From: Pyrococcus sp. NA2
GTDB lineage: Archaea > Methanobacteriota_B > Thermococci > Thermococcales > Thermococcaceae
Direction: 5' to 3'
Length of the DNA: 64,000 bases
Assembly (NCBI RefSeq): GCF_000211475.1
Contig: NC_015474.1
Coordinates: forward strand, 1,702,122 to 1,766,121
Below are positions 1-64,000 of the stretch, in pieces. The notes beneath the pieces are model-generated. The model was not told where the DNA came from. It did not search any database and saw only the letters and a list, made by a program, of their open reading frames with translations. The position numbers and the translations under genes are program-made. The first letter of the stretch is position 1, and each line of letters begins with the position of its first letter.

Positions 1-1
1 G

Positions 2-697
<696 letters not shown>

Positions 698-732
698 ACT
701 TAACCTTAAGGTAATACTAAATAATATTAAGG

Positions 733-1845
733 TCATATCTGGCCAGAAGTAATCCTTAAAATCCACAATTCAAAGAGTGGATTTTCGATGAGGTACTTTC
801 CATTCTCTTTTATTATAAGCTCCTTCTCTTGAAGGGCTCTCAGAGAAACTTGGACAGTTGACGCTCTGTTAAACCCATAACGATTCATGAAGTCCCTTGA
901 GTAAAGATCCCTCTCACCCTTAGCGATAGCAACTAGTACTCTTCTCTGGTTCATAGGTAATGAGCTCCATATTTCTTCAAAGAATTCAGATGTTTCACTT
1001 AAAATCTCGTCAATTATTTCCTTTAGATCGTCCATAGAAATCTTCTGTTGCCTTGAGATAGTGGCGTTCAGCCATAGATGGTAGCAGATCATTTGAGTGT
1101 AGTGTGGATGTCCTTTAGTTATGTCCAATATTTTCTCAATGACATCCTTCTCAATTTTAAGCCCACTTTCCTCGAACTTCGTGGATATGAATGGTTCGAA
1201 TTTTTCCCTGGGAATCCTCTTCAATACCATGTGCATTCCGAAGTTGTAGAAGGGGCTCTTAGGCGAGTGAAATATCTTGCGCATCATTCCCTGTTTACTT
1301 CCAACGAAAACAAATGTCACATCCTTTTGTCCTTGAAATTCAGCACGCATTTTCGGTAATATATCTTTTCCAAGATTACTTATCTCCTGAAATTCATCAA
1401 AGACAACGACAACTTTTTTCCCTGTTATCTCAGCTAAACGTTGCGGTATCTTTAAAGCTTCATCAAGCGCAATATCTTCCTCGCCTACACTGAACTCTAC
1501 CTTGATCTTGTCTCCAAGTACTATCCTAGGCCTCACTATCTTGAAGAGTTTCCGAATGAAGTCTTCAATCCTTCCACGCCAAGTTGCAAGTGCCGAAGAG
1601 CTTATCTTCTCCGCGAGCTCCTTTTTTGTAATGATCCCTGAGCAGTCTACCTCTATTGGATAAACCTTATCTCTCAATTCTTCCAGGGCTATACCAACGA
1701 GTGAACTCTTACCATAGCGTCTAGGTGAGTAAATAATGACGTTTTGCCCACTCATTATAGCTAGTTTCAACTTCTCAAGCTCTTCTTCCCTATCCGCGAA
1801 GTGCTCCTTCCCGACCTTCCTTCCATATATAAATGGAGAATTCAT
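733..1845 (-). CDS. archaeal AAA/STAND-type ATPase (PF01637-like)
   Basis: 370 residues. Starts with FIYGRKVGKEHFADREEEL, the typical opening of the 'archaeal ATPase' family, followed by Walker A (YSPRRYGKSSLV, about residue 40) and Walker B (KVVVVFDEFQEI, about residue 145). The C-terminal third (VLVAIAKGERD, LRALQEKELIIKENGKYLIENPLFELW) is the winged-helix wing common in this family. Members are widespread in hyperthermophile genomes, often near mobile or defence loci; their roles are mostly unknown. The ATG at 1845 has AGGTGA 7 bases upstream. It follows cas3 on the same strand after a 56-base gap that holds its own promoter with flanking direct repeats, so it may be separately controlled. 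Membership in the CRISPR system is not established. Confidence 0.75.
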   Translation of the reverse strand: MNSPFIYGRKVGKEHFADREEELEKLKLAIMSGQNVIIYSPRRYGKSSLVGIALEELRDKVYPIEVDCSGIITKKELAEKISSSALATWRGRIEDFIRKLFKIVRPRIVLGDKIKVEFSVGEEDIALDEALKIPQRLAEITGKKVVVVFDEFQEISNLGKDILPKMRAEFQGQKDVTFVFVGSKQGMMRKIFHSPKSPFYNFGMHMVLKRIPREKFEPFISTKFEESGLKIEKDVIEKILDITKGHPHYTQMICYHLWLNATISRQQKISMDDLKEIIDEILSETSEFFEEIWSSLPMNQRRVLVAIAKGERDLYSRDFMNRYGFNRASTVQVSLRALQEKELIIKENGKYLIENPLFELWILRITSGQI

Positions 1846-1871
1846 TACATCTTCACCTGTAACAGTATTTG

Positions 1872-1902
1872 ATGTAATGTTTTTTATAGTTTTTTATGTA
1901 AT
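1872..1902 (-). promoter_or_regulatory. promoter of the ATPase gene with ATGTAAT direct repeats
   Basis: Two copies of ATGTAAT (1872-1878 and 1896-1902, read on +) flank the AT-rich core TTTTTTATAGTTTTTT, which on the minus strand gives two TATAAAAAAC-like boxes. The repeats are 24 bases apart, about two helical turns, so a dimer could bind both on one face and cover the TATA box. The right-hand copy reaches the last base of cas3. This is an operator-like arrangement; the binding protein is unknown, with the Csa3-like protein an obvious but untested candidate. Confidence 0.4.
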
Positions 1903-4112
1903 CACAGTATCTCCTCCTCTCCAACCTCATCGAGAAGGCCTAGTTCATGGCTATATCTTAAATTGGCAATTATCACATGATGCTTTCTATCGTAGGTGAA
2001 TATCTCACCTAATTGATTCTTTAACGCAAAGAATTTCCAGTAAGGAATTGGGACGAGATAACGGTGAATTTCAATGCCTTTCCCTTTATCGACTAGCTCA
2101 CTAACCTTCCCTGCAAATCTAATGGGAACCACTTCCAAGCCTTGGAACATCTCATAGAATTTTTCTTCATTTTCTCCTCTTTTTAGGGGTTGTAATTCCT
2201 TAAAAAGCTCTAGAGCTGTTTGTTTGTGCTCTTCTATTTCTTTAATAAGATCCTTTTCTACACGGGAATAGGCTCTGTTAACAAGTTCTGGGATTTTGGA
2301 TTCCACAAGCTTATCTCCATCCAAATCCTCAAGTATTCTAATGCTATCCTTAACGATATCGTAGGGCCTGTATACCTTTTCATCATCTTCAGACCCCTTA
2401 GTCAAGATGTACACATCAGCTATCCTTCCTTCTCTCCATCCTTGCCTATTAACTCTCCCAAAGCGTTGAATTAGGGCATCTAATGGTGCAGGTTCCGTTA
2501 GGATCGTTTTAAAGCTTATGTCAAGTGAAACTTCAACAACTTGAGTTGCCACAACGAAGTCGTAGCTGTTTAAGTGCTTTCTAAGCCTTCTTTCGGTTTC
2601 CTCCCTATCTCCATATGTGAAACGACTGTGAAGAAGTAGAACCTTATAACCCAAACTCTTTAGCTCTCTATAGGCTTCCACTGCCTTTCCAACTGTATTA
2701 CAGGCTATCAACGCTGGAGTTTGAGATGTCCCTTTGAATTCCTTTGTAAGTTCGTGAAGCGTTGAATCTATAGAACCATCAACAATTCTAATTCTGTGCC
2801 TTGTAAAGCTATCGGCCTCTTCAGTTGAGACCTTCAATTTCCTGGGTTCTAAAGCTTCAATGAAAAGTTGCTCTATGAAGTCTGGAAGCGTTGCAGACAT
2901 GACTAATGTTTTAGTTTTATATTCTTTCAGCAATTCCAGCATTGCGAGTATTATTCCCAGAATGTTCGGTTCATAGACGTGTATCTCATCAAAAATTAAT
3001 AGGGCACCAACAAGTTCGCTTAGCGTCATCTCGAAGAAACCAACACCAAAAAAGGCCTTCATTATCTGGAATGGCGTTGTAATTTTTAGTGGTGTGAATA
3101 TCTTTCTGTACAAACTCGAGAGGCGTCTATATTCCAGGTTCGAAGCGTAAAGATAATACGAGGAAGAGCTGTGGAGAACCCCAACAAGCTCTGGACTCCT
3201 AAAATATCTTAGCAATCGATCATGCATTGCATTGATGCTGGCCTTGTAGGGGAGGACGTAGAATATTCTGTTTGATATTCCCTTTTTAGTCCTATGAGCG
3301 TTTACATCTGCCCAGAGTAGTGCAGCTTCAGTCTTACCGTATCCAGTTGGAGCCCTTAAGAGGAGGTTCCCTCTAGTTTGATTTGCCTGTATTTGGATAG
3401 GCCTCCACTTTTCCCTCGGGATTTCAAGTTCAATTATCTCAGCTATACCAGGGAGATTCCTGACGGAATTTTCTCCTGCCGAGGATAGGTGATCACAAGC
3501 ATTCAACAAGCCCTTGAGAAATATCAGCTCATTCCTATGGCTCTTCCAATTCCTGTCATACCAATTCAACAAGGCATCGAAATCGTAGTCCATGATCTTA
3601 TCTTTCCAGTTCCTGGGAAGTTTAAATTTCTCCAGAGGTTTTCCAAAAATGTAAACCTCCCAATAGGGAATCTTTGGGAGAAAAACTTCCTCTATGTAAT
3701 CGGCATTTTCGAGCAGTTCACTGGCCTTCTCAAGGTAACCTTCCCAGACGAAATTATCTACTTTTGTGGGCACTGGCAAATCGCTTAGATACCTGTGGTG
3801 GGTTAGGATTGAAAGTGCAATTAGATTTCTCTCTTCTTCTGAATACTCCAAGAACTGTGTAAAAGGAACTGATAAGATCTCGTGCCTGTAACCCCAAATC
3901 TTTCCTCGTGCTCCTGCCTTTTGGAAACCAATGGCACATTTGCCAAGGTCATGTAAAAGAATTGAATAAAAGAGGAGTTCCCAGAAGTTCCCCCTTGAGA
4001 GCTCGGGAATCCAGGGAAACGCTGACTTCATGCTCTTTAACACGTTTAATGCATCGTTAACGTGACACTCGAGGAAGTCATTTGGATTGAATTTCGCCAT
4101 GCAAACTTTCAT
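1902..4112 (-). CDS. cas3: CRISPR-associated nuclease-helicase Cas3 (HD + DExD/H)
   Basis: About 736 residues from the chosen start. The N-terminal HD nuclease shows an early His (ECHVND), HDLGK (about residue 54) and a THH motif (about 104). The helicase has Walker A APTGYGKTEA (about 254), DEIH, SATLPDF, VATQVVEVSLDI and the motif VI region QRFGRVNRQG. In type I systems Cas3 is recruited to the R-loop made by Cascade and degrades the target strand. HD and helicase parts are fused, as in the Cst/Tneap subtype. The reading frame is open to an ATG at 4145, but the ATG at 4112 has GGAGTG at a good distance, so I place the start there; ATG 4100 (MAKFNPNDF) is also possible. It overlaps the 3' end of cas5, implying translational coupling. 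Confidence 0.93.
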   Translation of the reverse strand: MKVCMAKFNPNDFLECHVNDALNVLKSMKSAFPWIPELSRGNFWELLFYSILLHDLGKCAIGFQKAGARGKIWGYRHEILSVPFTQFLEYSEEERNLIALSILTHHRYLSDLPVPTKVDNFVWEGYLEKASELLENADYIEEVFLPKIPYWEVYIFGKPLEKFKLPRNWKDKIMDYDFDALLNWYDRNWKSHRNELIFLKGLLNACDHLSSAGENSVRNLPGIAEIIELEIPREKWRPIQIQANQTRGNLLLRAPTGYGKTEAALLWADVNAHRTKKGISNRIFYVLPYKASINAMHDRLLRYFRSPELVGVLHSSSSYYLYASNLEYRRLSSLYRKIFTPLKITTPFQIMKAFFGVGFFEMTLSELVGALLIFDEIHVYEPNILGIILAMLELLKEYKTKTLVMSATLPDFIEQLFIEALEPRKLKVSTEEADSFTRHRIRIVDGSIDSTLHELTKEFKGTSQTPALIACNTVGKAVEAYRELKSLGYKVLLLHSRFTYGDREETERRLRKHLNSYDFVVATQVVEVSLDISFKTILTEPAPLDALIQRFGRVNRQGWREGRIADVYILTKGSEDDEKVYRPYDIVKDSIRILEDLDGDKLVESKIPELVNRAYSRVEKDLIKEIEEHKQTALELFKELQPLKRGENEEKFYEMFQGLEVVPIRFAGKVSELVDKGKGIEIHRYLVPIPYWKFFALKNQLGEIFTYDRKHHVIIANLRYSHELGLLDEVGEEEIL

Positions 4113-4734
4113 ATATCCACACTCCAATGTCGATTTCAGGATCATAAGGTAACGTTCCTCTGTAGGTTTGCCTCCTTCTCTGTCCTATTGTTCTCGGAAA
4201 TTGAAGAATCGTGAAAGGTCTCACAAGCTTTGCTCTTCTTGGAATTGTTGAGTAATCGAACTCCACTGGAAGGGCGTGAATTATCCCGGGTAGTCCCGCA
4301 GATACTGGAACGATTGTGCCACCGACTGGGACATTTTCACGCCTTTCAAGATCAATTTTCTTAATTTCTTCCACGGTTGCTATATCGCTTGAACGTCCAA
4401 GCAGAAGTTGGAACCTTGGCTTTCTGAAGTATCTCTCCCACTCGTCGGGAAGATAGAGGTAGAGGGTGTTATTGAAGAGGATTTCACGTTTTATAACATC
4501 CGTTTCAGGTTTTCCCAGGGCGTAAATCCTTTCAAGGTCGAGACCCCTTCCCTCACTGATGAACACGTAACCTATGAAGGGAACTTCTCTGAATGACACT
4601 ATTTCCCCTCTTGCCGCAGATAGAATCCCCTGAATTGTTGAGAGCGGGGGAACGGGTAGGGTGGGCTGATAACCTGACTGAAAGGTGGGATACCTAAAGC
4701 TGGCGGTCCAGCTTTTGAGCTTTACTCGTATCAT
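4078..4734 (-). CDS. cas5: CRISPR Cascade subunit Cas5 (Cas5t type)
   Basis: 218 residues. The N-terminus (MIRVKLKSWTASFRYPTF) is the ferredoxin-like RAMP start of Cas5 proteins, followed by a segment typical of Cas5t (PVPPLSTIQGILSAARGE). In Cascade, Cas5 caps the 5' handle of the crRNA and contacts Cas8. It starts 4 bases after the cas7 stop, with GGTGA inside the end of cas7 as ribosome site, and runs about 35 bases into cas3. The sequence shows no nuclease motif, consistent with a structural role in a system that carries a separate Cas6. Confidence 0.85.
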   Translation of the reverse strand: MIRVKLKSWTASFRYPTFQSGYQPTLPVPPLSTIQGILSAARGEIVSFREVPFIGYVFISEGRGLDLERIYALGKPETDVIKREILFNNTLYLYLPDEWERYFRKPRFQLLLGRSSDIATVEEIKKIDLERRENVPVGGTIVPVSAGLPGIIHALPVEFDYSTIPRRAKLVRPFTILQFPRTIGQRRRQTYRGTLPYDPEIDIGVWIYESLHGEIQSK

Positions 4735-4738
4735 GAGC

Positions 4739-7431
<2,693 letters not shown>

Positions 7432-7530
7432 CTCCTAATCTGAATCTTTCTCTATAATTTACAAAAAGAAAAAAGAAAATCTTTCTTCAAATAAAAGTTA
7501 TTTCCTACGAATGCTTTAAACAATGAATCC
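7432..7530 (-). promoter_or_regulatory. AT-rich leader between cas6 and cas8
   Basis: The minus strand carries long A/T runs (TTTTCTTTTTTCTTTTTG, then TAAATTATAG) and ends in AGGAGGTG at the cas8 start. It is long enough for a transcription terminator after cas6 and an internal promoter for the effector genes. No CRISPR repeat is present. Function is inferred from composition only. Confidence 0.3.
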
Positions 7531-8352
<822 letters not shown>

Positions 8353-8419
8353 CTAATTGAAACTACCAACTACTGTAAGTCGTCAGAACTTAAAAGATTT
8401 ATGCTCTGAAGGTTGCCAA

Positions 8420-10030
8420 TTATTCTAGATGGATCGCAAAATTCTCGAGAACTAATACATCAATATTGGATATTTTAGCCGTTCTAATTGCATCCCTGGG
8501 AGAGCATACTATCGGCTCTCCATGCATATTGAAGGATGTGTTTAAAACAGCCCCAACTCCAGACCTCTTCTCAAACTCCTTTATTATCCTGTAATATCTT
8601 TCCGTTTCCTTTTCATTTGGAACGCTCTGAGGTCTAGTTGTATTATCAACGTGAATCACAGCCGGAGCTATATTCCTGAACTCCTCGCTTGCGATGTAAC
8701 TCATCGTCATGAACCTGTTCGGCTCTCCCGTCAGATCCTCTATGTATTCTTCAAACCTCTCCTCGAGTATTGAAGGAGCAAACGGCTGAAAGACATCCCT
8801 TCTAAGGGCTATGTTCAATTTCTCCTTAACACTCTCATCCCTGGGATCCGCCAGAATAGATCTGTTTCCAAGGGCCCTTGGTCCATATTCCATCCTTCCC
8901 TGGAAGAGGCCGACTATCTTTCCCTCACTCAATGAATCTGCAACAAATGATGGGACATCAACTTCCTCATACTCCAACTTCTCTCTTTTTAGCTCCTCTT
9001 CTATGGTCTCTAAAGGATAGGACGGTCCCAAGAAGACGTGTCTCAGCTTGAAAGGCTTCCATTTTCCGTACATTCTTTCCATCTGAGCCTTCACATAGAT
9101 TGCAGCCCCGAAGGCCAATCCAGCATCATCCATGGCGGGAAACACCCATACATCACCGAATATCCTCCTAAGGATCGCATTGGCCTTCACGTTCTGGGCA
9201 ACCCCTCCTGCGTAAGCTATTGGCAAATCATATTCCTTTAGTTTTAATCCAAGCTCTTCAACAAGTTTTTCCAGATGAGCCTGAGCACTTGCGGCTATCT
9301 CTATCGCCTTTCTCTCGAGCTCTCCATTTAAGATACCCTTCTTTAAGTTTGAGGATACCTCCTTAGCCCTTTCTAAGGGAAAGGAAAATATCTCGGCTAA
9401 CTTTCTTGTTGCCTCCGTTCCTATTATCTTCAGCTTGTTCTCAAAGGTTAGCCCCTTCACTTCTATGATTGAGGATAGCTCGTACTTTGGCTTACCATAA
9501 GCAGCCAGGCTCATGACCTTACCTTCATGCCTCATTGGTTTGAATCCTAGGAGCTCGGTTATTGAAGCGTAGAAGTCTCCCAGGGAATCTATGTAAGTTG
9601 ATTGGGCTATTCTAAAGAGCTCACCATCTCTCCCGATGCTGATCGTTGAGCTGAGACCATCACCTGCCGCATCGATCGTTAGAACTACCGCATCCTTCAG
9701 CCCAGAGGTATAATAAGCGGAGGAAGCATGAGCCAGGTGGTGTTCAACGAATATTACCTTTTCCTTGAAGTTGACTCCAAAAACCTTTTTGAGCTCACTT
9801 TCAAGCTCCAAAAGCCTCTTTTGTCTTCTGAAAAGGCCTGCCACAGCTATGATGTCCACTTCCTCAGGATAAGTATCCGAGATCTCAAGGATTTTTCTCA
9901 AGCTAAGCCTCGGGAATCCCCTGTACTTCTTTATCCTGTTGAGCCTCTCCTCGTTAATAGCATAGAGTTCCTCCTCCTTAATCAATGCAACCCCCGCATC
10001 GTGACCATCATGAATCCCAAGTATTATCAT
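8420..10030 (-). CDS. carbamoyltransferase of the NodU/TobZ family
   Basis: 536 residues. The N-terminal actin/Kae1-like domain starts MIILGIHDGHDAGVALI and includes the metal-binding EHHLAHASSAYYTS (about residue 96) and DAAGDG. The C-terminal lobe has QGRMEYGPRALGNRSILADPR split by the YrdC-like part, and ends with GAVLNTSFNMHGEPIVCSPR. In the family, carbamoyl-phosphate and ATP give a carbamoyl-adenylate that is passed to a hydroxyl acceptor. No antibiotic cluster is present, so the acceptor (sugar, lipid or nucleoside) cannot be named. A carbamate kinase lies 27 kb away in this window. It is divergent from the Fap7 gene. Confidence 0.85.
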   Translation of the reverse strand: MIILGIHDGHDAGVALIKEEELYAINEERLNRIKKYRGFPRLSLRKILEISDTYPEEVDIIAVAGLFRRQKRLLELESELKKVFGVNFKEKVIFVEHHLAHASSAYYTSGLKDAVVLTIDAAGDGLSSTISIGRDGELFRIAQSTYIDSLGDFYASITELLGFKPMRHEGKVMSLAAYGKPKYELSSIIEVKGLTFENKLKIIGTEATRKLAEIFSFPLERAKEVSSNLKKGILNGELERKAIEIAASAQAHLEKLVEELGLKLKEYDLPIAYAGGVAQNVKANAILRRIFGDVWVFPAMDDAGLAFGAAIYVKAQMERMYGKWKPFKLRHVFLGPSYPLETIEEELKREKLEYEEVDVPSFVADSLSEGKIVGLFQGRMEYGPRALGNRSILADPRDESVKEKLNIALRRDVFQPFAPSILEERFEEYIEDLTGEPNRFMTMSYIASEEFRNIAPAVIHVDNTTRPQSVPNEKETERYYRIIKEFEKRSGVGAVLNTSFNMHGEPIVCSPRDAIRTAKISNIDVLVLENFAIHLE

Positions 10031-10104
10031 CGGTTTAGAGAACCCGGGCTAGAATAAAAAATTATCTTTTTAAATGACTTAGCATACCCACTCCAGGTGA
10101 GAGA

Positions 10105-10647
10105 ATGCTGATAGCGATAACTGGGACTCCTGGGGTTGGAAAGACTACAATAGCAAAATTGCTCGCAGAAAGGCTTGGGTATGAATACGTAAACTTGAGG
10201 GATTTTGCCCTTGAGAAGGGTTGTGGGAGAAAGGTTAATGATGAGGTGGAAGTTGAGATAGATGAGTTGGCCTACTTCGTTGAGAGGGAGTTCAAAGGTA
10301 AAGATGCCATTCTTGACGGACATCTGAGCCACTTAATGCCCGTTGACTTGGTTATAGTGTTGAGAGTCCACCCCGGGATAATAGGGGAGAGGTTGAAGAA
10401 GAGGGGATACAGCAAGGAGAAGATCGGAGAGAACGTTGAGGCTGAGCTGGTTGATGCCATATTGATAGAGGCTATAGACGAGCACGAAAACGTTATAGAA
10501 GTTGACACAACTAATAAAACTCCAGAAGAAGTTGTCAACGAGATCCTAGAACTTATAAACTCCGGAGTTAAGAGGAGAATAGGAATAGTCGACTGGAGCA
10601 GGGTTTACGATGAAATAATTCCATACCTGAGACTTGGAGGTGAGTGA
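10105..10647 (+). CDS. Fap7/AK6-type adenylate kinase-NTPase
   Basis: 180 residues. A P-loop ([13 protein letters not shown]) opens the protein, followed by [10 protein letters not shown] and [11 protein letters not shown], the pattern of the AK6/Fap7 family rather than classical Adk. Archaeal and eukaryotic Fap7 binds the Rps14/uS11 ribosomal protein and acts in small-subunit maturation. The C-terminal extension [16 protein letters not shown] is usual in Thermococcales homologues. The htpX-like gene begins within its last codons (GGAGGTGA at its end is the ribosome site of the next gene), so both are probably one transcript. Confidence 0.85.
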
Positions 10648-10649
10648 GC

Positions 10650-11519
10650 ATGGGCTTGGGGTTGTGGGTTAGAACTGGAGTGTTAATGGCATTCCTCACC
10701 GCTCTCCTGGTTGGAATAGGCTACCTAATAGGCGGAAGGGGTGGGATGTTAATAGCCTTCACACTGGCACTCTTCATGAACTTCCTCAGCTATTGGTTTA
10801 GCGATTCAATAGTCTTAAGCTGGTACAACGCGAGGATAGTTAGCGAGGAGGAAGCTCCTGAGTTGCATGCCATAGTTGAGAAGTTGGCCAGAGCCGCCGG
10901 CATTCCAAAGCCCAGAGTAGCGATAGTTCCAACTATGGTTCCAAATGCATTCGCAACTGGGAGAAGTCCCAGTAACGCGGTGGTTGCGGTAACTGAGGGA
11001 TTGCTTCACTTACTCAACAGGGATGAGCTCGAGGGAGTTATAGCACATGAGATTAGCCACATAAAGAATAGGGACACCTTAATACAGACGATAGCTGCAG
11101 TTCTAGCTGGAGCAATAATGATACTTGTCGATTTCGCGAGATGGTCTCTGTGGTTTGGGGCTTACGATGATGAGAGGGACTCAGGAAACATAATTGGGCT
11201 GATACTTGCGATAGTTCTAGCTCCACTAGCGGCCATCCTAATACAGATGGCGATAAGCAGGTCGAGGGAGTATCTAGCAGATGAAACTGGAGCTAGAATA
11301 AGCGGGAAGCCTCATGCCCTTGCGAGCGCCCTCATGAAGATAGAGGAGGCCATTAGGTACAGGCCCTTAAGAAGGGGTAATCCAGCAACGGCCCACATGT
11401 TCATAGTGAACCCGTTCAGGGGAATTGACTTCGCGGAGCTCTTCTCAACTCACCCACCAACGGAGAAGAGGATTGAGAGGCTCAGGAAGATAGCACTCGA
11501 GATGGGCATAATATTCTGA
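10650..11519 (+). CDS. htpX: HtpX-like membrane zinc protease (M48)
   Basis: 289 residues from ATG 10650, which has GGAGGTGA six bases upstream; a GTG at 10644 is too close. Two membrane segments near the N-terminus and two after the active site flank [11 protein letters not shown] (zinc ligands and catalytic Glu, about residue 132) and the third-ligand region [13 protein letters not shown]. HtpX proteases cleave damaged membrane proteins. The C-terminal [13 protein letters not shown] is the family signature. Its position after the Fap7 gene suggests a housekeeping unit. Confidence 0.9.
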
Positions 11520-11555
11520 AAGCTTTTTATCCTCTTTTTTGAAACTAATCATGTC

Positions 11556-13199
11556 ATGATGCAATTAGTGAAGGAGTATCCCATAGGTAAGGGAATTAAG
11601 CTCTTTTCTAACAAGGGCCCTATCGTCTTAGTGGATGGAAAAGTTGGCTACCTCTTTGAATGGGTTGACTATTACCTTGAGGTTCCAGGGAATGGAGAAT
11701 TCAAGGTCTTCCTGGGAGATGAAGAGGCTGAAGTTATCTCGAATAACCTCTACAAGATCACCTCCAAGAATTATATTGGAAAGTCAAAGCTTGAAATAAG
11801 AAAGAATGGGCGAACGATTCTTAGAATCGACGTTGAAATTATCTCGGAAAAGTTTGCCAAAATTGGAAAGAACAAAGTTGAAGATGTTAATGAAAGCACG
11901 ATAGGGAGGGTAATTGAGAATTATAGAACATTCGTTGAGGCCATAACTGCTGAACTAAAACGAAGAGCATTGGAGTTACCTTTTAGCATTAAGTCCCCTA
12001 CAGGCTTTGAATTCGTTGAGAGCGACGACCCTGTTAGTGAACTCTTCGCCTATCACTTCCTAAGGAATAATAAAGATAGGATAATCTCAGCCTACGAGGA
12101 GATCCTCAAAAGACCTCACAAGAAACTCTTGGAGGAACTCGGGTGGGTTCACTTTTGGGAGGTAAGTGAAATCGACGAGGATACTATCTTAAGCATTGCC
12201 CAGTATCCAGAGAATCTTATTGAGGTTAAAACTCCTGGGGTTGAGATTAATGGAAGTAGATATGCACCACTAAAACTTCTCCAAAAGGAAAAATATGAAA
12301 CATTTGACACGCTTGAAAATAGGTTTGCAAAGTATTTCCTTAGTGAGCTAATAAACTGGAGCGAGAGAGTTTTAGAGAGCTTTTCAGAGGTAAATATAGG
12401 GGATGAAACTATAGAAGGACTCCTTCATAGCCTCGAATACTTCTGGAATGATCCAATTTTCAGCGAAGTTGGGGAATTCACTATGTTCCCATATACCTCT
12501 CAGGTGCTACTCAAGAGAGAAGGATATAGGGATTTACTTGAACTTTGGAAGGAGTTTAGAGCCTATTCGCCCTTCTTCGGTGAGCTTAATAGGGTTATTG
12601 AAAATAAGGATGTAGCAAAGCTCTACGAGTACTGGTGCTTCTTCAAACTTGTAGAGAAACTTGGTAAGATCCTCGGCAAAAAGAGTCTTAGAATAATTAT
12701 TGAGCCAACGGGAGAACTCCATGAGAGCGATAGTAAGGAGGAGGTTTACGCTGAATTCAGTAATGGCTGGAGACTTTACTACAACAAAAAGTTAGCTCCC
12801 AGGAAGTGGAGCTACTCCGTCTCCCTTAGACCCGACTTCTCGCTATTTAGTGGGGATCCATCAGATAAAAGGACGAGACTAATAGGGGTTTTCGATGCTA
12901 AGTTCAAATTTGAGCCCGTTGATCTCAGTAAGTTTGCAGATGAAGAAAAGAAAATGGAGAAAAACCCAGATCTCCAAACATGGGCAAAGCTGGAAGATAT
13001 ATATAAGATGCACACGTATAAAGATGCTTTGAATGCCCAGTTTGCTGTTGTGCTTTATCCAGGAAAAAGAAGTATATTTTACGATTTAGATAGGGGCAAG
13101 ATTGAAAGTTTCACGATAAGTGACACTTTGAGAGGGAACATTAGAGGGGTTGGTTACCTCGGATTCATTCCAGAGGTGATTGAAGATGAGAACTTTTAG
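11556..13199 (+). CDS. McrC-like nuclease subunit (DUF2357 + PD-(D/E)XK)
   Basis: 547 residues. The N-terminal half is of DUF2357 kind (DPVSELFAYHFLRNN, TLENRFAKYFLSELI, LYEYWCFFKLVEKL). The C-terminal half holds a PD-(D/E)XK nuclease site, RPDFSLFSGD followed by GVFDAKFKF (Asp ... Asp-x-Lys, about residues 429-453). In McrBC-type restriction this subunit cuts DNA when driven by the McrB motor. The gene precedes its McrB partner, the reverse of the E. coli order, and overlaps it. A TATA box (CTTTTTAT at 11523-11530) about 26 bases ahead of ATG 11556 implies a leaderless transcript. ATG 11559 is an alternative start. Confidence 0.8.
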   Translation: MMQLVKEYPIGKGIKLFSNKGPIVLVDGKVGYLFEWVDYYLEVPGNGEFKVFLGDEEAEVISNNLYKITSKNYIGKSKLEIRKNGRTILRIDVEIISEKFAKIGKNKVEDVNESTIGRVIENYRTFVEAITAELKRRALELPFSIKSPTGFEFVESDDPVSELFAYHFLRNNKDRIISAYEEILKRPHKKLLEELGWVHFWEVSEIDEDTILSIAQYPENLIEVKTPGVEINGSRYAPLKLLQKEKYETFDTLENRFAKYFLSELINWSERVLESFSEVNIGDETIEGLLHSLEYFWNDPIFSEVGEFTMFPYTSQVLLKREGYRDLLELWKEFRAYSPFFGELNRVIENKDVAKLYEYWCFFKLVEKLGKILGKKSLRIIIEPTGELHESDSKEEVYAEFSNGWRLYYNKKLAPRKWSYSVSLRPDFSLFSGDPSDKRTRLIGVFDAKFKFEPVDLSKFADEEKKMEKNPDLQTWAKLEDIYKMHTYKDALNAQFAVVLYPGKRSIFYDLDRGKIESFTISDTLRGNIRGVGYLGFIPEVIEDENF

Positions 13200-15390
13200 G
13201 AAGGTTTATTTAGAAATAACGAAACCTCCTGGCAGAATCCATAATGAAAACCATGTAGGCAGATTTCTCTGGGCCCCAGCTGAGCAAAAATATTGGAATG
13301 GCCGCGAAGGAAAAATTGGACTGTTAAAGGTAGGCGACATAATAATCCACGATGTCAATGGAAAAATTGTTGGGTATTCAAAAGTTGCAAACCCACCTAT
13401 GCAGGTTTCCAAGAACGAAATTATCAAAATATTCAAAAATGAAGGGATATGGAATGAGAAGTACAAGAAATTTGCAGAAGATTGGTTCAAAAAATCTCCA
13501 ACTGGAAAATTCTACATTGTTAAACTCAAGGATTTTAAGGAATTCAAAGAGAATTATGGATATACAAAGGTGAAAGGACTTCCAGAACCGTGGAGTATTC
13601 AAGGAGTATACCTTACAGATGTGAGTCCAGCCATTATGAGGGAGCTTGGAATCAAGATTAAGGAGGAAGTTGAGAGTGAATTACTTGCCAAATACCTCAT
13701 ATCAAATGGTTACTTCTATCCATTTCATGTTATTTCCCAATTCTATATTGCCCTAAAAACGAAGGGCTTTGTGATACTTTCAGGCTTGAGTGGAACTGGA
13801 AAGACGAAGATTGCTTTGGAATTTGTCGAACTGTTAGAGATGCCCCAATTGATGTCAGCTTCAGGTGAAAACACAAATACAGAAAAAGAAATAGAAATCC
13901 TCGAAAAGACTATCGAAAAGAATGGATTCCTTATTTATGGCTGGAAACCTGCAGGAAAGGTCAAAGATATAAGACCACCCTTCATTTTCTGGTATTATGA
14001 CAGTGATCAAAATGACAAATTTTACAGGAAGGTTCCATATGGGCTCATTGTTAATGATATTAGGGTAGACAAGGAGAACCTCCCAGAAGACTGGATAAAA
14101 GGATTAAGGTGGATAAAAGAGGCATACAATGAAGATATTGATCGATATGTAAGGGAACATGAGATATTCTTTAAAGTTCTGAGGGTCATTAGGTGTATGA
14201 GAGAGATCTCAGAATTTAGAGCCCTCGAAGAGAACAGGACACTAGACTCGAGTGATGCCTCAAGGATGCGAAATGGATATATATTTGTCAAAGCACCGGA
14301 AGATTGCACACATCAATTCACGAATCATATTTTCCTCTCCGTTCGTCCAGATTGGAGAGATTCGAAGCCTTTACTCGGTTACTATAACCCACTAGATAAC
14401 AAATACAATAAAACTCCCCTCCTAGAGTTCATTTTAAGGGCGATCGAAGATTATAGACAGAACAGGGAAAAGGCCATGCCATACTTCATCATTCTTGATG
14501 AGATGAATCTTGCCCATGTTGAATATTACTTTGCGGACTTCCTGAGCGTTCTTGAAAGCGGAAGAGACGAGAGCGGTTTCACAAGGGAAAGCATAAAGCT
14601 CCATAATGTTGATGAGGTTGAGGAAAAACAAGGAATTCCAAAGGAGATTAAGCTTCCACCTAATCTCTACATAATTGGAACGGTAAACATAGATGAAACC
14701 ACGTACATGTTCAGCCCAAAGGTTCTTGATAGAGCTTTCACGATAGAGTTCCACGACGTAAGCTTAGAGGACTATCCACCGCAGAAAACTAAATTATCCC
14801 AGGAAGAAGTTCAAGAGATAAGGAACGTTATACTTGAAGATCTGAGAAGAAACGGAAGATTCCTCGCATACGGGAAGGAAAGCGACATTAGGGAAGCTCT
14901 TGAAGAGCTTAAGAATGCTGAGAATGGAAGGTATTGGCGGATACTCCAACAACTTAACAAGGCTCTCGAGCCATATGATCTGCACTTTGGATATAGAGTC
15001 GTTGATGAAATTGCCCTATTCTTCAGAAATGCCAAGGAAAGCTGGGAGAAAGGGATCATCAGCTTTGAAAGTGAGGATGAGATCTTTGAGCTCGCTCTCC
15101 TAATGAAGATCCTTCCAAAGTTCCATGGAAATAGAAGGAAGTTAGAGAAACCACTACTTCTCATTCTTAAGCTAGCAAAGGAGGGAGAACTAAACGAAGA
15201 GGATATAGGCAAAGATGCCGATGAGCTATTTGATGAGATATTTGGACCTGAAAATATTAGGAGCAAAGGTGAGATGATAGCTAAGGCCCTTTCAAGCTTA
15301 AAAAACGATTATAAGTTCAAACACATTGCCAAGAAGGTTCTCCGCATGCTTCGCCAACTTTACGAGGTCGGCTTTGCAAGCTTTAGTTAA
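13186..15390 (+). CDS. McrB-like AAA+ GTPase/ATPase with N-terminal EVE/PUA-like domain
   Basis: 734 residues from ATG 13186 (GAGGTGAT five bases upstream; TTG 13180 is rejected). Residues 1 to about 160 look like an EVE/YTH-like reader domain (GRFLWAPAEQKYW, LLKVGDIIIHDVNGKIVGYS). The AAA+ part has Walker A GLSGTGKTKIALEF (about 202), Walker B FIILDEMNLAHVEYYF, and the McrB-type motif IGTVNIDETTYMFSPKVLDR. In this family the N-domain chooses the modified base and the hexameric motor translocates DNA; archaeal McrB proteins with YTH-like domains bind m6A, but the specificity here is unknown. A T-rich run and a 6-bp hairpin follow the stop. Confidence 0.82.
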   Translation: MRTFRKVYLEITKPPGRIHNENHVGRFLWAPAEQKYWNGREGKIGLLKVGDIIIHDVNGKIVGYSKVANPPMQVSKNEIIKIFKNEGIWNEKYKKFAEDWFKKSPTGKFYIVKLKDFKEFKENYGYTKVKGLPEPWSIQGVYLTDVSPAIMRELGIKIKEEVESELLAKYLISNGYFYPFHVISQFYIALKTKGFVILSGLSGTGKTKIALEFVELLEMPQLMSASGENTNTEKEIEILEKTIEKNGFLIYGWKPAGKVKDIRPPFIFWYYDSDQNDKFYRKVPYGLIVNDIRVDKENLPEDWIKGLRWIKEAYNEDIDRYVREHEIFFKVLRVIRCMREISEFRALEENRTLDSSDASRMRNGYIFVKAPEDCTHQFTNHIFLSVRPDWRDSKPLLGYYNPLDNKYNKTPLLEFILRAIEDYRQNREKAMPYFIILDEMNLAHVEYYFADFLSVLESGRDESGFTRESIKLHNVDEVEEKQGIPKEIKLPPNLYIIGTVNIDETTYMFSPKVLDRAFTIEFHDVSLEDYPPQKTKLSQEEVQEIRNVILEDLRRNGRFLAYGKESDIREALEELKNAENGRYWRILQQLNKALEPYDLHFGYRVVDEIALFFRNAKESWEKGIISFESEDEIFELALLMKILPKFHGNRRKLEKPLLLILKLAKEGELNEEDIGKDADELFDEIFGPENIRSKGEMIAKALSSLKNDYKFKHIAKKVLRMLRQLYEVGFASFS

Positions 15391-15422
15391 TAATTTTCTT
15401 TTTTCTTGATGGACTTTCCATC
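15391..15422 (+). terminator. terminator-like T-tract and hairpin after the mcrB-like gene
   Basis: TAATTTTCTTTTTTCTT follows the stop codon, and GATGGA-CTT-TCCATC (15408-15422) forms a six-base-pair hairpin. Archaeal termination is usually at T-tracts, so the T-run is the likelier signal. Confidence 0.4.
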
Positions 15423-15464
15423 CAACATAGAAAAATTTAAAAATAAAATAAGTTACCACAAAAC

Positions 15465-16247
15465 ATGGCTAATGAAATAAAGCTCATAGATGGAATACAT
15501 CATGGAAGCCACTTCGATGCTTTCTGCGGTTACGCTGAGCACGTCCTGAAGTTGATAGACAAGGCATTGTCTTCTGGCGAAGTTAAGAGGGTCAGCTTCA
15601 AGAAGAGGCTTAGATTTCTCAGGAGCAAGACTATGGAACTAGATATCTATACCCTAAAATTATCTGAGGGGGTCAAACTTGTTGTTATAACAAAAAAGGA
15701 TAGCATGGATCCTATAACTGCATTTCCAGTTATTGAAGGGGAAATTGTCAAAGGAAAAATTGAGAAGATCCTTGAGTGGAGGGAATACCCTGAGGCAAAC
15801 ATCTCGTTCACATGTGAAAGCGGTGCAAACGTAAACTTCTTTGCAACCGATTACGCAATGAAGAAGAATGAATATCTAAACCTAAACAAAGCATCGGTTT
15901 CCCTTTCCTTTATCTCTTACAGAGGTTCGGTCGGTTTTACGGGAGAAGAGCACAAGGTGGGAGAAGTTCAAGGGACACCAGTTGTGTTTAATTGGGATGA
16001 GGCGGAGATATTGTTCCCTGCATCCATCTCAGTTGAGGGAGCGTTCATCGATGATTACATACTCACCGGAAAGGTTGAGGACTTCAAGGAGATCGAGGGA
16101 GCTTTCGGAGAGGGATACCTCATCAGGGTTAAAACTGAGCCCATAGGGAAGCTAAAGGTCTTCGTTTTGAGGAGTAACCTTGAAGGGGAACTTGAAAAAG
16201 GAGCTCCCATAAGGCTAGTAGGGTGGCTCCAGGGAAAGTTACCTTAA
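15465..16247 (+). CDS. conserved-looking protein of unknown function
   Basis: 260 residues, soluble. I do not recognise the family. The first half is a mixed alpha/beta region with a basic stretch (KRVSFKKRLRFLRSK). The second half contains repeated short beta-like strands (FTGEEHKVGEVQGTPVVFNWDEAE, divided here by function not by repeat), and the last ~60 residues (GEGYLIRVKTE, GKLKVFVLRSN, KGAPIRLVGWLQGKL) resemble an OB-fold barrel, suggesting nucleic-acid or ligand binding. TATA-like ATTTAAAAATA lies about 25 bases before the ATG, so the message is probably leaderless. It sits between the McrBC-like pair and the zinc-finger gene; membership in either unit is not shown. Confidence 0.65.
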   Translation: MANEIKLIDGIHHGSHFDAFCGYAEHVLKLIDKALSSGEVKRVSFKKRLRFLRSKTMELDIYTLKLSEGVKLVVITKKDSMDPITAFPVIEGEIVKGKIEKILEWREYPEANISFTCESGANVNFFATDYAMKKNEYLNLNKASVSLSFISYRGSVGFTGEEHKVGEVQGTPVVFNWDEAEILFPASISVEGAFIDDYILTGKVEDFKEIEGAFGEGYLIRVKTEPIGKLKVFVLRSNLEGELEKGAPIRLVGWLQGKLP

Positions 16248-16293
16248 AGCAAAATTTAAAAAGACACCTTAGAACGTGGAATGGGGGAGAGGT

Positions 16294-16500
16294 ATGGTGA
16301 GGCTCAAGGCGATCATCGTAAAGGATAGGGACGGCGAGGAGTTCCTTAGGTGCCCAAGGTGTGGAATGGTCTTCAAGAGAAGGAAGGACTACATAAAGCA
16401 CGTCAACAAAGCTCATGGTTGGCTCTTTGGCAGGGGCAAGCCAAAGGGTAAGAGGCTCAGGAAGAAGTATGCAAAGCTACTTGAGAAGAAATCTCAGTGA
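16294..16500 (+). CDS. small C2H2 zinc-finger protein
   Basis: 68 residues from ATG 16294 with GGAG a few bases upstream; a GTG at 16276 in frame has no ribosome site. One C2H2-type finger is visible: [22 protein letters not shown] (Cys-x2-Cys ... His-x4-His; given as its parts CPRCG and HVNKAH). The tail is strongly basic ([21 protein letters not shown]). Such short Thermococcales proteins probably bind DNA or RNA; the target is unknown. It is followed 50 bases on by a box C/D sRNA that lacks room for its own promoter, so the sRNA may be processed from this transcript. Confidence 0.8.
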
Positions 16501-16514
16501 CCTTTAATTCTATT

Positions 16515-16574
16515 TTTGATGATGAGACAGCCAGGACCCTGATGGGATGATGAATGGTGGGCTTAGCTGATGTC
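16515..16574 (+). ncRNA. box C/D sRNA overlapping the dph6-like start
   Basis: All four boxes are present with canonical spacing: C ATGATGA (16519-16525), 13-nt guide GACAGCCAGGACC, D' CTGA (16539-16542), 4-nt spacer, C' ATGATGA (16547-16553), 13-nt guide ATGGTGGGCTTAG (16554-16566), D CTGA (16567-16570). This is the layout of archaeal C/D RNAs, which guide 2'-O-methylation at the base paired five positions upstream of D or D'. The second guide includes the start codon of the next gene. No convincing terminal stem is seen, which is common in archaeal members. Targets were not identified. Confidence 0.82.
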
Positions 16575-17240
16575 GCTGTTCTCTATTCTGGCGGAAAGGA
16601 TTCAAACTACGCCCTCTACTGGGCTCTTAAAAACGGTTTTAACGTCAAATTCCTTGTCTCAATGGTGAGCGAAAACGAAGAGAGCTACATGTATCATACC
16701 CCGAACATAGAGCTAACAGACCTCCAGGCAAGATCCTTGGGGATACCACTTGTCAAGGGGTTTACAAGGGGAGAGAAGGAAAGGGAAGTTGAGGATTTAA
16801 AGGTCATTTTGGGAGGACTTAAAGTTGATGGAATAGTTGCTGGGGCTTTAGCTAGCGAATATCAAAGGAAGAGAATCGAAAGGATAGCCAAGGAGCTCGG
16901 ATTAAAAGTTTACACGCCGGCCTGGGGCCAGGATCCCTACGAGTACATGAAGAGCATCATTAACCTTGGCTTTAAAGTGATATTCGTTGGAGTATCTGCT
17001 TACGGCTTAAACGAGAGTTGGTTAGGTAGGGAACTTGACTTCAAAGCTCTCGAAGATTTGAAAAGACTCAACGAGAGGTATAAGATCCACATTGCTGGGG
17101 AAGGTGGAGAATTTGAGACTTTCGTTCTCGACATGCCCTATTTTAAGTACAGAATTGTCATAGATAAAGCCGAAAAGTATTGGGATGGTCTATCTGGAAA
17201 ATTAATCATAAAAAAGGCCCATTTAGAAAAGAAAAATTAA
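16554..17240 (+). CDS. Dph6-type ATP pyrophosphatase (diphthine-ammonia ligase family)
   Basis: 228 residues. [17 protein letters not shown] is the PP-loop of N-type ATP pyrophosphatases, and [14 protein letters not shown] near residue 182 is the signature of the Dph6/MJ0570 group. Dph6 amidates diphthine on elongation factor 2 as the last step of diphthamide synthesis; in archaea the assignment is by homology. The ATG used is the one abutting the C' box of the sRNA; it matches the N-terminus I recall for the P. furiosus homologue. No clear ribosome site is visible, because the upstream bases belong to the sRNA. Confidence 0.85.
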
Positions 17241-17251
17241 GTAAGAGAGAG

Positions 17252-18520
17252 CTAGCTTAGTAGCAATTGGACAGCCCTATCTGCCCTTACTATTCCATAT
17301 CCGTAGTATATGTCCCATCCAGGATATCCAAGGTCATCAGCGCTCATGTGTAAGATGCCCCTAACCGTTGAAGTTCCCCAGTCGTATATTGTTCCTGGTG
17401 GTAGCACATAGCCATACCTGTTATAAACAAGAGCCTGGATTAGGGCGACGACTCCGCTGACATGAGGTGTTGCCATCGAGGTTCCGCTCATGGTTCTGTA
17501 GCCTCCTCCCGGATAGGTGCTCAGTACATTAACTCCAGGAGCCGCAACTTCTACCCTCTTATTGCTCCACCATGGAACGTTATCATTACTATCGGTTGCA
17601 CCAACCGCTATGACCTCTGGATAAGCTGCGGGGTAGCTCGGATAGTATGAACCCTCATTTCCACTTGCGGCAACTATTACTGCTCCATACCTGTATGCAG
17701 CCTGCACGACTTCCCTAAGGTAAGTAGTGCTCGTTGGACCTCCAAGGGACATGCTTATAACTTCCGCAGCATCGTCATCTGGATCCCCAACTACCTTCCC
17801 ATCACCGTCACGGTCTAGAACTCCATCAGGACCAAGTAAGGCTAATTCTATTCCCATCGCTATATCTGTATAAGAACCTCTACCACTGTCATCTAGAACC
17901 TTTATTGCATATATTTCAACTTGAGGAGCCACTCCAACAACTCCATAACCATTGTACACAGCTGCTACCGTTCCAATAACATGTGTTCCATGCCCATTTC
18001 CATCATAGCAATAATTGGACACGCGCCCTCCTATAGTGCTGACACACCATGCTATGTTGTTCCTTAGATCTGGATGATTATAGTCAACCCCAGTATCGAG
18101 GACTGCAACTTCGATAACTCCATTGCTACTTCCAGTCGTGTACTTCCATGCGGCGGGAGCTCCAACCCTTTGCACACCCCAGGGGATTGTATCGGCGAAA
18201 GCTTTAGCCTGTGCATCATATTCCACCTTGTACACTCCAGGCAATCTTTCTAGGTAAGGTAAGGCCTTTTCGGGAACTTCGACAACAACTGCGTTTATAA
18301 GTTTGAATCTGTATATCACTTTTCCTCCAAACCTTTTTACGGCATTCTCGGCATTGACTCTTACTTGCTGAACTGTAAAGCCTTTAGCTGATAAGGCCTT
18401 TGGATTGTCAAAGAGTACCACTACCCTAACCTTGTTGACTGGTCTTGCTTCTACTGACTCCACTAGAGTTGCTAAAACAACTATCCCTACAATCAGGGCT
18501 ACAACCCCAATTTTGTTCAT
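17252..18520 (-). CDS. secreted subtilisin-like serine protease
   Basis: 422 residues from ATG 18520 (GAGGTGG upstream). A signal peptide (MNKIGVVALIVGIVVLATLV) is followed by an I9-type propeptide (to about residue 108) and an S8 catalytic domain: Asp142 (VAVLDTGVDYNHPD), His177 (NGHGTHVIG), oxyanion Asn288 (AASGNEG) and Ser348 (SGTSMATPHVSG). A calcium-binding-type insertion DRDGDGKVVGDPDDD lies at about 236-250, as in Tk-subtilisin relatives, and Cys159/Cys171 could pair. It should be an extracellular, calcium-stabilised protease that supplies peptides. TATATATAAAG at about 18583-18596 is the likely promoter. There is no C-terminal anchor. Confidence 0.93.
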   Translation of the reverse strand: MNKIGVVALIVGIVVLATLVESVEARPVNKVRVVVLFDNPKALSAKGFTVQQVRVNAENAVKRFGGKVIYRFKLINAVVVEVPEKALPYLERLPGVYKVEYDAQAKAFADTIPWGVQRVGAPAAWKYTTGSSNGVIEVAVLDTGVDYNHPDLRNNIAWCVSTIGGRVSNYCYDGNGHGTHVIGTVAAVYNGYGVVGVAPQVEIYAIKVLDDSGRGSYTDIAMGIELALLGPDGVLDRDGDGKVVGDPDDDAAEVISMSLGGPTSTTYLREVVQAAYRYGAVIVAASGNEGSYYPSYPAAYPEVIAVGATDSNDNVPWWSNKRVEVAAPGVNVLSTYPGGGYRTMSGTSMATPHVSGVVALIQALVYNRYGYVLPPGTIYDWGTSTVRGILHMSADDLGYPGWDIYYGYGIVRADRAVQLLLS

Positions 18521-18798
18521 GGCAAACCACCTCAATACCCCATTGACATAGCTGTGGCAAGAATGCCTGATAAACTCCATCTTTATATATATTTTGGTGT
18601 AAAACTACTCATGTTTTTAGTACGAAGTAACTTTTGTATAAATTACAAAATTTGTGGCGTAACATGATGTATAATGTCTTGATATTTGTAAAAATGACAA
18701 AAATATCTTAAATTTTTTCTATCGTTGGTAAATTATCACAAAATTGAAAATTATGTTGGAAATTTTAAATTTTTAAACGCTGAGACAAGTGTAATAAC
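18521..18798. promoter_or_regulatory. AT-rich divergent promoter region
   Basis: About 280 very AT-rich bases between the divergent protease and MFS genes. The minus-strand TATA box is near 18583-18596. On the plus strand GAAATTTTAAATTTTTAAACG ends about 22 bases before the MFS start and holds its TATA box. No GC-rich structure or box C/D pattern is seen. Confidence 0.55.
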
Positions 18799-19914
18799 AT
18801 GCAGAAACTTGTAATATTACTCCTACTGAGCCTTGGATGGATATTCAATTACGCTCATAGGATGGCAGTTCCAGCCCTTGCCCCGATAATAGCCAAAGAC
18901 TTAGGAATAAACAATGCCGAAGTTGGCCTCCTCATGACATCTCTACTCTTACCTTACTCCCTAATTCAAGTTCCTGCCGGTTACATTGGAGATAAAATCG
19001 GGAGAAAAAGGCTTTTAACACTAAGCATCATTGGTTATTCCCTTTCCTCGGCAACAATAATACTCACAAGGGACTATTGGGATCTAGTGATCGTGAGAGC
19101 TCTATATGGCTTCTTTGCAGGCCTCTACTATGCTCCAGCTACTGCCCTAATAAGTGAACTCTTCAAGGAAAGGAAAGGTTCAGCTCTTGGCTTCTTCATG
19201 GTTGGCCCAGCAATAGGTTCAGGTATAACGCCATTGATAGTTGTCCCCGTGGCACTAGTGCTCAGCTGGAGGCATGCCTTTCTGGTCCTCTCAATTATGA
19301 GTACAGTGGTTGGTATACTGCTGGCCTTCTCAGTTAAGGGAGAGCCTGTTAAGGTGGATAGGGTCAAGTTTTCAATTCCAAAAGGAGTCTTCCTCCTTAG
19401 CTTTGCGAACTTCCTGGGCCTTGGGGCATTTTTTGCAATTCTCACATTCCTCGTATCGTACTTAGTCTCAAGAGGGGCCAGCATAGAAGAAGCATCTGCA
19501 ATGTTTTCCCTCCTCTCTGTAATTGGGATCTTCGGCTCGATCCTTGCAGGCTTTTTATATGACCATTTGGGAAGAGTCAGTGTGTTTCTAGCTTACCTTC
19601 TAAATGCGATCCTAACGTTTTCGCTAATAGTTATTCCCTCTCCATTCTTACTAATTCCCCTAGGTCTTGTTCTATATTCTGTTGGTGGTATAATAACTGC
19701 TTATACATCTGAAAAGGCCGAAAAAGAGAATCTTGGTGTTGTTATGGGCTTTGTCAATATGGTGGGATTCTTTGGGGCAACCATCGGCCCGTATCTAGTT
19801 GGGAAGCTAATAGATATGTTCAGCTACAACAGGGCATTGCTTTCGGTACCTTTGGCATATCTTCTGGCAGCTGTGATAATTTTATTTGACATGAGAAAGC
19901 TTCATAAAAGTTAA
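18799..19914 (+). CDS. MFS transporter
   Basis: 371 residues, about 11-12 hydrophobic segments. GYIGDKIGRKRLLTLS after the second segment and LYDHLGRVSVFLAY after the eighth are the two copies of the major-facilitator loop motif. It is short for the family (usually 390-420). The substrate cannot be inferred; neighbours are a secreted protease and prolyl oligopeptidase, so uptake or export of peptides or amino acids is only a guess. A strong TATA-like sequence lies about 25 bases upstream and there is no ribosome site, so it is probably leaderless. Confidence 0.8.
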   Translation: MQKLVILLLLSLGWIFNYAHRMAVPALAPIIAKDLGINNAEVGLLMTSLLLPYSLIQVPAGYIGDKIGRKRLLTLSIIGYSLSSATIILTRDYWDLVIVRALYGFFAGLYYAPATALISELFKERKGSALGFFMVGPAIGSGITPLIVVPVALVLSWRHAFLVLSIMSTVVGILLAFSVKGEPVKVDRVKFSIPKGVFLLSFANFLGLGAFFAILTFLVSYLVSRGASIEEASAMFSLLSVIGIFGSILAGFLYDHLGRVSVFLAYLLNAILTFSLIVIPSPFLLIPLGLVLYSVGGIITAYTSEKAEKENLGVVMGFVNMVGFFGATIGPYLVGKLIDMFSYNRALLSVPLAYLLAAVIILFDMRKLHKS

Positions 19915-19940
19915 AGTTTAACGTTTAAACGGTGATCTTC

Positions 19941-21782
19941 ATGGAAGACCCCTACATCTGGATGGAAAATCTTCAAGACGAGAGAGTTCAGAAGATAGTA
20001 GAAGAGGAGAACAAGAGATTTAGAAATCTCGTAGGGAAGTTGAGCGATGAAGTTTTTCCAGAAGTTTGGAAGTATTATTCGATCCCAACCTTGAGAATGG
20101 CGAGGATAACTAAAAGGGGCATAATAGCATATTACACAGAAAAGGACAAGGCTGTAATCAAATGGCTTGATGGAGATGTGATAGTTGATTCAAAGGAGAT
20201 AGAAAGAGAAGTCAAGGATGAAATACTACTCCAGGGATTCACGACCGATGAAGATGGAGAAAAGCTGGCCTATAGCTTCTCAATCGGAGGAGCGGATGAA
20301 GGGATAACAAGAATAATTGATCTAAAAACGGGAGAACTAATTGAAGAGATAAAACCATCAGTCTGGAACATAGTGTTCTTGAAGGATGGTTATTACTTTG
20401 CAAGGTTTTACAGAAGAGAAAAGACTCCAGATGGTATAAGTCCCCCAGCAGAAAGAATATTCTGGAAGGATGAAAATGGAGAAAGGATGATATTTGGAGA
20501 AGGATTGGGTTCAGGATACTTCATGTCCCTAAGAAAGAGTTCAGACGGAAAATTTGCAATGATAACTCTAACTTATGGATGGAACAAGGCAGAGATTTAT
20601 CTTGGTCCAATTGATGATCCTGAAGAATGGAAGAAGGTTTACTCAACGGATGTTCCAGCTGAGCCAATAGACTACATCGATGGAAAGTTATACATACTAA
20701 CGAGAGAAGGGAGAGGTCTTGGGAAGATAATAGCCGTCAATGGAGAGAAAGAGGAGATAGTTCCCGAAGGGGAGTTTCCCTTAGAGTGGGCCAGGATAGT
20801 GAATGGCAAGATCATTGCAGGAAGACTCGTTCATGCTAGTCACGTACTTGAAATTTACAATTTGAAAGGGGAGAAGATCAGGGAGATTAAATTCGATGTC
20901 CCTGGAACGGTAACTCCACTTGACGACGATGGAGAAAAGATGCTTTTAATGTACACGAGCTTCACCGTTCCCTATAGGATGTACGAGTTCAAGAATGAGC
21001 TAAGACTTTTAGAAGAAAGAAACATTGAGGGAAGCTTCAAGGTCGAGGAGGATTTTGCAACTAGTAAGGATGGAACGAGAATTCACTACTTCATAGTTAA
21101 AGGAGAAAAAGATGAAAAGAAGGCTTGGACGTTTGGATACGGTGGCTTTAACGTTGCGTTAACTCCCAGGTTCTTCCCACAGGTTATTCCTTTCCTTAAG
21201 AGAGGTGGAATCTTCGTGATGGCGAACCTAAGAGGTGGAAGTGAATACGGCGAAGAGTGGCATCGTGCTGGGATGAGAGAGAACAAGCAAAACGTTTTCG
21301 ATGACTTCATAGCCGTGCTAGAGAAGCTCAAGAAAGAAGGATACAAAGTTGCTGCTTGGGGAAGGAGCAATGGAGGACTTTTAGTTGCTGCAACCCTTGT
21401 TCAGAGACCAGATGTTATGGACGTGGCCCTCATAGGATATCCAGTTATAGACATGCTAAGGTTTCACAAGCTCTACATAGGGAGCGTGTGGATTCCAGAG
21501 TATGGAAATCCAGATGATCCTAGGGATAGGGAATTCCTGCTGAAGTACTCCCCTTATCACAACGTTAAGAAGAAGGAATATCCACCAACTTTAATTTACA
21601 CGGGTCTGCATGATGACAGGGTTCATCCAGCCCATGCACTTAAGTTCTTCATGAAGCTGAAAGAAGTTGGTGCTCCAGTCTATTTAAGGGTGGAAACAAA
21701 AAGTGGGCATATGGGAGCATCACCAGAGACGAGGGCCAGGGAGCTATCGGATTTGCTGGCCTTTATCCTTCTCAACCTTTAA
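19941..21782 (+). CDS. prolyl oligopeptidase (S9A)
   Basis: 613 residues from ATG 19941, which follows GGTGAT; this start (MEDPYIWMENL) matches the P. furiosus enzyme as I recall it. An N-terminal beta-propeller region is followed by the alpha/beta-hydrolase domain with the nucleophile elbow AAWGRSNGGLL (Ser), YTGLHDDRVHPAHALKF (Asp) and KSGHMGAS (His). It cleaves after proline in short peptides in the cytoplasm. The GRSNGG elbow, in place of GGSNGG, is shared with the P. furiosus enzyme. Its 3' end overlaps the convergent acidic-protein gene by 11 bases. Confidence 0.93.
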   Translation: MEDPYIWMENLQDERVQKIVEEENKRFRNLVGKLSDEVFPEVWKYYSIPTLRMARITKRGIIAYYTEKDKAVIKWLDGDVIVDSKEIEREVKDEILLQGFTTDEDGEKLAYSFSIGGADEGITRIIDLKTGELIEEIKPSVWNIVFLKDGYYFARFYRREKTPDGISPPAERIFWKDENGERMIFGEGLGSGYFMSLRKSSDGKFAMITLTYGWNKAEIYLGPIDDPEEWKKVYSTDVPAEPIDYIDGKLYILTREGRGLGKIIAVNGEKEEIVPEGEFPLEWARIVNGKIIAGRLVHASHVLEIYNLKGEKIREIKFDVPGTVTPLDDDGEKMLLMYTSFTVPYRMYEFKNELRLLEERNIEGSFKVEEDFATSKDGTRIHYFIVKGEKDEKKAWTFGYGGFNVALTPRFFPQVIPFLKRGGIFVMANLRGGSEYGEEWHRAGMRENKQNVFDDFIAVLEKLKKEGYKVAAWGRSNGGLLVAATLVQRPDVMDVALIGYPVIDMLRFHKLYIGSVWIPEYGNPDDPRDREFLLKYSPYHNVKKKEYPPTLIYTGLHDDRVHPAHALKFFMKLKEVGAPVYLRVETKSGHMGASPETRARELSDLLAFILLNL

Positions 21783-22026
21783 ACTTATTTTTTCTAAACT
21801 CAACTAAAAGCTCCTTAACGGCCTTAACTAACTCCTCAAGACTTGCATCTTTATGACTTATCCCTATCGTTATCTTTGCATCCGTTGTTGCAAATGACAC
21901 GTAAATTGTGTTCCCCTTGCTCTGGGCAAAGAACTGTTCAACAGTTTCTTCTCCGGTTTCTACTTCCTCTTCCCCTCCAGGAGGAATCTCTGGATCCTCC
22001 TCAAATATCATTGGCCTTGGCTCCAT
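21772..22026 (-). CDS. small acidic protein of unknown function
   Basis: 84 residues from ATG 22026 with GGTGA upstream (GTG 22044 is less likely). The N-terminal third is acidic and proline-rich (FEEDPEIPPGGEEEVE); the rest looks like an alpha/beta fold (NTIYVSFATTDAKITIGIS, LEELVKAVKELLVEF). It overlaps the 3' end of the prolyl oligopeptidase gene tail to tail, and is divergent from the L34e operon. I do not recognise a function. Confidence 0.65.
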   Translation of the reverse strand: MEPRPMIFEEDPEIPPGGEEEVETGEETVEQFFAQSKGNTIYVSFATTDAKITIGISHKDASLEELVKAVKELLVEFRKNKFKG

Positions 22027-22127
22027 GCCCTCACCTTCCCTCACTAATTATAATGGGTTTTTAAATCCTTGGCCCGAAGTTAAACTTTAAAAGGCAATTT
22101 CTTCATGGCTAAAGCGAGGTGGAGAGA

Positions 22128-22400
22128 ATGAAACCAATGTACAGGTCAAGGTCATGGAGAAGAAAGTACGTTAGGACTCCCGGAGGAAGAGTTGTAATAC
22201 ACTTTGAGAGGAGAAAGCCCAAGATAGCCCACTGCGCGATCTGTGGGAGGCCTCTCAATGGAATACCAAGGGGAAGGCCAGTTGAACTTAGGAAGCTACC
22301 AAAGACAAAGAAGAGGCCTGAGAGACCCTATCCACACTTGTGTCCAAAGTGCATGCGTAGGGTCATGAAAGAACAGATTAGAGCCCAGCTTCAGATTTGA
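22128..22400 (+). CDS. rpl34e: 50S ribosomal protein L34e
   Basis: 90 residues from ATG 22128 with GAGGTGG upstream. [20 protein letters not shown] is the L34e opening, and two Cys pairs ([10 protein letters not shown] and CPKCMRR) form a zinc ribbon. It is strongly basic, as expected for a large-subunit protein. It opens the L34e-cmk-L14e operon typical of euryarchaea, with cmk starting 11 bases after its stop. TAAACTTTAAAAGG at about 22080-22093 is the promoter. Confidence 0.95.
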
Positions 22401-22411
22401 AGGGGTGAATC

Positions 22412-22990
22412 ATGCCCAAAGGCAAACTTGTAATTACAGTTAGTGGGTTGGCAGGTTCTGGAACAACGACGCTGTCAAAGAAGATAGCCGAGTATTACGG
22501 GCTAAAGCATGTTTATGCAGGATTGATATTCAGACAGATGGCAAAGGAAAGGGGAATGACCCTAGAAGAGTTCCAGAAATATGCAGAGCTACACCCAGAG
22601 ATAGACAGGGAAGTCGACAGGAGGCAAATAGAGGCTGCTAAAGAAGGTAATGTTGTTATAGAGGGGAGACTCGCTGGATGGATGGTCAAAAATGCTGATT
22701 TAAAGATATGGCTTGATGCTCCAATCAGGGTTAGAGCTGAAAGGGTTGCAAAGAGGGAAGGGATAAGTGTTGAGGAGGCGTTCATGAAGATTGCTGAAAG
22801 AGAAATGCAGAACAGGAAAAGGTATTTAAACCTATATGGTATCGACATCAACGATTTGTCAATATATGATTTAATTATAAACACCGCAAAGTGGTCCCCT
22901 GAAGGTGTATTTGCAATCGTTAAGGCCGCTATAGACCACCTCGACCCCGTCGGCGACGCGGGGTCGAAAAAAGAGAAGGAGGTGGGATGA
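22412..22990 (+). CDS. cmk: cytidylate kinase
   Basis: 192 residues. The P-loop VSGLAGSGTTTLSKKIA is the archaeal type, with the later EGRLAGWM and REMQNRKRYLNLYGIDIND segments typical of archaeal Cmk. It phosphorylates CMP/dCMP. Its last codons encode DHLDPVGDAGSKKEKEVG, an unusually GC-rich stretch that at RNA level forms a strong hairpin and covers the ribosome site of L14e; its stop is immediately followed by the L14e ATG. The C-terminal tail may therefore be shaped by RNA constraints. Confidence 0.93.
   Translation: MPKGKLVITVSGLAGSGTTTLSKKIAEYYGLKHVYAGLIFRQMAKERGMTLEEFQKYAELHPEIDREVDRRQIEAAKEGNVVIEGRLAGWMVKNADLKIWLDAPIRVRAERVAKREGISVEEAFMKIAEREMQNRKRYLNLYGIDINDLSIYDLIINTAKWSPEGVFAIVKAAIDHLDPVGDAGSKKEKEVG
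22936..22985 (+). promoter_or_regulatory. hairpin that can hide the L14e ribosome-binding site
   Basis: GACCCCG (22943-22949) pairs perfectly with CGGGGTC (22959-22965), extendable by two pairs each side, leaving a small loop. In addition CCACCTC (22936-22942) is the exact complement of GAGGTGG (22979-22985), the L14e ribosome site. Both helices can stack, leaving an A-rich bulge. Because the element is inside the end of cmk, ribosomes translating cmk would open it, giving translational coupling. A role for L14e feedback is speculation. Confidence 0.5.
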
Positions 22991-23239
22991 ATGCCCGCAA
23001 TAGATATTGGTAGGATCGCCGTAATTATAGCCGGAAGAAGAGCTGGACAGAAGTGCGTTATAGTTGACATAATAGACAAGAACTTCGTTCTAGTTACAGG
23101 AGCTGGACTAAACAAAGTTAAGAGAAGAAGAATGAACATAAAACACCTTGAACCACTTCCAGAGAAGATAGACATTCCAAGGGGAGCAAGTGACGAAGAA
23201 GTCAAAGCTGCCTTGGAGAAGGCAGGCATCTCCCTCTAA
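22991..23239 (+). CDS. rpl14e: 50S ribosomal protein L14e
   Basis: 82 residues. [20 protein letters not shown] begins the KOW-like beta barrel, followed by [25 protein letters not shown] and the usual [11 protein letters not shown] tail region. It is a large-subunit protein of archaea and eukaryotes. The ATG directly follows the cmk stop; GGAGGTGG is at ideal distance but lies in a potential hairpin. In many archaea cbf5 follows next; here the next gene is a deacetylase, with its own promoter. Confidence 0.94.
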
Positions 23240-23292
23240 TCATTTTTTGAACAAACTTTATATAAATCAACTTCAGAATCCAATTGATAGTT

Positions 23293-24297
23293 ATGGTTGG
23301 TGAGATATACTATTCGAGAAAATTCCTTCTCCATAAGTTGGACAACTACCACCCCGAGAATCCAGGAAGGTTATGGCTAGTTCTCACGGCGATAAGAGAA
23401 CTAAATTTGGAGGATCACATAGAGGAGCCATCTCCCATCGAGGAGACTCTAATTTATAAAATTCATGAAAGGGAATACGTGGAAACCATAAGAAAGTTGT
23501 CCCTTAGCGGGGGAGGTTACCTCGATGCTGACACTTATGTAGGGCCAAGGACATGGGAAGCAGCGATTCTTGCTCTTGGAGCTTCTCGCCAAGCAGCGCT
23601 ATCCGCCTTAGAATACGGAGAACTCAACATGGCTCTCGTAAGGCCACCGGGACATCATGCGGGTAGAAGGGGAAGAGCTATGGGAGCTCCAACGCTTGGT
23701 TTCTGTATTTTCAACAACGTTGCCATGGCGGCCTTAACCTTGAAGATGGAGGTAGGAAAGGCCCTGATAATAGACTTTGACGCTCATCATGGAAACGGAA
23801 CCCAAGAGATATTTTGGGATGATGCCGACGTGGTTCATATAGACCTACATGAAAGAGAGATATACCCTGGAACAGGGGATGTTGGTGAGATTGGGGGAAT
23901 TAGAGCAAAAGGCACAAAGGTAAACCTTCCAATGCCTCACTATTCTACGGATGGAGATTATATATACGCATGGAATGAAGTCGTAATGCCCATAGTAGAT
24001 GAGTTCAAACCAAAGATTGTTTTAGTATCTGCTGGATTTGATGGATTCAAGGGTGATGGCTTAACAACTTTAAAGTTGACGGAGATGTTTTACTCCTATG
24101 CTGGTTCAAGTCTAAGAAAGTATCCTGTGGCATTAATCCTCGAAGGAGGATATAGCACAGGACTAAAGAAAGGATTTCCGGCATTCATACTAGGTTACGA
24201 GGAGGAGAGAAGTAAGGATCATGGACAACCTAGCTATGAAACTCTAAAGTTGGTGGAGGAAGTTAAAGATATCTTAAGTCCCTGGTGGTCACTATAG
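23293..24297 (+). CDS. histone-deacetylase-family amidohydrolase (AcuC/HDAC-like)
   Basis: 334 residues from ATG 23293 (TTG 23284 is in frame but unlikely). Signature segments: RPPGHHAGRRG (paired His), GFCIFNNVAMAAL, DFDAHHGNGTQEIF (Asp and His zinc ligands), SAGFDGFKGDGL (second Asp) and LEGGYSTG. The family removes acyl groups from lysine or polyamines. In archaea the substrate may be Alba, acetylpolyamines or acyl-lysine enzymes; none is shown here. ACTTTATATAAATC about 27 bases ahead of the ATG is a clear TATA box for a nearly leaderless message. Confidence 0.9.
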   Translation: MVGEIYYSRKFLLHKLDNYHPENPGRLWLVLTAIRELNLEDHIEEPSPIEETLIYKIHEREYVETIRKLSLSGGGYLDADTYVGPRTWEAAILALGASRQAALSALEYGELNMALVRPPGHHAGRRGRAMGAPTLGFCIFNNVAMAALTLKMEVGKALIIDFDAHHGNGTQEIFWDDADVVHIDLHEREIYPGTGDVGEIGGIRAKGTKVNLPMPHYSTDGDYIYAWNEVVMPIVDEFKPKIVLVSAGFDGFKGDGLTTLKLTEMFYSYAGSSLRKYPVALILEGGYSTGLKKGFPAFILGYEEERSKDHGQPSYETLKLVEEVKDILSPWWSL

Positions 24298-24328
24298 ATT
24301 TATATTCTTTTTGGATTTATTCTTATAT

Positions 24329-24868
24329 ATGAAGCAGGTAGCTACCATAATTTTAGTTTTCATTACTTTAGGCTTAGGATGCATTGGAGGTGAGAAAGAG
24401 ATGAGCCTAAGAGTTAGTTCAACGTTTGAAAACAACGAATTTATACCTGCAAAGTACACATGCGAGGGTATAGACGTGAATCCTCCTCTGAAGATTGAAG
24501 GGCTGAGCGATAGAGCTGTTAGTTTAGTCATCATAGTTGATGACCCTGATGCGCCAGGAGGAACATTCACTCACTGGATAGCCTGGAATATTCCTCCAGT
24601 TACTGAAATTCCTGAGGGAATTCCCAAAGAGGGAGTAGTTGAGAGGCCAATAAAAATGATTCAAGGAAGGAATGATTTTGGAAGGATAGGATATAACGGT
24701 CCATGCCCTCCGAGAGGTCATGGAATTCACCACTATCATTTCAAAATTTATGTACTTGACACGAAGTTAGATTTGAAGCCAGGGGCAAGTAGGAAAGAAC
24801 TGGAAAAAGCTATGCAAGGGCACATAATTCAGTTCGGAGAGCTTGTTGGTCTGTATGAGAGAAAATAG
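24329..24868 (+). CDS. PEBP/YbhB-family lipoprotein
   Basis: 179 residues. A lipoprotein signal peptide ends in LGLGC followed by IGGEKE, so the protein is probably anchored outside the membrane. The PEBP core follows: VSLVIIVDDPDAPGGTFTHW, then NGPCPPRGHGIHHYHFKIYVLD, the anion-binding pocket. The family includes Raf kinase inhibitor proteins and the E. coli YbhB/YbcL; function in archaea is unknown. GATTTATATTC about 27 bases before the ATG, with no ribosome site, indicates a leaderless transcript. Confidence 0.87.
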   Translation: MKQVATIILVFITLGLGCIGGEKEMSLRVSSTFENNEFIPAKYTCEGIDVNPPLKIEGLSDRAVSLVIIVDDPDAPGGTFTHWIAWNIPPVTEIPEGIPKEGVVERPIKMIQGRNDFGRIGYNGPCPPRGHGIHHYHFKIYVLDTKLDLKPGASRKELEKAMQGHIIQFGELVGLYERK

Positions 24869-24905
24869 AGGATTTCTCTTTTTATTTTATTCTCCGAAAG
24901 AATTA

Positions 24906-24983
24906 TGGTGGGCCCGCGGGGCTTCGAACCCCGGACCTCCCGCTTATCAGGCGGGCGCTCTAACCAGGCTGAGCCACGGGCCC
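24906..24983 (-). tRNA. tRNA-Ile (GAU)
   Basis: Cloverleaf with acceptor GGGCCCG/CGGGCCC, anticodon stem CCCGC/GCGGG, loop CTGATAA giving anticodon GAU, GGTTCGAAGCC T-loop, and an encoded CCA. It lies 3 bases after tRNA-Glu on the same strand, so the two are one transcript. Confidence 0.95.
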
Positions 24984-24986
24984 ATT

Positions 24987-25064
24987 TGGTGCCCCGGCCG
25001 GGATTTGAACCCGGGTCGCGGGATCGAGAGTCCCGCATGATTGACCGGGCTACACCACCGGGGC
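24987..25064 (-). tRNA. tRNA-Glu (CUC)
   Basis: Acceptor GCCCCGG/CCGGGGC, anticodon stem CGGGA/TCCCG, loop CTCTCGA giving anticodon CUC, T-loop GGTTCAAATCC and an encoded CCA. Promoter: CTTTTTAAATTT on the minus strand at about 25090-25101, close to 30 bases ahead of the 5' end. Confidence 0.94.
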
Positions 25065-25218
25065 GCGTCCAATAGTTTTTCCCTAGGCACAAATTTAAAA
25101 AGTTTTCGATCGCTTCATTGTTACTTTCATTTGAAGGAACAAACCAAATTAGGAGATACAACGATTGAAAAATACCCAAATTTCATTGAGTTTTATTGCA
25201 TCTAACAGACGGTCCTCC

Positions 25219-25716
25219 TTATTCCTCTGGAAGTATATAATACACGTAATGAGGTCTATTTGTGAACTCATCAATGTAAACCACCGTTCCTGGTTTAGGA
25301 GGTTTTAGATAATGAACCTCACCTTTCCTAGTTGTTATTGCCGCAAAGGCATCTCCTTTCCTAACCCTATTTCCTACATCGGCTATCAGGGTCACCACGT
25401 AACCCTCCACAGGTAACAGCAGTAACTCGTCCCCCTTCTTCAGGTAGATCTTGGTTCTCCTGTCTGGGTAGACTATTATCGCATCCACCTTCATCCTGTG
25501 CTCATATTGATCAACGTAGAAATGAAATCTGTCATAGATTTCCTTGGCTAGAAATTTTGCCTTGTCCAATTCTATGAACTCAGGAACTTCTTCCCCCTCT
25601 CTGAGTCTTACCTCAATGTTATCTTGAATTACTATACAATCGTGCTTTACCCTCCTTCCTTCTAGGCATTCTTCTTTTGGAACTTCGACATAGAGTTGAG
25701 GTATCCTGCTCATCAT
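25219..25716 (-). CDS. DUF2118 family protein with biotinyl/lipoyl-like domain
   Basis: 165 residues. The C-terminal half (KKGDELLLLPVEGYVVTLIA, VGNRVRKGDAFAAITTRKGEV, LKPPKPGTVVYIDEF) has the repeating hammerhead pattern of biotinyl/lipoyl domains but lacks the acceptor lysine motif, as expected for DUF2118. The family is restricted to archaea and unassigned. Its ATG overlaps the GNAT stop by 4 bases and GGAGG lies 7 bases upstream, so both form an operon and may work on one substrate. Confidence 0.72.
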   Translation of the reverse strand: MMSRIPQLYVEVPKEECLEGRRVKHDCIVIQDNIEVRLREGEEVPEFIELDKAKFLAKEIYDRFHFYVDQYEHRMKVDAIIVYPDRRTKIYLKKGDELLLLPVEGYVVTLIADVGNRVRKGDAFAAITTRKGEVHYLKPPKPGTVVYIDEFTNRPHYVYYILPEE

Positions 25717-26525
25717 AATCCCTCCTCCTTTCTGAACACCAGTACGTTCGGATCATTAGTATCATCCCATAAATAAAGGTTCAACTTTTTTATTCCTTGG
25801 AGTAGCGGTTTGACTCCACCAGGAAGCATTACGTCAAACTCCTCTTCTCCTCTCTCCTTTGCCACCCACGCCATCGCAGGCAACATAGCCTTCAATCCTG
25901 ACAACCCAATGTCGAGAGGAGTAAATGTCGTTCCGGATTTTGGAGCCAAAAAGTATAGACCATTTGTCTCATAGAGAGTTGCATTCTTCCTGATCCAGTC
26001 AACTGCCTCTGCACTTCTTTTAATGAAGCGCCAACCCACTGGAATTATACCCAAGGTTAAATGTTCCAACTTTAATTCAACCTCTTTAGGTTCTTCAGGT
26101 TCAAAGCTATTAACTTTAGCTCCAAAGATGAAGAACTTTGCCTTAACATAAAATCCCGTCTTTTCAGCCATTGAGATGCTCTCTCTAATTAAAAAATAAG
26201 TTGCGAACTCTAAAGCCTCTATCTTCCCCTCCCTGGCAAGTTTCTTGCCTACATCAATAATGAAATTATGGAGCATCTTTCCGTATCCTCTCCTTCTGTA
26301 ATTTGGGTGAACTCTTAATCCCTCTAGCCATCCAACTTTTCCTGGAAGGATTGTCAACTTCACAGTTCCTATAACCTTCCCATTAATTTCCAAGACATAA
26401 AAGTTGTCTCCGACCCATTCGTCAAAGACGTCAGCTATGTAATCCCCACCACCCCAGGTTAGCCTGGCTATCTCTTCGATGAATGGCTTGTCTTCAGGCC
26501 TTGCTTTTCTTATTATTGGCCTCAT
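25713..26525 (-). CDS. GNAT-family N-acetyltransferase
   Basis: 270 residues. Residues 1 to about 150 are a GNAT domain: RKARPEDKPFIEEIARLTW, GKVGWLEGLRVHPNYRRRGYGKML (acetyl-CoA pyrophosphate loop R-x2-G-x-G). The remaining ~115 residues form a second domain without recognised motif, as in other two-domain archaeal GNATs. The acceptor is unknown. It is transcribed with the DUF2118 gene and divergent from the AOR gene, sharing a short AT-rich promoter region. Confidence 0.85.
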   Translation of the reverse strand: MRPIIRKARPEDKPFIEEIARLTWGGGDYIADVFDEWVGDNFYVLEINGKVIGTVKLTILPGKVGWLEGLRVHPNYRRRGYGKMLHNFIIDVGKKLAREGKIEALEFATYFLIRESISMAEKTGFYVKAKFFIFGAKVNSFEPEEPKEVELKLEHLTLGIIPVGWRFIKRSAEAVDWIRKNATLYETNGLYFLAPKSGTTFTPLDIGLSGLKAMLPAMAWVAKERGEEEFDVMLPGGVKPLLQGIKKLNLYLWDDTNDPNVLVFRKEEGL

Positions 26526-26627
26526 GTTAAATTTCTGGGGTTATATACTTTTGAAGTTTTTTGGTGAAAGAGGATGCAACCAAAATATTTATGAAAATTG
26601 TTGAAAAATGTAAAGGTGGTGGATTGT

Positions 26628-28493
26628 ATGAAGGGATGGTGGGGGAGGATTCTAAGGATAAACTTAACAACTGGAGAAGTTAAAGTTCAGGAATACCCCG
26701 AAGAAATTGCTAAGAAGTTTATTGGTGGTAGGGGACTAGCAGCCTGGATTCTTTGGAATGAAGTTAAAGGTGTTGATCCTCTTAGTCCAGAAAATAAGCT
26801 CGTTTTTGCTGCAGGTCCTTTTAATGGACTACCAACCCCAAGCGGTGGAAAGCTTGTTATCGCAGCTAAGAGTCCACTAACTGGAGGTTATGGTGACGGA
26901 AATCTTGGAACAATGGCCTCCGTTCACTTAAGGAGAGCAGGATACGATGCCCTTGTAGTTGAAGGAAAGGCAAAAAGGCCTGTATACATCTACATAGAGG
27001 ATGATAACGTTAGCATTCTTAGTGCCGAAGGTCTATGGGGTAAGGGAACGTTCGAGACAGAGAGAGAACTTAAGGAAATTCACGGAAAGAACGTTGGAGT
27101 ACTCAGCATAGGGCCAGCGGGAGAGAACCTTGTAAAGTTTGCAGTTGTGATGTCACAGGAGGGTAGAGCAGCAGGAAGACCAGGAATGGGTGCCGTTATG
27201 GGAAGTAAGAATCTTAAGGCAATAGTAATCAGGGGAACCAAGGAGATTCCAGTTGCAAATAAGGAAGAGTTAAAGAAGCTCAGTCAGGAGGCGTATAATG
27301 AGATATTGAACTCGCCAGGATATCCGTTCTGGAAGAGACAGGGTACAATGGCAGCAGTTGAGTGGACGAACGAGAACTCTGCATTACCAACCAGAAACTT
27401 TAGTGATGGAAGCTTTGAGTTCGCAAGGCCGATAGACGGTTACACAATGGAGGGTATGAAGATAAAGCAGAGGGGATGTCCATACTGTAACATGCCCTGT
27501 GGAAACGTTGTTCTTGACGCTGAAGGCCAAGAGAGCGAGCTTGATTATGAGAACGTTGCTTTGCTAGGTGCTAATCTTGGAATAGGAAAGCTCAACGAGG
27601 TTGCCGTTCTAAACAGAATCGCGGATGATATGGGAATGGATACCATAAGCCTCGGTGGAGTTATAGGATTCATAATGGAGGCCAAAGAGAAGGGACTTAT
27701 CAAGGATGATGAAGCTCCAGAGTTTGGGGACTTTAAGAAGGCCAAGGAGTTGGCATTGAACATAGCCTACAGAAGAACAGAGCTAGGGAACTTTGCCGCT
27801 GAAGGAGTAAAGAGGATGGCCGAGAAGCTTGGTGATGATAGCTTTGCGATGCATGTTAAGGGACTCGAAGTTAGCGGTTACAACTGTTACATCTATCCAG
27901 GGATGGCCCTAGCTTATGGAACAAGCTCAATTGGTGCCCATCATAAGGAAGCCTGGGTTATAGCTTGGGAGATTGGAACTGCGCCAATAGAGGGTGAGCA
28001 GGCCAAGAAGGTTGAGTACAAGATAACCTATGATCCAGAAAAGGCGGCAAAGGTAGTTGAGCTTCAGAGGCTAAGAGGTGGACTCTTCGAGATGCTGACC
28101 GCATGTAGACTACCATGGGTCGAGATAGGACTAAGCCTAGAGTACTATCCAAAGTTGCTCAAGGCCATAACAGGGGTAACTTATACATGGGATGATCTTT
28201 ACAAGGCCGCTGACAGGGTTTATGCATTGATAAGGGCCTACTGGGTAAGAGAGTTCAACGGTAAGTGGGACAGGACAATGGATTATCCACCAAAGAGATG
28301 GTTTACTGAGGGATTGAAGAGCGGACCATACAAGGGACAGCACCTTGACAGGGAGAAATACGATGCACTTCTCTCCGAGTATTATAGGATAAGGGGATGG
28401 GATGAGAGAGGAATACCAACCAAAGAGACACTTAAGAATCTAGACTTAGACTTTGTAATTCCTGAACTTGAGAAGGTAGTTAAGCTCTCCTGA
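26628..28493 (+). CDS. tungsten-dependent aldehyde:ferredoxin oxidoreductase family protein
   Basis: 621 residues from ATG 26628 with GGTGG five bases upstream. The N-terminus ([28 protein letters not shown]) is the AOR opening. The cluster ligands CPYCNMPC (Cys284, 287, 291) plus Cys493 (LTACRLPW) should bind a [4Fe-4S] cluster, and [12 protein letters not shown] is a pterin-binding motif. The known family oxidises aldehydes with ferredoxin at a tungstopterin. It differs from P. furiosus GAPOR and WORs as I recall them; which aldehyde it uses is unclear. It overlaps the malic enzyme gene tail to tail by 14 bases. Confidence 0.9.
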
Positions 28494-29763
28494 TTTCCAT
28501 TATCTTTTTTGTTATTGGTGCTATCACTTCCTCATAGAATTTTATAAGCTTCAAAGTGTTCTCTTCAATCTCCTCTCCCTTAACCTTTATTCTTGCAACA
28601 CCCTCTCTTATTGCCTCCTCAGCTACAGCCCTAGCTTCTTTAGCGTAGACAAGGGGATTAAGTGGTGATGGGATTATATTTTCCTCGCTTACATCCTCTA
28701 CAACACTTGCTATAGCCTTTGCAGCTTCAATTATCATTCCATCTGTTATACTCTTTGCTCTAACGTCCAATGCTCCTCTAAATATCCCTGGGAACCCGAG
28801 AAGGTTATTTATTTGGTTTGGGTAATCACTTCTCCCCGTGGCGACTATTCTTGCTCCAGCCTTCTTGGCATCCTCCGGAAGTATCTCAGGAACTGGATTT
28901 GCCAACGGAAATACTATTGCGTCGTCCGCCATCTTCTTTATCCATTCTGGTTTTATAACCCCTGGTCCTGGCCTCGTAAATGATATCAGAACGTCTGCAC
29001 CATTAAGGGCTTTCTCTGGCCCTCCTTCTATGCCTTCGCTATTTGTCTTCTCAAGTAGCCAACCCCTATAGGGGAAGAGGGCCTCTAGATCAAGATCGTT
29101 TGTCAATATCCTTGGCTCTCCGTTCACCAACTCAACAACCCTAACATTTCCTGGATTGACTCCAGCCTCAACTAGAATTCTTAAAGTTGCAAAACCTGCA
29201 GCTCCAGCTCCAAATAGGGCAATTGTTATCTCACTCAACTTCTTCCCAACCACCTTTAGGGCATTTATAAGACCTGCCAAAACAACGGCAGCTGTTCCTT
29301 GTTGGTCATCATGAAAGACTGGAATGTCAAGTTCTTTCCTAAGCCTATCCAATATGTAAAAGCACTTTGGAGAGGCTATGTCCTCCAGGTTTATCCCCCC
29401 GAAGGTTGGCGATATTGCCTTAACTACCTCAATGAACATTTCTGGGTCTTGTTCTTTTATCATTATTGGGAATGCATCTATCCCTCCAAACCTCTTGAAT
29501 AGTAGGGCCTTCCCTTCCATTACAGGTAGACCCGCCAAAGGTCCTATGTTTCCAAGGCCAAGTATTCTACTTCCGTCACTTACAACTGCAACGAGATTTC
29601 CCTTGCTTGTATATTCATAGACCTTTTCATTCACCCTTGCTATCTCCTTACATGGCTCGGCAACTCCTGGAGTGTAAGCTAAGCTCAAGTGTTCCCTAGT
29701 CTCTAGGGGAACCTTTGGGATTATCCCTATCTTTCCACCTCTGTGAAACTCAAGTGGATCCAT
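28480..29763 (-). CDS. malic enzyme (oxaloacetate-decarboxylating malate dehydrogenase)
   Basis: 427 residues. Catalytic and binding segments: [17 protein letters not shown] (tyrosine region), [26 protein letters not shown] (lysine region), [30 protein letters not shown] (metal Asp), and the Rossmann loop [14 protein letters not shown]. It converts malate to pyruvate with NAD(P). It is the short prokaryotic form. It overlaps the malate dehydrogenase gene upstream by 14 bases, so both enzymes of a malate node are co-translated. P. horikoshii has the same pair (PH1275/PH1277 in my memory). Confidence 0.93.
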
Positions 29764-30847
29764 ACCTCAACCCCTCAACTCCAACTTTCTTAGCAATCTC
29801 ATTCAGCTCTTCGAGAACCTTCTTATATATGGGCACCCCAAGCTTGAGCCTAGTTTCCATCGTTAAGAACCCCTTTTCTCCATGAATCCATATCCTTTCA
29901 AAGTCTTTATGTTTCTTCGACCTTTTTATCTCCTCTATCATCTCGCTCATCCTTTCCTTGAATTCCTCCAGCGGAATGAAATGTTCTATGTCTATTGCCA
30001 TGAAGAAGTGACAAACATTACTCCCTTTCTCATTCGTATTTTTAACATGCTTGCTCCAGGTACCTCCTGATAGGATTCCCGAGAGAATGTCGACCATTAA
30101 GCTTAGCCCATATCCCTTATGACCTCCAAATAATTCTCCAAGGCCTCCAAGAGGCAACAATGAGCCTCCATTGAACACTTCTTCGACATCAGTGGTTAAG
30201 TTTCCTTCTCTATCTATTGCCCATCCTTTCGGGATTGGCTTCCCTTTTCTCCTGTAGACCTCAAGCTTACCTATTGGAACTACACTAGTTGCCATGTCAA
30301 GGAGAAATGGTCTTCCTCTAGTCGGAGCTGCTATAGCTATTGGATTCGTTCCTAGGACTCTCTCAATTCCTCCCGTTGGTGCAACCAGTGGCCTGGAATT
30401 CGTCATGCTGATTCCTATCATTCCCTCCTCTGCAGCCATCAACGCGTAGTATCCTGCTATTCCATAGTGATTGCTGTTTCTAACGACGACAACTCCAATT
30501 CCACTCTTCCTAGCTTTTTCTATTGCAATTCTCATTGCCCTATAACCGACGACTTGTCCTAAGCCTTCATCACCATCAACTAATGCATAAGATGGTCCCT
30601 CCCTCAATATCCTTATGTTGGGCCTTAGGTTTACGGCTCCACTGAGTATCCCGTCAACATACCTCTTCAACCTCTGAACGCCATGGCTTTCTATCCCTCT
30701 CAGATCTGCCATTATTAAGTTGTCAGCAACTATTTTTGCATCCTCCTCTGGAACTCCTAGCTTTGTTAAAACTCTCACTACGAACGAGAATAGTTCATCT
30801 TTTGGAATTCTAATATAGTTCTCATCGATGTATCCTTTTTCAAACAT
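29750..30847 (-). CDS. malate dehydrogenase of the LDH2/MDH (YlbC/ComC) family
   Basis: 365 residues. NLIMADLRGIESHGVQRLKR near residue 47, VVRNSNHYGIAGYYALMA with the catalytic His near residue 122, and MTNSRPLVAPTGG are hallmarks of the type-2 malate/L-lactate dehydrogenases, whose fold differs from classical LDH. It should interconvert malate and oxaloacetate with NAD(P)H. First gene of a two-gene operon with the malic enzyme. A 32-base gap separates it from the Vps4-like gene upstream on the same strand, which may belong to the same transcript. Confidence 0.9.
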   Translation of the reverse strand: MFEKGYIDENYIRIPKDELFSFVVRVLTKLGVPEEDAKIVADNLIMADLRGIESHGVQRLKRYVDGILSGAVNLRPNIRILREGPSYALVDGDEGLGQVVGYRAMRIAIEKARKSGIGVVVVRNSNHYGIAGYYALMAAEEGMIGISMTNSRPLVAPTGGIERVLGTNPIAIAAPTRGRPFLLDMATSVVPIGKLEVYRRKGKPIPKGWAIDREGNLTTDVEEVFNGGSLLPLGGLGELFGGHKGYGLSLMVDILSGILSGGTWSKHVKNTNEKGSNVCHFFMAIDIEHFIPLEEFKERMSEMIEEIKRSKKHKDFERIWIHGEKGFLTMETRLKLGVPIYKKVLEELNEIAKKVGVEGLRYGST

Positions 30848-30879
30848 CCTAGATCCCAGAGGTTATTATTGGAAACTCC

Positions 30880-31986
30880 TTAAGAACTTAAAGTACCAAA
30901 CTCCTTGGCCCACTTTTCATACTTTTTAATTTCGTTCTTTGTTATTGGACTCTTTATTCTTGCCATTGCATATTTAAAGTCGTCAATTGTTAAGGGTCTC
31001 GTTGTCAGATCTTTCTCCTTAAGGGTGGTTACCCTCAAAGGATCACCGAGTTCCGGGTTCATCTCTTCTAGCATTTTCATTGTTGCAAGTTTTACTGTGT
31101 TTTCAATCTCCCTTCCAGAATAAAGCCTTTTAACAGCCTCCTTAGCTAACTTGTAAAGGTTCACCCTGTACGAAATTCCCCTCAAGTGAATTTTGAAGAT
31201 CTCAATGGCTGCTTCAACATCGGGAAGTGGGGTATATATTCTTATTGGCAATCTAGAAAGTATTGCCTCGTCAAGATCCCAGGGAGTATTGGTTGCTGCC
31301 AAGAGTATTACCTTCTCTTTCTTGTCTTTAAATCCGTCGATTTCTGCCAACAGGGTTCCTATCATTCTTCTTGCTGCATCGTCTAGGGCCGATCTTTTCA
31401 AGGTTAGGGAATCTATTTCGTCAATGAAAATTACACTCGGATTCATTTGTCTTGCCAAGGAGAAAAGGGCCGAAACAAGTTTTGATGACTCCCCAAAGTA
31501 TTTGCTCAATAAATCACTAGCTTTGACACTGAAGAATGTGGCATTTAAATTATTCGCAACAGCACTCGCTAGGAGGCTTTTACCCGTCCCTGGAGGGCCA
31601 AATAAAAGAATTCCTCTTGGAGGATCTATTGGAGATCTTGCAATGTTTAACCCAATGGCTTGAGCAATCAACCTTTTTGCCTCTCTTAATCCTCCAATGT
31701 CATTCCACGTAATTCTGCTTTTCCTTATTAGGGCTTTTAACATTTCAAAATATTCATTTCTAAATTCTTTTTTCTTTCTTTCTGTTATCGTTTTAGCTTT
31801 TAACTCCCACTTCCTTGCCTCTTCCAAAAGAATGTGCGAGAAATTAAGATTTTCAGATGCCAGCTGTCTGAGTAACTCGGAACATCTGAGGGCTATAAGC
31901 CTAGCCTTATCATACTGTCCTAAGGATAAGGCCCTTTCAAATTCCTCTTGACATTTCTGCACTTGAAGGATTTGTAGCCTATACAT
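30880..31986 (-). CDS. Vps4/katanin-like AAA ATPase with helical N-domain
   Basis: 368 residues. Residues 1 to about 85 are helical and resemble a MIT domain (QEEFERALSLGQYDKARLIA, then charged helices). A linker leads to ITWNDIGGLREAKRLIAQAI, Walker A FGPPGTGKSLLA (about 131), Walker B PSVIFIDEIDSL, an arginine pair near DDAARRMIGTLL, and LDEAILSRLPIRIYTPLPD, the meiotic-clade second-region signature of Vps4, spastin and katanin. The family remodels ESCRT-III filaments or microtubules. No ESCRT-III-like gene is nearby; Thermococcales divide with FtsZ, so the partner is an open question. Confidence 0.8.
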   Translation of the reverse strand: MYRLQILQVQKCQEEFERALSLGQYDKARLIALRCSELLRQLASENLNFSHILLEEARKWELKAKTITERKKKEFRNEYFEMLKALIRKSRITWNDIGGLREAKRLIAQAIGLNIARSPIDPPRGILLFGPPGTGKSLLASAVANNLNATFFSVKASDLLSKYFGESSKLVSALFSLARQMNPSVIFIDEIDSLTLKRSALDDAARRMIGTLLAEIDGFKDKKEKVILLAATNTPWDLDEAILSRLPIRIYTPLPDVEAAIEIFKIHLRGISYRVNLYKLAKEAVKRLYSGREIENTVKLATMKMLEEMNPELGDPLRVTTLKEKDLTTRPLTIDDFKYAMARIKSPITKNEIKKYEKWAKEFGTLSS

Positions 31987-32096
31987 AGCTTTCCCTTCCT
32001 CCTTAAGAAATTCTTGAACATTCAGGAAAATGTATGTTAATTACCCAATTTAAGGACTTCGGTGGAGTTAAAAAGATCTAAGACTAGAGATTCCAC

Positions 32097-32891
32097 ATGC
32101 AAATAATTAAGATCAAGGCTAAGTCAATATACACCAAAAGTAAAATTCCTGGGGTAGATTACGTTGTGAATCAATACGTAGGGTGTCAATTTGGATGTAA
32201 GTACTGTTATGCAAGGTTTCTCTGTAAGTGGAAATCCCATGGTGAGTGGGGAAGTTGGGTCGAAGTTAAATTGAATGCTCCTGAGTTAGCTAGAAAACGA
32301 GTGTATGGGGAAATTTTGATGTCAAGCGTAAGCGACCCTTATCAGCCAATTGAGGTGGAACTTAAGCTAACGAGAAGGATACTTCATGCTATGAATAAAA
32401 GGAATAGGTTAAGAATTCTCACAAAGTCTCCACTCGTCTTAAGAGATGCTGACCTCTTTAAGAGCTTTAAAGACATAGAAGTTGGATTGACAATAAACAG
32501 CTTTGAAGGGCAGGAAAAGAAGCTAATTGAACCGCTTACACCAATCCAGAGTAGTAGAATTAATGCACTGAAACAACTTAAGGACGAGGGCATAAGGAAC
32601 TACGCATTTGTAAGCCCAATAATTCCAGGAATTACGGATGTAGAAGCAATAATTAGAGAGACAAGAGATTTCGTCGATTACTATTTCTTCGAGGTATTGA
32701 ATCTCCGAGCTGCTGGAAAAGAATTTACTAGAATATTAGCCGAAAACTTCCCCGAATCTTACAAAACACTGGAGAATGAAGAGAGATTCTGGACATTCAT
32801 TAAGGAACTTACAGAAACCATTAGGAGATTTGACATAAAAACAGGAGGAATTGAGGTTCACAAGAAAGGTTGGGAACTAATTGAATTATAA
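32097..32891 (+). CDS. radical SAM protein (SplB/Rv2578c-like, COG1533)
   Basis: 264 residues. VGCQFGCKYCYARF gives the Cys-x3-Cys-x2-Cys cluster motif at about residues 30-37. Later segments (GEILMSSVSDPYQPIE, RILTKSPLVLRD, GLTINSF) match the spore-photoproduct-lyase-like COG1533 group. True DNA repair activity cannot be claimed. AGTTAAAAAGATC about 25 bases before the ATG, and no ribosome site, suggest a leaderless start. It lies just upstream of hel308 on the same strand (38-base gap), so a repair-linked role is possible but inferred. Confidence 0.82.
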   Translation: MQIIKIKAKSIYTKSKIPGVDYVVNQYVGCQFGCKYCYARFLCKWKSHGEWGSWVEVKLNAPELARKRVYGEILMSSVSDPYQPIEVELKLTRRILHAMNKRNRLRILTKSPLVLRDADLFKSFKDIEVGLTINSFEGQEKKLIEPLTPIQSSRINALKQLKDEGIRNYAFVSPIIPGITDVEAIIRETRDFVDYYFFEVLNLRAAGKEFTRILAENFPESYKTLENEERFWTFIKELTETIRRFDIKTGGIEVHKKGWELIEL

Positions 32892-32929
32892 CCTAAAGGC
32901 TATAAACCCGAGGACAAACTACCAGCGTA

Positions 32930-35077
32930 ATGAACGTCGAGAATCTAGATATTGATGAAAGAGTAAAGAGAGTGCTAAAGAAGAGGGGCATCAGAGAACT
33001 TTATCCTCCTCAGGAAGAGGCACTAAAATCTGGCATACTTAAGGGAGATAACGCGCTTATAGCCATACCAACGGCTAGTGGAAAAACTTTGATAGCTGAA
33101 ATAACGATTACGAATAGACTCCTGAATGAGGGGGGTAAGGCGGTTTATCTGGTTCCATTAAAGGCCTTGGCCGAAGAGAAGTACAAAGAGTTCAAAGATT
33201 GGGAGGAAATTGGACTAAAGGTAGCAATGGCAACTGGAGATTACGATTCAAAGGACGAATGGTTAGGAAAGTACGATATAATAATAGCAACCGCTGAGAA
33301 GTTTGACTCCCTACTCAGGCACGGCTCTTCTTGGATAAGGGATGTCAAGATCCTAGTGGTTGATGAGATACATTTGATAGGTTCTAGGGATAGGGGAGCC
33401 ACTTTAGAGTTCATAATAACTCAGATGTTAGATAGAGCTCAGATAATTGGACTCTCCGCAACTATCGGGAATCCCGAAGAGCTTGCAGATTGGTTAAATG
33501 CAAAACTCATTAAGAGTGACTGGAGACCCGTTAAGCTTAGAAGAGGAGTTTTTTACCAGGGTTTTGTGTTTTGGGAAGATGGAAAAACAGATAAGTTTAA
33601 CTCTTGGGAAGACCTCGTATACGATGCTGTAAAAAAGGGGAAAGGAGCATTAATATTCGTTAATATGAGAAGAAAGGCTGAAAAAACTGCACTAGAACTT
33701 TCAAAGACCGTGAGAGATCTACTTAGTAGGGAGGAAATTAGAAAACTTAGAGAACTTGCAACATCCCTCGAAGAAAATCCAACCAATGAAAAACTTGCAA
33801 GAGCACTTTTAGGTGGCGTTGCATTCCATCATGCGGGTTTAGGTAGGAATGAAAGGGTGTTAGTTGAAGATAACTTTAGAAAGGGATTGATAAAGGTTGT
33901 CGTTGCAACGCCAACGCTTTCGGCGGGAATAAATACCCCCGCATTTAGGGTAATAATAAGGGACACCTGGAGATACTCGGAATTTGGAATGGAGAGGATT
34001 CCGATTCTTGAGATTCAACAGATGATGGGCAGAGCTGGAAGACCAAAGTATGATGAAATTGGGGAGGCAATAATAGTTTCAGCAACGGAGGAACCTTCGT
34101 TGGTTATGGATTATTACATCAAGGGGAAACCCGAGAAATTGTTTTCTCAGCTTTCAAATGAGAGCATATTGAGGAGTCAGATTCTTGCCTTAATAGCGAC
34201 CTTTGGATTCTCAGAGTTCAGAGATATCTACAATTTTCTTGAAAAAACATTCTATGCCTACCAGGGAAAGGATCCATATCTACTTGAGGAGAAGATAAGG
34301 GGGATCATTTATTTCCTATTAGAAAATGAATTCATAGACGTAACCTTGGATGACAAGGTAAAACCTCTCCCTCTAGGTCTCAGAACGGCAAAACTGTACA
34401 TAGATCCATTAACAGCTAAGATATTCAAAGACGCGTTACCTAAGATCGAGAAAGACTCAAATCCAATAGGAATATTCCAAATAATTTCGATGACTCCAGA
34501 TTTGACTCCCCTATCATACGGAAGAAGGGAAATTGGAATGTTAGAGGACGAATACTATCACCTTAGGGATAGACTCTACCTTGAGCTAGACTACGAGAAC
34601 GAGAGGAAATTCTTCAGAGCTTTGAAAACTGCTTTAGTTCTCAACGCTTGGATAAACGAGGTCTCAGAGGGAGAAATAGTTGAGAAGTTCAATGTTGAGC
34701 CTGGAGATATTTACAGAATAGTTGAGACCGCAGAATGGCTGGTGTATTCCCTGGGAGAGATTGCAAAGGTTCTAAATTATCCCAAAGATATAATCGAATA
34801 CTTAAGGGTTCTTAGGATTAGGGTTAAACATGGAATTAGAGAAGAGTTAATTCCGCTCATGGAGCTCCCTTCAATTGGAAGGAAAAGAGCTAGAGCCCTA
34901 TACAATGCAGGCTTTAAGGATCTAGATAGCATAAGAAATGCAAGACCCTCTGAGTTGCTAAGAGTTGAGGGGATCGGGGCAAAGACAGTTGAAGCAATGT
35001 TAAGATACCTTGGAAGGGACGTCAAGATCGTTGAGAAACCAAAGAAGGGAACCCTAGATTACTATCTTTCTCCATAA
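32930..35077 (+). CDS. hel308: Hel308/Hjm DNA repair helicase
   Basis: 715 residues, the usual length. Motifs: Q-motif region LYPPQEEAL, Walker A IPTASGKTLIAEI (about 46), DEIHLIG (about 145), SATIGNPEELADWL, VATPTLSAGINTPAFRVII and QQMMGRAGRPKYDE. The winged helix and ratchet follow, and the C-terminus carries helix-hairpin-helix repeats (LPSIGRKRARALYNAGF and VEGIGAKTVEAMLRYLG). This superfamily-2 3'-5' helicase acts at stalled forks and Holliday-like junctions. The tail KKGTLDYYLSP ends with a PCNA-interaction-like segment. Confidence 0.95.
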   Translation: MNVENLDIDERVKRVLKKRGIRELYPPQEEALKSGILKGDNALIAIPTASGKTLIAEITITNRLLNEGGKAVYLVPLKALAEEKYKEFKDWEEIGLKVAMATGDYDSKDEWLGKYDIIIATAEKFDSLLRHGSSWIRDVKILVVDEIHLIGSRDRGATLEFIITQMLDRAQIIGLSATIGNPEELADWLNAKLIKSDWRPVKLRRGVFYQGFVFWEDGKTDKFNSWEDLVYDAVKKGKGALIFVNMRRKAEKTALELSKTVRDLLSREEIRKLRELATSLEENPTNEKLARALLGGVAFHHAGLGRNERVLVEDNFRKGLIKVVVATPTLSAGINTPAFRVIIRDTWRYSEFGMERIPILEIQQMMGRAGRPKYDEIGEAIIVSATEEPSLVMDYYIKGKPEKLFSQLSNESILRSQILALIATFGFSEFRDIYNFLEKTFYAYQGKDPYLLEEKIRGIIYFLLENEFIDVTLDDKVKPLPLGLRTAKLYIDPLTAKIFKDALPKIEKDSNPIGIFQIISMTPDLTPLSYGRREIGMLEDEYYHLRDRLYLELDYENERKFFRALKTALVLNAWINEVSEGEIVEKFNVEPGDIYRIVETAEWLVYSLGEIAKVLNYPKDIIEYLRVLRIRVKHGIREELIPLMELPSIGRKRARALYNAGFKDLDSIRNARPSELLRVEGIGAKTVEAMLRYLGRDVKIVEKPKKGTLDYYLSP

Positions 35078-35153
35078 AATTTTCGATAATTTTTGTATCA
35101 GCTACCAATCCTAAGCCTCGAAATGTTTACCTTATTAGCACTAAACCTCTACA

Positions 35154-35234
35154 ATGTTCAAAATAATGTTCAGGCATCATCGCAGTTTTTTCAGAAAATT
35201 AAGGTTGGAAACTAACAAAGACTTTTATTATAAG
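35154..35234 (+). promoter_or_regulatory. upstream region of the carbamate kinase gene
   Basis: ATGTTCA occurs twice with a 12-base period (35154-35160, 35166-35172), about 50 bases ahead of the TATA-like CTTTTATTATAAGG (35222-35234 region). The repeat spacing is about one helical turn. An open frame running through here is only an N-terminal extension of the kinase frame without a start signal. Confidence 0.3.
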
Positions 35235-35261
35235 GTTGCAACAAAAATTTGGTGGAGTCTC

Positions 35262-36206
35262 GTGGCAGAGAGAGTCGTCATAGCCCTCGGAGGCAATGCC
35301 CTCCAGCAGAGAGGCCAAAAAGGAAGCTACGAGGAAATGATGGAAAATGTGAAAAAAACAGCAAAACAGATAGCTGAAATTATCTCCAAAGGTTATGAAG
35401 TAGTAATAACTCATGGCAATGGACCCCAAGTTGGAACAATTCTACTTCACATGGATGCCGGACAGGCCATTCATAACATTCCCGCCCAACCAATGGACGT
35501 TGCAGGTGCAATGAGCCAAGGATGGATAGGGTATATGATTCAGCAAGCCCTCAAGAATGAGTTGAGGAAAAAGGGAATAGAGAGAGAAGTCGTCACAATT
35601 ATCACGCAAACACTCGTTGACAAGGAGGATCCCGCTTTTAAGAATCCAACAAAACCCGTTGGACCATTCTATGATGAGGAAACTGCAAAGAAGTTAGCAA
35701 AAGAGAAAGGCTGGATTGTGAAGGAGGATTCAGGAAGGGGATGGAGAAGAGTTGTACCAAGTCCAGATCCTAAGGGACATGTAGAGGCTGAGACCATAAG
35801 GAAGCTCGTCGATAACGGAGTAATAGTCATTGCAAGTGGCGGTGGTGGGGTTCCAGTTGTTGAGGAGAATGGAGAGATAAGGGGGGTTGAGGCAGTTATA
35901 GATAAGGATCTCGCGGGAGAGAAGTTAGCGGAGGAAGTTAACGCTGACATACTCATGATACTCACCGACGTTAATGGGGCGGCCCTCTATTATGGTACAG
36001 AGAAGGAGACTTGGCTCAAGGAGGTTAAGGTGGAGGAACTTGAGAGATACTATCAAGAAGGGCACTTCAAAGCTGGTAGCATGGGGCCCAAAGTTCTTGC
36101 AGCCATAAGGTTCATTAGATGGGGAGGCAAGAGAGCGATAATTGCACACTTAGAGAAAGCAGTTGAGGCTCTTGAGGGTAAGACAGGAACACAGGTAATT
36201 CCCTAG
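35262..36206 (+). CDS. arcC: carbamate kinase-like carbamoyl phosphate synthetase
   Basis: 314 residues from GTG 35262, which has GGTGGAG four bases upstream; the frame is open further but starts there lack signals and conservation. [46 protein letters not shown] and [11 protein letters not shown] are the amino-acid-kinase family segments. In Pyrococcus the enzyme is reported to make carbamoyl phosphate from carbamate and ATP. Carbamoyl phosphate could feed pyrimidine or arginine synthesis and the carbamoyltransferase at 8.4-10 kb. It overlaps the convergent membrane-protein gene by 4 bases. Confidence 0.93.
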
Positions 36207-36469
36207 GGCCTTTTTCCAAATTTATCATCGTAGAAGTATCTAGCCATCGCATTCCCATACGCTTCATAATACTTCCTCGTGAAGAGCATTCTTATCAGGA
36301 CTAGGACTATCAAAGTCACCACAAACATCAACCCGATTTCACCGTAGGTGAACCTGAGAGTTTTTATAAGGCCCCAGAACAGGTAAACGAATATACCTCC
36401 AATTGTTAGGGCCAAGATTGTCCCCAATATTTTATAGCCATACTTTTCCATGAACAGTTCGAAATCCAT
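36203..36469 (-). CDS. small membrane protein of unknown function
   Basis: 88 residues from ATG 36469 with GGTGG five bases upstream. Two hydrophobic segments ([19 protein letters not shown] and [14 protein letters not shown]) are joined by a short loop, with charged ends. It lies just upstream, in the reverse sense, of nothing functional; on its own strand it follows the beta-subunit-to-gamma operon after 54 bases, so it could be the last gene of the methylmalonyl-CoA decarboxylase transcript. No family recognised. Confidence 0.6.
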
Positions 36470-36523
36470 GTATTCCACCAAAATAAATAAATGAATTGCA
36501 AAAATATATAATTTTTGGAGAGT

Positions 36524-37726
36524 TCATCCAAGAGCAGAAAGAAAGACTCCAGCAACTACAGCTGTCCCTATAACGCCCGCAACGTTGGGTCCCATCGCAT
36601 GCATTAAGATGAAGTTCCCAGGATCTTCTTCACTTGCAAGCCTTTGGACGACTCTAGCACTCATCGGGACAGCGGAAACTCCTGCAGCCCCTATCATTGG
36701 GTTTATCTTGCCACCGGATATTTTCATCATTAATTTTCCAAAGAGTACACCTCCAGCCGTTGCTGAAGCAAAGGCGACGACACCTAACGCTAAGATCATT
36801 AGGGTCTTTGGCGTGAGGAAACTCTCAGCTCTCATCGTTGAGCCAATGCCAAGTCCCAGGAATATCGTTACGATGTTCATTAGCTCTTCCTGTGCAGCCT
36901 TGCTTAACCTATGAACAACGCCACTTTCCCTGAACAAGTTGCCAATCATTAACATTCCAATTAGAGGTGCTGCACTTGGAACTAGAAGGCCAATAACTAT
37001 CATGCTTACAATGGGGAAGAGTATCTTCTCCCTCTTCGATACGGGCCTTAGCTGTTCCATCCTTATCTTCCTCTCTTCAGGTGTAGTTAGTGCTTTTATG
37101 ACGGGTGGCTGTATTAAGGGAACAAGGCTCATATATGAGTAAGCGGCCACTGCCGTGGCTGAGAGTATGTGAGGAGCAAGCTTTGTGGTTAGGTATATCG
37201 TAGTTGGACCGTCAGCCCCTCCAATTATACCTATGGAGGCCGCCTCCTTGAGATCAAATCCTAATGCCAAGGCCACAAGCATGGCTACGAATACTCCTAT
37301 CTGAGCTGCAGCGCCAAGTAAAGCTGTTTTAGGATCAGCTATCATGGGTCCAAAGTCTGTCATTGCTCCTAAACCGAAGAATATCAACAATGGAACTACT
37401 TCAGTTTTTATTAGCAGGTAGTATATCAAATCAAAAATTCCTGGAGGGCCATAGTGTTTATTCAGATAGCTTAAAGTTGCAAATATATTATCTTGAACTT
37501 CTGGAGGGAGCTGAGGAGCTAATGGCCAGTTTGCCAAGTGAGAAAGTGGTAAATTCACAAGAACTGCACTTATTCCAATCGGCAATAAAAGTAAGGGCTC
37601 CATTTTATACCTTATTGCCAGATAGACAAGGGTTAAGCCAACGAGTATCATAACTATATTTCCTATCGTCAGGTTGAGGAGCCCCATGTGAGAAAAGAAG
37701 TCAATTATAGCTTGCTCCAGACCCAT
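36524..37726 (-). CDS. methylmalonyl-CoA decarboxylase beta subunit (sodium pump)
   Basis: 400 residues, about ten membrane segments. [23 protein letters not shown] (parts [12 protein letters not shown]) and [17 protein letters not shown], with [15 protein letters not shown] near the C-terminus, are the conserved sodium-site regions of OadB/MmdB proteins. It decarboxylates carboxybiotin and exports sodium ions. It ends a four-gene operon alpha-delta-gamma-beta and starts 6 bases after the gamma stop. The pump charges the membrane at the expense of methylmalonyl-CoA. Confidence 0.93.
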
Positions 37727-37732
37727 TCCTCA

Positions 37733-38167
37733 TCACCCTAACTCTATTAAAGGTTGTCCCGTATCTACGCTATCACCCTCTTTTACTAGGATCCTCTTAA
37801 CTACGCCATTCCTGGGAGCTGGGATCTCATTTTCCATTTTCATTGCCTCTAAAATGAGCAATCCTTGGCCAAGCTTTACTTCCTGACCTTCTTTTACTAG
37901 AATCTTGAGGATCTTTCCTGGCATTGGAGCAGTTACTATATTCTTAGACTGAGGCTTGACTTGAGGAACCTGAGGGGTTGGGACGATTGTAGGTGATTGT
38001 GGCGTTGGAGGTGTGATAGTGGTAGGTGTAGGTATTGCTCTTATTCCGAGGTTCTTAGCTTCGACCTCGTATGTTTCCCCTTCCAGCGTAACCTTGAACT
38101 TTCCAGGCATTATCTCCTCAACTTCAACCTCATATTCCTCTCCGTTTATGACCACTCTAACTTTCAT
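37733..38167 (-). CDS. methylmalonyl-CoA decarboxylase gamma subunit (biotin carrier)
   Basis: 144 residues from ATG 38167 (GGTGG five bases upstream). N-terminal beta-rich piece, then a proline/threonine linker (TPTTITPPTPQSPTIVPTP, about residues 58-80), then a biotinyl domain with LEAMKMENEI whose Lys is the biotin site. It shuttles the carboxyl from the alpha to the beta subunit. ATGA overlap (38164-38167) with the delta gene indicates coupled translation. Confidence 0.93.
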   Translation of the reverse strand: MKVRVVINGEEYEVEVEEIMPGKFKVTLEGETYEVEAKNLGIRAIPTPTTITPPTPQSPTIVPTPQVPQVKPQSKNIVTAPMPGKILKILVKEGQEVKLGQGLLILEAMKMENEIPAPRNGVVKRILVKEGDSVDTGQPLIELG

Positions 38168-38508
38168 CTTAACCACCTATAATTGAAGTTTTCAATATCC
38201 TCAATCTCCCTAGTTAAACTAGAAAACCACCAATTTTGGGATGGTTTCCTTCTAATTGGAACTTCTTTTGGAGCTTTCTGACTTAGATAAGCCATTATTG
38301 CAGCGGTTATTATGGCAATTTTCTTGTTATTTAACTCGCTTATTTCTTCGACTTTTTCCTCTATCTTTTCCTTTACTTCTGGTTTCTTAGAACTTCTCCT
38401 TTCAAATTCCCCTACCCCATACATGACTACTGCGAGTATTGATAGAACTACGAAAACCACTGTTACACCCAAAATTGTAATATAAAAGCCTTCAAGGATT
38501 GAATTCAT
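38164..38508 (-). CDS. methylmalonyl-CoA decarboxylase delta subunit (OadG-like)
   Basis: 114 residues. One N-terminal membrane helix (FYITILGVTVVFVVLSILAVV), a charged Glu/Lys-rich coiled linker, and a C-terminal tail with SQKAPKEVPIRR and a Trp-rich end (SQNWWFSSL). OadG-type subunits hold the carboxyltransferase to the membrane part. Similarity is by layout rather than strong motifs, as is normal for this subunit. It begins 10 bases after the alpha stop. Confidence 0.8.
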   Translation of the reverse strand: MNSILEGFYITILGVTVVFVVLSILAVVMYGVGEFERRSSKKPEVKEKIEEKVEEISELNNKKIAIITAAIMAYLSQKAPKEVPIRRKPSQNWWFSSLTREIEDIENFNYRWLR

Positions 38509-38517
38509 GGAATCACC

Positions 38518-40086
38518 TCACAATGGGATGTTACCATGCTTCTTTGGTGGAAGTTTCACCCTCTTATTCTCTAGGGCCTCAAGGGCCATGACTATCTTTG
38601 CCCTTGTCTCGGCAGGATCTATAACATCATCGATGTAACCCCTCGAAGCTGCAACGTATGGGTTGGCGAACTTCTCCCTATACTCTTTGATCTTTTGTTG
38701 CCTAACTTCCTCAGGGTTCTCAGCCTTTGCAATTTCCTTTCTGAAAATTATGTTTGCAGCTCCTTCCGGCCCCATAACAGCTATTTCAGCCGTAGGCCAA
38801 GCAAAGACAAAATCAGCGCCTAGATGCTTTGAACCCATTGCCAAGTAAGCTCCACCGTATGCTTTTCTGAGAATAATGGTTACCATTGGAACAGTAGCTT
38901 CAGCGTAAGCATAGAGAACCTTTGCTCCATGCCTTATTATTCCCCTACTCTCCTGATCAACTCCAGGAAGATAACCAGGAACATCAACGAACGTAACTAT
39001 TGGAATGTTGAAGGCATCACAAAATCTTACGAACCTCGCTATCTTGTCAGAGCTGTCTATGTCAAGTACTCCAGCAAGGTGGAGTGGATTATTGGCCACT
39101 ATTCCAACGGTCTGTCCGTTTATTCTTCCAAAGCCTATGACGGCATTTGGCGCGAAGTAGGGCTGTAGTTCAAGAAAATCTGGATTTCCATTTTCGTCCC
39201 TATCAACGATGGCATATATAACCTGTCTGACGTCGTAAGCCTTGTTTGGATCATCAGGAACTATTTCGTATAACTCTGGAGTTCTTCTGAACGGTTCATC
39301 CTTTGGTTTTATCCTTGGAGGCTTCTCCATGTTGTTCGATGGAAGATAGCTTAGAAGTTTCTTTATTAACGCTATAACTTCTTCATCACTCTTCCCTATT
39401 AGGTGAGCTTGACCACTCTTTTGAGCGTGAACCATCGCACCACCGAGTTCCACCGGAGTAACTTCGACCCCAGTTACGGCCTTAACGACTTGGGGCCCAG
39501 TTATGAACATGAATGTTGATGGATTATCAACCATTAAAATGAAGTCTCCAATTGCTGGGCTGTAAACCGCTCCACCTGCGCAGGGCCCCATAATTGCGGT
39601 TATCTGTGGCACAACGCCACTTAGAATCGTATTCATCTTGAAAATCTCTCCATAACCTTTTAGCGAGTCAACGCCTTCTTGAATCCTAGCACCACCAGAG
39701 TCGTTGAGCCCTATAACTGGGGCACCAGCCTCTAAAGCGAGCTCCATTATCCTCTTTATCTTCATTGCATGCATCTCTCCAAGGGAACCCCCCATAACCG
39801 TGAAGTCCTGGGCATATACGAAGACTAGTCTTCCGTTTATCGTTCCATAGCCAGTTATTACGCCATCAGCTGGAAGCTCTCTCTTATCCATGCCGAATTC
39901 AGTCGCCCTGTGCTTTACGAACATTCCTATTTCAACGAAGCTTCCTGGATCTAGCAAGAGTTCTATTCTCTCCCTAGCAGTGAGTTTACCCCTGTCATGC
40001 TGCTTCTTAATTGCTTCTTCTCCTCCCATTTGCATAATCTTCTTCTTCCTCTCAAAAAGATCCTTAACCTTCTCCTCCATGCTCAT
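38518..40086 (-). CDS. methylmalonyl-CoA decarboxylase alpha subunit (carboxyltransferase)
   Basis: 522 residues. Carboxyltransferase motifs: GKLTARERIELLLDPGSFVE, MGGSLGEMHAMKI, GLNDSGGARIQEGVDSL (CoA ester oxyanion region), GPCAGGAVYSP, then VDVPGYLPGVDQE and LRKAYGGAYLAMGSK in the second crotonase half. It moves the carboxyl from methylmalonyl-CoA to biotin. The enzyme could equally be called propionyl-CoA carboxylase beta; the linked OadB-type pump supports the decarboxylase. GGGGAGGG precedes the ATG. It partners the mutase gene at 59.9 kb. Confidence 0.93.
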   Translation of the reverse strand: MSMEEKVKDLFERKKKIMQMGGEEAIKKQHDRGKLTARERIELLLDPGSFVEIGMFVKHRATEFGMDKRELPADGVITGYGTINGRLVFVYAQDFTVMGGSLGEMHAMKIKRIMELALEAGAPVIGLNDSGGARIQEGVDSLKGYGEIFKMNTILSGVVPQITAIMGPCAGGAVYSPAIGDFILMVDNPSTFMFITGPQVVKAVTGVEVTPVELGGAMVHAQKSGQAHLIGKSDEEVIALIKKLLSYLPSNNMEKPPRIKPKDEPFRRTPELYEIVPDDPNKAYDVRQVIYAIVDRDENGNPDFLELQPYFAPNAVIGFGRINGQTVGIVANNPLHLAGVLDIDSSDKIARFVRFCDAFNIPIVTFVDVPGYLPGVDQESRGIIRHGAKVLYAYAEATVPMVTIILRKAYGGAYLAMGSKHLGADFVFAWPTAEIAVMGPEGAANIIFRKEIAKAENPEEVRQQKIKEYREKFANPYVAASRGYIDDVIDPAETRAKIVMALEALENKRVKLPPKKHGNIPL

Positions 40087-40204
40087 GCTTAAACCCTCCC
40101 CGCTAGCTTGATGTTTGTAAAGTTTAGCTTAAAAGGATTTTTATACCTAGTTTTAGCGATAACCATTTTAAAAGGTGGGCCTCCTCAAACTCCTGGGGGA
40201 GAGC

Positions 40205-41974
40205 ATGAGAATAGCGGTCATTGATTACGATAAATGTAATCCAGACAAATGTGGGCACTTTTTATGCGAAAGAGTTTGCCCAGTAAATAGGATGGGTGGA
40301 GAAGCGATCATAATAGACGAGGAGAACAATAAGCCAATTATACAGGAGGCCAGTTGCACCGGCTGCGGGATCTGTGTTCACAAGTGCCCGTTTAAGGCGA
40401 TAAGCATAGTAAACTTACCAGAGCAGCTGGAAGAGGATTGCGTTCATAGGTATGGGATAAATGCATTCGTTCTTTATAGGCTCCCAGTTGTCAAGGATGG
40501 CATGGTTGTTGGAATAGTAGGGCCAAATGGTACCGGAAAGACAACTGCAGTGAAGATACTCGCTGGTCAATTAATTCCAAATCTCTGTTGTGAAAACGAT
40601 TCGTGGGATGAAGTTATTAAAGCGTTCAGGGGAAACGAACTTCAAAACTACTTCAAGAAGCTTAAAGACGGCGAGATAAGACCAGTAGTTAAGCCTCAAT
40701 ACGTTGACTTAATTCCAAAGGCCGTGAAAGGAAGGGTGAAGGATTTGCTCAAAAAGGTGGATGAAACAGGAAGATTTGAAGAAGTCGTCAAGGCCCTCGA
40801 ATTAGAGAACGTCCTTGAGAGAAACATAGACCAGCTTTCTGGTGGGGAGCTACAGAGGGTTGCAATAGCAGCCGCCATACTTAGAAAAGCTCATTTCTAC
40901 TTCTTTGATGAACCCTCAAGCTACCTCGACATAAGGCAGAGACTTAACGTTGCAAGGTTCATAAGAAGGTTAGCTGAAAACGGAAAGGCTGTTCTTGTTG
41001 TTGAACATGATCTAGCAGTTCTTGATTACCTAAGTGATATCATTCATGTTGTATACGGAGAGCCAGGAGTTTACGGGATATTTTCAAAGCCAAAGGGAAC
41101 CAGAAATGGAATAAATGAGTTCTTAAACGGTTACCTAAGGGATGAAAATGTTAGATTTAGACCTTATGAGATAAGGTTCACGAAGTTAAGCGAGAGAGTG
41201 GAAATTGAGAGGGAGATACTTGTTGAGTATCCAAGGCTAGTAAAGGACTATGGAAGCTTTAAGCTTGAAGTTGAGCCTGGAGACATAAGAAAGGGCGAAG
41301 TTATTGGAATAGTGGGACCTAACGGAATAGGAAAGACGACATTCGTCAAGATGCTTGCTGGCGTTGAAGAACCAACGGAAGGAAAAGTGGAGTGGGATCT
41401 AACAGTTGCCTACAAGCCCCAGTATATAAAGGCCGAGTACGAGGGAACGGTGTATGAGTTACTAAGCAAGATAGATTCTTCAAAACTCAACAGTAATTTC
41501 TACAAGACTGAATTGCTGAAACCGCTCGGAATAATAGATCTGTATGACAAGAACGTTGATGAATTGTCCGGTGGAGAGCTACAGAGAGTTGCAATAACTG
41601 CAACATTACTTAGAGATGCTGACATATACCTGCTGGATGAACCCTCAGCATATCTTGATGTAGAACAGAGACTTGCAGTTGCGAGGGCTATAAGACACCT
41701 TATGGAGAAGAATGAAAAGACGGCCCTTGTTGTTGAGCATGATGTATTGATGATAGACTACGTTAGTGATAGGTTAATAGTTTTCGAAGGTGAACCAGGA
41801 AGGCATGGAAGGGCTCTACCCCCAATGGGCATGAGGGAGGGAATGAACAGGTTCCTCGCTTCAATCGGAATAACATTCAGGAGAGACCCAGACACAGGAA
41901 GACCTAGAGCAAATAAGGAAGGTAGCGTTAAGGACAGGGAGCAGAAGGAGAAAGGGGAATATTATTATGTCTAA
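40205..41974 (+). CDS. ABCE1/Rli1 ribosome recycling ATPase
   Basis: 589 residues from ATG 40205 (GGGGGAG just upstream; GTG 40175 is open but unlikely). The N-terminus carries two [4Fe-4S] ferredoxin-like sites (CNPDKCGHFLCERVCPV and SCTGCGICVHKCP). Two ABC ATPase domains follow: Walker A GPNGTGKTTAV and GPNGIGKTTFV, signatures LSGGELQRVAI in both, and Walker B FYFFDEPSSYLD and IYLLDEPSAYLD. It splits ribosomes after termination together with aRF1/Pelota. A TATA-like TTTTTATACC lies at about 40138-40147. Confidence 0.96.
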   Translation: MRIAVIDYDKCNPDKCGHFLCERVCPVNRMGGEAIIIDEENNKPIIQEASCTGCGICVHKCPFKAISIVNLPEQLEEDCVHRYGINAFVLYRLPVVKDGMVVGIVGPNGTGKTTAVKILAGQLIPNLCCENDSWDEVIKAFRGNELQNYFKKLKDGEIRPVVKPQYVDLIPKAVKGRVKDLLKKVDETGRFEEVVKALELENVLERNIDQLSGGELQRVAIAAAILRKAHFYFFDEPSSYLDIRQRLNVARFIRRLAENGKAVLVVEHDLAVLDYLSDIIHVVYGEPGVYGIFSKPKGTRNGINEFLNGYLRDENVRFRPYEIRFTKLSERVEIEREILVEYPRLVKDYGSFKLEVEPGDIRKGEVIGIVGPNGIGKTTFVKMLAGVEEPTEGKVEWDLTVAYKPQYIKAEYEGTVYELLSKIDSSKLNSNFYKTELLKPLGIIDLYDKNVDELSGGELQRVAITATLLRDADIYLLDEPSAYLDVEQRLAVARAIRHLMEKNEKTALVVEHDVLMIDYVSDRLIVFEGEPGRHGRALPPMGMREGMNRFLASIGITFRRDPDTGRPRANKEGSVKDREQKEKGEYYYV

Positions 41975-42014
41975 CTTTATTAACCTTCAATACATATAAC
42001 CTTTGGTGAGTATG

Positions 42015-42401
42015 ATGTCCAGGGAGATAATATATACGGAAAAAGCTCCGAAGCCCATAGGTCCTTACAGCCAAGCGATAAAGGTTGGGAACTTCATTTT
42101 TGTCGCTGGCCAAATTCCAATAGATCCAAAAACTGGAGAAATAGTTAAGGGAGGAATAAAGGAGCAAACTAGACAGGTTCTTGAGAATATCAAAGCTATA
42201 CTTGAAGCCGCGGGTGCATCTCTAAATGACGTTGTTAAGGTTACAGTATACTTAAAGAATATGGATGATTTCGGGGAGATGAACGAAGTTTACAGTGAAT
42301 ATTTCGGCGAGTCAAGACCAGCCAGAGTTGCAGTAGAAGTTTCGAGGCTCCCTAAAGATGTGCTAATAGAGATCGAAGTGATAGCATATAAGGAATCATA
42401 G
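42015..42401 (+). CDS. RidA family 2-iminobutanoate/2-iminopropanoate deaminase
   Basis: 128 residues from ATG 42015, with GGTGA five bases upstream. [20 protein letters not shown] is the RidA N-terminal signature, Arg and Glu of the active site lie in [25 protein letters not shown] (segment RPARVAVEV). It deaminates reactive enamines and imines from amino-acid metabolism; trimeric in the family. Its stop abuts the region of a minus-strand box C/D sRNA. Confidence 0.93.
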
Positions 42402-42460
42402 AGGCTCAGAAAGCCGTCCACTCCTCACCAATCAGGTGCGGAAGACCTCATCATCGCCCT
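42402..42460 (-). ncRNA. box C/D sRNA between ridA and the flippase gene
   Basis: On the minus strand: C box ATGATGA (42454-42448), 12-nt guide GGTCTTCCGCAC, D' CTGA (42435-42432), 3-nt spacer, C' GTGAGGA (42428-42422; 6 of 7 to consensus), 12-nt guide GTGGACGGCTTT, D CTGA (42409-42406). GAGGGC and GCCTC at the ends can form a short stem. The AT-rich stretch at about 42476-42488 provides a TATA box some 25-30 bases upstream. Predicted rRNA or tRNA targets are the complements of the guides, GTGCGGAAGACC and AAAGCCGTCCAC; the sites are not identified. Confidence 0.85.
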
Positions 42461-42514
42461 CATATTATTTTTGGATAATAAATTTATTAAAGTTAAAATG
42501 TAAATGTCGCTCTG

Positions 42515-43378
42515 ATGATAATTGGGATAAAGCATTTAACACCCTTAAGAGTACACCTTTGCCCTTTCATTCTTGCCGTGCTTACCTATTATGCCAGCAT
42601 TTTGCTGTATTCCCTTAGATGGATGTTCGTGCTAAGGGGACTTGGTAGAGAGGTAAAATTCAAAGATGCACTCTATGGTGTTTTGATAGGCCTCTCTGTA
42701 AACGCTGTAACACCAACGTCAAGGGCTGGAGGTGAACTTGCTAGAGCAGTGTGGTTGAAACTTAGGACTGGAATTTCGATAACAGAGGCCCTTGTCTCCA
42801 TGATATACGAAAGATTGTTAGAGGGATTTCCGGTTTCAATACTTTTAATAGCAACTGTAATCCTCTTTCCAATTCACAGATTCCTTACGGCGTTATTCAC
42901 ATTTTTGATATTGTTTGCAATCTCAATGTTTCTTATGAAGTATGAGACAATAATAAATGTACTCTCGAAAAGGATTTCAAAGATAAGAGAGAGCAGGGAG
43001 AAGTTGATAATCCTCAGAAAATATAAAACTGCAAACTTAATTGGAATTTGCACGAGCTCCATTGTTTGGCTTTTAGACATTTGCAGATTTAAGTTGCTTG
43101 CACTTTCTCTTAGCTATCCAATTTCATGGAAAATAGCACTTCTACTTTCCGTTTCAAATCTAATTTTAAGTCTTATTTCGTTAACTCCTGGAGGAGTGGG
43201 AATAGTTGAAGGAGGATTAATGGGGTTGTTAGTAATTTTAGGATTCCCCAAGTGGTTCTCGCTTTCAATCACGATACTTGAGAGGTTTATTTCCCTTATC
43301 TTGGGTCCAATAACCGGTGCTATAATAATATTCCTAAACGGAGGGCTAAAATTATGGAAAGTCTTAAGATCGCCCTAG
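42515..43378 (+). CDS. flippase-like membrane protein (lysylphosphatidylglycerol synthase TM/UPF0104 type)
   Basis: 287 residues, about seven to eight membrane segments. LYSLRWMFVLRGLGREVKFKD, the following LIGLSVNAVTPTSRAGGELARA, and SLISLTPGGVGIVEGGLMGLL are the UPF0104 signatures. It looks about 40 residues shorter at the N-terminus than typical members (usually about 320), and a stop in frame lies just upstream, so either the start is real or the first helix has been lost. It shares a 25-base overlap with the glycosyltransferase gene, suggesting transport of a glycolipid or polyprenyl sugar. Confidence 0.8.
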   Translation: MIIGIKHLTPLRVHLCPFILAVLTYYASILLYSLRWMFVLRGLGREVKFKDALYGVLIGLSVNAVTPTSRAGGELARAVWLKLRTGISITEALVSMIYERLLEGFPVSILLIATVILFPIHRFLTALFTFLILFAISMFLMKYETIINVLSKRISKIRESREKLIILRKYKTANLIGICTSSIVWLLDICRFKLLALSLSYPISWKIALLLSVSNLILSLISLTPGGVGIVEGGLMGLLVILGFPKWFSLSITILERFISLILGPITGAIIIFLNGGLKLWKVLRSP

Positions 43379-44490
43379 TTTCAGATTGGTACTTTCCGAA
43401 GATTGGAGGAGTCGCAATACATGTTCATAACCTAGCAATTAAGCTTTCAGAACTAGGTCATGACGTATCAATAGTCACGAATGATGTTTTGAACGGAAAA
43501 GAAGAGGAGCTCAACAAACTTAACATAGGTCTGGTTAAGATCCCGGGTTATGTGAAAAATGAACTAAATCTCTCTCTACTCGCCAAGAGTTTCAGATTCC
43601 TTGTAAGGTACCTAAGAGGGTTTGAGGTGGTACATTCTCAACATGCATTTACACCTCTCTCCTTAAAGGCCATCCCAGCAGGTAATCAATTGGGTGCCCT
43701 AACAGTAGTTACGAACCATTCCGTTGAGCTTGAGAATTCAAAAGTCTTGAATGCGATTTCAAAGATGTCATATCCCTACTTTAAGATGTATTTAGACCAG
43801 GTCAAGCTCGGAATTGGAGTTAGTAAAGCTTCGGCTAATTTCCTTAGAAATTTTACAAGAGCTCCAGTTGTCGAAATACCAAATGGCGTTAATGTGAATA
43901 TGTTTAACGGGGATGGAAAAGAGGAAGCAAGAGAAAAATTAAACATTAAGGGGAAAATAGTTCTTTACGTTGGCAGGCTTGAACCTCGAAAAGGCGTCAA
44001 TTACTTAATAGAGGCAATGAAACACGTTGATGGAACGCTGATAGTAGTAGGAGATGGAAAAATGAAGGAATTTTTAGTGAGGAAAGTTAGATCCCTAGGA
44101 TTGGAGGGTAAAGTTAAGTTTTATGGCTTTGTTCCTCATGACATTTTGGTAGACCTCTATAAGGCCAGTGATGTTTTTGTTCTTCCCTCGATAAGCGAGG
44201 CCTTTGGAATTGTTCTCCTTGAGGCAATGGCAAGTGAAACTCCAATAGTTGGAACATCAGTTGGAGGCATCCCAGAGATAGTTGGAAAGGCAGGCATAAT
44301 AGTTCCACCTAGAGATCCAAAGGCACTTGCAAGGGCTATAAATTTGCTGTTGTCTGATGAGAGATTAGCAAGGAAGATGGGTAAGGAGGGGAGGAAGAGA
44401 GTTGAGAGATTGTATTCATGGGATAAAGTTGCCGAGAAAACGGTAAAGCTATATAGGAGGGGCCTCAATGATTATTATCCTAACGTTTGA
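43354..44490 (+). CDS. glycosyltransferase family 4
   Basis: 378 residues. N-terminal LVSDWYFPKIGGVAIHVHNLA is the GT4 Gly-rich loop; the C-domain has LYVGRLEPRKGVNYLIEAM, VVGDGKMKEFL, FVLPSISEAFGIVLLEAMASETPIV (E-x7-E, split here), and a Rossmann tail. GT4 enzymes transfer a sugar from a nucleotide sugar with retention. It is the middle gene of an overlapping trio with the flippase and a polysaccharide deacetylase, likely acting on a cell-surface or lipid-linked glycan. Donor and acceptor are unknown. Confidence 0.92.
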   Translation: MESLKIALVSDWYFPKIGGVAIHVHNLAIKLSELGHDVSIVTNDVLNGKEEELNKLNIGLVKIPGYVKNELNLSLLAKSFRFLVRYLRGFEVVHSQHAFTPLSLKAIPAGNQLGALTVVTNHSVELENSKVLNAISKMSYPYFKMYLDQVKLGIGVSKASANFLRNFTRAPVVEIPNGVNVNMFNGDGKEEAREKLNIKGKIVLYVGRLEPRKGVNYLIEAMKHVDGTLIVVGDGKMKEFLVRKVRSLGLEGKVKFYGFVPHDILVDLYKASDVFVLPSISEAFGIVLLEAMASETPIVGTSVGGIPEIVGKAGIIVPPRDPKALARAINLLLSDERLARKMGKEGRKRVERLYSWDKVAEKTVKLYRRGLNDYYPNV

Positions 44491-45172
44491 TGTAGAGCCT
44501 GACTGTCCTCCCTTTATAAACACTGAAAGGGGATTGGAAGAGGGGTTAATAAAAGTTTTAGATGTCCTAGATAGATATGAAGTCCCAGGAACTTTCTTTT
44601 TCACAGCTAAATGGGCTCCAAAATATGAGGAGATCGTTGAGATAATAAAAAAGAACCATGAGCTTGGATGTCATGGATTTGCTCACGAAAGGTTTGATAA
44701 GCTAAGCAAGGAAGAAGCAAGGGATGTGTTAAGAAAATCCAAGAGGATACTTGGAGATGTTAAGTCTTTTAGGGCTCCCAACCTTAGACTACCCCTCACC
44801 CATTATGAAGTTCTTTCCGAGTTGGGGTTCCTTATAGACTCCTCCCAGGCTATGCATAAGGGATGGAGAGGCATTAAAATGATAAATGGAGTTCTCGAAG
44901 TTCCCGTATTCACGACTTCCCTAGTTACAAGACTGCCATGGAAGCTCCAGATCATGTGGCACAACAAGGAGGAAAACGTGAAGGTCTTCATGTTTCATCC
45001 CTGGGAGTTCGTAAAGATGCCCAAAGTGTTAAGGATTGACTGTTGGTTTGGCACAGGGGAAAGGGCTCTAAGACTGTTAGAGAAAATCATTGAATTTTAC
45101 AAGAATAAAGGAGCGGAATTCCTTACACTCTATGAGTTCTATTGGATTTATATGGAACGCTCCTCTAAATGA
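44468..45172 (+). CDS. polysaccharide deacetylase (CE4-like)
   Basis: 234 residues. The NodB fold has LTFDVEPDCPPFI (metal Asp), FFFTAKWAPKYEEIVEI, GCHGFAHERFDKLS (two-His motif) and SFRAPNLRLP (catalytic base region), with MFHPWEF near the end. CE4 enzymes remove N-acetyl groups from hexosamines. It overlaps the GT4 gene by 23 bases, so it likely trims an N-acetylglucosamine made or added by that enzyme, as in GPI-like or archaeal lipid sugar pathways. Confidence 0.88.
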   Translation: MIIILTFDVEPDCPPFINTERGLEEGLIKVLDVLDRYEVPGTFFFTAKWAPKYEEIVEIIKKNHELGCHGFAHERFDKLSKEEARDVLRKSKRILGDVKSFRAPNLRLPLTHYEVLSELGFLIDSSQAMHKGWRGIKMINGVLEVPVFTTSLVTRLPWKLQIMWHNKEENVKVFMFHPWEFVKMPKVLRIDCWFGTGERALRLLEKIIEFYKNKGAEFLTLYEFYWIYMERSSK

Positions 45173-45268
45173 CTCAAAGTTTGCAATCCCAATCCCAGTG
45201 TTTTTAACACATTCATGTCAAAGGTTAAACATTTATAACTAAACAATTTACACAAAAATGGTGATATA

Positions 45269-46621
45269 ATGGCGGTTCACCCGATAGATTATAGGTACGG
45301 TAGTGAAGAAATGAGGAGAATCTGGGATGAGGAGAACAAATTGCAGAAGCTCTTAGATGTGGAAGCTGCTTTAGCAAGGGCTCACGCAAAGGTTGGCAAC
45401 ATCCCAGAGGAAAGTGCAAAGGTAATCTCCGAGAGGGCAAATACAAAATGGGTCAAGCTGGAGAGAGTCAAGGAAATTGAAGCCGAGATTCACCATGATA
45501 TAATGGCCGTTGTTAAGGCTTTGAGCGAGGTTTGTGGTGAACACGGAAAGTATGTACACCTTGGAGCAACATCAAACGACATAATCGACACTGCTAATGC
45601 CCTTCTGATCAAGGAAAGTCTTGAGATAGTTGAGAGAGATCTCAAGGAGCTGAGGTCAATATTAAAAGATTTGGCAAAAAAACACATCGACACCGTTTGC
45701 ATAGGAAGAACCCATGGACAACATGCCGTTCCAACGACCTATGGAATGAAGTTTGCTCTCTGGCTCGATGAAATTCAGAGACATATTGAAAGGTTAAATC
45801 AGCTAAAGGAGAGAGTTTTAGTCGGCAAAATGAGAGGAGCTGTTGGTACCGCGGCATCCTTTGGGGAAAAGGCCTTTGAAATTGAAAGACTTGTTATGGA
45901 GGATTTAGGACTTAAGCCCGCTAGAATAACCAATCAGATAATACAGAGAGATGTCTACGCTGAGCTAATGTTCTTCTTGGCATTGGTGGCTTCAACCTTG
46001 GATAAGATTGCCCTTGAGATTAGGAATCTCCAGAGAACTGAGATACTTGAAGTTAGTGAGCCTTTTGGGAAGAAACAGGTCGGTTCGTCAACGATGCCTC
46101 ACAAGAGAAATCCAGTGAGGACTGAGAAGGTTTGTGGTCTTGCAAGGGTTCTCTATTCAAACGTTATTCCAGCTTTACTCAACAATCCCCTGTGGCACGA
46201 GAGAGATCTTACGAATTCATCAGTTGAGCGCGTTATATTACCGGAGAGCTTCGTCTTACTTGATGAGATGCTTAAGGTAATGAAGAAAGTTCTGAAGGGC
46301 CTCGAGTTCTTCCCGGAGAACATAAAGAGAAATCTATATTTAACTAAAAACTTAATAATGGCCGAGCCATTGATGCTTAAGCTGGCTGAAAAGGGCATGG
46401 GAAGACAAGAGGCGCATGAGTTAGTTAGACAACTTGCAATGAAGGCATTTTATGAGAATAAGGACCTCCTTGAAGTTGCTAGAGAAAATGAAGAGATAAG
46501 GAAATATCTCAGCGAGAAGGATATCGAAAGTCTAAAGCCTGAGAACTACATAGGAAAAGCCAGGGAGATAGTGGAGAGTGTTGTACGATACGTTGAGGAA
46601 ATGGAGCAAAAAGGCCTATAA
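45269..46621 (+). CDS. purB: adenylosuccinate lyase
   Basis: 450 residues. VHLGATSNDIIDTANALLI (the T-S-N-D site), GRTHGQHAVPTTYGMK (catalytic His) and GSSTMPHKRNPVRTEK (signature flexible loop) are intact. It cleaves SAICAR and adenylosuccinate in purine synthesis. Monocistronic: a TATA box (ACATTTATAAC, about 45228-45238) lies in the 96-base gap after the deacetylase gene, with a weak GGTGAT upstream of the ATG. The next gene starts 34 bases after its stop. Confidence 0.96.
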   Translation: MAVHPIDYRYGSEEMRRIWDEENKLQKLLDVEAALARAHAKVGNIPEESAKVISERANTKWVKLERVKEIEAEIHHDIMAVVKALSEVCGEHGKYVHLGATSNDIIDTANALLIKESLEIVERDLKELRSILKDLAKKHIDTVCIGRTHGQHAVPTTYGMKFALWLDEIQRHIERLNQLKERVLVGKMRGAVGTAASFGEKAFEIERLVMEDLGLKPARITNQIIQRDVYAELMFFLALVASTLDKIALEIRNLQRTEILEVSEPFGKKQVGSSTMPHKRNPVRTEKVCGLARVLYSNVIPALLNNPLWHERDLTNSSVERVILPESFVLLDEMLKVMKKVLKGLEFFPENIKRNLYLTKNLIMAEPLMLKLAEKGMGRQEAHELVRQLAMKAFYENKDLLEVARENEEIRKYLSEKDIESLKPENYIGKAREIVESVVRYVEEMEQKGL

Positions 46622-46655
46622 CACTCTTCTTTTTTATGTTATCTGAGGTGAAATT

Positions 46656-47462
46656 ATGAAAATCGCAAGAGTCGGGGACTTCTATCTTGAGATTCCAAGT
46701 GTTAGATACTCCCTCTTTGACACTCCTTACACTCCTCACATGCTAGGAACCGCCGTAGATGTGTACTTCCAGGGAGAAGCCTTGTTTCCACTTGAAGAGG
46801 GGAGATTAATAGAAATAAAGAAAATTAGGACGCCAAGATACATTCCCGTTAATGAAGATTATCTGCTAATATTCAAGATTCAAAATTTTTGTCTCAAGGT
46901 TCTTCACGTTGAACCTAAGCTTAAAGTAGGTGAAAGAGTGTCCCTTGGAGATAAGATAGGCAATCTAAGGCTTTCGGGATTCTTCTCTCCCTGGACGGAC
47001 AAGCATGCTCATTTCGAAATAAGGCCATGTGAAGATAGATACAGAGCAAGAGGTGGGATAACATTGTTTCCAGAGATCAAAGATCTTGTTCCAAAAGTTA
47101 AGGGAGTCGAGTTTGAAGTCATTGAGAAAACAGAAAATTACATGTGGCTTAAGCCAGTCAAAACAGAAAAGAAAAGGAGAGGAATGACACCTCTTGGAAA
47201 CATCGAAGGAGGATTGCCTCACTACAGATATGGTGGAATATTCAATGGAAAAGAGGGTGAAATCTTTGGGATTAAGGTAAAAGCTTACAAGATTCTTGAA
47301 AATGGAGTTGGAATATTCAAGCCAAGCTTTGAAGTAATTGCAAACGGAAGAAAGGTCAAAGGATTCGGGGTTTACTGTAATGAAAGAAGAATAAAGCTAA
47401 TTGGAGGAAACTTTGAAGTTGGCGAGAGGGTTAAGATCACACTAAAACCTAATATACCTTGA
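46656..47462 (+). CDS. M23/LytM-like domain protein
   Basis: 268 residues. The first 150 residues resemble an M23 peptidase core: TPHMLGTAVDVYFQGEALFP (His-x6-Asp zinc ligands), FCLKVLHVEPKLKVGERVSLGDKIGNL, and KHAHFEIRP (His-x-His). The second half is unassigned, beta-rich, and ends in GERVKITLKPN. No signal peptide is present, so it is probably cytoplasmic, and the organism's envelope lacks peptidoglycan, so the substrate is unclear. AGGTGA precedes the ATG. Function not known. Confidence 0.7.
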   Translation: MKIARVGDFYLEIPSVRYSLFDTPYTPHMLGTAVDVYFQGEALFPLEEGRLIEIKKIRTPRYIPVNEDYLLIFKIQNFCLKVLHVEPKLKVGERVSLGDKIGNLRLSGFFSPWTDKHAHFEIRPCEDRYRARGGITLFPEIKDLVPKVKGVEFEVIEKTENYMWLKPVKTEKKRRGMTPLGNIEGGLPHYRYGGIFNGKEGEIFGIKVKAYKILENGVGIFKPSFEVIANGRKVKGFGVYCNERRIKLIGGNFEVGERVKITLKPNIP

Positions 47463-47487
47463 AGAGAAACTATAATGGTGGTGTCCT

Positions 47488-48330
47488 ACGTTTGAGAAGA
47501 TACTATTTCCAACTGATTTCTCCGAGGTCTCACTAAGAGCATTGAAGGAATGCATTCCAAGGCTATTTGAGTTAGGAGCAAAGAAGCTGTACCTAGTTCA
47601 TATAGTGGATATAACCGTTGCCAACATAGAGGCCATAGACTTGGTCAGCATAGATGAAGAGGAAATGAAAAGGATTGCAAGAGAACTGGATGAACTCGGG
47701 ATAAATGTAGAACCGATAGTTAAGCCAGGAATTCCATCGCTAGAAATAGCGGAAATAGCCCAAGAAAAGGAGGTCGACCTAATAATTATCCCTTCTAAGG
47801 GAGAAAACATACTCAGGCAGATGTTCCTAGGGAGCACTGCTGCAAACTTAGTTAGAGCAACCAAAAGGCCTGTGCTCGTGGTGAAGTATGAGTGGGACGA
47901 AAAGGAAAAGAGAATTAGACCACTCACAAATTGTGGGGAAATATTCAGAAAACCCCTTGTTGCTCTTGACTTCTCAGAATGTTCGAAAAAAGTTGTTAAC
48001 ATTGTGGAGAAATTTGAAGAGCTAATTGAGGATTTAATATTGATCCACGTGGTAGATTATGGGAAGATTGAAGAGCTGGAGGAGAACATAAAAAAGGCCA
48101 AGGAAAATCTAGAAAAATTTGCCATTAATTTTAAGGTTTCAACAAGGATAGAGGTTTCAACTGGAATAGCATCTCGCTCAATTTTAGGAACCTCAATAGC
48201 TAAGGAGCGCTCTTTGATAGTCATTGGAAAGAAGGGAAGGAGTGTTATAAAGGATCTTCTCCTCGGAAGCACTGCTGAAAGGGTCGTTAGGGAGTCCAAA
48301 CTCCCAGTCCTTTTAGTGCCGTGTGATTAG
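47488..48330 (+). CDS. universal stress protein, two UspA domains
   Basis: 280 residues if initiated at ACG 47488. The frame opens TTT GAG AAG ATA and continues ILFPTDFSEVSLRALKE, the standard Usp start, so the first ATG at 47542 would remove the core strand. GGTGG lies six bases before the ACG and a TAA stop is five codons upstream, so the initiator is ACG or the sequence has a point change. Two tandem domains each end in the ATP-binding motif: GSTAANLVRATKRPVLVV and GSTAERVVRESKLPVLLV, preceded by IPSKGEN/IGKKGRS. Usp proteins bind ATP or AMP and respond to stress. Confidence 0.85.
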   Translation, partial: TFEKILFPTDFSEVSLRALKECIPRLFELGAKKLYLVHIVDITVANIEAIDLVSIDEEEMKRIARELDELGINVEPIVKPGIPSLEIAEIAQEKEVDLIIIPSKGENILRQMFLGSTAANLVRATKRPVLVVKYEWDEKEKRIRPLTNCGEIFRKPLVALDFSECSKKVVNIVEKFEELIEDLILIHVVDYGKIEELEENIKKAKENLEKFAINFKVSTRIEVSTGIASRSILGTSIAKERSLIVIGKKGRSVIKDLLLGSTAERVVRESKLPVLLVPCD

Positions 48331-48361
48331 TTGAATTTAAAAGCCAATATTTTACTTTTTT

Positions 48362-49717
48362 ATGATGATGGAAGCCGAAGAAAAGAAACTCTCAATACCG
48401 CCAAAGGGGATTAGAGCAATAATAGAGGCGGTAAGATTAGGAGAGATAATAAAGCCAAGTCAACATGCAAAGAGAGAGGCATTCAAAAAGCATGATATTG
48501 ATGAAGCTTGGTTAAATAGGGTTTTAACAAAGATATTTTATGATATAATGAAAAAACAAGGATTGATAGATAAGGTCATAAAGGACATAGTCGGCGTTAC
48601 CCCTCTAATTCTTGATCCCTGGCTTAGAGCTGCCCTTAGAGTTACCGTCGATATAGTCCTTTTCCATGATCCGAACTCTCATACAATTAAGAATTTGCGA
48701 TGGAAGGCCTCTGATTTTATATCCTCAAGAACACATCCATACGTTGGAATGTACTTTTGGGATTTGATAGATAAGATACTTGAGTACAAACCGAGCCCAA
48801 AAGATGAGTTAGAGAAACTGGAATGGGAATATTTAGCCCCTGCTTGGTTCATTCAGAGAGTTAAGAAAATACTTGGAGAAGAGACTGAACAATTCTTTAA
48901 AGCAGTTAATGAGAAGCATGAGTGGATAAGCATAAGAGTTAACACCCTGAAGGCTGATGTGGAGGAGATAATTGAGGAGCTTGAGGAAGAGGGCGTAGAG
49001 GTCATTAGAAGTGAGAGAGTTCCAACGATTTTGAAGATAAAGGGACCTTACAATTTCGATTCGAGTAAGGCTTTCAAGAAGGGTAAAATAATAGTCCAAG
49101 AAGAAGCTTCAGCCGTAGCTTCCATAGTTCTAAATCCACAACCTGGAGAGATCGTTGTTGACCTGGCAGCCGCCCCTGGGGGGAAGACGACTCATATGGC
49201 TGAGCTTATGAAGAACAAGGGCAAGATATACGCGTTCGATATAGATAAGATGAGAATGAAAAGGTTAAAGGAATTTGTCCAGAGAATGGGTATAAAGATA
49301 GTTAAGCCAATAATAAAGGATGCAAGAAAAGCTCCGGAGATAATAGGGGAGGAAGTTGCCGACAAAGTTCTGCTGGATGCTCCCTGTACATCCTCGGGAA
49401 CGATAGGCAAAAACCCAGAGCTAAGGTGGAGACTCAGAGAAGAGAAAATAAAAGAGATGGCAGAGTTGCAAAGAGAGTTACTGGAAAGTGCTGCAAAACT
49501 CGTAAAGCCCGGAGGGAGATTACTTTATACGACATGTAGCATATTCAAGGAGGAAAACGAGGAGAATATTAAATGGTTCTTGGCAAATCACCCAGAGTTT
49601 AAATTAGTCCCACTGAACTCACCCTATGATCCAGGTTTCCTGGAAGGAACGATGAGGGCATGGCCACATAGGCATTCAACCATAGGCTTCTTCTACGCCT
49701 TACTTGAAAAGACATGA
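48362..49717 (+). CDS. NSUN/RsmB-family tRNA/rRNA cytosine-C5 methyltransferase
   Basis: 451 residues. A NusB-like helical domain fills the N-terminal ~150 residues. The methyltransferase has PGEIVVDLAAAPGGKTTHMAEL (SAM loop), DAPCTSSGTIGKNPELRW (motif IV Cys) and LLYTTCSIFKEENEE (motif VI Cys, catalytic). It makes m5C in RNA; whether it targets tRNA or rRNA is not clear from sequence. ATG is repeated three times at the start. In the same direction as Usp, 31 bases downstream, with an AT-rich TATA-like stretch between. Confidence 0.88.
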   Translation: MMMEAEEKKLSIPPKGIRAIIEAVRLGEIIKPSQHAKREAFKKHDIDEAWLNRVLTKIFYDIMKKQGLIDKVIKDIVGVTPLILDPWLRAALRVTVDIVLFHDPNSHTIKNLRWKASDFISSRTHPYVGMYFWDLIDKILEYKPSPKDELEKLEWEYLAPAWFIQRVKKILGEETEQFFKAVNEKHEWISIRVNTLKADVEEIIEELEEEGVEVIRSERVPTILKIKGPYNFDSSKAFKKGKIIVQEEASAVASIVLNPQPGEIVVDLAAAPGGKTTHMAELMKNKGKIYAFDIDKMRMKRLKEFVQRMGIKIVKPIIKDARKAPEIIGEEVADKVLLDAPCTSSGTIGKNPELRWRLREEKIKEMAELQRELLESAAKLVKPGGRLLYTTCSIFKEENEENIKWFLANHPEFKLVPLNSPYDPGFLEGTMRAWPHRHSTIGFFYALLEKT

Positions 49718-49766
49718 AGACAACATTTATATATCTTTTACAACCTAGTAAAAGTGGTGTGCAACA

Positions 49767-50099
49767 ATGCTCGAAATATTTTCGTTCATGTTCTTCACGG
49801 GTGGAGGATTAGTGATGCTATTCATTGCAGCATTCTCAGTGACATGGCCACAAAGAATTGCAGCAATTATAGGTGCCCTTGGCTATGGAATCCTCGGATT
49901 CTTAGTTGTTGAAAGCATGTCAATGGATCTAAGAAAAAGAAAAAAAGTGGATAAAAACATGATACTTGGAATTACATTAGGCTCATTTGCATTGAACTAC
50001 TATGCCCTTGCTTCCTATCTAAATAACTACTTTGTCCCTTTGCTACTAGTGGGTCCTGGATTGTTACTTGGACTCTGGATCTTCTTTAAGGGGAAGTGA
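49767..50099 (+). CDS. small membrane protein of unknown function
   Basis: 110 residues with four hydrophobic segments (FMFFTGGGLVMLFIAAFSVTW, AAIIGALGYGILGFLVV, LGSFALNYYALASYL, PLLLVGPGLLLGLWIFF, each shown in part) and a basic loop DLRKRKKVDKN. The stop is immediately adjacent to that of the convergent tldE. TTTATATATC about 25 bases upstream with GGTG near the ATG. No family recognised. Confidence 0.65.
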   Translation: MLEIFSFMFFTGGGLVMLFIAAFSVTWPQRIAAIIGALGYGILGFLVVESMSMDLRKRKKVDKNMILGITLGSFALNYYALASYLNNYFVPLLLVGPGLLLGLWIFFKGK

Positions 50100-51422
50100 T
50101 TACTTCGTTGCCCTTGTTATTCCCACTTCTTTTACAAGCACATAAGGGGTAGTTACGGGCCTCGAAACTTCCCACCAATGAACATGGTGCGTTTCTTTGC
50201 TGAGTCCAATGATATTTTGGAGTATCCTCAGCATGTTGTCACTCACCCTGATGTTCCTTATCGGTTTCAGCTCACCATTTTCTATTAGGAATATTCCATC
50301 CCTCGGTATCGTCGAGAAATCACCTGTCATGTAGTTCTGGAACCTTGTATACCAGACGTTCGTTATGTATATTCCTCTCTTAACCTCTTCAAACAGTTCA
50401 TCCTTTGTGTAATCTCCAGGCTCCATAACTATGTTCCAGGCTCTTGGAGATATCAACCCGGCATTTGCCGTTGTCTCCCTTCCATACTTTTTAGCCAAGC
50501 TCGTATTGAAGAGGTATGTCTTTAGAATCCCCTCCTCTATCAATATAGTCTCCCTCGTGGGAACACCTTCGTCGTCAAACTTCCTGGTTCCATACCCATT
50601 CGGTAGGTTTCCAACATCCTTTATCGTCACAATTTCACTGGCAACCTTCTGATCTAGTTTATTCGCGAAGTAACTAAAGCCCGCTTCAACGGCAAATGCT
50701 GAAAATGCCCATCCCATGTAACTCAATAGATTGGCAAATGCTAAAGGATCAAAAATAACATCGAACTTCCCTTCAGGACCCTGCTCAGGGTTTCTAGCTA
50801 ACTTAGCTATTTCACCAGCCTTCCTTCCAGCACTTTCTGGATCGAACTTCTTAAGAACCCTCACGGAGTTCGTTCCATGACCACTTTCAAGTTCATCTAC
50901 GAAAGCTCTGACACTTATCTCTATTCCAGTTCCTTCATCAAAGGCCTCAACGTTGTTGCTCGTAGTGAGATATACCTTGTCGTGATCAATATAGAGAACT
51001 CCCGCAACCCTCTTCGCTCCCTCTTCAAGGGCTGCATTTATAGCTGCTTCAACGTACTCGCTAGGATCATCTAACTCAACTAATGCCTTATCAAATGTTT
51101 CAGGGATATCACTGTAATTGAAGGGACCTTCAGCAATTCCATAATAATCTTCCTTTGGCTTCATATTCTCTAGCGTAGCCCTGAGCATTTTAAGAGTCTT
51201 CTCTATATTATCCTCCGAAAGATCAGTAATTGAGGTTCCAGCTATTCTCTTTTTTAATTCCACAAATATCTCTACTTTCCTCTCATTCCAGTGCTTAGCA
51301 ACGGTTATTTCATTGTTAGCAAATCTAACTTGCCTCCTATTTGTTTCGTAACTCAAAATAACAACATCTCCAAAGCCGAGTTCTTTAGCCTTTTTCAATA
51401 CTAACTCGTTAACATCAAACAT
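50100..51422 (-). CDS. tldE: TldE/PmbA-like metalloprotease partner
   Basis: 440 residues from ATG 51422, preceded by GAGGTGAT. The sequence (FANNEITVAKHWNER, ARNPEQGPEGKFDVIFDP, GLISPRAWNIVMEPGDYTKDEL) is that of the TldE half, which lacks the HExxxH site. In the family it forms a heterodimer with TldD that cuts unfolded peptides. It starts 10 bases after the tldD stop on the same strand. In archaea the role is broad peptide processing; a natural substrate is unknown. Confidence 0.92.
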   Translation of the reverse strand: MFDVNELVLKKAKELGFGDVVILSYETNRRQVRFANNEITVAKHWNERKVEIFVELKKRIAGTSITDLSEDNIEKTLKMLRATLENMKPKEDYYGIAEGPFNYSDIPETFDKALVELDDPSEYVEAAINAALEEGAKRVAGVLYIDHDKVYLTTSNNVEAFDEGTGIEISVRAFVDELESGHGTNSVRVLKKFDPESAGRKAGEIAKLARNPEQGPEGKFDVIFDPLAFANLLSYMGWAFSAFAVEAGFSYFANKLDQKVASEIVTIKDVGNLPNGYGTRKFDDEGVPTRETILIEEGILKTYLFNTSLAKKYGRETTANAGLISPRAWNIVMEPGDYTKDELFEEVKRGIYITNVWYTRFQNYMTGDFSTIPRDGIFLIENGELKPIRNIRVSDNMLRILQNIIGLSKETHHVHWWEVSRPVTTPYVLVKEVGITRATK

Positions 51423-51432
51423 GGAAATCACC

Positions 51433-52854
51433 TCAAGGCCTCCTCAGGGGAATATCCCTAAGTCTTGCATGAGCTCCCCCCATCCACACGGGGACACCTT
51501 GACCAGGTTCACCCTTACCGCATGTTCCAGGGAAAAATTCGATATCTTTTCCAACGGCATCAACGCTACTCCATAGTCCTCTAGTAGTTATCTCAAGAAT
51601 CGGTCTCTTAACTGGATGCTTTATCTCGCCGTTCTCTATTAAGTAAGCCTCCCTTCCTATGTACCTCTGCTGGTACCTTCTATCGTCGATGTTCCATTCA
51701 TTAAAGCTCACCATGTAAACTCCCAACTTAACATCTTCCACGAGCTCTTCAAATGAGTAATCTCCAGGGGCAAGGTATGTGTTTGCCATTCTTACAATTG
51801 GTTCTCTGTTGTAGTTAATTGCCCTAGCTGCTGCATTGGATTTTAATCCGAGCTTAGCTGCATACTCCCTGTTCATGAGAAATTCCGTGATTATTCCATT
51901 CCTGATTAGATATCTCGGCCTTGCCTTTACTCCTTCATCATCGTAGAGGTAGAAGCCCCAACTGTTTGGAATCGTTGGATCGTCTATTACTGTTACCACC
52001 TCACTTCCAATTCTTTCCCCAAGCATTCTCGGCTTGACGAAACTTTCTCCTGCCTGAGCTGCCTCCCTCCCCATTATCCTATCTAGCTCATAAGGATGAC
52101 CAACGCTCTCATGAACTGCTATCCCAACGACCTCTGGAGCTAGAATCAAATCAACTCTTCCTTCAGGTGGCTTCTTTCCTTCAGTTATAATTCTTTTGAG
52201 CGTCTCCACTTCTTTCTTGGCCTTCTCCCATGGTTCATCCTTTTCAATTAGCTCAAGTCCCCCGGAGAATGCCCTCTGAACAAATGGAGCTTGTTCCATC
52301 TGCCCATTTTCGAAGACGACTAGATTGTAAACCACGGAAACCCTTGGAATTACGCTTTCGACAAGAGCACCCTCACTATTCATGAAGATCCTATGCCACA
52401 CTTGATCACTGTATGAGAGGAACCTAACTGGAACATTAACTCCTGTGGAGTTTACCTCCTCTTCAATCTTCTTCAACAGCTCAAGCTTATCCTCAGGAGA
52501 GATATCTCTGAAATCTTTCTTCATTTTCACTTCATAGTAAACTTGGTGGAAATCTTCCTCACTAAACTTTATTGGTTCCTTTCTTAACTTAGAAGCAGAC
52601 TTAGCAAGCTTAACTGCTCTTTCAACGGTCTTGGCAATGCTATCTCTTGTTAGGACATTCGTTGAAGCGAATCCCATTCCACCATTTACAAGAACTCTCA
52701 CACCAATTCCTTTATCAGAGAGAATTGCAAGACCTTCCGGAATCCCATTCTTCAAAGTTATCGAAGTTCCGCTTTTCTCTTCAAACCTTGCTTCGGCATA
52801 GTTTGCTCCAAGCTCTAAGGCTCTTTCAATGGCGAACTCAATCAGGTCATGCAT
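51433..52854 (-). CDS. tldD: TldD-like zinc metalloprotease
   Basis: 473 residues from ATG 52854, with GGTGG upstream. HESVGHPYELDR near residue 255 is the HExxxH zinc site, and FFPGTCGKGEPGQGVPVWMGG near the C-terminus contains the third-ligand Cys segment (here FFPGTCGKGEPGQGV). It cleaves peptides inside a chamber made with TldE. The pair is complete and in the usual order tldD-tldE. Promoter: ACAATATAAATTTTT on the minus strand at about 52898-52912. Confidence 0.93.
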   Translation of the reverse strand: MHDLIEFAIERALELGANYAEARFEEKSGTSITLKNGIPEGLAILSDKGIGVRVLVNGGMGFASTNVLTRDSIAKTVERAVKLAKSASKLRKEPIKFSEEDFHQVYYEVKMKKDFRDISPEDKLELLKKIEEEVNSTGVNVPVRFLSYSDQVWHRIFMNSEGALVESVIPRVSVVYNLVVFENGQMEQAPFVQRAFSGGLELIEKDEPWEKAKKEVETLKRIITEGKKPPEGRVDLILAPEVVGIAVHESVGHPYELDRIMGREAAQAGESFVKPRMLGERIGSEVVTVIDDPTIPNSWGFYLYDDEGVKARPRYLIRNGIITEFLMNREYAAKLGLKSNAAARAINYNREPIVRMANTYLAPGDYSFEELVEDVKLGVYMVSFNEWNIDDRRYQQRYIGREAYLIENGEIKHPVKRPILEITTRGLWSSVDAVGKDIEFFPGTCGKGEPGQGVPVWMGGAHARLRDIPLRRP

Positions 52855-52935
52855 GTACACCACCCCTTGTCAATGCATAAGTCAGTTACATTAAGAACAA
52901 TATAAATTTTTCCGTTTCGATTTTTATCTAAAAGG

Positions 52936-53955
52936 CTATCTAAGAAGCCAATAGTTTCCTATGAATATGTTTTTGAGACCAGAGGATTTTGCAACCTCAT
53001 AAAGCCTGCTCATCTGCCTCAAGCTTGTTGTGGGGACATCATTCATCAGGTGATGGGGATAAAATGCAAGCAAGACATATGGTATATTCTCATCTATCGA
53101 AGCCAAGAATGATGCTATCCCCTCAATTTCTACCTCATCTGCATAGTGAGGAACTACTAACGTGCTAACAACAAGTTTTGCACCCTCTTCAATCACGACC
53201 TTAATATTTTCCTTTATTCTTTCTACTGCCTTCTTTCCCTCAACGCCCGTCAGGGCCTGATAGACTTCTGGTGTATATGCCTTCCAATCAATCTTAACTA
53301 TTCCACCACTCCTCTTAGAGAGCCTTGCCATTTCTCTCATTATCCCAGGATTTTCCAGACCATTGGTTTCCCAACATATCCTAATATTTCGTTTTCTCAG
53401 GACTTTCCTCGATACCTTTATAGCATAGGGAGAGAAAGGTGCCGGATCTCCTCCAAAATAACATATACAAGTGACTTTGGGATCCAAGGCAACACTAACA
53501 AGTTCATCCACATTAACTATAGGACCCTCGACTAATTTATGTTCTATATTCTGACAGAATAGACAATCAAGATTGCATGCATGGAAAAAGACTGCCAAGT
53601 TATAATAGCCAAGATTATTCCTCTCTGGACATACTGGTTCTGCAACACAGTTTGTTGGATGAGGGTCAAGGTAATAGCTGACATTTGCATTCTCAAAACC
53701 CGTCTTGGGAACTAACCTGCCGTTATTATTTATCATGACTCCACAATAGCCTCTATACTCAACACTACACTCATTTGCACACAGTTTGCATTTGACACCA
53801 TTTTTAGGAATTTCTGTGGGGAGACCAACTTTCGCTCTCCATTCCCTATGCGTTTTAAGGGCAAATTCTAGGTGTCCCTTTCTAAGACAATTGACGCAGA
53901 CCCCTATAGATGATGACAACTCCTCACTCTCATATCCACAAACTTTGCATCTCAC
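52936..53955 (-). CDS. AmmeMemoRadiSam-type radical SAM protein (PFL-activase-like)
   Basis: 339 residues from GTG 53955. The N-terminal zinc-ribbon-like part (CKVCGYESEEL, CVNCLRKGHLEF) and CKLCANECSVEYRGYCG precede the radical SAM site HACNLDCLFCQN (Cys-x3-Cys-x2-Cys). This two-ribbon layout matches the AmmeMemoRadiSam and PflX groups, which lack an assigned substrate. The open frame extends into the tRNA-Leu gene, but that part is tRNA sequence; TTTAAAATAAG about 25 bases before the GTG supports a leaderless start here. Confidence 0.82.
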   Translation of the reverse strand: MRCKVCGYESEELSSSIGVCVNCLRKGHLEFALKTHREWRAKVGLPTEIPKNGVKCKLCANECSVEYRGYCGVMINNNGRLVPKTGFENANVSYYLDPHPTNCVAEPVCPERNNLGYYNLAVFFHACNLDCLFCQNIEHKLVEGPIVNVDELVSVALDPKVTCICYFGGDPAPFSPYAIKVSRKVLRKRNIRICWETNGLENPGIMREMARLSKRSGGIVKIDWKAYTPEVYQALTGVEGKKAVERIKENIKVVIEEGAKLVVSTLVVPHYADEVEIEGIASFLASIDENIPYVLLAFYPHHLMNDVPTTSLRQMSRLYEVAKSSGLKNIFIGNYWLLR

Positions 53956-53991
53956 AATTAAGTATCTTGCCAAACTTATTTTAAAGAATAG

Positions 53992-54079
53992 TGGTGCGGG
54001 GGCGGGGATTTGAACCCCGGAACCCCTACGGGACGGGACCCTCAATCCCGCGCCTTTGACCAGGCTCGGCAACCCCCGC
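53992..54079 (-). tRNA. tRNA-Leu (GAG)
   Basis: Class II tRNA of 88 bases with acceptor GCGGGGG/CCCCCGC, anticodon stem CGGGA/TCCCG, loop TTGAGGG giving GAG, a long variable arm (GTCCCGTAGGGGTT region), T-loop GGTTCAAATCC and encoded CCA. TTTATAAG about 35 bases upstream is the TATA box. Confidence 0.95.
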
Positions 54080-54128
54080 TCCGTCCCGTGAGTATTCCTT
54101 GAAATACCTCTTATAAATTTTTCGTACC

Positions 54129-54848
54129 CTAGCTGACATCTTTTGAATTGTTTTCTTTCTTATCAGAAAGAACTTCCAGGATTCTAATTGGCCTTGCACT
54201 CCTTAATGTTCTATTCTCCACAAGGAGCTTGACTACAGCTCCCATTTTTATTCCTGGAACTTCAGGAAGCCAATAGTAACCCGGCTTAACATTAGCCGCT
54301 ATGTCATCGTTTACAAAAACTTTAACGAGCCCGTTCTTAACTTCTTCTACTGTTCCATAAGTGTATTCTCTCCCATATTTTGCCCTAAAATACCAGCGAA
54401 ACATTAGTACAACCATTCCAACAAGGATAATGTAAACATAATAAACAATTATCTTCGGAGACATTGACCTTAACACAGAATATCCCAAGAAGGAGAAGAA
54501 AGATATCAAGGAAATTCCATAGTAAAAAACCTTGTAAGGTTTGTCATCTATTAGGAAATTACTATATTTAAGAAAGAGGTAGCGTAAGTAAGCAAAGTAG
54601 AAGAGCGAAAGTACGATAACATATAGAGGAGAAGATGAGAAGAAGACTATTAAGGAACTTGCGATGAGATATGCAATGAAACATAGTTGGAGATATAAGC
54701 TCACAATTTCATGAACGGTGAACTTTTTACTCTTGATGAAACTAACAAGTAGTTTTGGTGGCTTCTCAGAGGGTGTCGGAGCTAGTATTGCCCTGATGAT
54801 CTTTTCTACTGCCACTCCTATACGATATAAGAACTCATCGATTTCCAT
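54129..54848 (-). CDS. DUF2101 membrane protein
   Basis: 239 residues. Four hydrophobic segments cluster between residues 50 and 150 (LCFIAYLIASSLIVFF, VIVLSLFYFAYLRYLF, GISLISFFSFLGYSV, YVYIILVGMVVLMF). The C-terminal ~80 residues are a small beta domain (GTVEEVKNGLVKVFVND, GAVVKLLVENRTLRSARP). The layout matches archaeal DUF2101 proteins of unknown function. The stop lies 49 bases upstream of the tRNA-Leu promoter region. Confidence 0.72.
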   Translation of the reverse strand: MEIDEFLYRIGVAVEKIIRAILAPTPSEKPPKLLVSFIKSKKFTVHEIVSLYLQLCFIAYLIASSLIVFFSSSPLYVIVLSLFYFAYLRYLFLKYSNFLIDDKPYKVFYYGISLISFFSFLGYSVLRSMSPKIIVYYVYIILVGMVVLMFRWYFRAKYGREYTYGTVEEVKNGLVKVFVNDDIAANVKPGYYWLPEVPGIKMGAVVKLLVENRTLRSARPIRILEVLSDKKENNSKDVS

Positions 54849-54993
54849 GATTTTGTCCCCTTCCCTTAATTTTTAAAGTAGCAGGAAGTTCCTTCTGGAT
54901 GTTTACTCTCTCATTTTCTTTTTAAACTTACCATCCCTATAGGGATGAACAAAAACTTTAAATATCCTTCATTTAGTGATGACTATCGGGTAC

Positions 54994-55080
54994 GCCGCGG
55001 TAGCCTAGCCTGGTAGGGCGCCGGCCTGCTAAGCCGGTGGGCATGGTCCCGCCGGGGTTCAAATCCCCGCCGCGGCGCCA
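54994..55080 (+). tRNA. tRNA-Ser (GCU)
   Basis: Class II tRNA with acceptor GCCGCGG/CCGCGGC, anticodon stem CCGGC/GCCGG, loop CTGCTAA giving GCU, long variable arm GGGCATGGTCCC, T-loop GGTTCAAATCC, discriminator G and encoded CCA. CTTTAAATA about 30 bases upstream is the promoter. Confidence 0.95.
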
Positions 55081-55092
55081 TCATCTTTTAGT

Positions 55093-55167
55093 GCCGGGAT
55101 AGCCTAGAGGCCAGGCGGGGGACTGCAGATCCCCTTTACCCGGGTTCGAATCCCGGTCCCGGCTCCA
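55093..55167 (+). tRNA. tRNA-Cys (GCA)
   Basis: Acceptor GCCGGGA/TCCCGGC, anticodon stem GGGGA/TCCCC, loop CTGCAGA giving GCA, T-loop GGTTCGAATCC, discriminator T and encoded CCA. It follows tRNA-Ser by 12 bases on the same strand, so both share a promoter. Confidence 0.95.
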
Positions 55168-55237
55168 AATTATATTTTGCCCTTCTGAAGGTCTTATCCC
55201 TTTTAGGTAGACTTTAACATTTGAAAGAGAAAAAATA

Positions 55238-55298
55238 GGAGTCAGATACCCTGGGAGTCATCACCGCTTCAGTTCTAGCGAACTTCATCATCCTACTC
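55238..55298 (-). ncRNA. box C/D sRNA between tRNA-Cys and the aspartate transporter
   Basis: On the minus strand: C ATGATGA (55291-55285), 12-nt guide AGTTCGCTAGAA, D' CTGA (55272-55269), 4-nt spacer, C' GTGATGA (55264-55258), 12-nt guide CTCCCAGGGTAT, D CTGA (55245-55242). GGAG ahead of the C box and CTCC after D form a terminal stem. AACTTAATATTGC at about 55315-55328 would be its TATA box. Every box matches consensus exactly, making this the strongest of the three sRNAs. Guide complements are TTCTAGCGAACT and ATACCCTGGGAG; targets not identified. Confidence 0.9.
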
Positions 55299-55416
55299 CA
55301 ACTCTCTTTCCATTGCAATATTAAGTTTATCTTTTCATTCGTGACTGGCCAAAAATTATATAATGTAATTTTGCTAGATATTGCTTGACATATTTCAATT
55401 ACAGGGGGTACAATAG

Positions 55417-56694
55417 ATGGGGGTGCTTAAGAGATATTTGGAATATCCAGTTTTGCAAAAGATACTTATTGGTCTTGTCTTAGGTGCCATCTTTGGCCTT
55501 ATAATGGGTCACTACGGTTATGCAGATGCGGTAAAAACCTACATTAAGCCCTTTGGAGACCTCTTCGTTAGGTTACTAAAGATGCTAGTGATGCCAATAG
55601 TCTTCGCTTCACTAGTTGTCGGTGCCGCAAGCATAAGCCCAGCAAGACTTGGAAGGGTCGGAGTAAAGATAGTCGTGTATTACCTACTAACATCTGCATT
55701 TGCCGTTACTCTAGGAATAATAATGGCCAGGATTTTCAACCCTGGAGCTGGAATACAATTAGTCGAGGCCGGAAAGCAATTCCAACCTAAGCAGGCTCCC
55801 CCATTGGTACAAACCCTCCTTAACATAATCCCAACAAATCCATTCGCAGCCCTTGCCAATGGAAAGGTATTACCGACTATATTCTTCGCGATAATCCTCG
55901 GTATAGCCCTGACGTATCTCATGAACAGCAAAGACGAGAGGGTTAGAAAGAGTGCTGAAACACTCTTCAATGCAATAAATGGTCTAGCAGAGGCCATGTA
56001 CAAGATCGTTGCAGGAGTTATGCAGTATGCTCCTATCGGTGTCTTCGCATTGATAGCAAATGTAATGGCAAGCCAAGGTGTTAAGGTAGTTGGAGAGCTA
56101 GCGAAGGTTACAGTTGCAGTCTATGTTGGACTTGCACTCCAGATACTTCTAGTCTACTTCGTGTTGCTCAAGATATTTGGCATAGATCCACTAAAATTCA
56201 TAAACAAAGCCAAAGATGCAATGTTAACTGCATTCGTAACTAGAAGCTCAAGTGGTACCTTACCGGTAACAATGAGGGTAGCCGAGGAAATGGGAATATC
56301 AAAGGGAATATACTCCTTCACGCTACCATTGGGAGCAACGATAAATATGGATGGAACTGCACTCTACCAAGGAGTTTGTACATTCTTCATAGCTAATGCC
56401 CTTGGTTCCCATCTAACGTTGGGACAACAATTGACAGTTGTTCTAACGGCTGTTCTAGCTTCAATAGGAACAGCTGGTGTTCCTGGCGCTGGAGCAATAA
56501 TGCTGGCAATGGTTCTTGAGAGCGTTGGACTTCCATTGACAGATCCAAACGTTGCTGCAGCATATGCAATGATCCTAGGTATAGACGCAATCCTCGACAT
56601 GGGTAGAACCATGGTCAACGTTACTGGAGACCTCACAGGAACTGCTATAGTTGCAAAGACAGAGGGTGAGCTCGAGAAGGGGATACTCTACTGA
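55417..56694 (+). CDS. gltP: sodium-coupled aspartate transporter (GltPh type)
   Basis: 425 residues, the same length as P. horikoshii GltPh, and similar to it throughout. HP1 serines [11 protein letters not shown], the NMDGT motif in TM7, HP2 ([17 protein letters not shown]), and the TM8 substrate residues [12 protein letters not shown] (Asp, Asp, Arg, Thr, Asn) are all intact. It moves aspartate with three sodium ions in a trimer. The upstream AAATTATATAATG is the promoter. It could use the sodium gradient made by the methylmalonyl-CoA decarboxylase. It is not identical to the P. horikoshii protein, pointing to another species. Confidence 0.95.
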
Positions 56695-56993
56695 TGGCTA
56701 CTCTTCTCCTTCTTTCCTTTTGTTATAACCACTAGAGAAGACTCCCTCTTAATCCACCCTCCCAAATGGGGGTATACTCTTGTGTCTTCCTTAGAGAGGA
56801 AAAATTCAAATTGGGAATATCAAAAATAAGATACTTCAGAGTTGGCATTGTTAACCTAATTGACTCCTAAATTTAAGAAGGGTCTTATAAGAAGGATACC
56901 GCAACACATTTTGCAAGGCTATACCAAAAGAACTATGCTGAACAAGGGATATTATTAGGTTCACCCTTAAACAAACTATTGGGGGAAGATATA
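56695..56993. other. intergenic region between gltP and the ABC exporter
   Basis: About 300 bases without a convincing gene. TTCCT-TAGAG-AGGAA near 56793-56807 is a small hairpin and the start holds T-rich runs that may end gltP transcription. GGGTCTTATAAG at about 56880-56891 is a TATA candidate for the ABC genes, but it is over 100 bases from the start. No box C/D or tRNA-like structure seen. Confidence 0.35.
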
Positions 56994-57875
56994 ATGAATG
57001 CAATAGAAGTTCATGATCTCAGTAAAAGTTACGGAAAAATCAAAGCTCTTAATTCCCTAACCTTTTCAATTCAGGAGGGAACAATTCTTGGAGTTATTGG
57101 GCCAAATGGAGCTGGCAAAACAACATTAATAAGAATTCTTAGTTGCTTGCTAAAACCTGATCACGGGAAGGTAATCATATATGGTCATGAAATTAGCTCC
57201 CACTGCGATGATAATATCAAAAAACTCTTTGCACTCCTTCCCCAAGAAGCAAGAGTTCACTTTTATACATTAACACCATTCGAATACATCTATCATTATC
57301 TCCGTATGAGAGGGATTACAAAGGAAGAGGCCAAGCTTCGAGCTGAACAAGCCATAAAAGAGTTTGATATCGAGTATTCAAACAGGATAATGTCAACGCT
57401 TTCAGGAGGAATGGTTAGGAAAACTTTGCTTGCCATGATCCTCTCGGCCGATGCCAAGATTTATTATCTCGATGAACCCACGGTAGGTCTTGATGTCAAA
57501 AACCGGTTAAATTTATGGAAGGTACTCAGAGAAAAAGCCAAAAACTCCAGCATAATAATGACAAGCCACTATTTGAATGAAATTTCCAGTGTATGTGACA
57601 AAGTACTCCTTCTCAAAGAAGGCAGGATAGTCGCCTTTGGACCGCCCGAAGAAATTGGGCAACAGTATCTCTCTGACTTTTATTCCAAGATAGTTGTCTT
57701 TGGCGAATTCAGTGGGGAGCACCTAACAAAAAGAGCTGGCAAAAACACTTTTATCTACGTTAAATCAAAATCAGAGGAGAAAGAAGTTATAAACAGACTA
57801 GAAGAACTTGGACTACCTTTTAAGAGGGAAGAACTGACCATTGAAGACATATTCCTCGTGGGGGACTTAAAGTGA
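56994..57875 (+). CDS. ABC transporter ATP-binding protein
   Basis: 293 residues from ATG 56994 (GGGGGAAG upstream; 56979 is in frame but lies in that site). Walker A IGPNGAGKTTLIRIL, Q-loop LPQEARVHFY, signature STLSGGMVRKTLLA, Walker B KIYYLDEPTVGLD, H-loop TSHYLNE. The signature is the LSGGM of ABC-2-type exporters. The C-terminal ~80 residues are the usual domain after the NBD in this class. It is translated with the permease (GTGA overlap). Substrate unknown. Confidence 0.92.
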   Translation: MNAIEVHDLSKSYGKIKALNSLTFSIQEGTILGVIGPNGAGKTTLIRILSCLLKPDHGKVIIYGHEISSHCDDNIKKLFALLPQEARVHFYTLTPFEYIYHYLRMRGITKEEAKLRAEQAIKEFDIEYSNRIMSTLSGGMVRKTLLAMILSADAKIYYLDEPTVGLDVKNRLNLWKVLREKAKNSSIIMTSHYLNEISSVCDKVLLLKEGRIVAFGPPEEIGQQYLSDFYSKIVVFGEFSGEHLTKRAGKNTFIYVKSKSEEKEVINRLEELGLPFKREELTIEDIFLVGDLK

Positions 57876-58570
57876 GTATCTGGGCAATAATGGAATACTA
57901 TAAAAACGCCCTGATGAAGAGTAAAAGCTCAATGTTAAGCTTCGCCATACAACCACTTTCCTTCATCTTTATTGTCTACGTGATTAGTGGGGGTAAATTC
58001 CTCTCTTCAGCGCTTGCTGGTGCAATCGTTAGCTTCATTGTTGGCGTGGGGATGGCAGATCTTCCAATAGAACTGGTAGGGATGAAGGTTCGCTCAAAGT
58101 TTTATGATATTATCATGTCCCTACCAGGAAATTCGGCAGAGAAAATGCTTGGCATCTCCCTTGGCATAAGCTTACCCGCCATGCCATATTTGGCGATACT
58201 CGTAATCATGCTCCTCGCAAAGCTTGGGCTTCATCACATAAAATATATAGTGCTTAGCATCGTTTCCCTGTGGATATGGAGCGTGACCATTGGAATGTAT
58301 ATAGGGGTTAAAATCAAAGAACCCCTCACAGTCATGAGGCTATCAACGGTTTTAACAACTATATTCACGATTTTTCTTCCTGTCTATTATCCAATAAACC
58401 TCGTGCCCAAAAGTTTACAACCTATCCTTTTGACGGTTCCTACTGTTAGCGCCTCACATTTAATGGCATCTAACTCCCCACAGTATGCAGAGTTATCCGT
58501 TGCATCCTTGATGCTATGGGTGATCTTGTGTTTAATATTGGCTTTCTTAGTTGAAAGTAGAGAGCTCTGA
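57872..58570 (+). CDS. ABC-2 type permease subunit
   Basis: 232 residues, six hydrophobic segments. The start GTG overlaps the ATPase stop (GTGA). The opening AIMEYYKNALMKSKSSMLS and the middle PIELVGMKVRSKFYDIIMSLPG are typical of NodJ/ABC-2 permeases that export drugs or polysaccharides. It is shorter than many (about 250-260). With the adjacent ATPase it makes a complete exporter; the cargo is unknown. Confidence 0.85.
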   Translation: MSIWAIMEYYKNALMKSKSSMLSFAIQPLSFIFIVYVISGGKFLSSALAGAIVSFIVGVGMADLPIELVGMKVRSKFYDIIMSLPGNSAEKMLGISLGISLPAMPYLAILVIMLLAKLGLHHIKYIVLSIVSLWIWSVTIGMYIGVKIKEPLTVMRLSTVLTTIFTIFLPVYYPINLVPKSLQPILLTVPTVSASHLMASNSPQYAELSVASLMLWVILCLILAFLVESREL

Positions 58571-58860
58571 AGAGTGGGCTTTCAAGTTGATTTGGAGGAT
58601 AAGATCTCCGCGAGCTCGGAACAAAATAAGGTTGGAAAAGTCTTTTCTAGCGTTCACTCTTATACATTTCGATGAGTGCTTTCCAAGGATCCCTAAAAAT
58701 TCAGGAAGATATTTAAGAAGATTCATTGAACTTTTCTTTCTCAACTTTCTCGCTTTATCCCTACCTTCTTAAATGCTTTAGGATCACATATAACCCTTAG
58801 GAATTAACTCGCTTGGAGAAGTGTAACATTGCCTTGTCAGGTCTATAGACACCGAAAGTT
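58571..58860. other. gene-free region between the permease and 5S rRNA
   Basis: About 290 bases without a supported gene. Both strands have open frames of 65-73 codons through here (for example IHFDECFPRIPKNSGRYLRR on +), without ribosome site or promoter; they may be decayed coding remnants. GAAAGTTTTTTAAGGGG at about 58855-58870 is the 5S promoter. Confidence 0.4.
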
Positions 58861-58888
58861 TTTTAAGGGGTGGGTTTTGAGTAGGTTA

Positions 58889-59014
58889 CGGCACGGCGGC
58901 CATAGCGGGGGGGCCACACCCGGTCTCATTTCGAACCCGGAAGTTAAGCCCCCCAGCGATCCCGGTTGTACTGCCCTCCGAGAGGGGGCGGGAAGCCGGG
59001 GACGCCGCCGGCCG
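58889..59014 (+). rRNA. 5S ribosomal RNA
   Basis: About 125 bases of GC-rich sequence with the conserved archaeal 5S core: CACCCGGTCTC, ATTTCGAACCCGGAAGTTAAG, and a terminal helix from the GGCGGC near the 5' end with GCCGCC near the 3' end. A TATA box (GTTTTTTAAGG) lies about 28 bases upstream. It stands alone, apart from 16S and 23S, as in other Pyrococcus. The exact ends are approximate. Confidence 0.92.
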
Positions 59015-59024
59015 CTATATTCTT

Positions 59025-59243
59025 TTAATCCTTTAATTCTCCCTTCAATCTAAGATAGTCTTCTTTTGAGAGAGGGAAGTCTTTAGCAGCCTTTAGAAAC
59101 GAATTAATAAGTTTAACTTGCTCCTTAAACACTTCATCTGGATTCTCCTTAAGTTTTTCTACATAAAACCTTATAAAGGCGAGTCTTTCCTCAATATCCC
59201 TTTTAGAATGGAATTTCAACCCCAAGCTTTTTTGCATATTCAT
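59025..59243 (-). CDS. small helical protein paired with a nucleotidyltransferase
   Basis: Up to 72 residues, mostly charged helices (RDIEERLAFIRFYVEKLKEN, DEVFKEQVKLINSFLKAAK), ending YLRLKGELKD. The frame overlaps the nucleotidyltransferase gene by up to 41 bases; the ATGs at 59243 and 59237 lack a ribosome site, so a later start is possible. Such an overlapping small partner is characteristic of toxin-antitoxin-like nucleotidyltransferase pairs, but the family is not recognised. Its stop lies about 10 bases from the 3' end of the 5S gene. Confidence 0.6.
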   Translation of the reverse strand: MNMQKSLGLKFHSKRDIEERLAFIRFYVEKLKENPDEVFKEQVKLINSFLKAAKDFPLSKEDYLRLKGELKD

Positions 59244-59784
59244 TAAGAGCCCCCCTATCTATGTGATCCTTGAAGAGTTCATAGAGGAAGAAAGCATCTT
59301 CAATGTCCTTATCACTTCCGAGATATAATTTATAAGCTATTTGGAGTTCTATAGGAGATATGTAAAGCCTTTCGTTACCTAATTTAACGATAATTCTCTT
59401 TCTTAGCGCCTCTTCATGGAGATAATCCTTTGGAAACTTAATTTCTGCATTTGGTATTACCTCACTCTTTCTGGCTAATCTGATTCCCATATTATCTTTA
59501 AGCATCTCATAGAGACCTCTGCAATCCTCTGGATTTAAGAACTCAAAACCCTCCCTTAAAAATGCTTTACACATTTCAGCAAATTTATTCTCAGAGATCC
59601 TTTCTATTATTATATCAACGTCTTCAGTGCCTCTTGGGCGACCAAAGATTATCGTCACGTATCCTCCAACTATCACATAGTTGGTATACCTCTCTATTAT
59701 ATTCACGACGCCTAAGACGAACTTATCCAACTCGCTCAGTTCTCTTGAAATTTCCACTTTTCCTTTCTCAACCTTAATTGTCAT
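59203..59784 (-). CDS. nucleotidyltransferase-fold protein (AbiEii/MNT-like)
   Basis: 193 residues. VIVGGYVTIIFGRPRGTEDVDIII near residue 40 carries the GG ... and D-x-D hallmark of minimal and AbiEii-type nucleotidyltransferases (Asp in TEDVDIII); the C-terminal ELQIAYKLYLGSDKDIEDA is the typical helical end. Relatives act as toxins adding nucleotides to tRNA or as HEPN-linked antitoxins. GGGAG precedes the ATG. Together with the overlapping 72-residue protein it forms a compact pair next to 5S rRNA. Activity and polarity are inferred. Confidence 0.72.
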   Translation of the reverse strand: MTIKVEKGKVEISRELSELDKFVLGVVNIIERYTNYVIVGGYVTIIFGRPRGTEDVDIIIERISENKFAEMCKAFLREGFEFLNPEDCRGLYEMLKDNMGIRLARKSEVIPNAEIKFPKDYLHEEALRKRIIVKLGNERLYISPIELQIAYKLYLGSDKDIEDAFFLYELFKDHIDRGALNEYAKKLGVEIPF

Positions 59785-59935
59785 CTTAATCTCCCTTACA
59801 ATGTCCTCCTCAAGCTCCTATTTATTCCTTGTTGCGCTCCTTAGGATATGGATTTTTTGTCCGATGTCAAGAAGGGGTTTCTCTATGTAAAAGGTTTTTA
59901 TATTTCGATGTCCAACTAGGGGCAGGTGATTAAAG

Positions 59936-61624
59936 ATGACCTTCGATAAAGAGAAACTCGCCAAAATTCGCGAGGAAGAGAAGCGTTGGGAAGAAACCAC
60001 TGTTAAGAAGTTTCTGGAGAAGGCTCCTGAAAGAAAGGAGAAGTTCATGACGGATGACGGCTTTGAGATCAAGAGGATTTACACTCCGGCAGATCTAGGC
60101 GAAGACTGGGATTACATGGAAAAGCTTGGCTTCCCAGGAGAGTACCCGTTCACCAGGGGAGTCTACGCAACCATGTACAGAGGGAGAATTTGGACGATGA
60201 GACAGTACGCTGGTTATGCAACGGCTGAAGAGTCAAACAAGAGGTACAAGTACCTCCTAAGCCAGGGGCAGACCGGATTGAGCGTTGCCTTTGACTTGCC
60301 GACACAGCTGGGATACGACAGCGATCATCCCCTAGCAGAGGGAGAAGTTGGGAAGGTTGGAGTGGCCATAGACTCCCTCTGGGACATGGAGATACTCTTC
60401 GATGGAATCCCCCTCGACAAGGTTTCCACGTCAATGACGATAAATGCAACAGCAGCAAACCTCCTTGCAATGTATATATTGGTTGCTGAAAAGCAGGGTG
60501 TCCCGCAACACGTGTTAAGGGGGACAGTTCAGAACGATATATTGAAGGAGTATATAGCGAGGGGAACTTACATATTCCCACCACAGCCCTCAATGAGGCT
60601 TACCACAGACATAATAATGTACTGTGCCGAGAACGTTCCAAAGTGGAATCCAATAAGCATAAGCGGTTATCACATTAGAGAAGCTGGGGCTACTGCAGTT
60701 CAGGAGGTTGCATTTACTTTAGCTGATGGAATAGAGTACGTTAAAGCGGTTATAGAGAGGGGAATGGATGTGGACAAGTTCGCTCCGAGGCTGAGCTTCT
60801 TCTTCGCAGCACACAACAACTTCCTCGAGGAGATAGCAAAGTTCAGGGCAGCGAGGAGATTGTGGGCTTACATAATGAAGGAGTGGTTCAACGCCAAGAA
60901 TCCAAGGTCAATGATGCTGAGATTCCACACCCAGACGGCCGGTTCAACCTTAACAGCCCAGCAACCTGAGAACAACATAATTAGAGTTGCCATTCAAGCC
61001 CTAGCTGCAGTCCTCGGCGGAACTCAGAGTTTGCACACCAACTCCTACGATGAAGCCCTTTCACTTCCAACGGAGAAGAGCGTTAGGATTGCATTGAGGA
61101 CGCAGCAAATAATAGCTTACGAGAGCGGAGTTGTTGATACTGTAGACCCATTGGGAGGAGCATACTACATAGAGTGGCTCACTGATCACATCTTCGAGGA
61201 GGCCCTCAAGTACATAGAGAAGATAGAGAAGATGGGCGGAATGATGAGGGCTATCGAGAGAGGATATGTCCAGAAGGAGATTGCTGAGGCAGCTTACAAG
61301 TACCAGAAGGAGATAGAGGAGGGAAAGAGGATAATTGTAGGCGTGAACAAGTTTGTCACAGATGAACCAATTGAGGTTGAAATTCTCAAGGTGGATCCAA
61401 GCATAAGGGAGAAGCAGATAGAGAGGCTAAAGAAGCTCAGGAGCGAGAGAGATAACAAAAAAGTTGAGGAAGCATTGGACAAACTCAGGAAAGCCGCGGA
61501 AAAGGAAGACGAAAATCTAATGCCTTACATAATAGAGGCCCACAAGCACCTCGCAACGCTCCAAGAAGTTACTGACGTTCTAAGGGAAATATGGGGAGAA
61601 TATAGGGCACCTCTGATCTTCTGA
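59936..61624 (+). CDS. methylmalonyl-CoA mutase, large (catalytic) subunit
   Basis: 562 residues. TIM-barrel CoA-binding domain: [103 protein letters not shown]. The B12-binding domain is missing, as in archaeal two-subunit mutases, so a small subunit must be elsewhere. It interconverts succinyl-CoA and (R)-methylmalonyl-CoA, feeding the decarboxylase operon at 36-40 kb. GGTGA precedes the ATG; GTTTTTATATT upstream is the promoter. Confidence 0.95.
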
Positions 61625-61642
61625 AATTTTATTTTTAGAGCT

Positions 61643-61858
<216 letters not shown>

Positions 61859-61885
61859 TTAACATTTTAAGAGGACTGGAAAATT

Positions 61886-62179
61886 ATGAAGTACGAGACC
61901 ATGATATCCCTTCTATTTGGAACTAGTGTGTTTCTAACTCTAATTTTTAAGGATTATTCGTTCCTGGTGATTCCTTCAATAGGGATCCCAATTATCCTCG
62001 CATATTTAGGAAGGAGAGAAAATTTGTTTGCAAAATCCCCTCTGTTTGATAGGGATACAGTTACGATAGTACTCCTAATAATTGCAATAGTGATCGTGTT
62101 TAACCTATTCACCGATCCAAGACTTGGCCTATTATCCCTTGGCTTATTCATTCCTGTGATATTTTCCCTTAAAGAGTAG
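61886..62179 (+). CDS. small membrane protein of unknown function
   Basis: 97 residues with about four hydrophobic segments (MISLLFGTSVFLTLIF, FLVIPSIGIPIILAYL, IVLLIIAIVIVFNLF, LLSLGLFIPVIF) separated by basic or Asp-containing turns. Tail-to-tail overlap of 11 bases with the kinase gene. No family recognised; TTTTAACATTTTAAG about 25 bases before the ATG suggests a leaderless start. Confidence 0.6.
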   Translation: MKYETMISLLFGTSVFLTLIFKDYSFLVIPSIGIPIILAYLGRRENLFAKSPLFDRDTVTIVLLIIAIVIVFNLFTDPRLGLLSLGLFIPVIFSLKE

Positions 62180-62822
62180 AGAGGAGCTCAAAGACTCTAC
62201 TAGGATCCTTAGTTTTCTTATAGAATCTAAGGGCGTCTTTCATCTCCTTGAGGAAATCTCCCGTCAAGTTAAACTTACTGATCACTCTCCTAGAAATTGA
62301 ATTGTTTCCGAGGAATAGCATTGCCATTGCAGATGTTAAGTTTTTAGGTCTTCTAACGGTACTCGCCTTCTCGAAGTCTATTATCCAGATATCAGTCGGA
62401 CTCACAAGTATGTGCTTCCCTCCCTGAATTTGCCCATGGTCTATGCCAAGTTTGTCGAGCTTATACGTTTTTTCCCCAATTTTAATTATATGATGCTTTT
62501 CGATATCTGAGGTTATTAAGTGTATTCCCTCGAGATACTCCCTAACCAGAACTTCTCTATTTTCAATAGTCCCATAAAGTATTAATCTTCCAGTTATATC
62601 TTGGCCTTCGAGAATTTTGAGAATCTCTGCTTCTCTTCTAAAGTTTCTCCTTGGAGAATCACCTCTCTGATATTTTATTATGACCCTTTCTCCGTTAATC
62701 TCACCTAAAAACACAAAACTAGTAGTTCCTTTAGCCAGAAACTTTTGAACTTTAATCCCATGTTCGCCTAACGCCTTATTTAAATTGTCAATAATTTTAT
62801 TTATCATTTCATCGATAATCAT
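62169..62822 (-). CDS. small atypical protein kinase (COG2112-like)
   Basis: 217 residues from ATG 62822. N-lobe: KFLAKGTTSFVFLGEING (Gly-rich loop), VIIKYQRGDSPR (Lys of VAIK type), REAEILKIL (Glu). C-lobe: LGIDHGQIQGGKHILVSPTDIWIIDFEKAS, shown in part, gives HGQ in place of HRD and IIDFEKA in place of DFG. The residues for phosphotransfer are in place. It is much smaller than canonical kinases (about 250-300). The substrate is unknown. The start is not firm because a GTG lies 3 bases upstream. Confidence 0.75.
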   Translation of the reverse strand: MIIDEMINKIIDNLNKALGEHGIKVQKFLAKGTTSFVFLGEINGERVIIKYQRGDSPRRNFRREAEILKILEGQDITGRLILYGTIENREVLVREYLEGIHLITSDIEKHHIIKIGEKTYKLDKLGIDHGQIQGGKHILVSPTDIWIIDFEKASTVRRPKNLTSAMAMLFLGNNSISRRVISKFNLTGDFLKEMKDALRFYKKTKDPSRVFELLSTL

Positions 62823-62872
62823 CACCCCATCATTTTTATATTGGATTGGGATATATAGCTATGGTGAGAACT

Positions 62873-64000
62873 ATGGAGATGGAGTTCGAAGAAGCCTTCA
62901 AAGAAGTTTATGAAATGGTAAAGCCGAAGTACAAGCTTTTCACAGCAGGACCAGTTGCTTGTTTCCCAGAAGTTCTGGAGATAATGAAGGTTCAGATGTT
63001 CAGCCACAGATCAAAAGAATACAGGAAAGTTCACGTTGACACCGTTGAGAGGCTCAAAGATTTCCTCGAGGTTAAGAAAGGGGAAGTATTGCTAGTTCCA
63101 AGTTCAGGAACTGGAATTATGGAAGCAAGCATAAGAAATGGAGTTACAAAGGGCGGAAAAGTTCTTGTTACCATTGTTGGAGCATTCGGTAAGAGGTACA
63201 AGGAAGTCGTTGAAACCAACGGTAGAAAAGCTGTTGTTCTCGAATATGAGCCAGGGAAAGCCGTGAAGCCGGAAGATCTTGATGACGCTTTAAGGAAGAA
63301 TCCAGATGTCGAAGCAGTTACGATAACTTACAACGAGACCTCTACCGGAGTTTTGAATCCATTGCCTGAGCTTGCGAAGGTTGCCAAGGAGCACGATAAA
63401 TTGGTTTTCGTCGATGCAGTTTCTGCAATGGGAGGTGCCGACATAAAGTTCGACAAGTGGGAGCTAGACGTTGTGTTCTCGAGCTCTCAGAAAGCCTTTG
63501 GTGTTCCACCAGGATTAGCCATTGGAGCGTTCAGCGAGAGGTTCATAGAGATAGCAGAGAAGATGCCTGAGAGAGGGTGGTACTTCGACATACCGCTCTA
63601 CATCAAGTACCTCAAGGAGAAGGAATCGACGCCGTCAACGCCACCAATGCCACAGGTCTTTGGAATAAACGTTGTGCTCAGAATAATTGAGAAGATGGGC
63701 GGAAAGGAGAAGTGGCTCAAGATGTACGAGGAGAGAGCTAAGATGGTCAGGGAAGGAGTTAAAGAAATGGGTCTAGGAATACTAGCCGAGCCAGGATACG
63801 AGAGCCCAACAATCACGGCAGTTCTAACACCAGAGGGAATCAAGGGAGATGAAGTCTATGAAGCAATGAGAAAGAGAGGCTTCGAGCTTGCCAAGGGATA
63901 CGGAAGTGTGAAGGAGAAAACCTTCAGGATTGGACACATGGGATACATGAAGTTCGAGGATATTCAGGAAATGCTTGACAATCTGAGGGAAGTAATTGAA
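62873..64000 (+). CDS. alanine-glyoxylate/serine aminotransferase (3' end outside window)
   Basis: 376 codons are seen; the frame remains open at the edge, and I recall about 386 residues for P. horikoshii PH1308, so about ten are missing. PLP-binding site SSSQKAFGVPPG (Lys) and early LFTAGPVACFPEVLE, plus SSGTGIMEASIRNG and DAVSAMGGADI, are fold-type I class V features. It likely uses serine, alanine and glyoxylate. The ATG at 62873 has GGTGA five bases upstream and is preferred over ATG 62861. TTTTTATATTGG is the promoter. Confidence 0.92.
   Translation, partial: MEMEFEEAFKEVYEMVKPKYKLFTAGPVACFPEVLEIMKVQMFSHRSKEYRKVHVDTVERLKDFLEVKKGEVLLVPSSGTGIMEASIRNGVTKGGKVLVTIVGAFGKRYKEVVETNGRKAVVLEYEPGKAVKPEDLDDALRKNPDVEAVTITYNETSTGVLNPLPELAKVAKEHDKLVFVDAVSAMGGADIKFDKWELDVVFSSSQKAFGVPPGLAIGAFSERFIEIAEKMPERGWYFDIPLYIKYLKEKESTPSTPPMPQVFGINVVLRIIEKMGGKEKWLKMYEERAKMVREGVKEMGLGILAEPGYESPTITAVLTPEGIKGDEVYEAMRKRGFELAKGYGSVKEKTFRIGHMGYMKFEDIQEMLDNLREVIE

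Follow-up and report, generated by a model that had tools for sequence, protein, structure and literature searches.

A dph6 start codon within a guide of the C/D box sRNA sR18 in Pyrococcus

In Pyrococcus sp. NA2 the start codon of the gene for diphthine--ammonia ligase (dph6) lies inside one of the two guides of a C/D box small RNA. The question which this locus raises is whether such sharing represents a ‘switch’, i.e., an evolved means by which the guide RNA or its binding proteins control the making of Dph6, or instead whether it is an incidental result of two genes having come to lie together. Coordinates given here are positions within the window, that is, within the whole 64,000-nt stretch of DNA that was analysed (Pyrococcus sp. 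NA2, NC_015474.1 1,702,122 to 1,766,121, forward strand), and all of the features of the locus are on the plus strand.

The sR18 guide RNA and its predicted targets

The sRNA is found at 16517–16572, where cmscan matches the whole of the 56-position Rfam model RF01141 (sR18) at 73.1 bits (cut-off 45), with an E value of 6.7e-14. As a full-model match with that score, this assignment is not a chance one. The boxes occur in the order C, D', C' and D, along with two 13-nt guides, as is characteristic of C/D box sRNAs. Thus, the C box (ATGATGA, 16519–16525, as seen both in the sequence and in the alignment) is followed by the D' guide (GACAGCCAGGACC, 16526–16538), by the D' box (CTGA, 16539–16542), which is invariant in the alignment of sR18 relatives, and by a spacer, TGGG, at 16543–16546. 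The C' box (ATGATGA, 16547–16553), the D guide (ATGGTGGGCTTAG, 16554–16566) and the D box (CTGA, 16567–16570) then complete the RNA. A first-pass annotation of this DNA had proposed these same four boxes and two guides, and both a direct reading of the sequence and the Rfam match support it. Boxes, guides and length are all shared with sR18 as described by Rfam, i.e., as a Pyrococcus C/D box sRNA family. The sRNA itself shows no difference from that family, with the presence of a dph6 start in the D guide being instead an aspect of its genomic context in Pyrococcus. A literature search on sR18 returned no relevant paper.

Two other such RNAs are seen in the window. One, Rfam sR1 (42403–42458, minus strand), faces the 3' end of an ORF at 42003–42401 which by eye is RidA-like. 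The other, at 55239–55295 (minus strand), is a candidate, matching RF00095 with 42 bits, which is below the cut-off, and it lies just past a tRNA-Cys gene on the opposite strand.

Among 94 Thermococcales genomes, RF01141 at first gave no match in 62. A second model, built from 24 aligned sequences, recovered most of these, such that sR18-like RNAs are seen in 86 of the 94, with matches of less than about 25 bits being uncertain and possibly representing other C/D sRNAs. The core of the D' guide is nearly invariant among the 24 aligned sequences, and that core along with the boxes is kept across Thermococcales loci which have no dph6 downstream. It had been anticipated that a loss of D and D' boxes in close relatives, with the protein start kept, would speak against an sRNA here. 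What is seen is the opposite, in that the boxes persist at loci lacking a dph6 start. In several Thermococcus genomes weak matches to the sR18 model also are found roughly 1–9 kb from dph6 (e.g., G027:C1:741987-742035 and G069:C1:340798-340845), and these probably are a different C/D sRNA.

Potential targets were sought in both 16S and 23S rRNA, with the fifth base from the box taken as the predicted target. The D' guide forms 11 contiguous Watson-Crick pairs with 16S 759–769, predicting C762 (this genome's numbering) as target, a fit which is equalled by 0.2% of shuffled guides. For the D guide, 12 of the 13 positions pair with 16S 830–842, three of these as G-U, which predicts G834. This second match is modest if taken alone (shuffle P of 0.05 in this genome, and of 0.014 for the form of the guide possessing GTG). 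D guides of other genera retain 10 to 13 of 13 pairs with the same 16S target, their changes falling at outer positions, including those positions that became the start codon. Both target stretches are unchanged in 60 of the 94 genomes, many of the remaining genomes being incomplete. The earlier expectation of rRNA complementarity thus holds in 16S for both guides, while in 23S there is no D' guide match which approaches that to 16S. The two predicted sites are 72 nt apart, a spacing which fits with the double-guide pattern that is usual among archaeal C/D sRNAs (PMC7994747). Methylation of the 2'-O of C762 and G834 would be the predicted outcome. Speaking against it, the corresponding 16S positions are not among the ribose methylations tabulated in a cryo-EM study of the P. 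abyssi 30S subunit, although that study reports only three in all.

The zinc-finger gene as likely host

Upstream of the sRNA is a small gene for a C2H2-type zinc-finger protein (16294–16500), the zf-C2H2 match being a weak one (E 3.6e-5, slightly below the Pfam cut-off). Homologues are present in 87 of the 94 Thermococcales genomes and, of the 84 genomes that possess both, 78 have sR18 directly downstream of the zinc-finger gene, that is, on the same strand and −18 to 58 nt from the zinc-finger match. As seen with those 78 genomes, this pairing is maintained across the order.

The sole BRE/TATA-like site upstream of the unit which rises above background (AGCAAAATTTAAAA, approximately 16248–16261) lies ahead of the zinc-finger gene and agrees with the P. 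furiosus consensus at 12 of 13 scored positions, where background for 140-nt segments has a mean of 9.07 and a 99th percentile of 11. The equivalent site scores 10–12 in the other eight Pyrococcus genomes. A separate promoter for the sRNA or for dph6 was looked for as well, and in all eight of the genomes displaying the overlap the best score within the 130 nt before dph6 is that of background. This agrees with the first-pass annotation's contention that a separate promoter would not fit here, though not with its count of 14 bases before the C box, as 18 bases lie between the zinc-finger stop (16500) and the C box (16519), with 14 instead lying between that stop and 16515. Given the absence of an sRNA promoter, processing of the sRNA from the zinc-finger mRNA, as had been suggested, is probable, and the zinc-finger gene is the likely host transcript. 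Zinc-finger gene, sR18 and dph6 accordingly may be viewed as co-transcribed, with sR18 then cut from the product. Indeed, archaeal C/D sRNAs mostly derive from longer transcripts (Tripp et al. 2017, as reviewed in PMC7994747).

Pyrococcus sR18 differs from its relatives in having weak terminal pairing, versus G-C terminal pairs in the latter. Circularisation tends to be absent in T. kodakarensis from those sRNAs that have at most two terminal pairs (PMC9014305) and so, by analogy, Pyrococcus sR18 may be mainly linear. The leader gave no signal of a stable fold (z of 0.62).

A protein start within the D guide

The ORF at 16554–17240 encodes a protein of 228 aa, and what had been described as a ‘dph6-like’ gene can be named more firmly, i.e., as archaeal Dph6. 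It matches TIGR03679 (Dph6_archaeal) with an E value of 1e-90 and 302.8 bits, versus a cut-off of 197.3, and PF01902 with an E value of 2e-86. The ATP-binding PP-loop motif, SGGKDS, occurs at residue 12, and the solved relatives PH1257 (2d13) and 3rjz align with this protein from residue 1.

The C' box, as previously claimed, directly abuts the ATG at 16554. The D guide had been equated with codons 1–5. This is correct for codons 1–4, with codon 5 contributing its first base only. The D box then lies within codons 5–6 (GCT GAT), which are codon-identical in eight Pyrococcus genomes, so the overlap reaches codon 6 once the D box is counted. In all Pyrococcus genomes the C' box ends with TGA in the dph6 frame, and this stop bars any start upstream of the D guide. 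Within the D guide, in all eight genomes with the overlap, are both codon 1, which is ATG or GTG, and codon 2, which is GTG. Between the sRNA and SGGKDS, seven of these eight genomes have no ATG, GTG or TTG, which there excludes alternative starts, while the eighth (G008) retains one further GTG, at codon 8, right after the D box. In those seven genomes a precursor that has been cut into sRNA consequently cannot encode Dph6, and to that extent the idea that a given transcript serves either as mRNA or as sRNA stands.

It could be argued that dph6 really begins at another codon, making the overlap an effect of annotation. Codon 1 does vary, codon 2 is always a potential start, G008 has its additional GTG, and no strong Shine-Dalgarno site is present, with the best pairing (−6.0 kcal/mol) falling on the C' box itself and within background. 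Yet with upstream starts barred by TGA, with downstream starts missing from seven of eight genomes, and with codons 1 and 2 both being in the D guide, the overlap stands whichever of the two is used, and this possibility therefore seems very improbable.

The shared bases also are unusually constrained. Codons 2–6 of dph6 are nucleotide-identical in all eight genomes, whereas among 126 comparable codons for conserved residues in the rest of the gene just 8 are so, a strong contrast for which the Fisher P of 4e-6 should be read only as a guide, since the eight genomes are related. The residues which these codons specify, VGLAD, are absent from the Dph6 N-termini of those relatives in Thermococcus whose genes were read on the plus strand, these proteins instead beginning with M-R-V or similar. 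The same bases, that is, are both guide and codons, and this dual use is real.

Eight genomes, all of them Pyrococcus, are the only ones in which the overlap occurs. Assignment of these relatives to Pyrococcus is a reading of the Rfam family, of kinship labels, and of the match of one genome (G006) to P. horikoshii, its Dph6 being the same as PH1257 over the first 60 residues except for residue 1 (M, as read from GTG). Outside of Pyrococcus, among the listed dph6 positions, dph6 is not beside sR18, and in sampled loci of other genera sR18 is followed by a convergent gene that is not dph6. Within Pyrococcus, G011 is basal in a Dph6 tree (midpoint rooted, for drawing only). There dph6 adjoins the sRNA, but the ATG at the usual place falls past the D box, with a GTG in the guide being a possible start as well. 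The simplest order of events, judging from these arrangements, would be an old zinc-finger–sR18 pair, behind which dph6 moved in Pyrococcus, with its start then captured within the guide.

Capture or control

The favoured explanation, to which a probability of roughly 0.75 may be attached, is that an old sR18 incidentally captured the start of dph6, resulting in a fixed ‘either/or’ transcript rather than in an evolved switch. By this explanation sR18 would be an old Thermococcales guide RNA which is carried in, and cut from, the transcript of the small zinc-finger gene, and which with L7Ae, Nop5 and fibrillarin would direct 2'-O-methylation of two nearby 16S sites (C762 and G834 by prediction). 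A rearrangement within the Pyrococcus lineage would have placed dph6 directly behind sR18, its start coming to lie inside the D guide in all sampled species except the deepest. The guide core stays fixed, with outer guide positions, which tolerate wobbles or mismatches, supplying the GTG or ATG. One precursor molecule then could give rise to sR18 or to Dph6, never both, which probably lowers Dph6 output. That trade-off would be a side effect of shared sequence, with no regulatory circuit required.

Alternatively, L7Ae or the whole sRNP could bind the C'/D' element of dph6 mRNA and thereby block initiation, with sRNP supply tying rRNA methylation to diphthamide. Because the dph6 start lies immediately against the C' box, the region of initiation would be covered by any sRNP bound there. 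In addition, L7Ae is known to repress mRNAs through k-turns in Sulfolobus (PMC5539422), L7Ae-type sites have been noted in some T. kodakarensis transcripts (PMC4247193), and the overlap persists in eight species, as selection for regulation might also bring about. Against this, sR18 persists in 86 of the 94 genomes, mostly without dph6, and constraint on the guide together with start-codon capture explains retention of the overlap without regulation. The usual dph6 ATG of G011, furthermore, is outside of the sRNA, two unrelated C/D sRNAs of this same genome contain start codons too, as incidental overlap predicts, and no signal or response connecting the two pathways was found. An evolved switch therefore appears unlikely. 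Less likely still is the stronger version, in which the sR18 sRNP of Pyrococcus, or else L7Ae by itself, would determine how much Dph6 is made by committing each precursor either to guide RNA or to translation, such that demand for 16S methylation controls EF2 diphthamide. The first-pass annotation had suggested that rRNA modification and diphthamide synthesis could be linked in this way. A purposeful link of that kind is not supported. Across Thermococcales sR18 and the zinc-finger gene are found together with no dph6 behind them, with the overlap confined to Pyrococcus, and given this conservation the link is dropped as the default reading. A connection between rRNA modification and diphthamide is possible, with the distribution favouring incidental capture with a fixed trade-off.

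The element might instead be nothing but a cis-acting k-turn in the dph6 leader, i.e., no guide RNA at all. Jäger et al. (2014; PMC4247193) proposed as much for some predicted snoRNAs at transcript 5' ends, and the Pyrococcus form does lack the G-C terminal pairs of its relatives. Retention of the boxes and D' guide core across Thermococcales where no dph6 is downstream, along with the 11 contiguous pairs between D' guide and 16S, nonetheless render this highly doubtful.

Start codons within C/D sRNAs are not without precedent. Approximately 7% of archaeal C/D sRNA genes overlap the start of a downstream ORF, whose start codon in many cases falls within a guide, and a reporter placed downstream of such a 5' overlap was expressed at a lower level (Tripp et al. 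2017, cited from PMC7994747). With that class the present locus shares a start codon within the sRNA or guide, lack of an own promoter, and, probably, release from a longer transcript. It differs in that here the overlap has been traced across a genus and compared with overlap-free relatives, and in that the ORF, in seven of eight genomes, has no usable start outside of the sRNA. A study of T. kodakarensis (PMC4247193), thus within the same archaeal order, describes the same type of overlap with release by processing presumed, its main text not naming sR18 or dph6. By analogy with L7Ae translational regulation (PMC5539422), the k-turn-type element at the dph6 start could be bound by L7Ae, though the elements of that system are in leaders or coding regions of l7ae and of other genes, with repression tested, while here the sequence context would allow such binding.

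Among 30 C/D sRNA candidates examined in the NA2 genome, three, sR18 included, contain the first start codon of an ORF that is 90 aa or longer. Of the other two, the first (L122, G000:C1:583668-583723) has within its C' box the first start codon of a 233-aa ORF of unknown function. In the second (L134, G000:C1:531158-531214) the C' box holds the first start of a 183-aa ORF which by eye resembles cobalamin adenosyltransferase, with an alternative start available just past the D box.

The overlap of sR18 and dph6 thus is real and conserved, and adds one more to the overlaps of this type known from archaea. It does not, in itself, demonstrate a new mechanism. It is, instead, a clean example of bases which are required both as methylation guide and as protein codons, and it shows how a gene, once moved beside an sRNA, can come to use as its start a codon at guide positions that tolerate change. 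With overlap-free relatives available, moreover, it can be asked by natural comparison whether sharing of this kind imposes a cost upon, or controls, the downstream gene.
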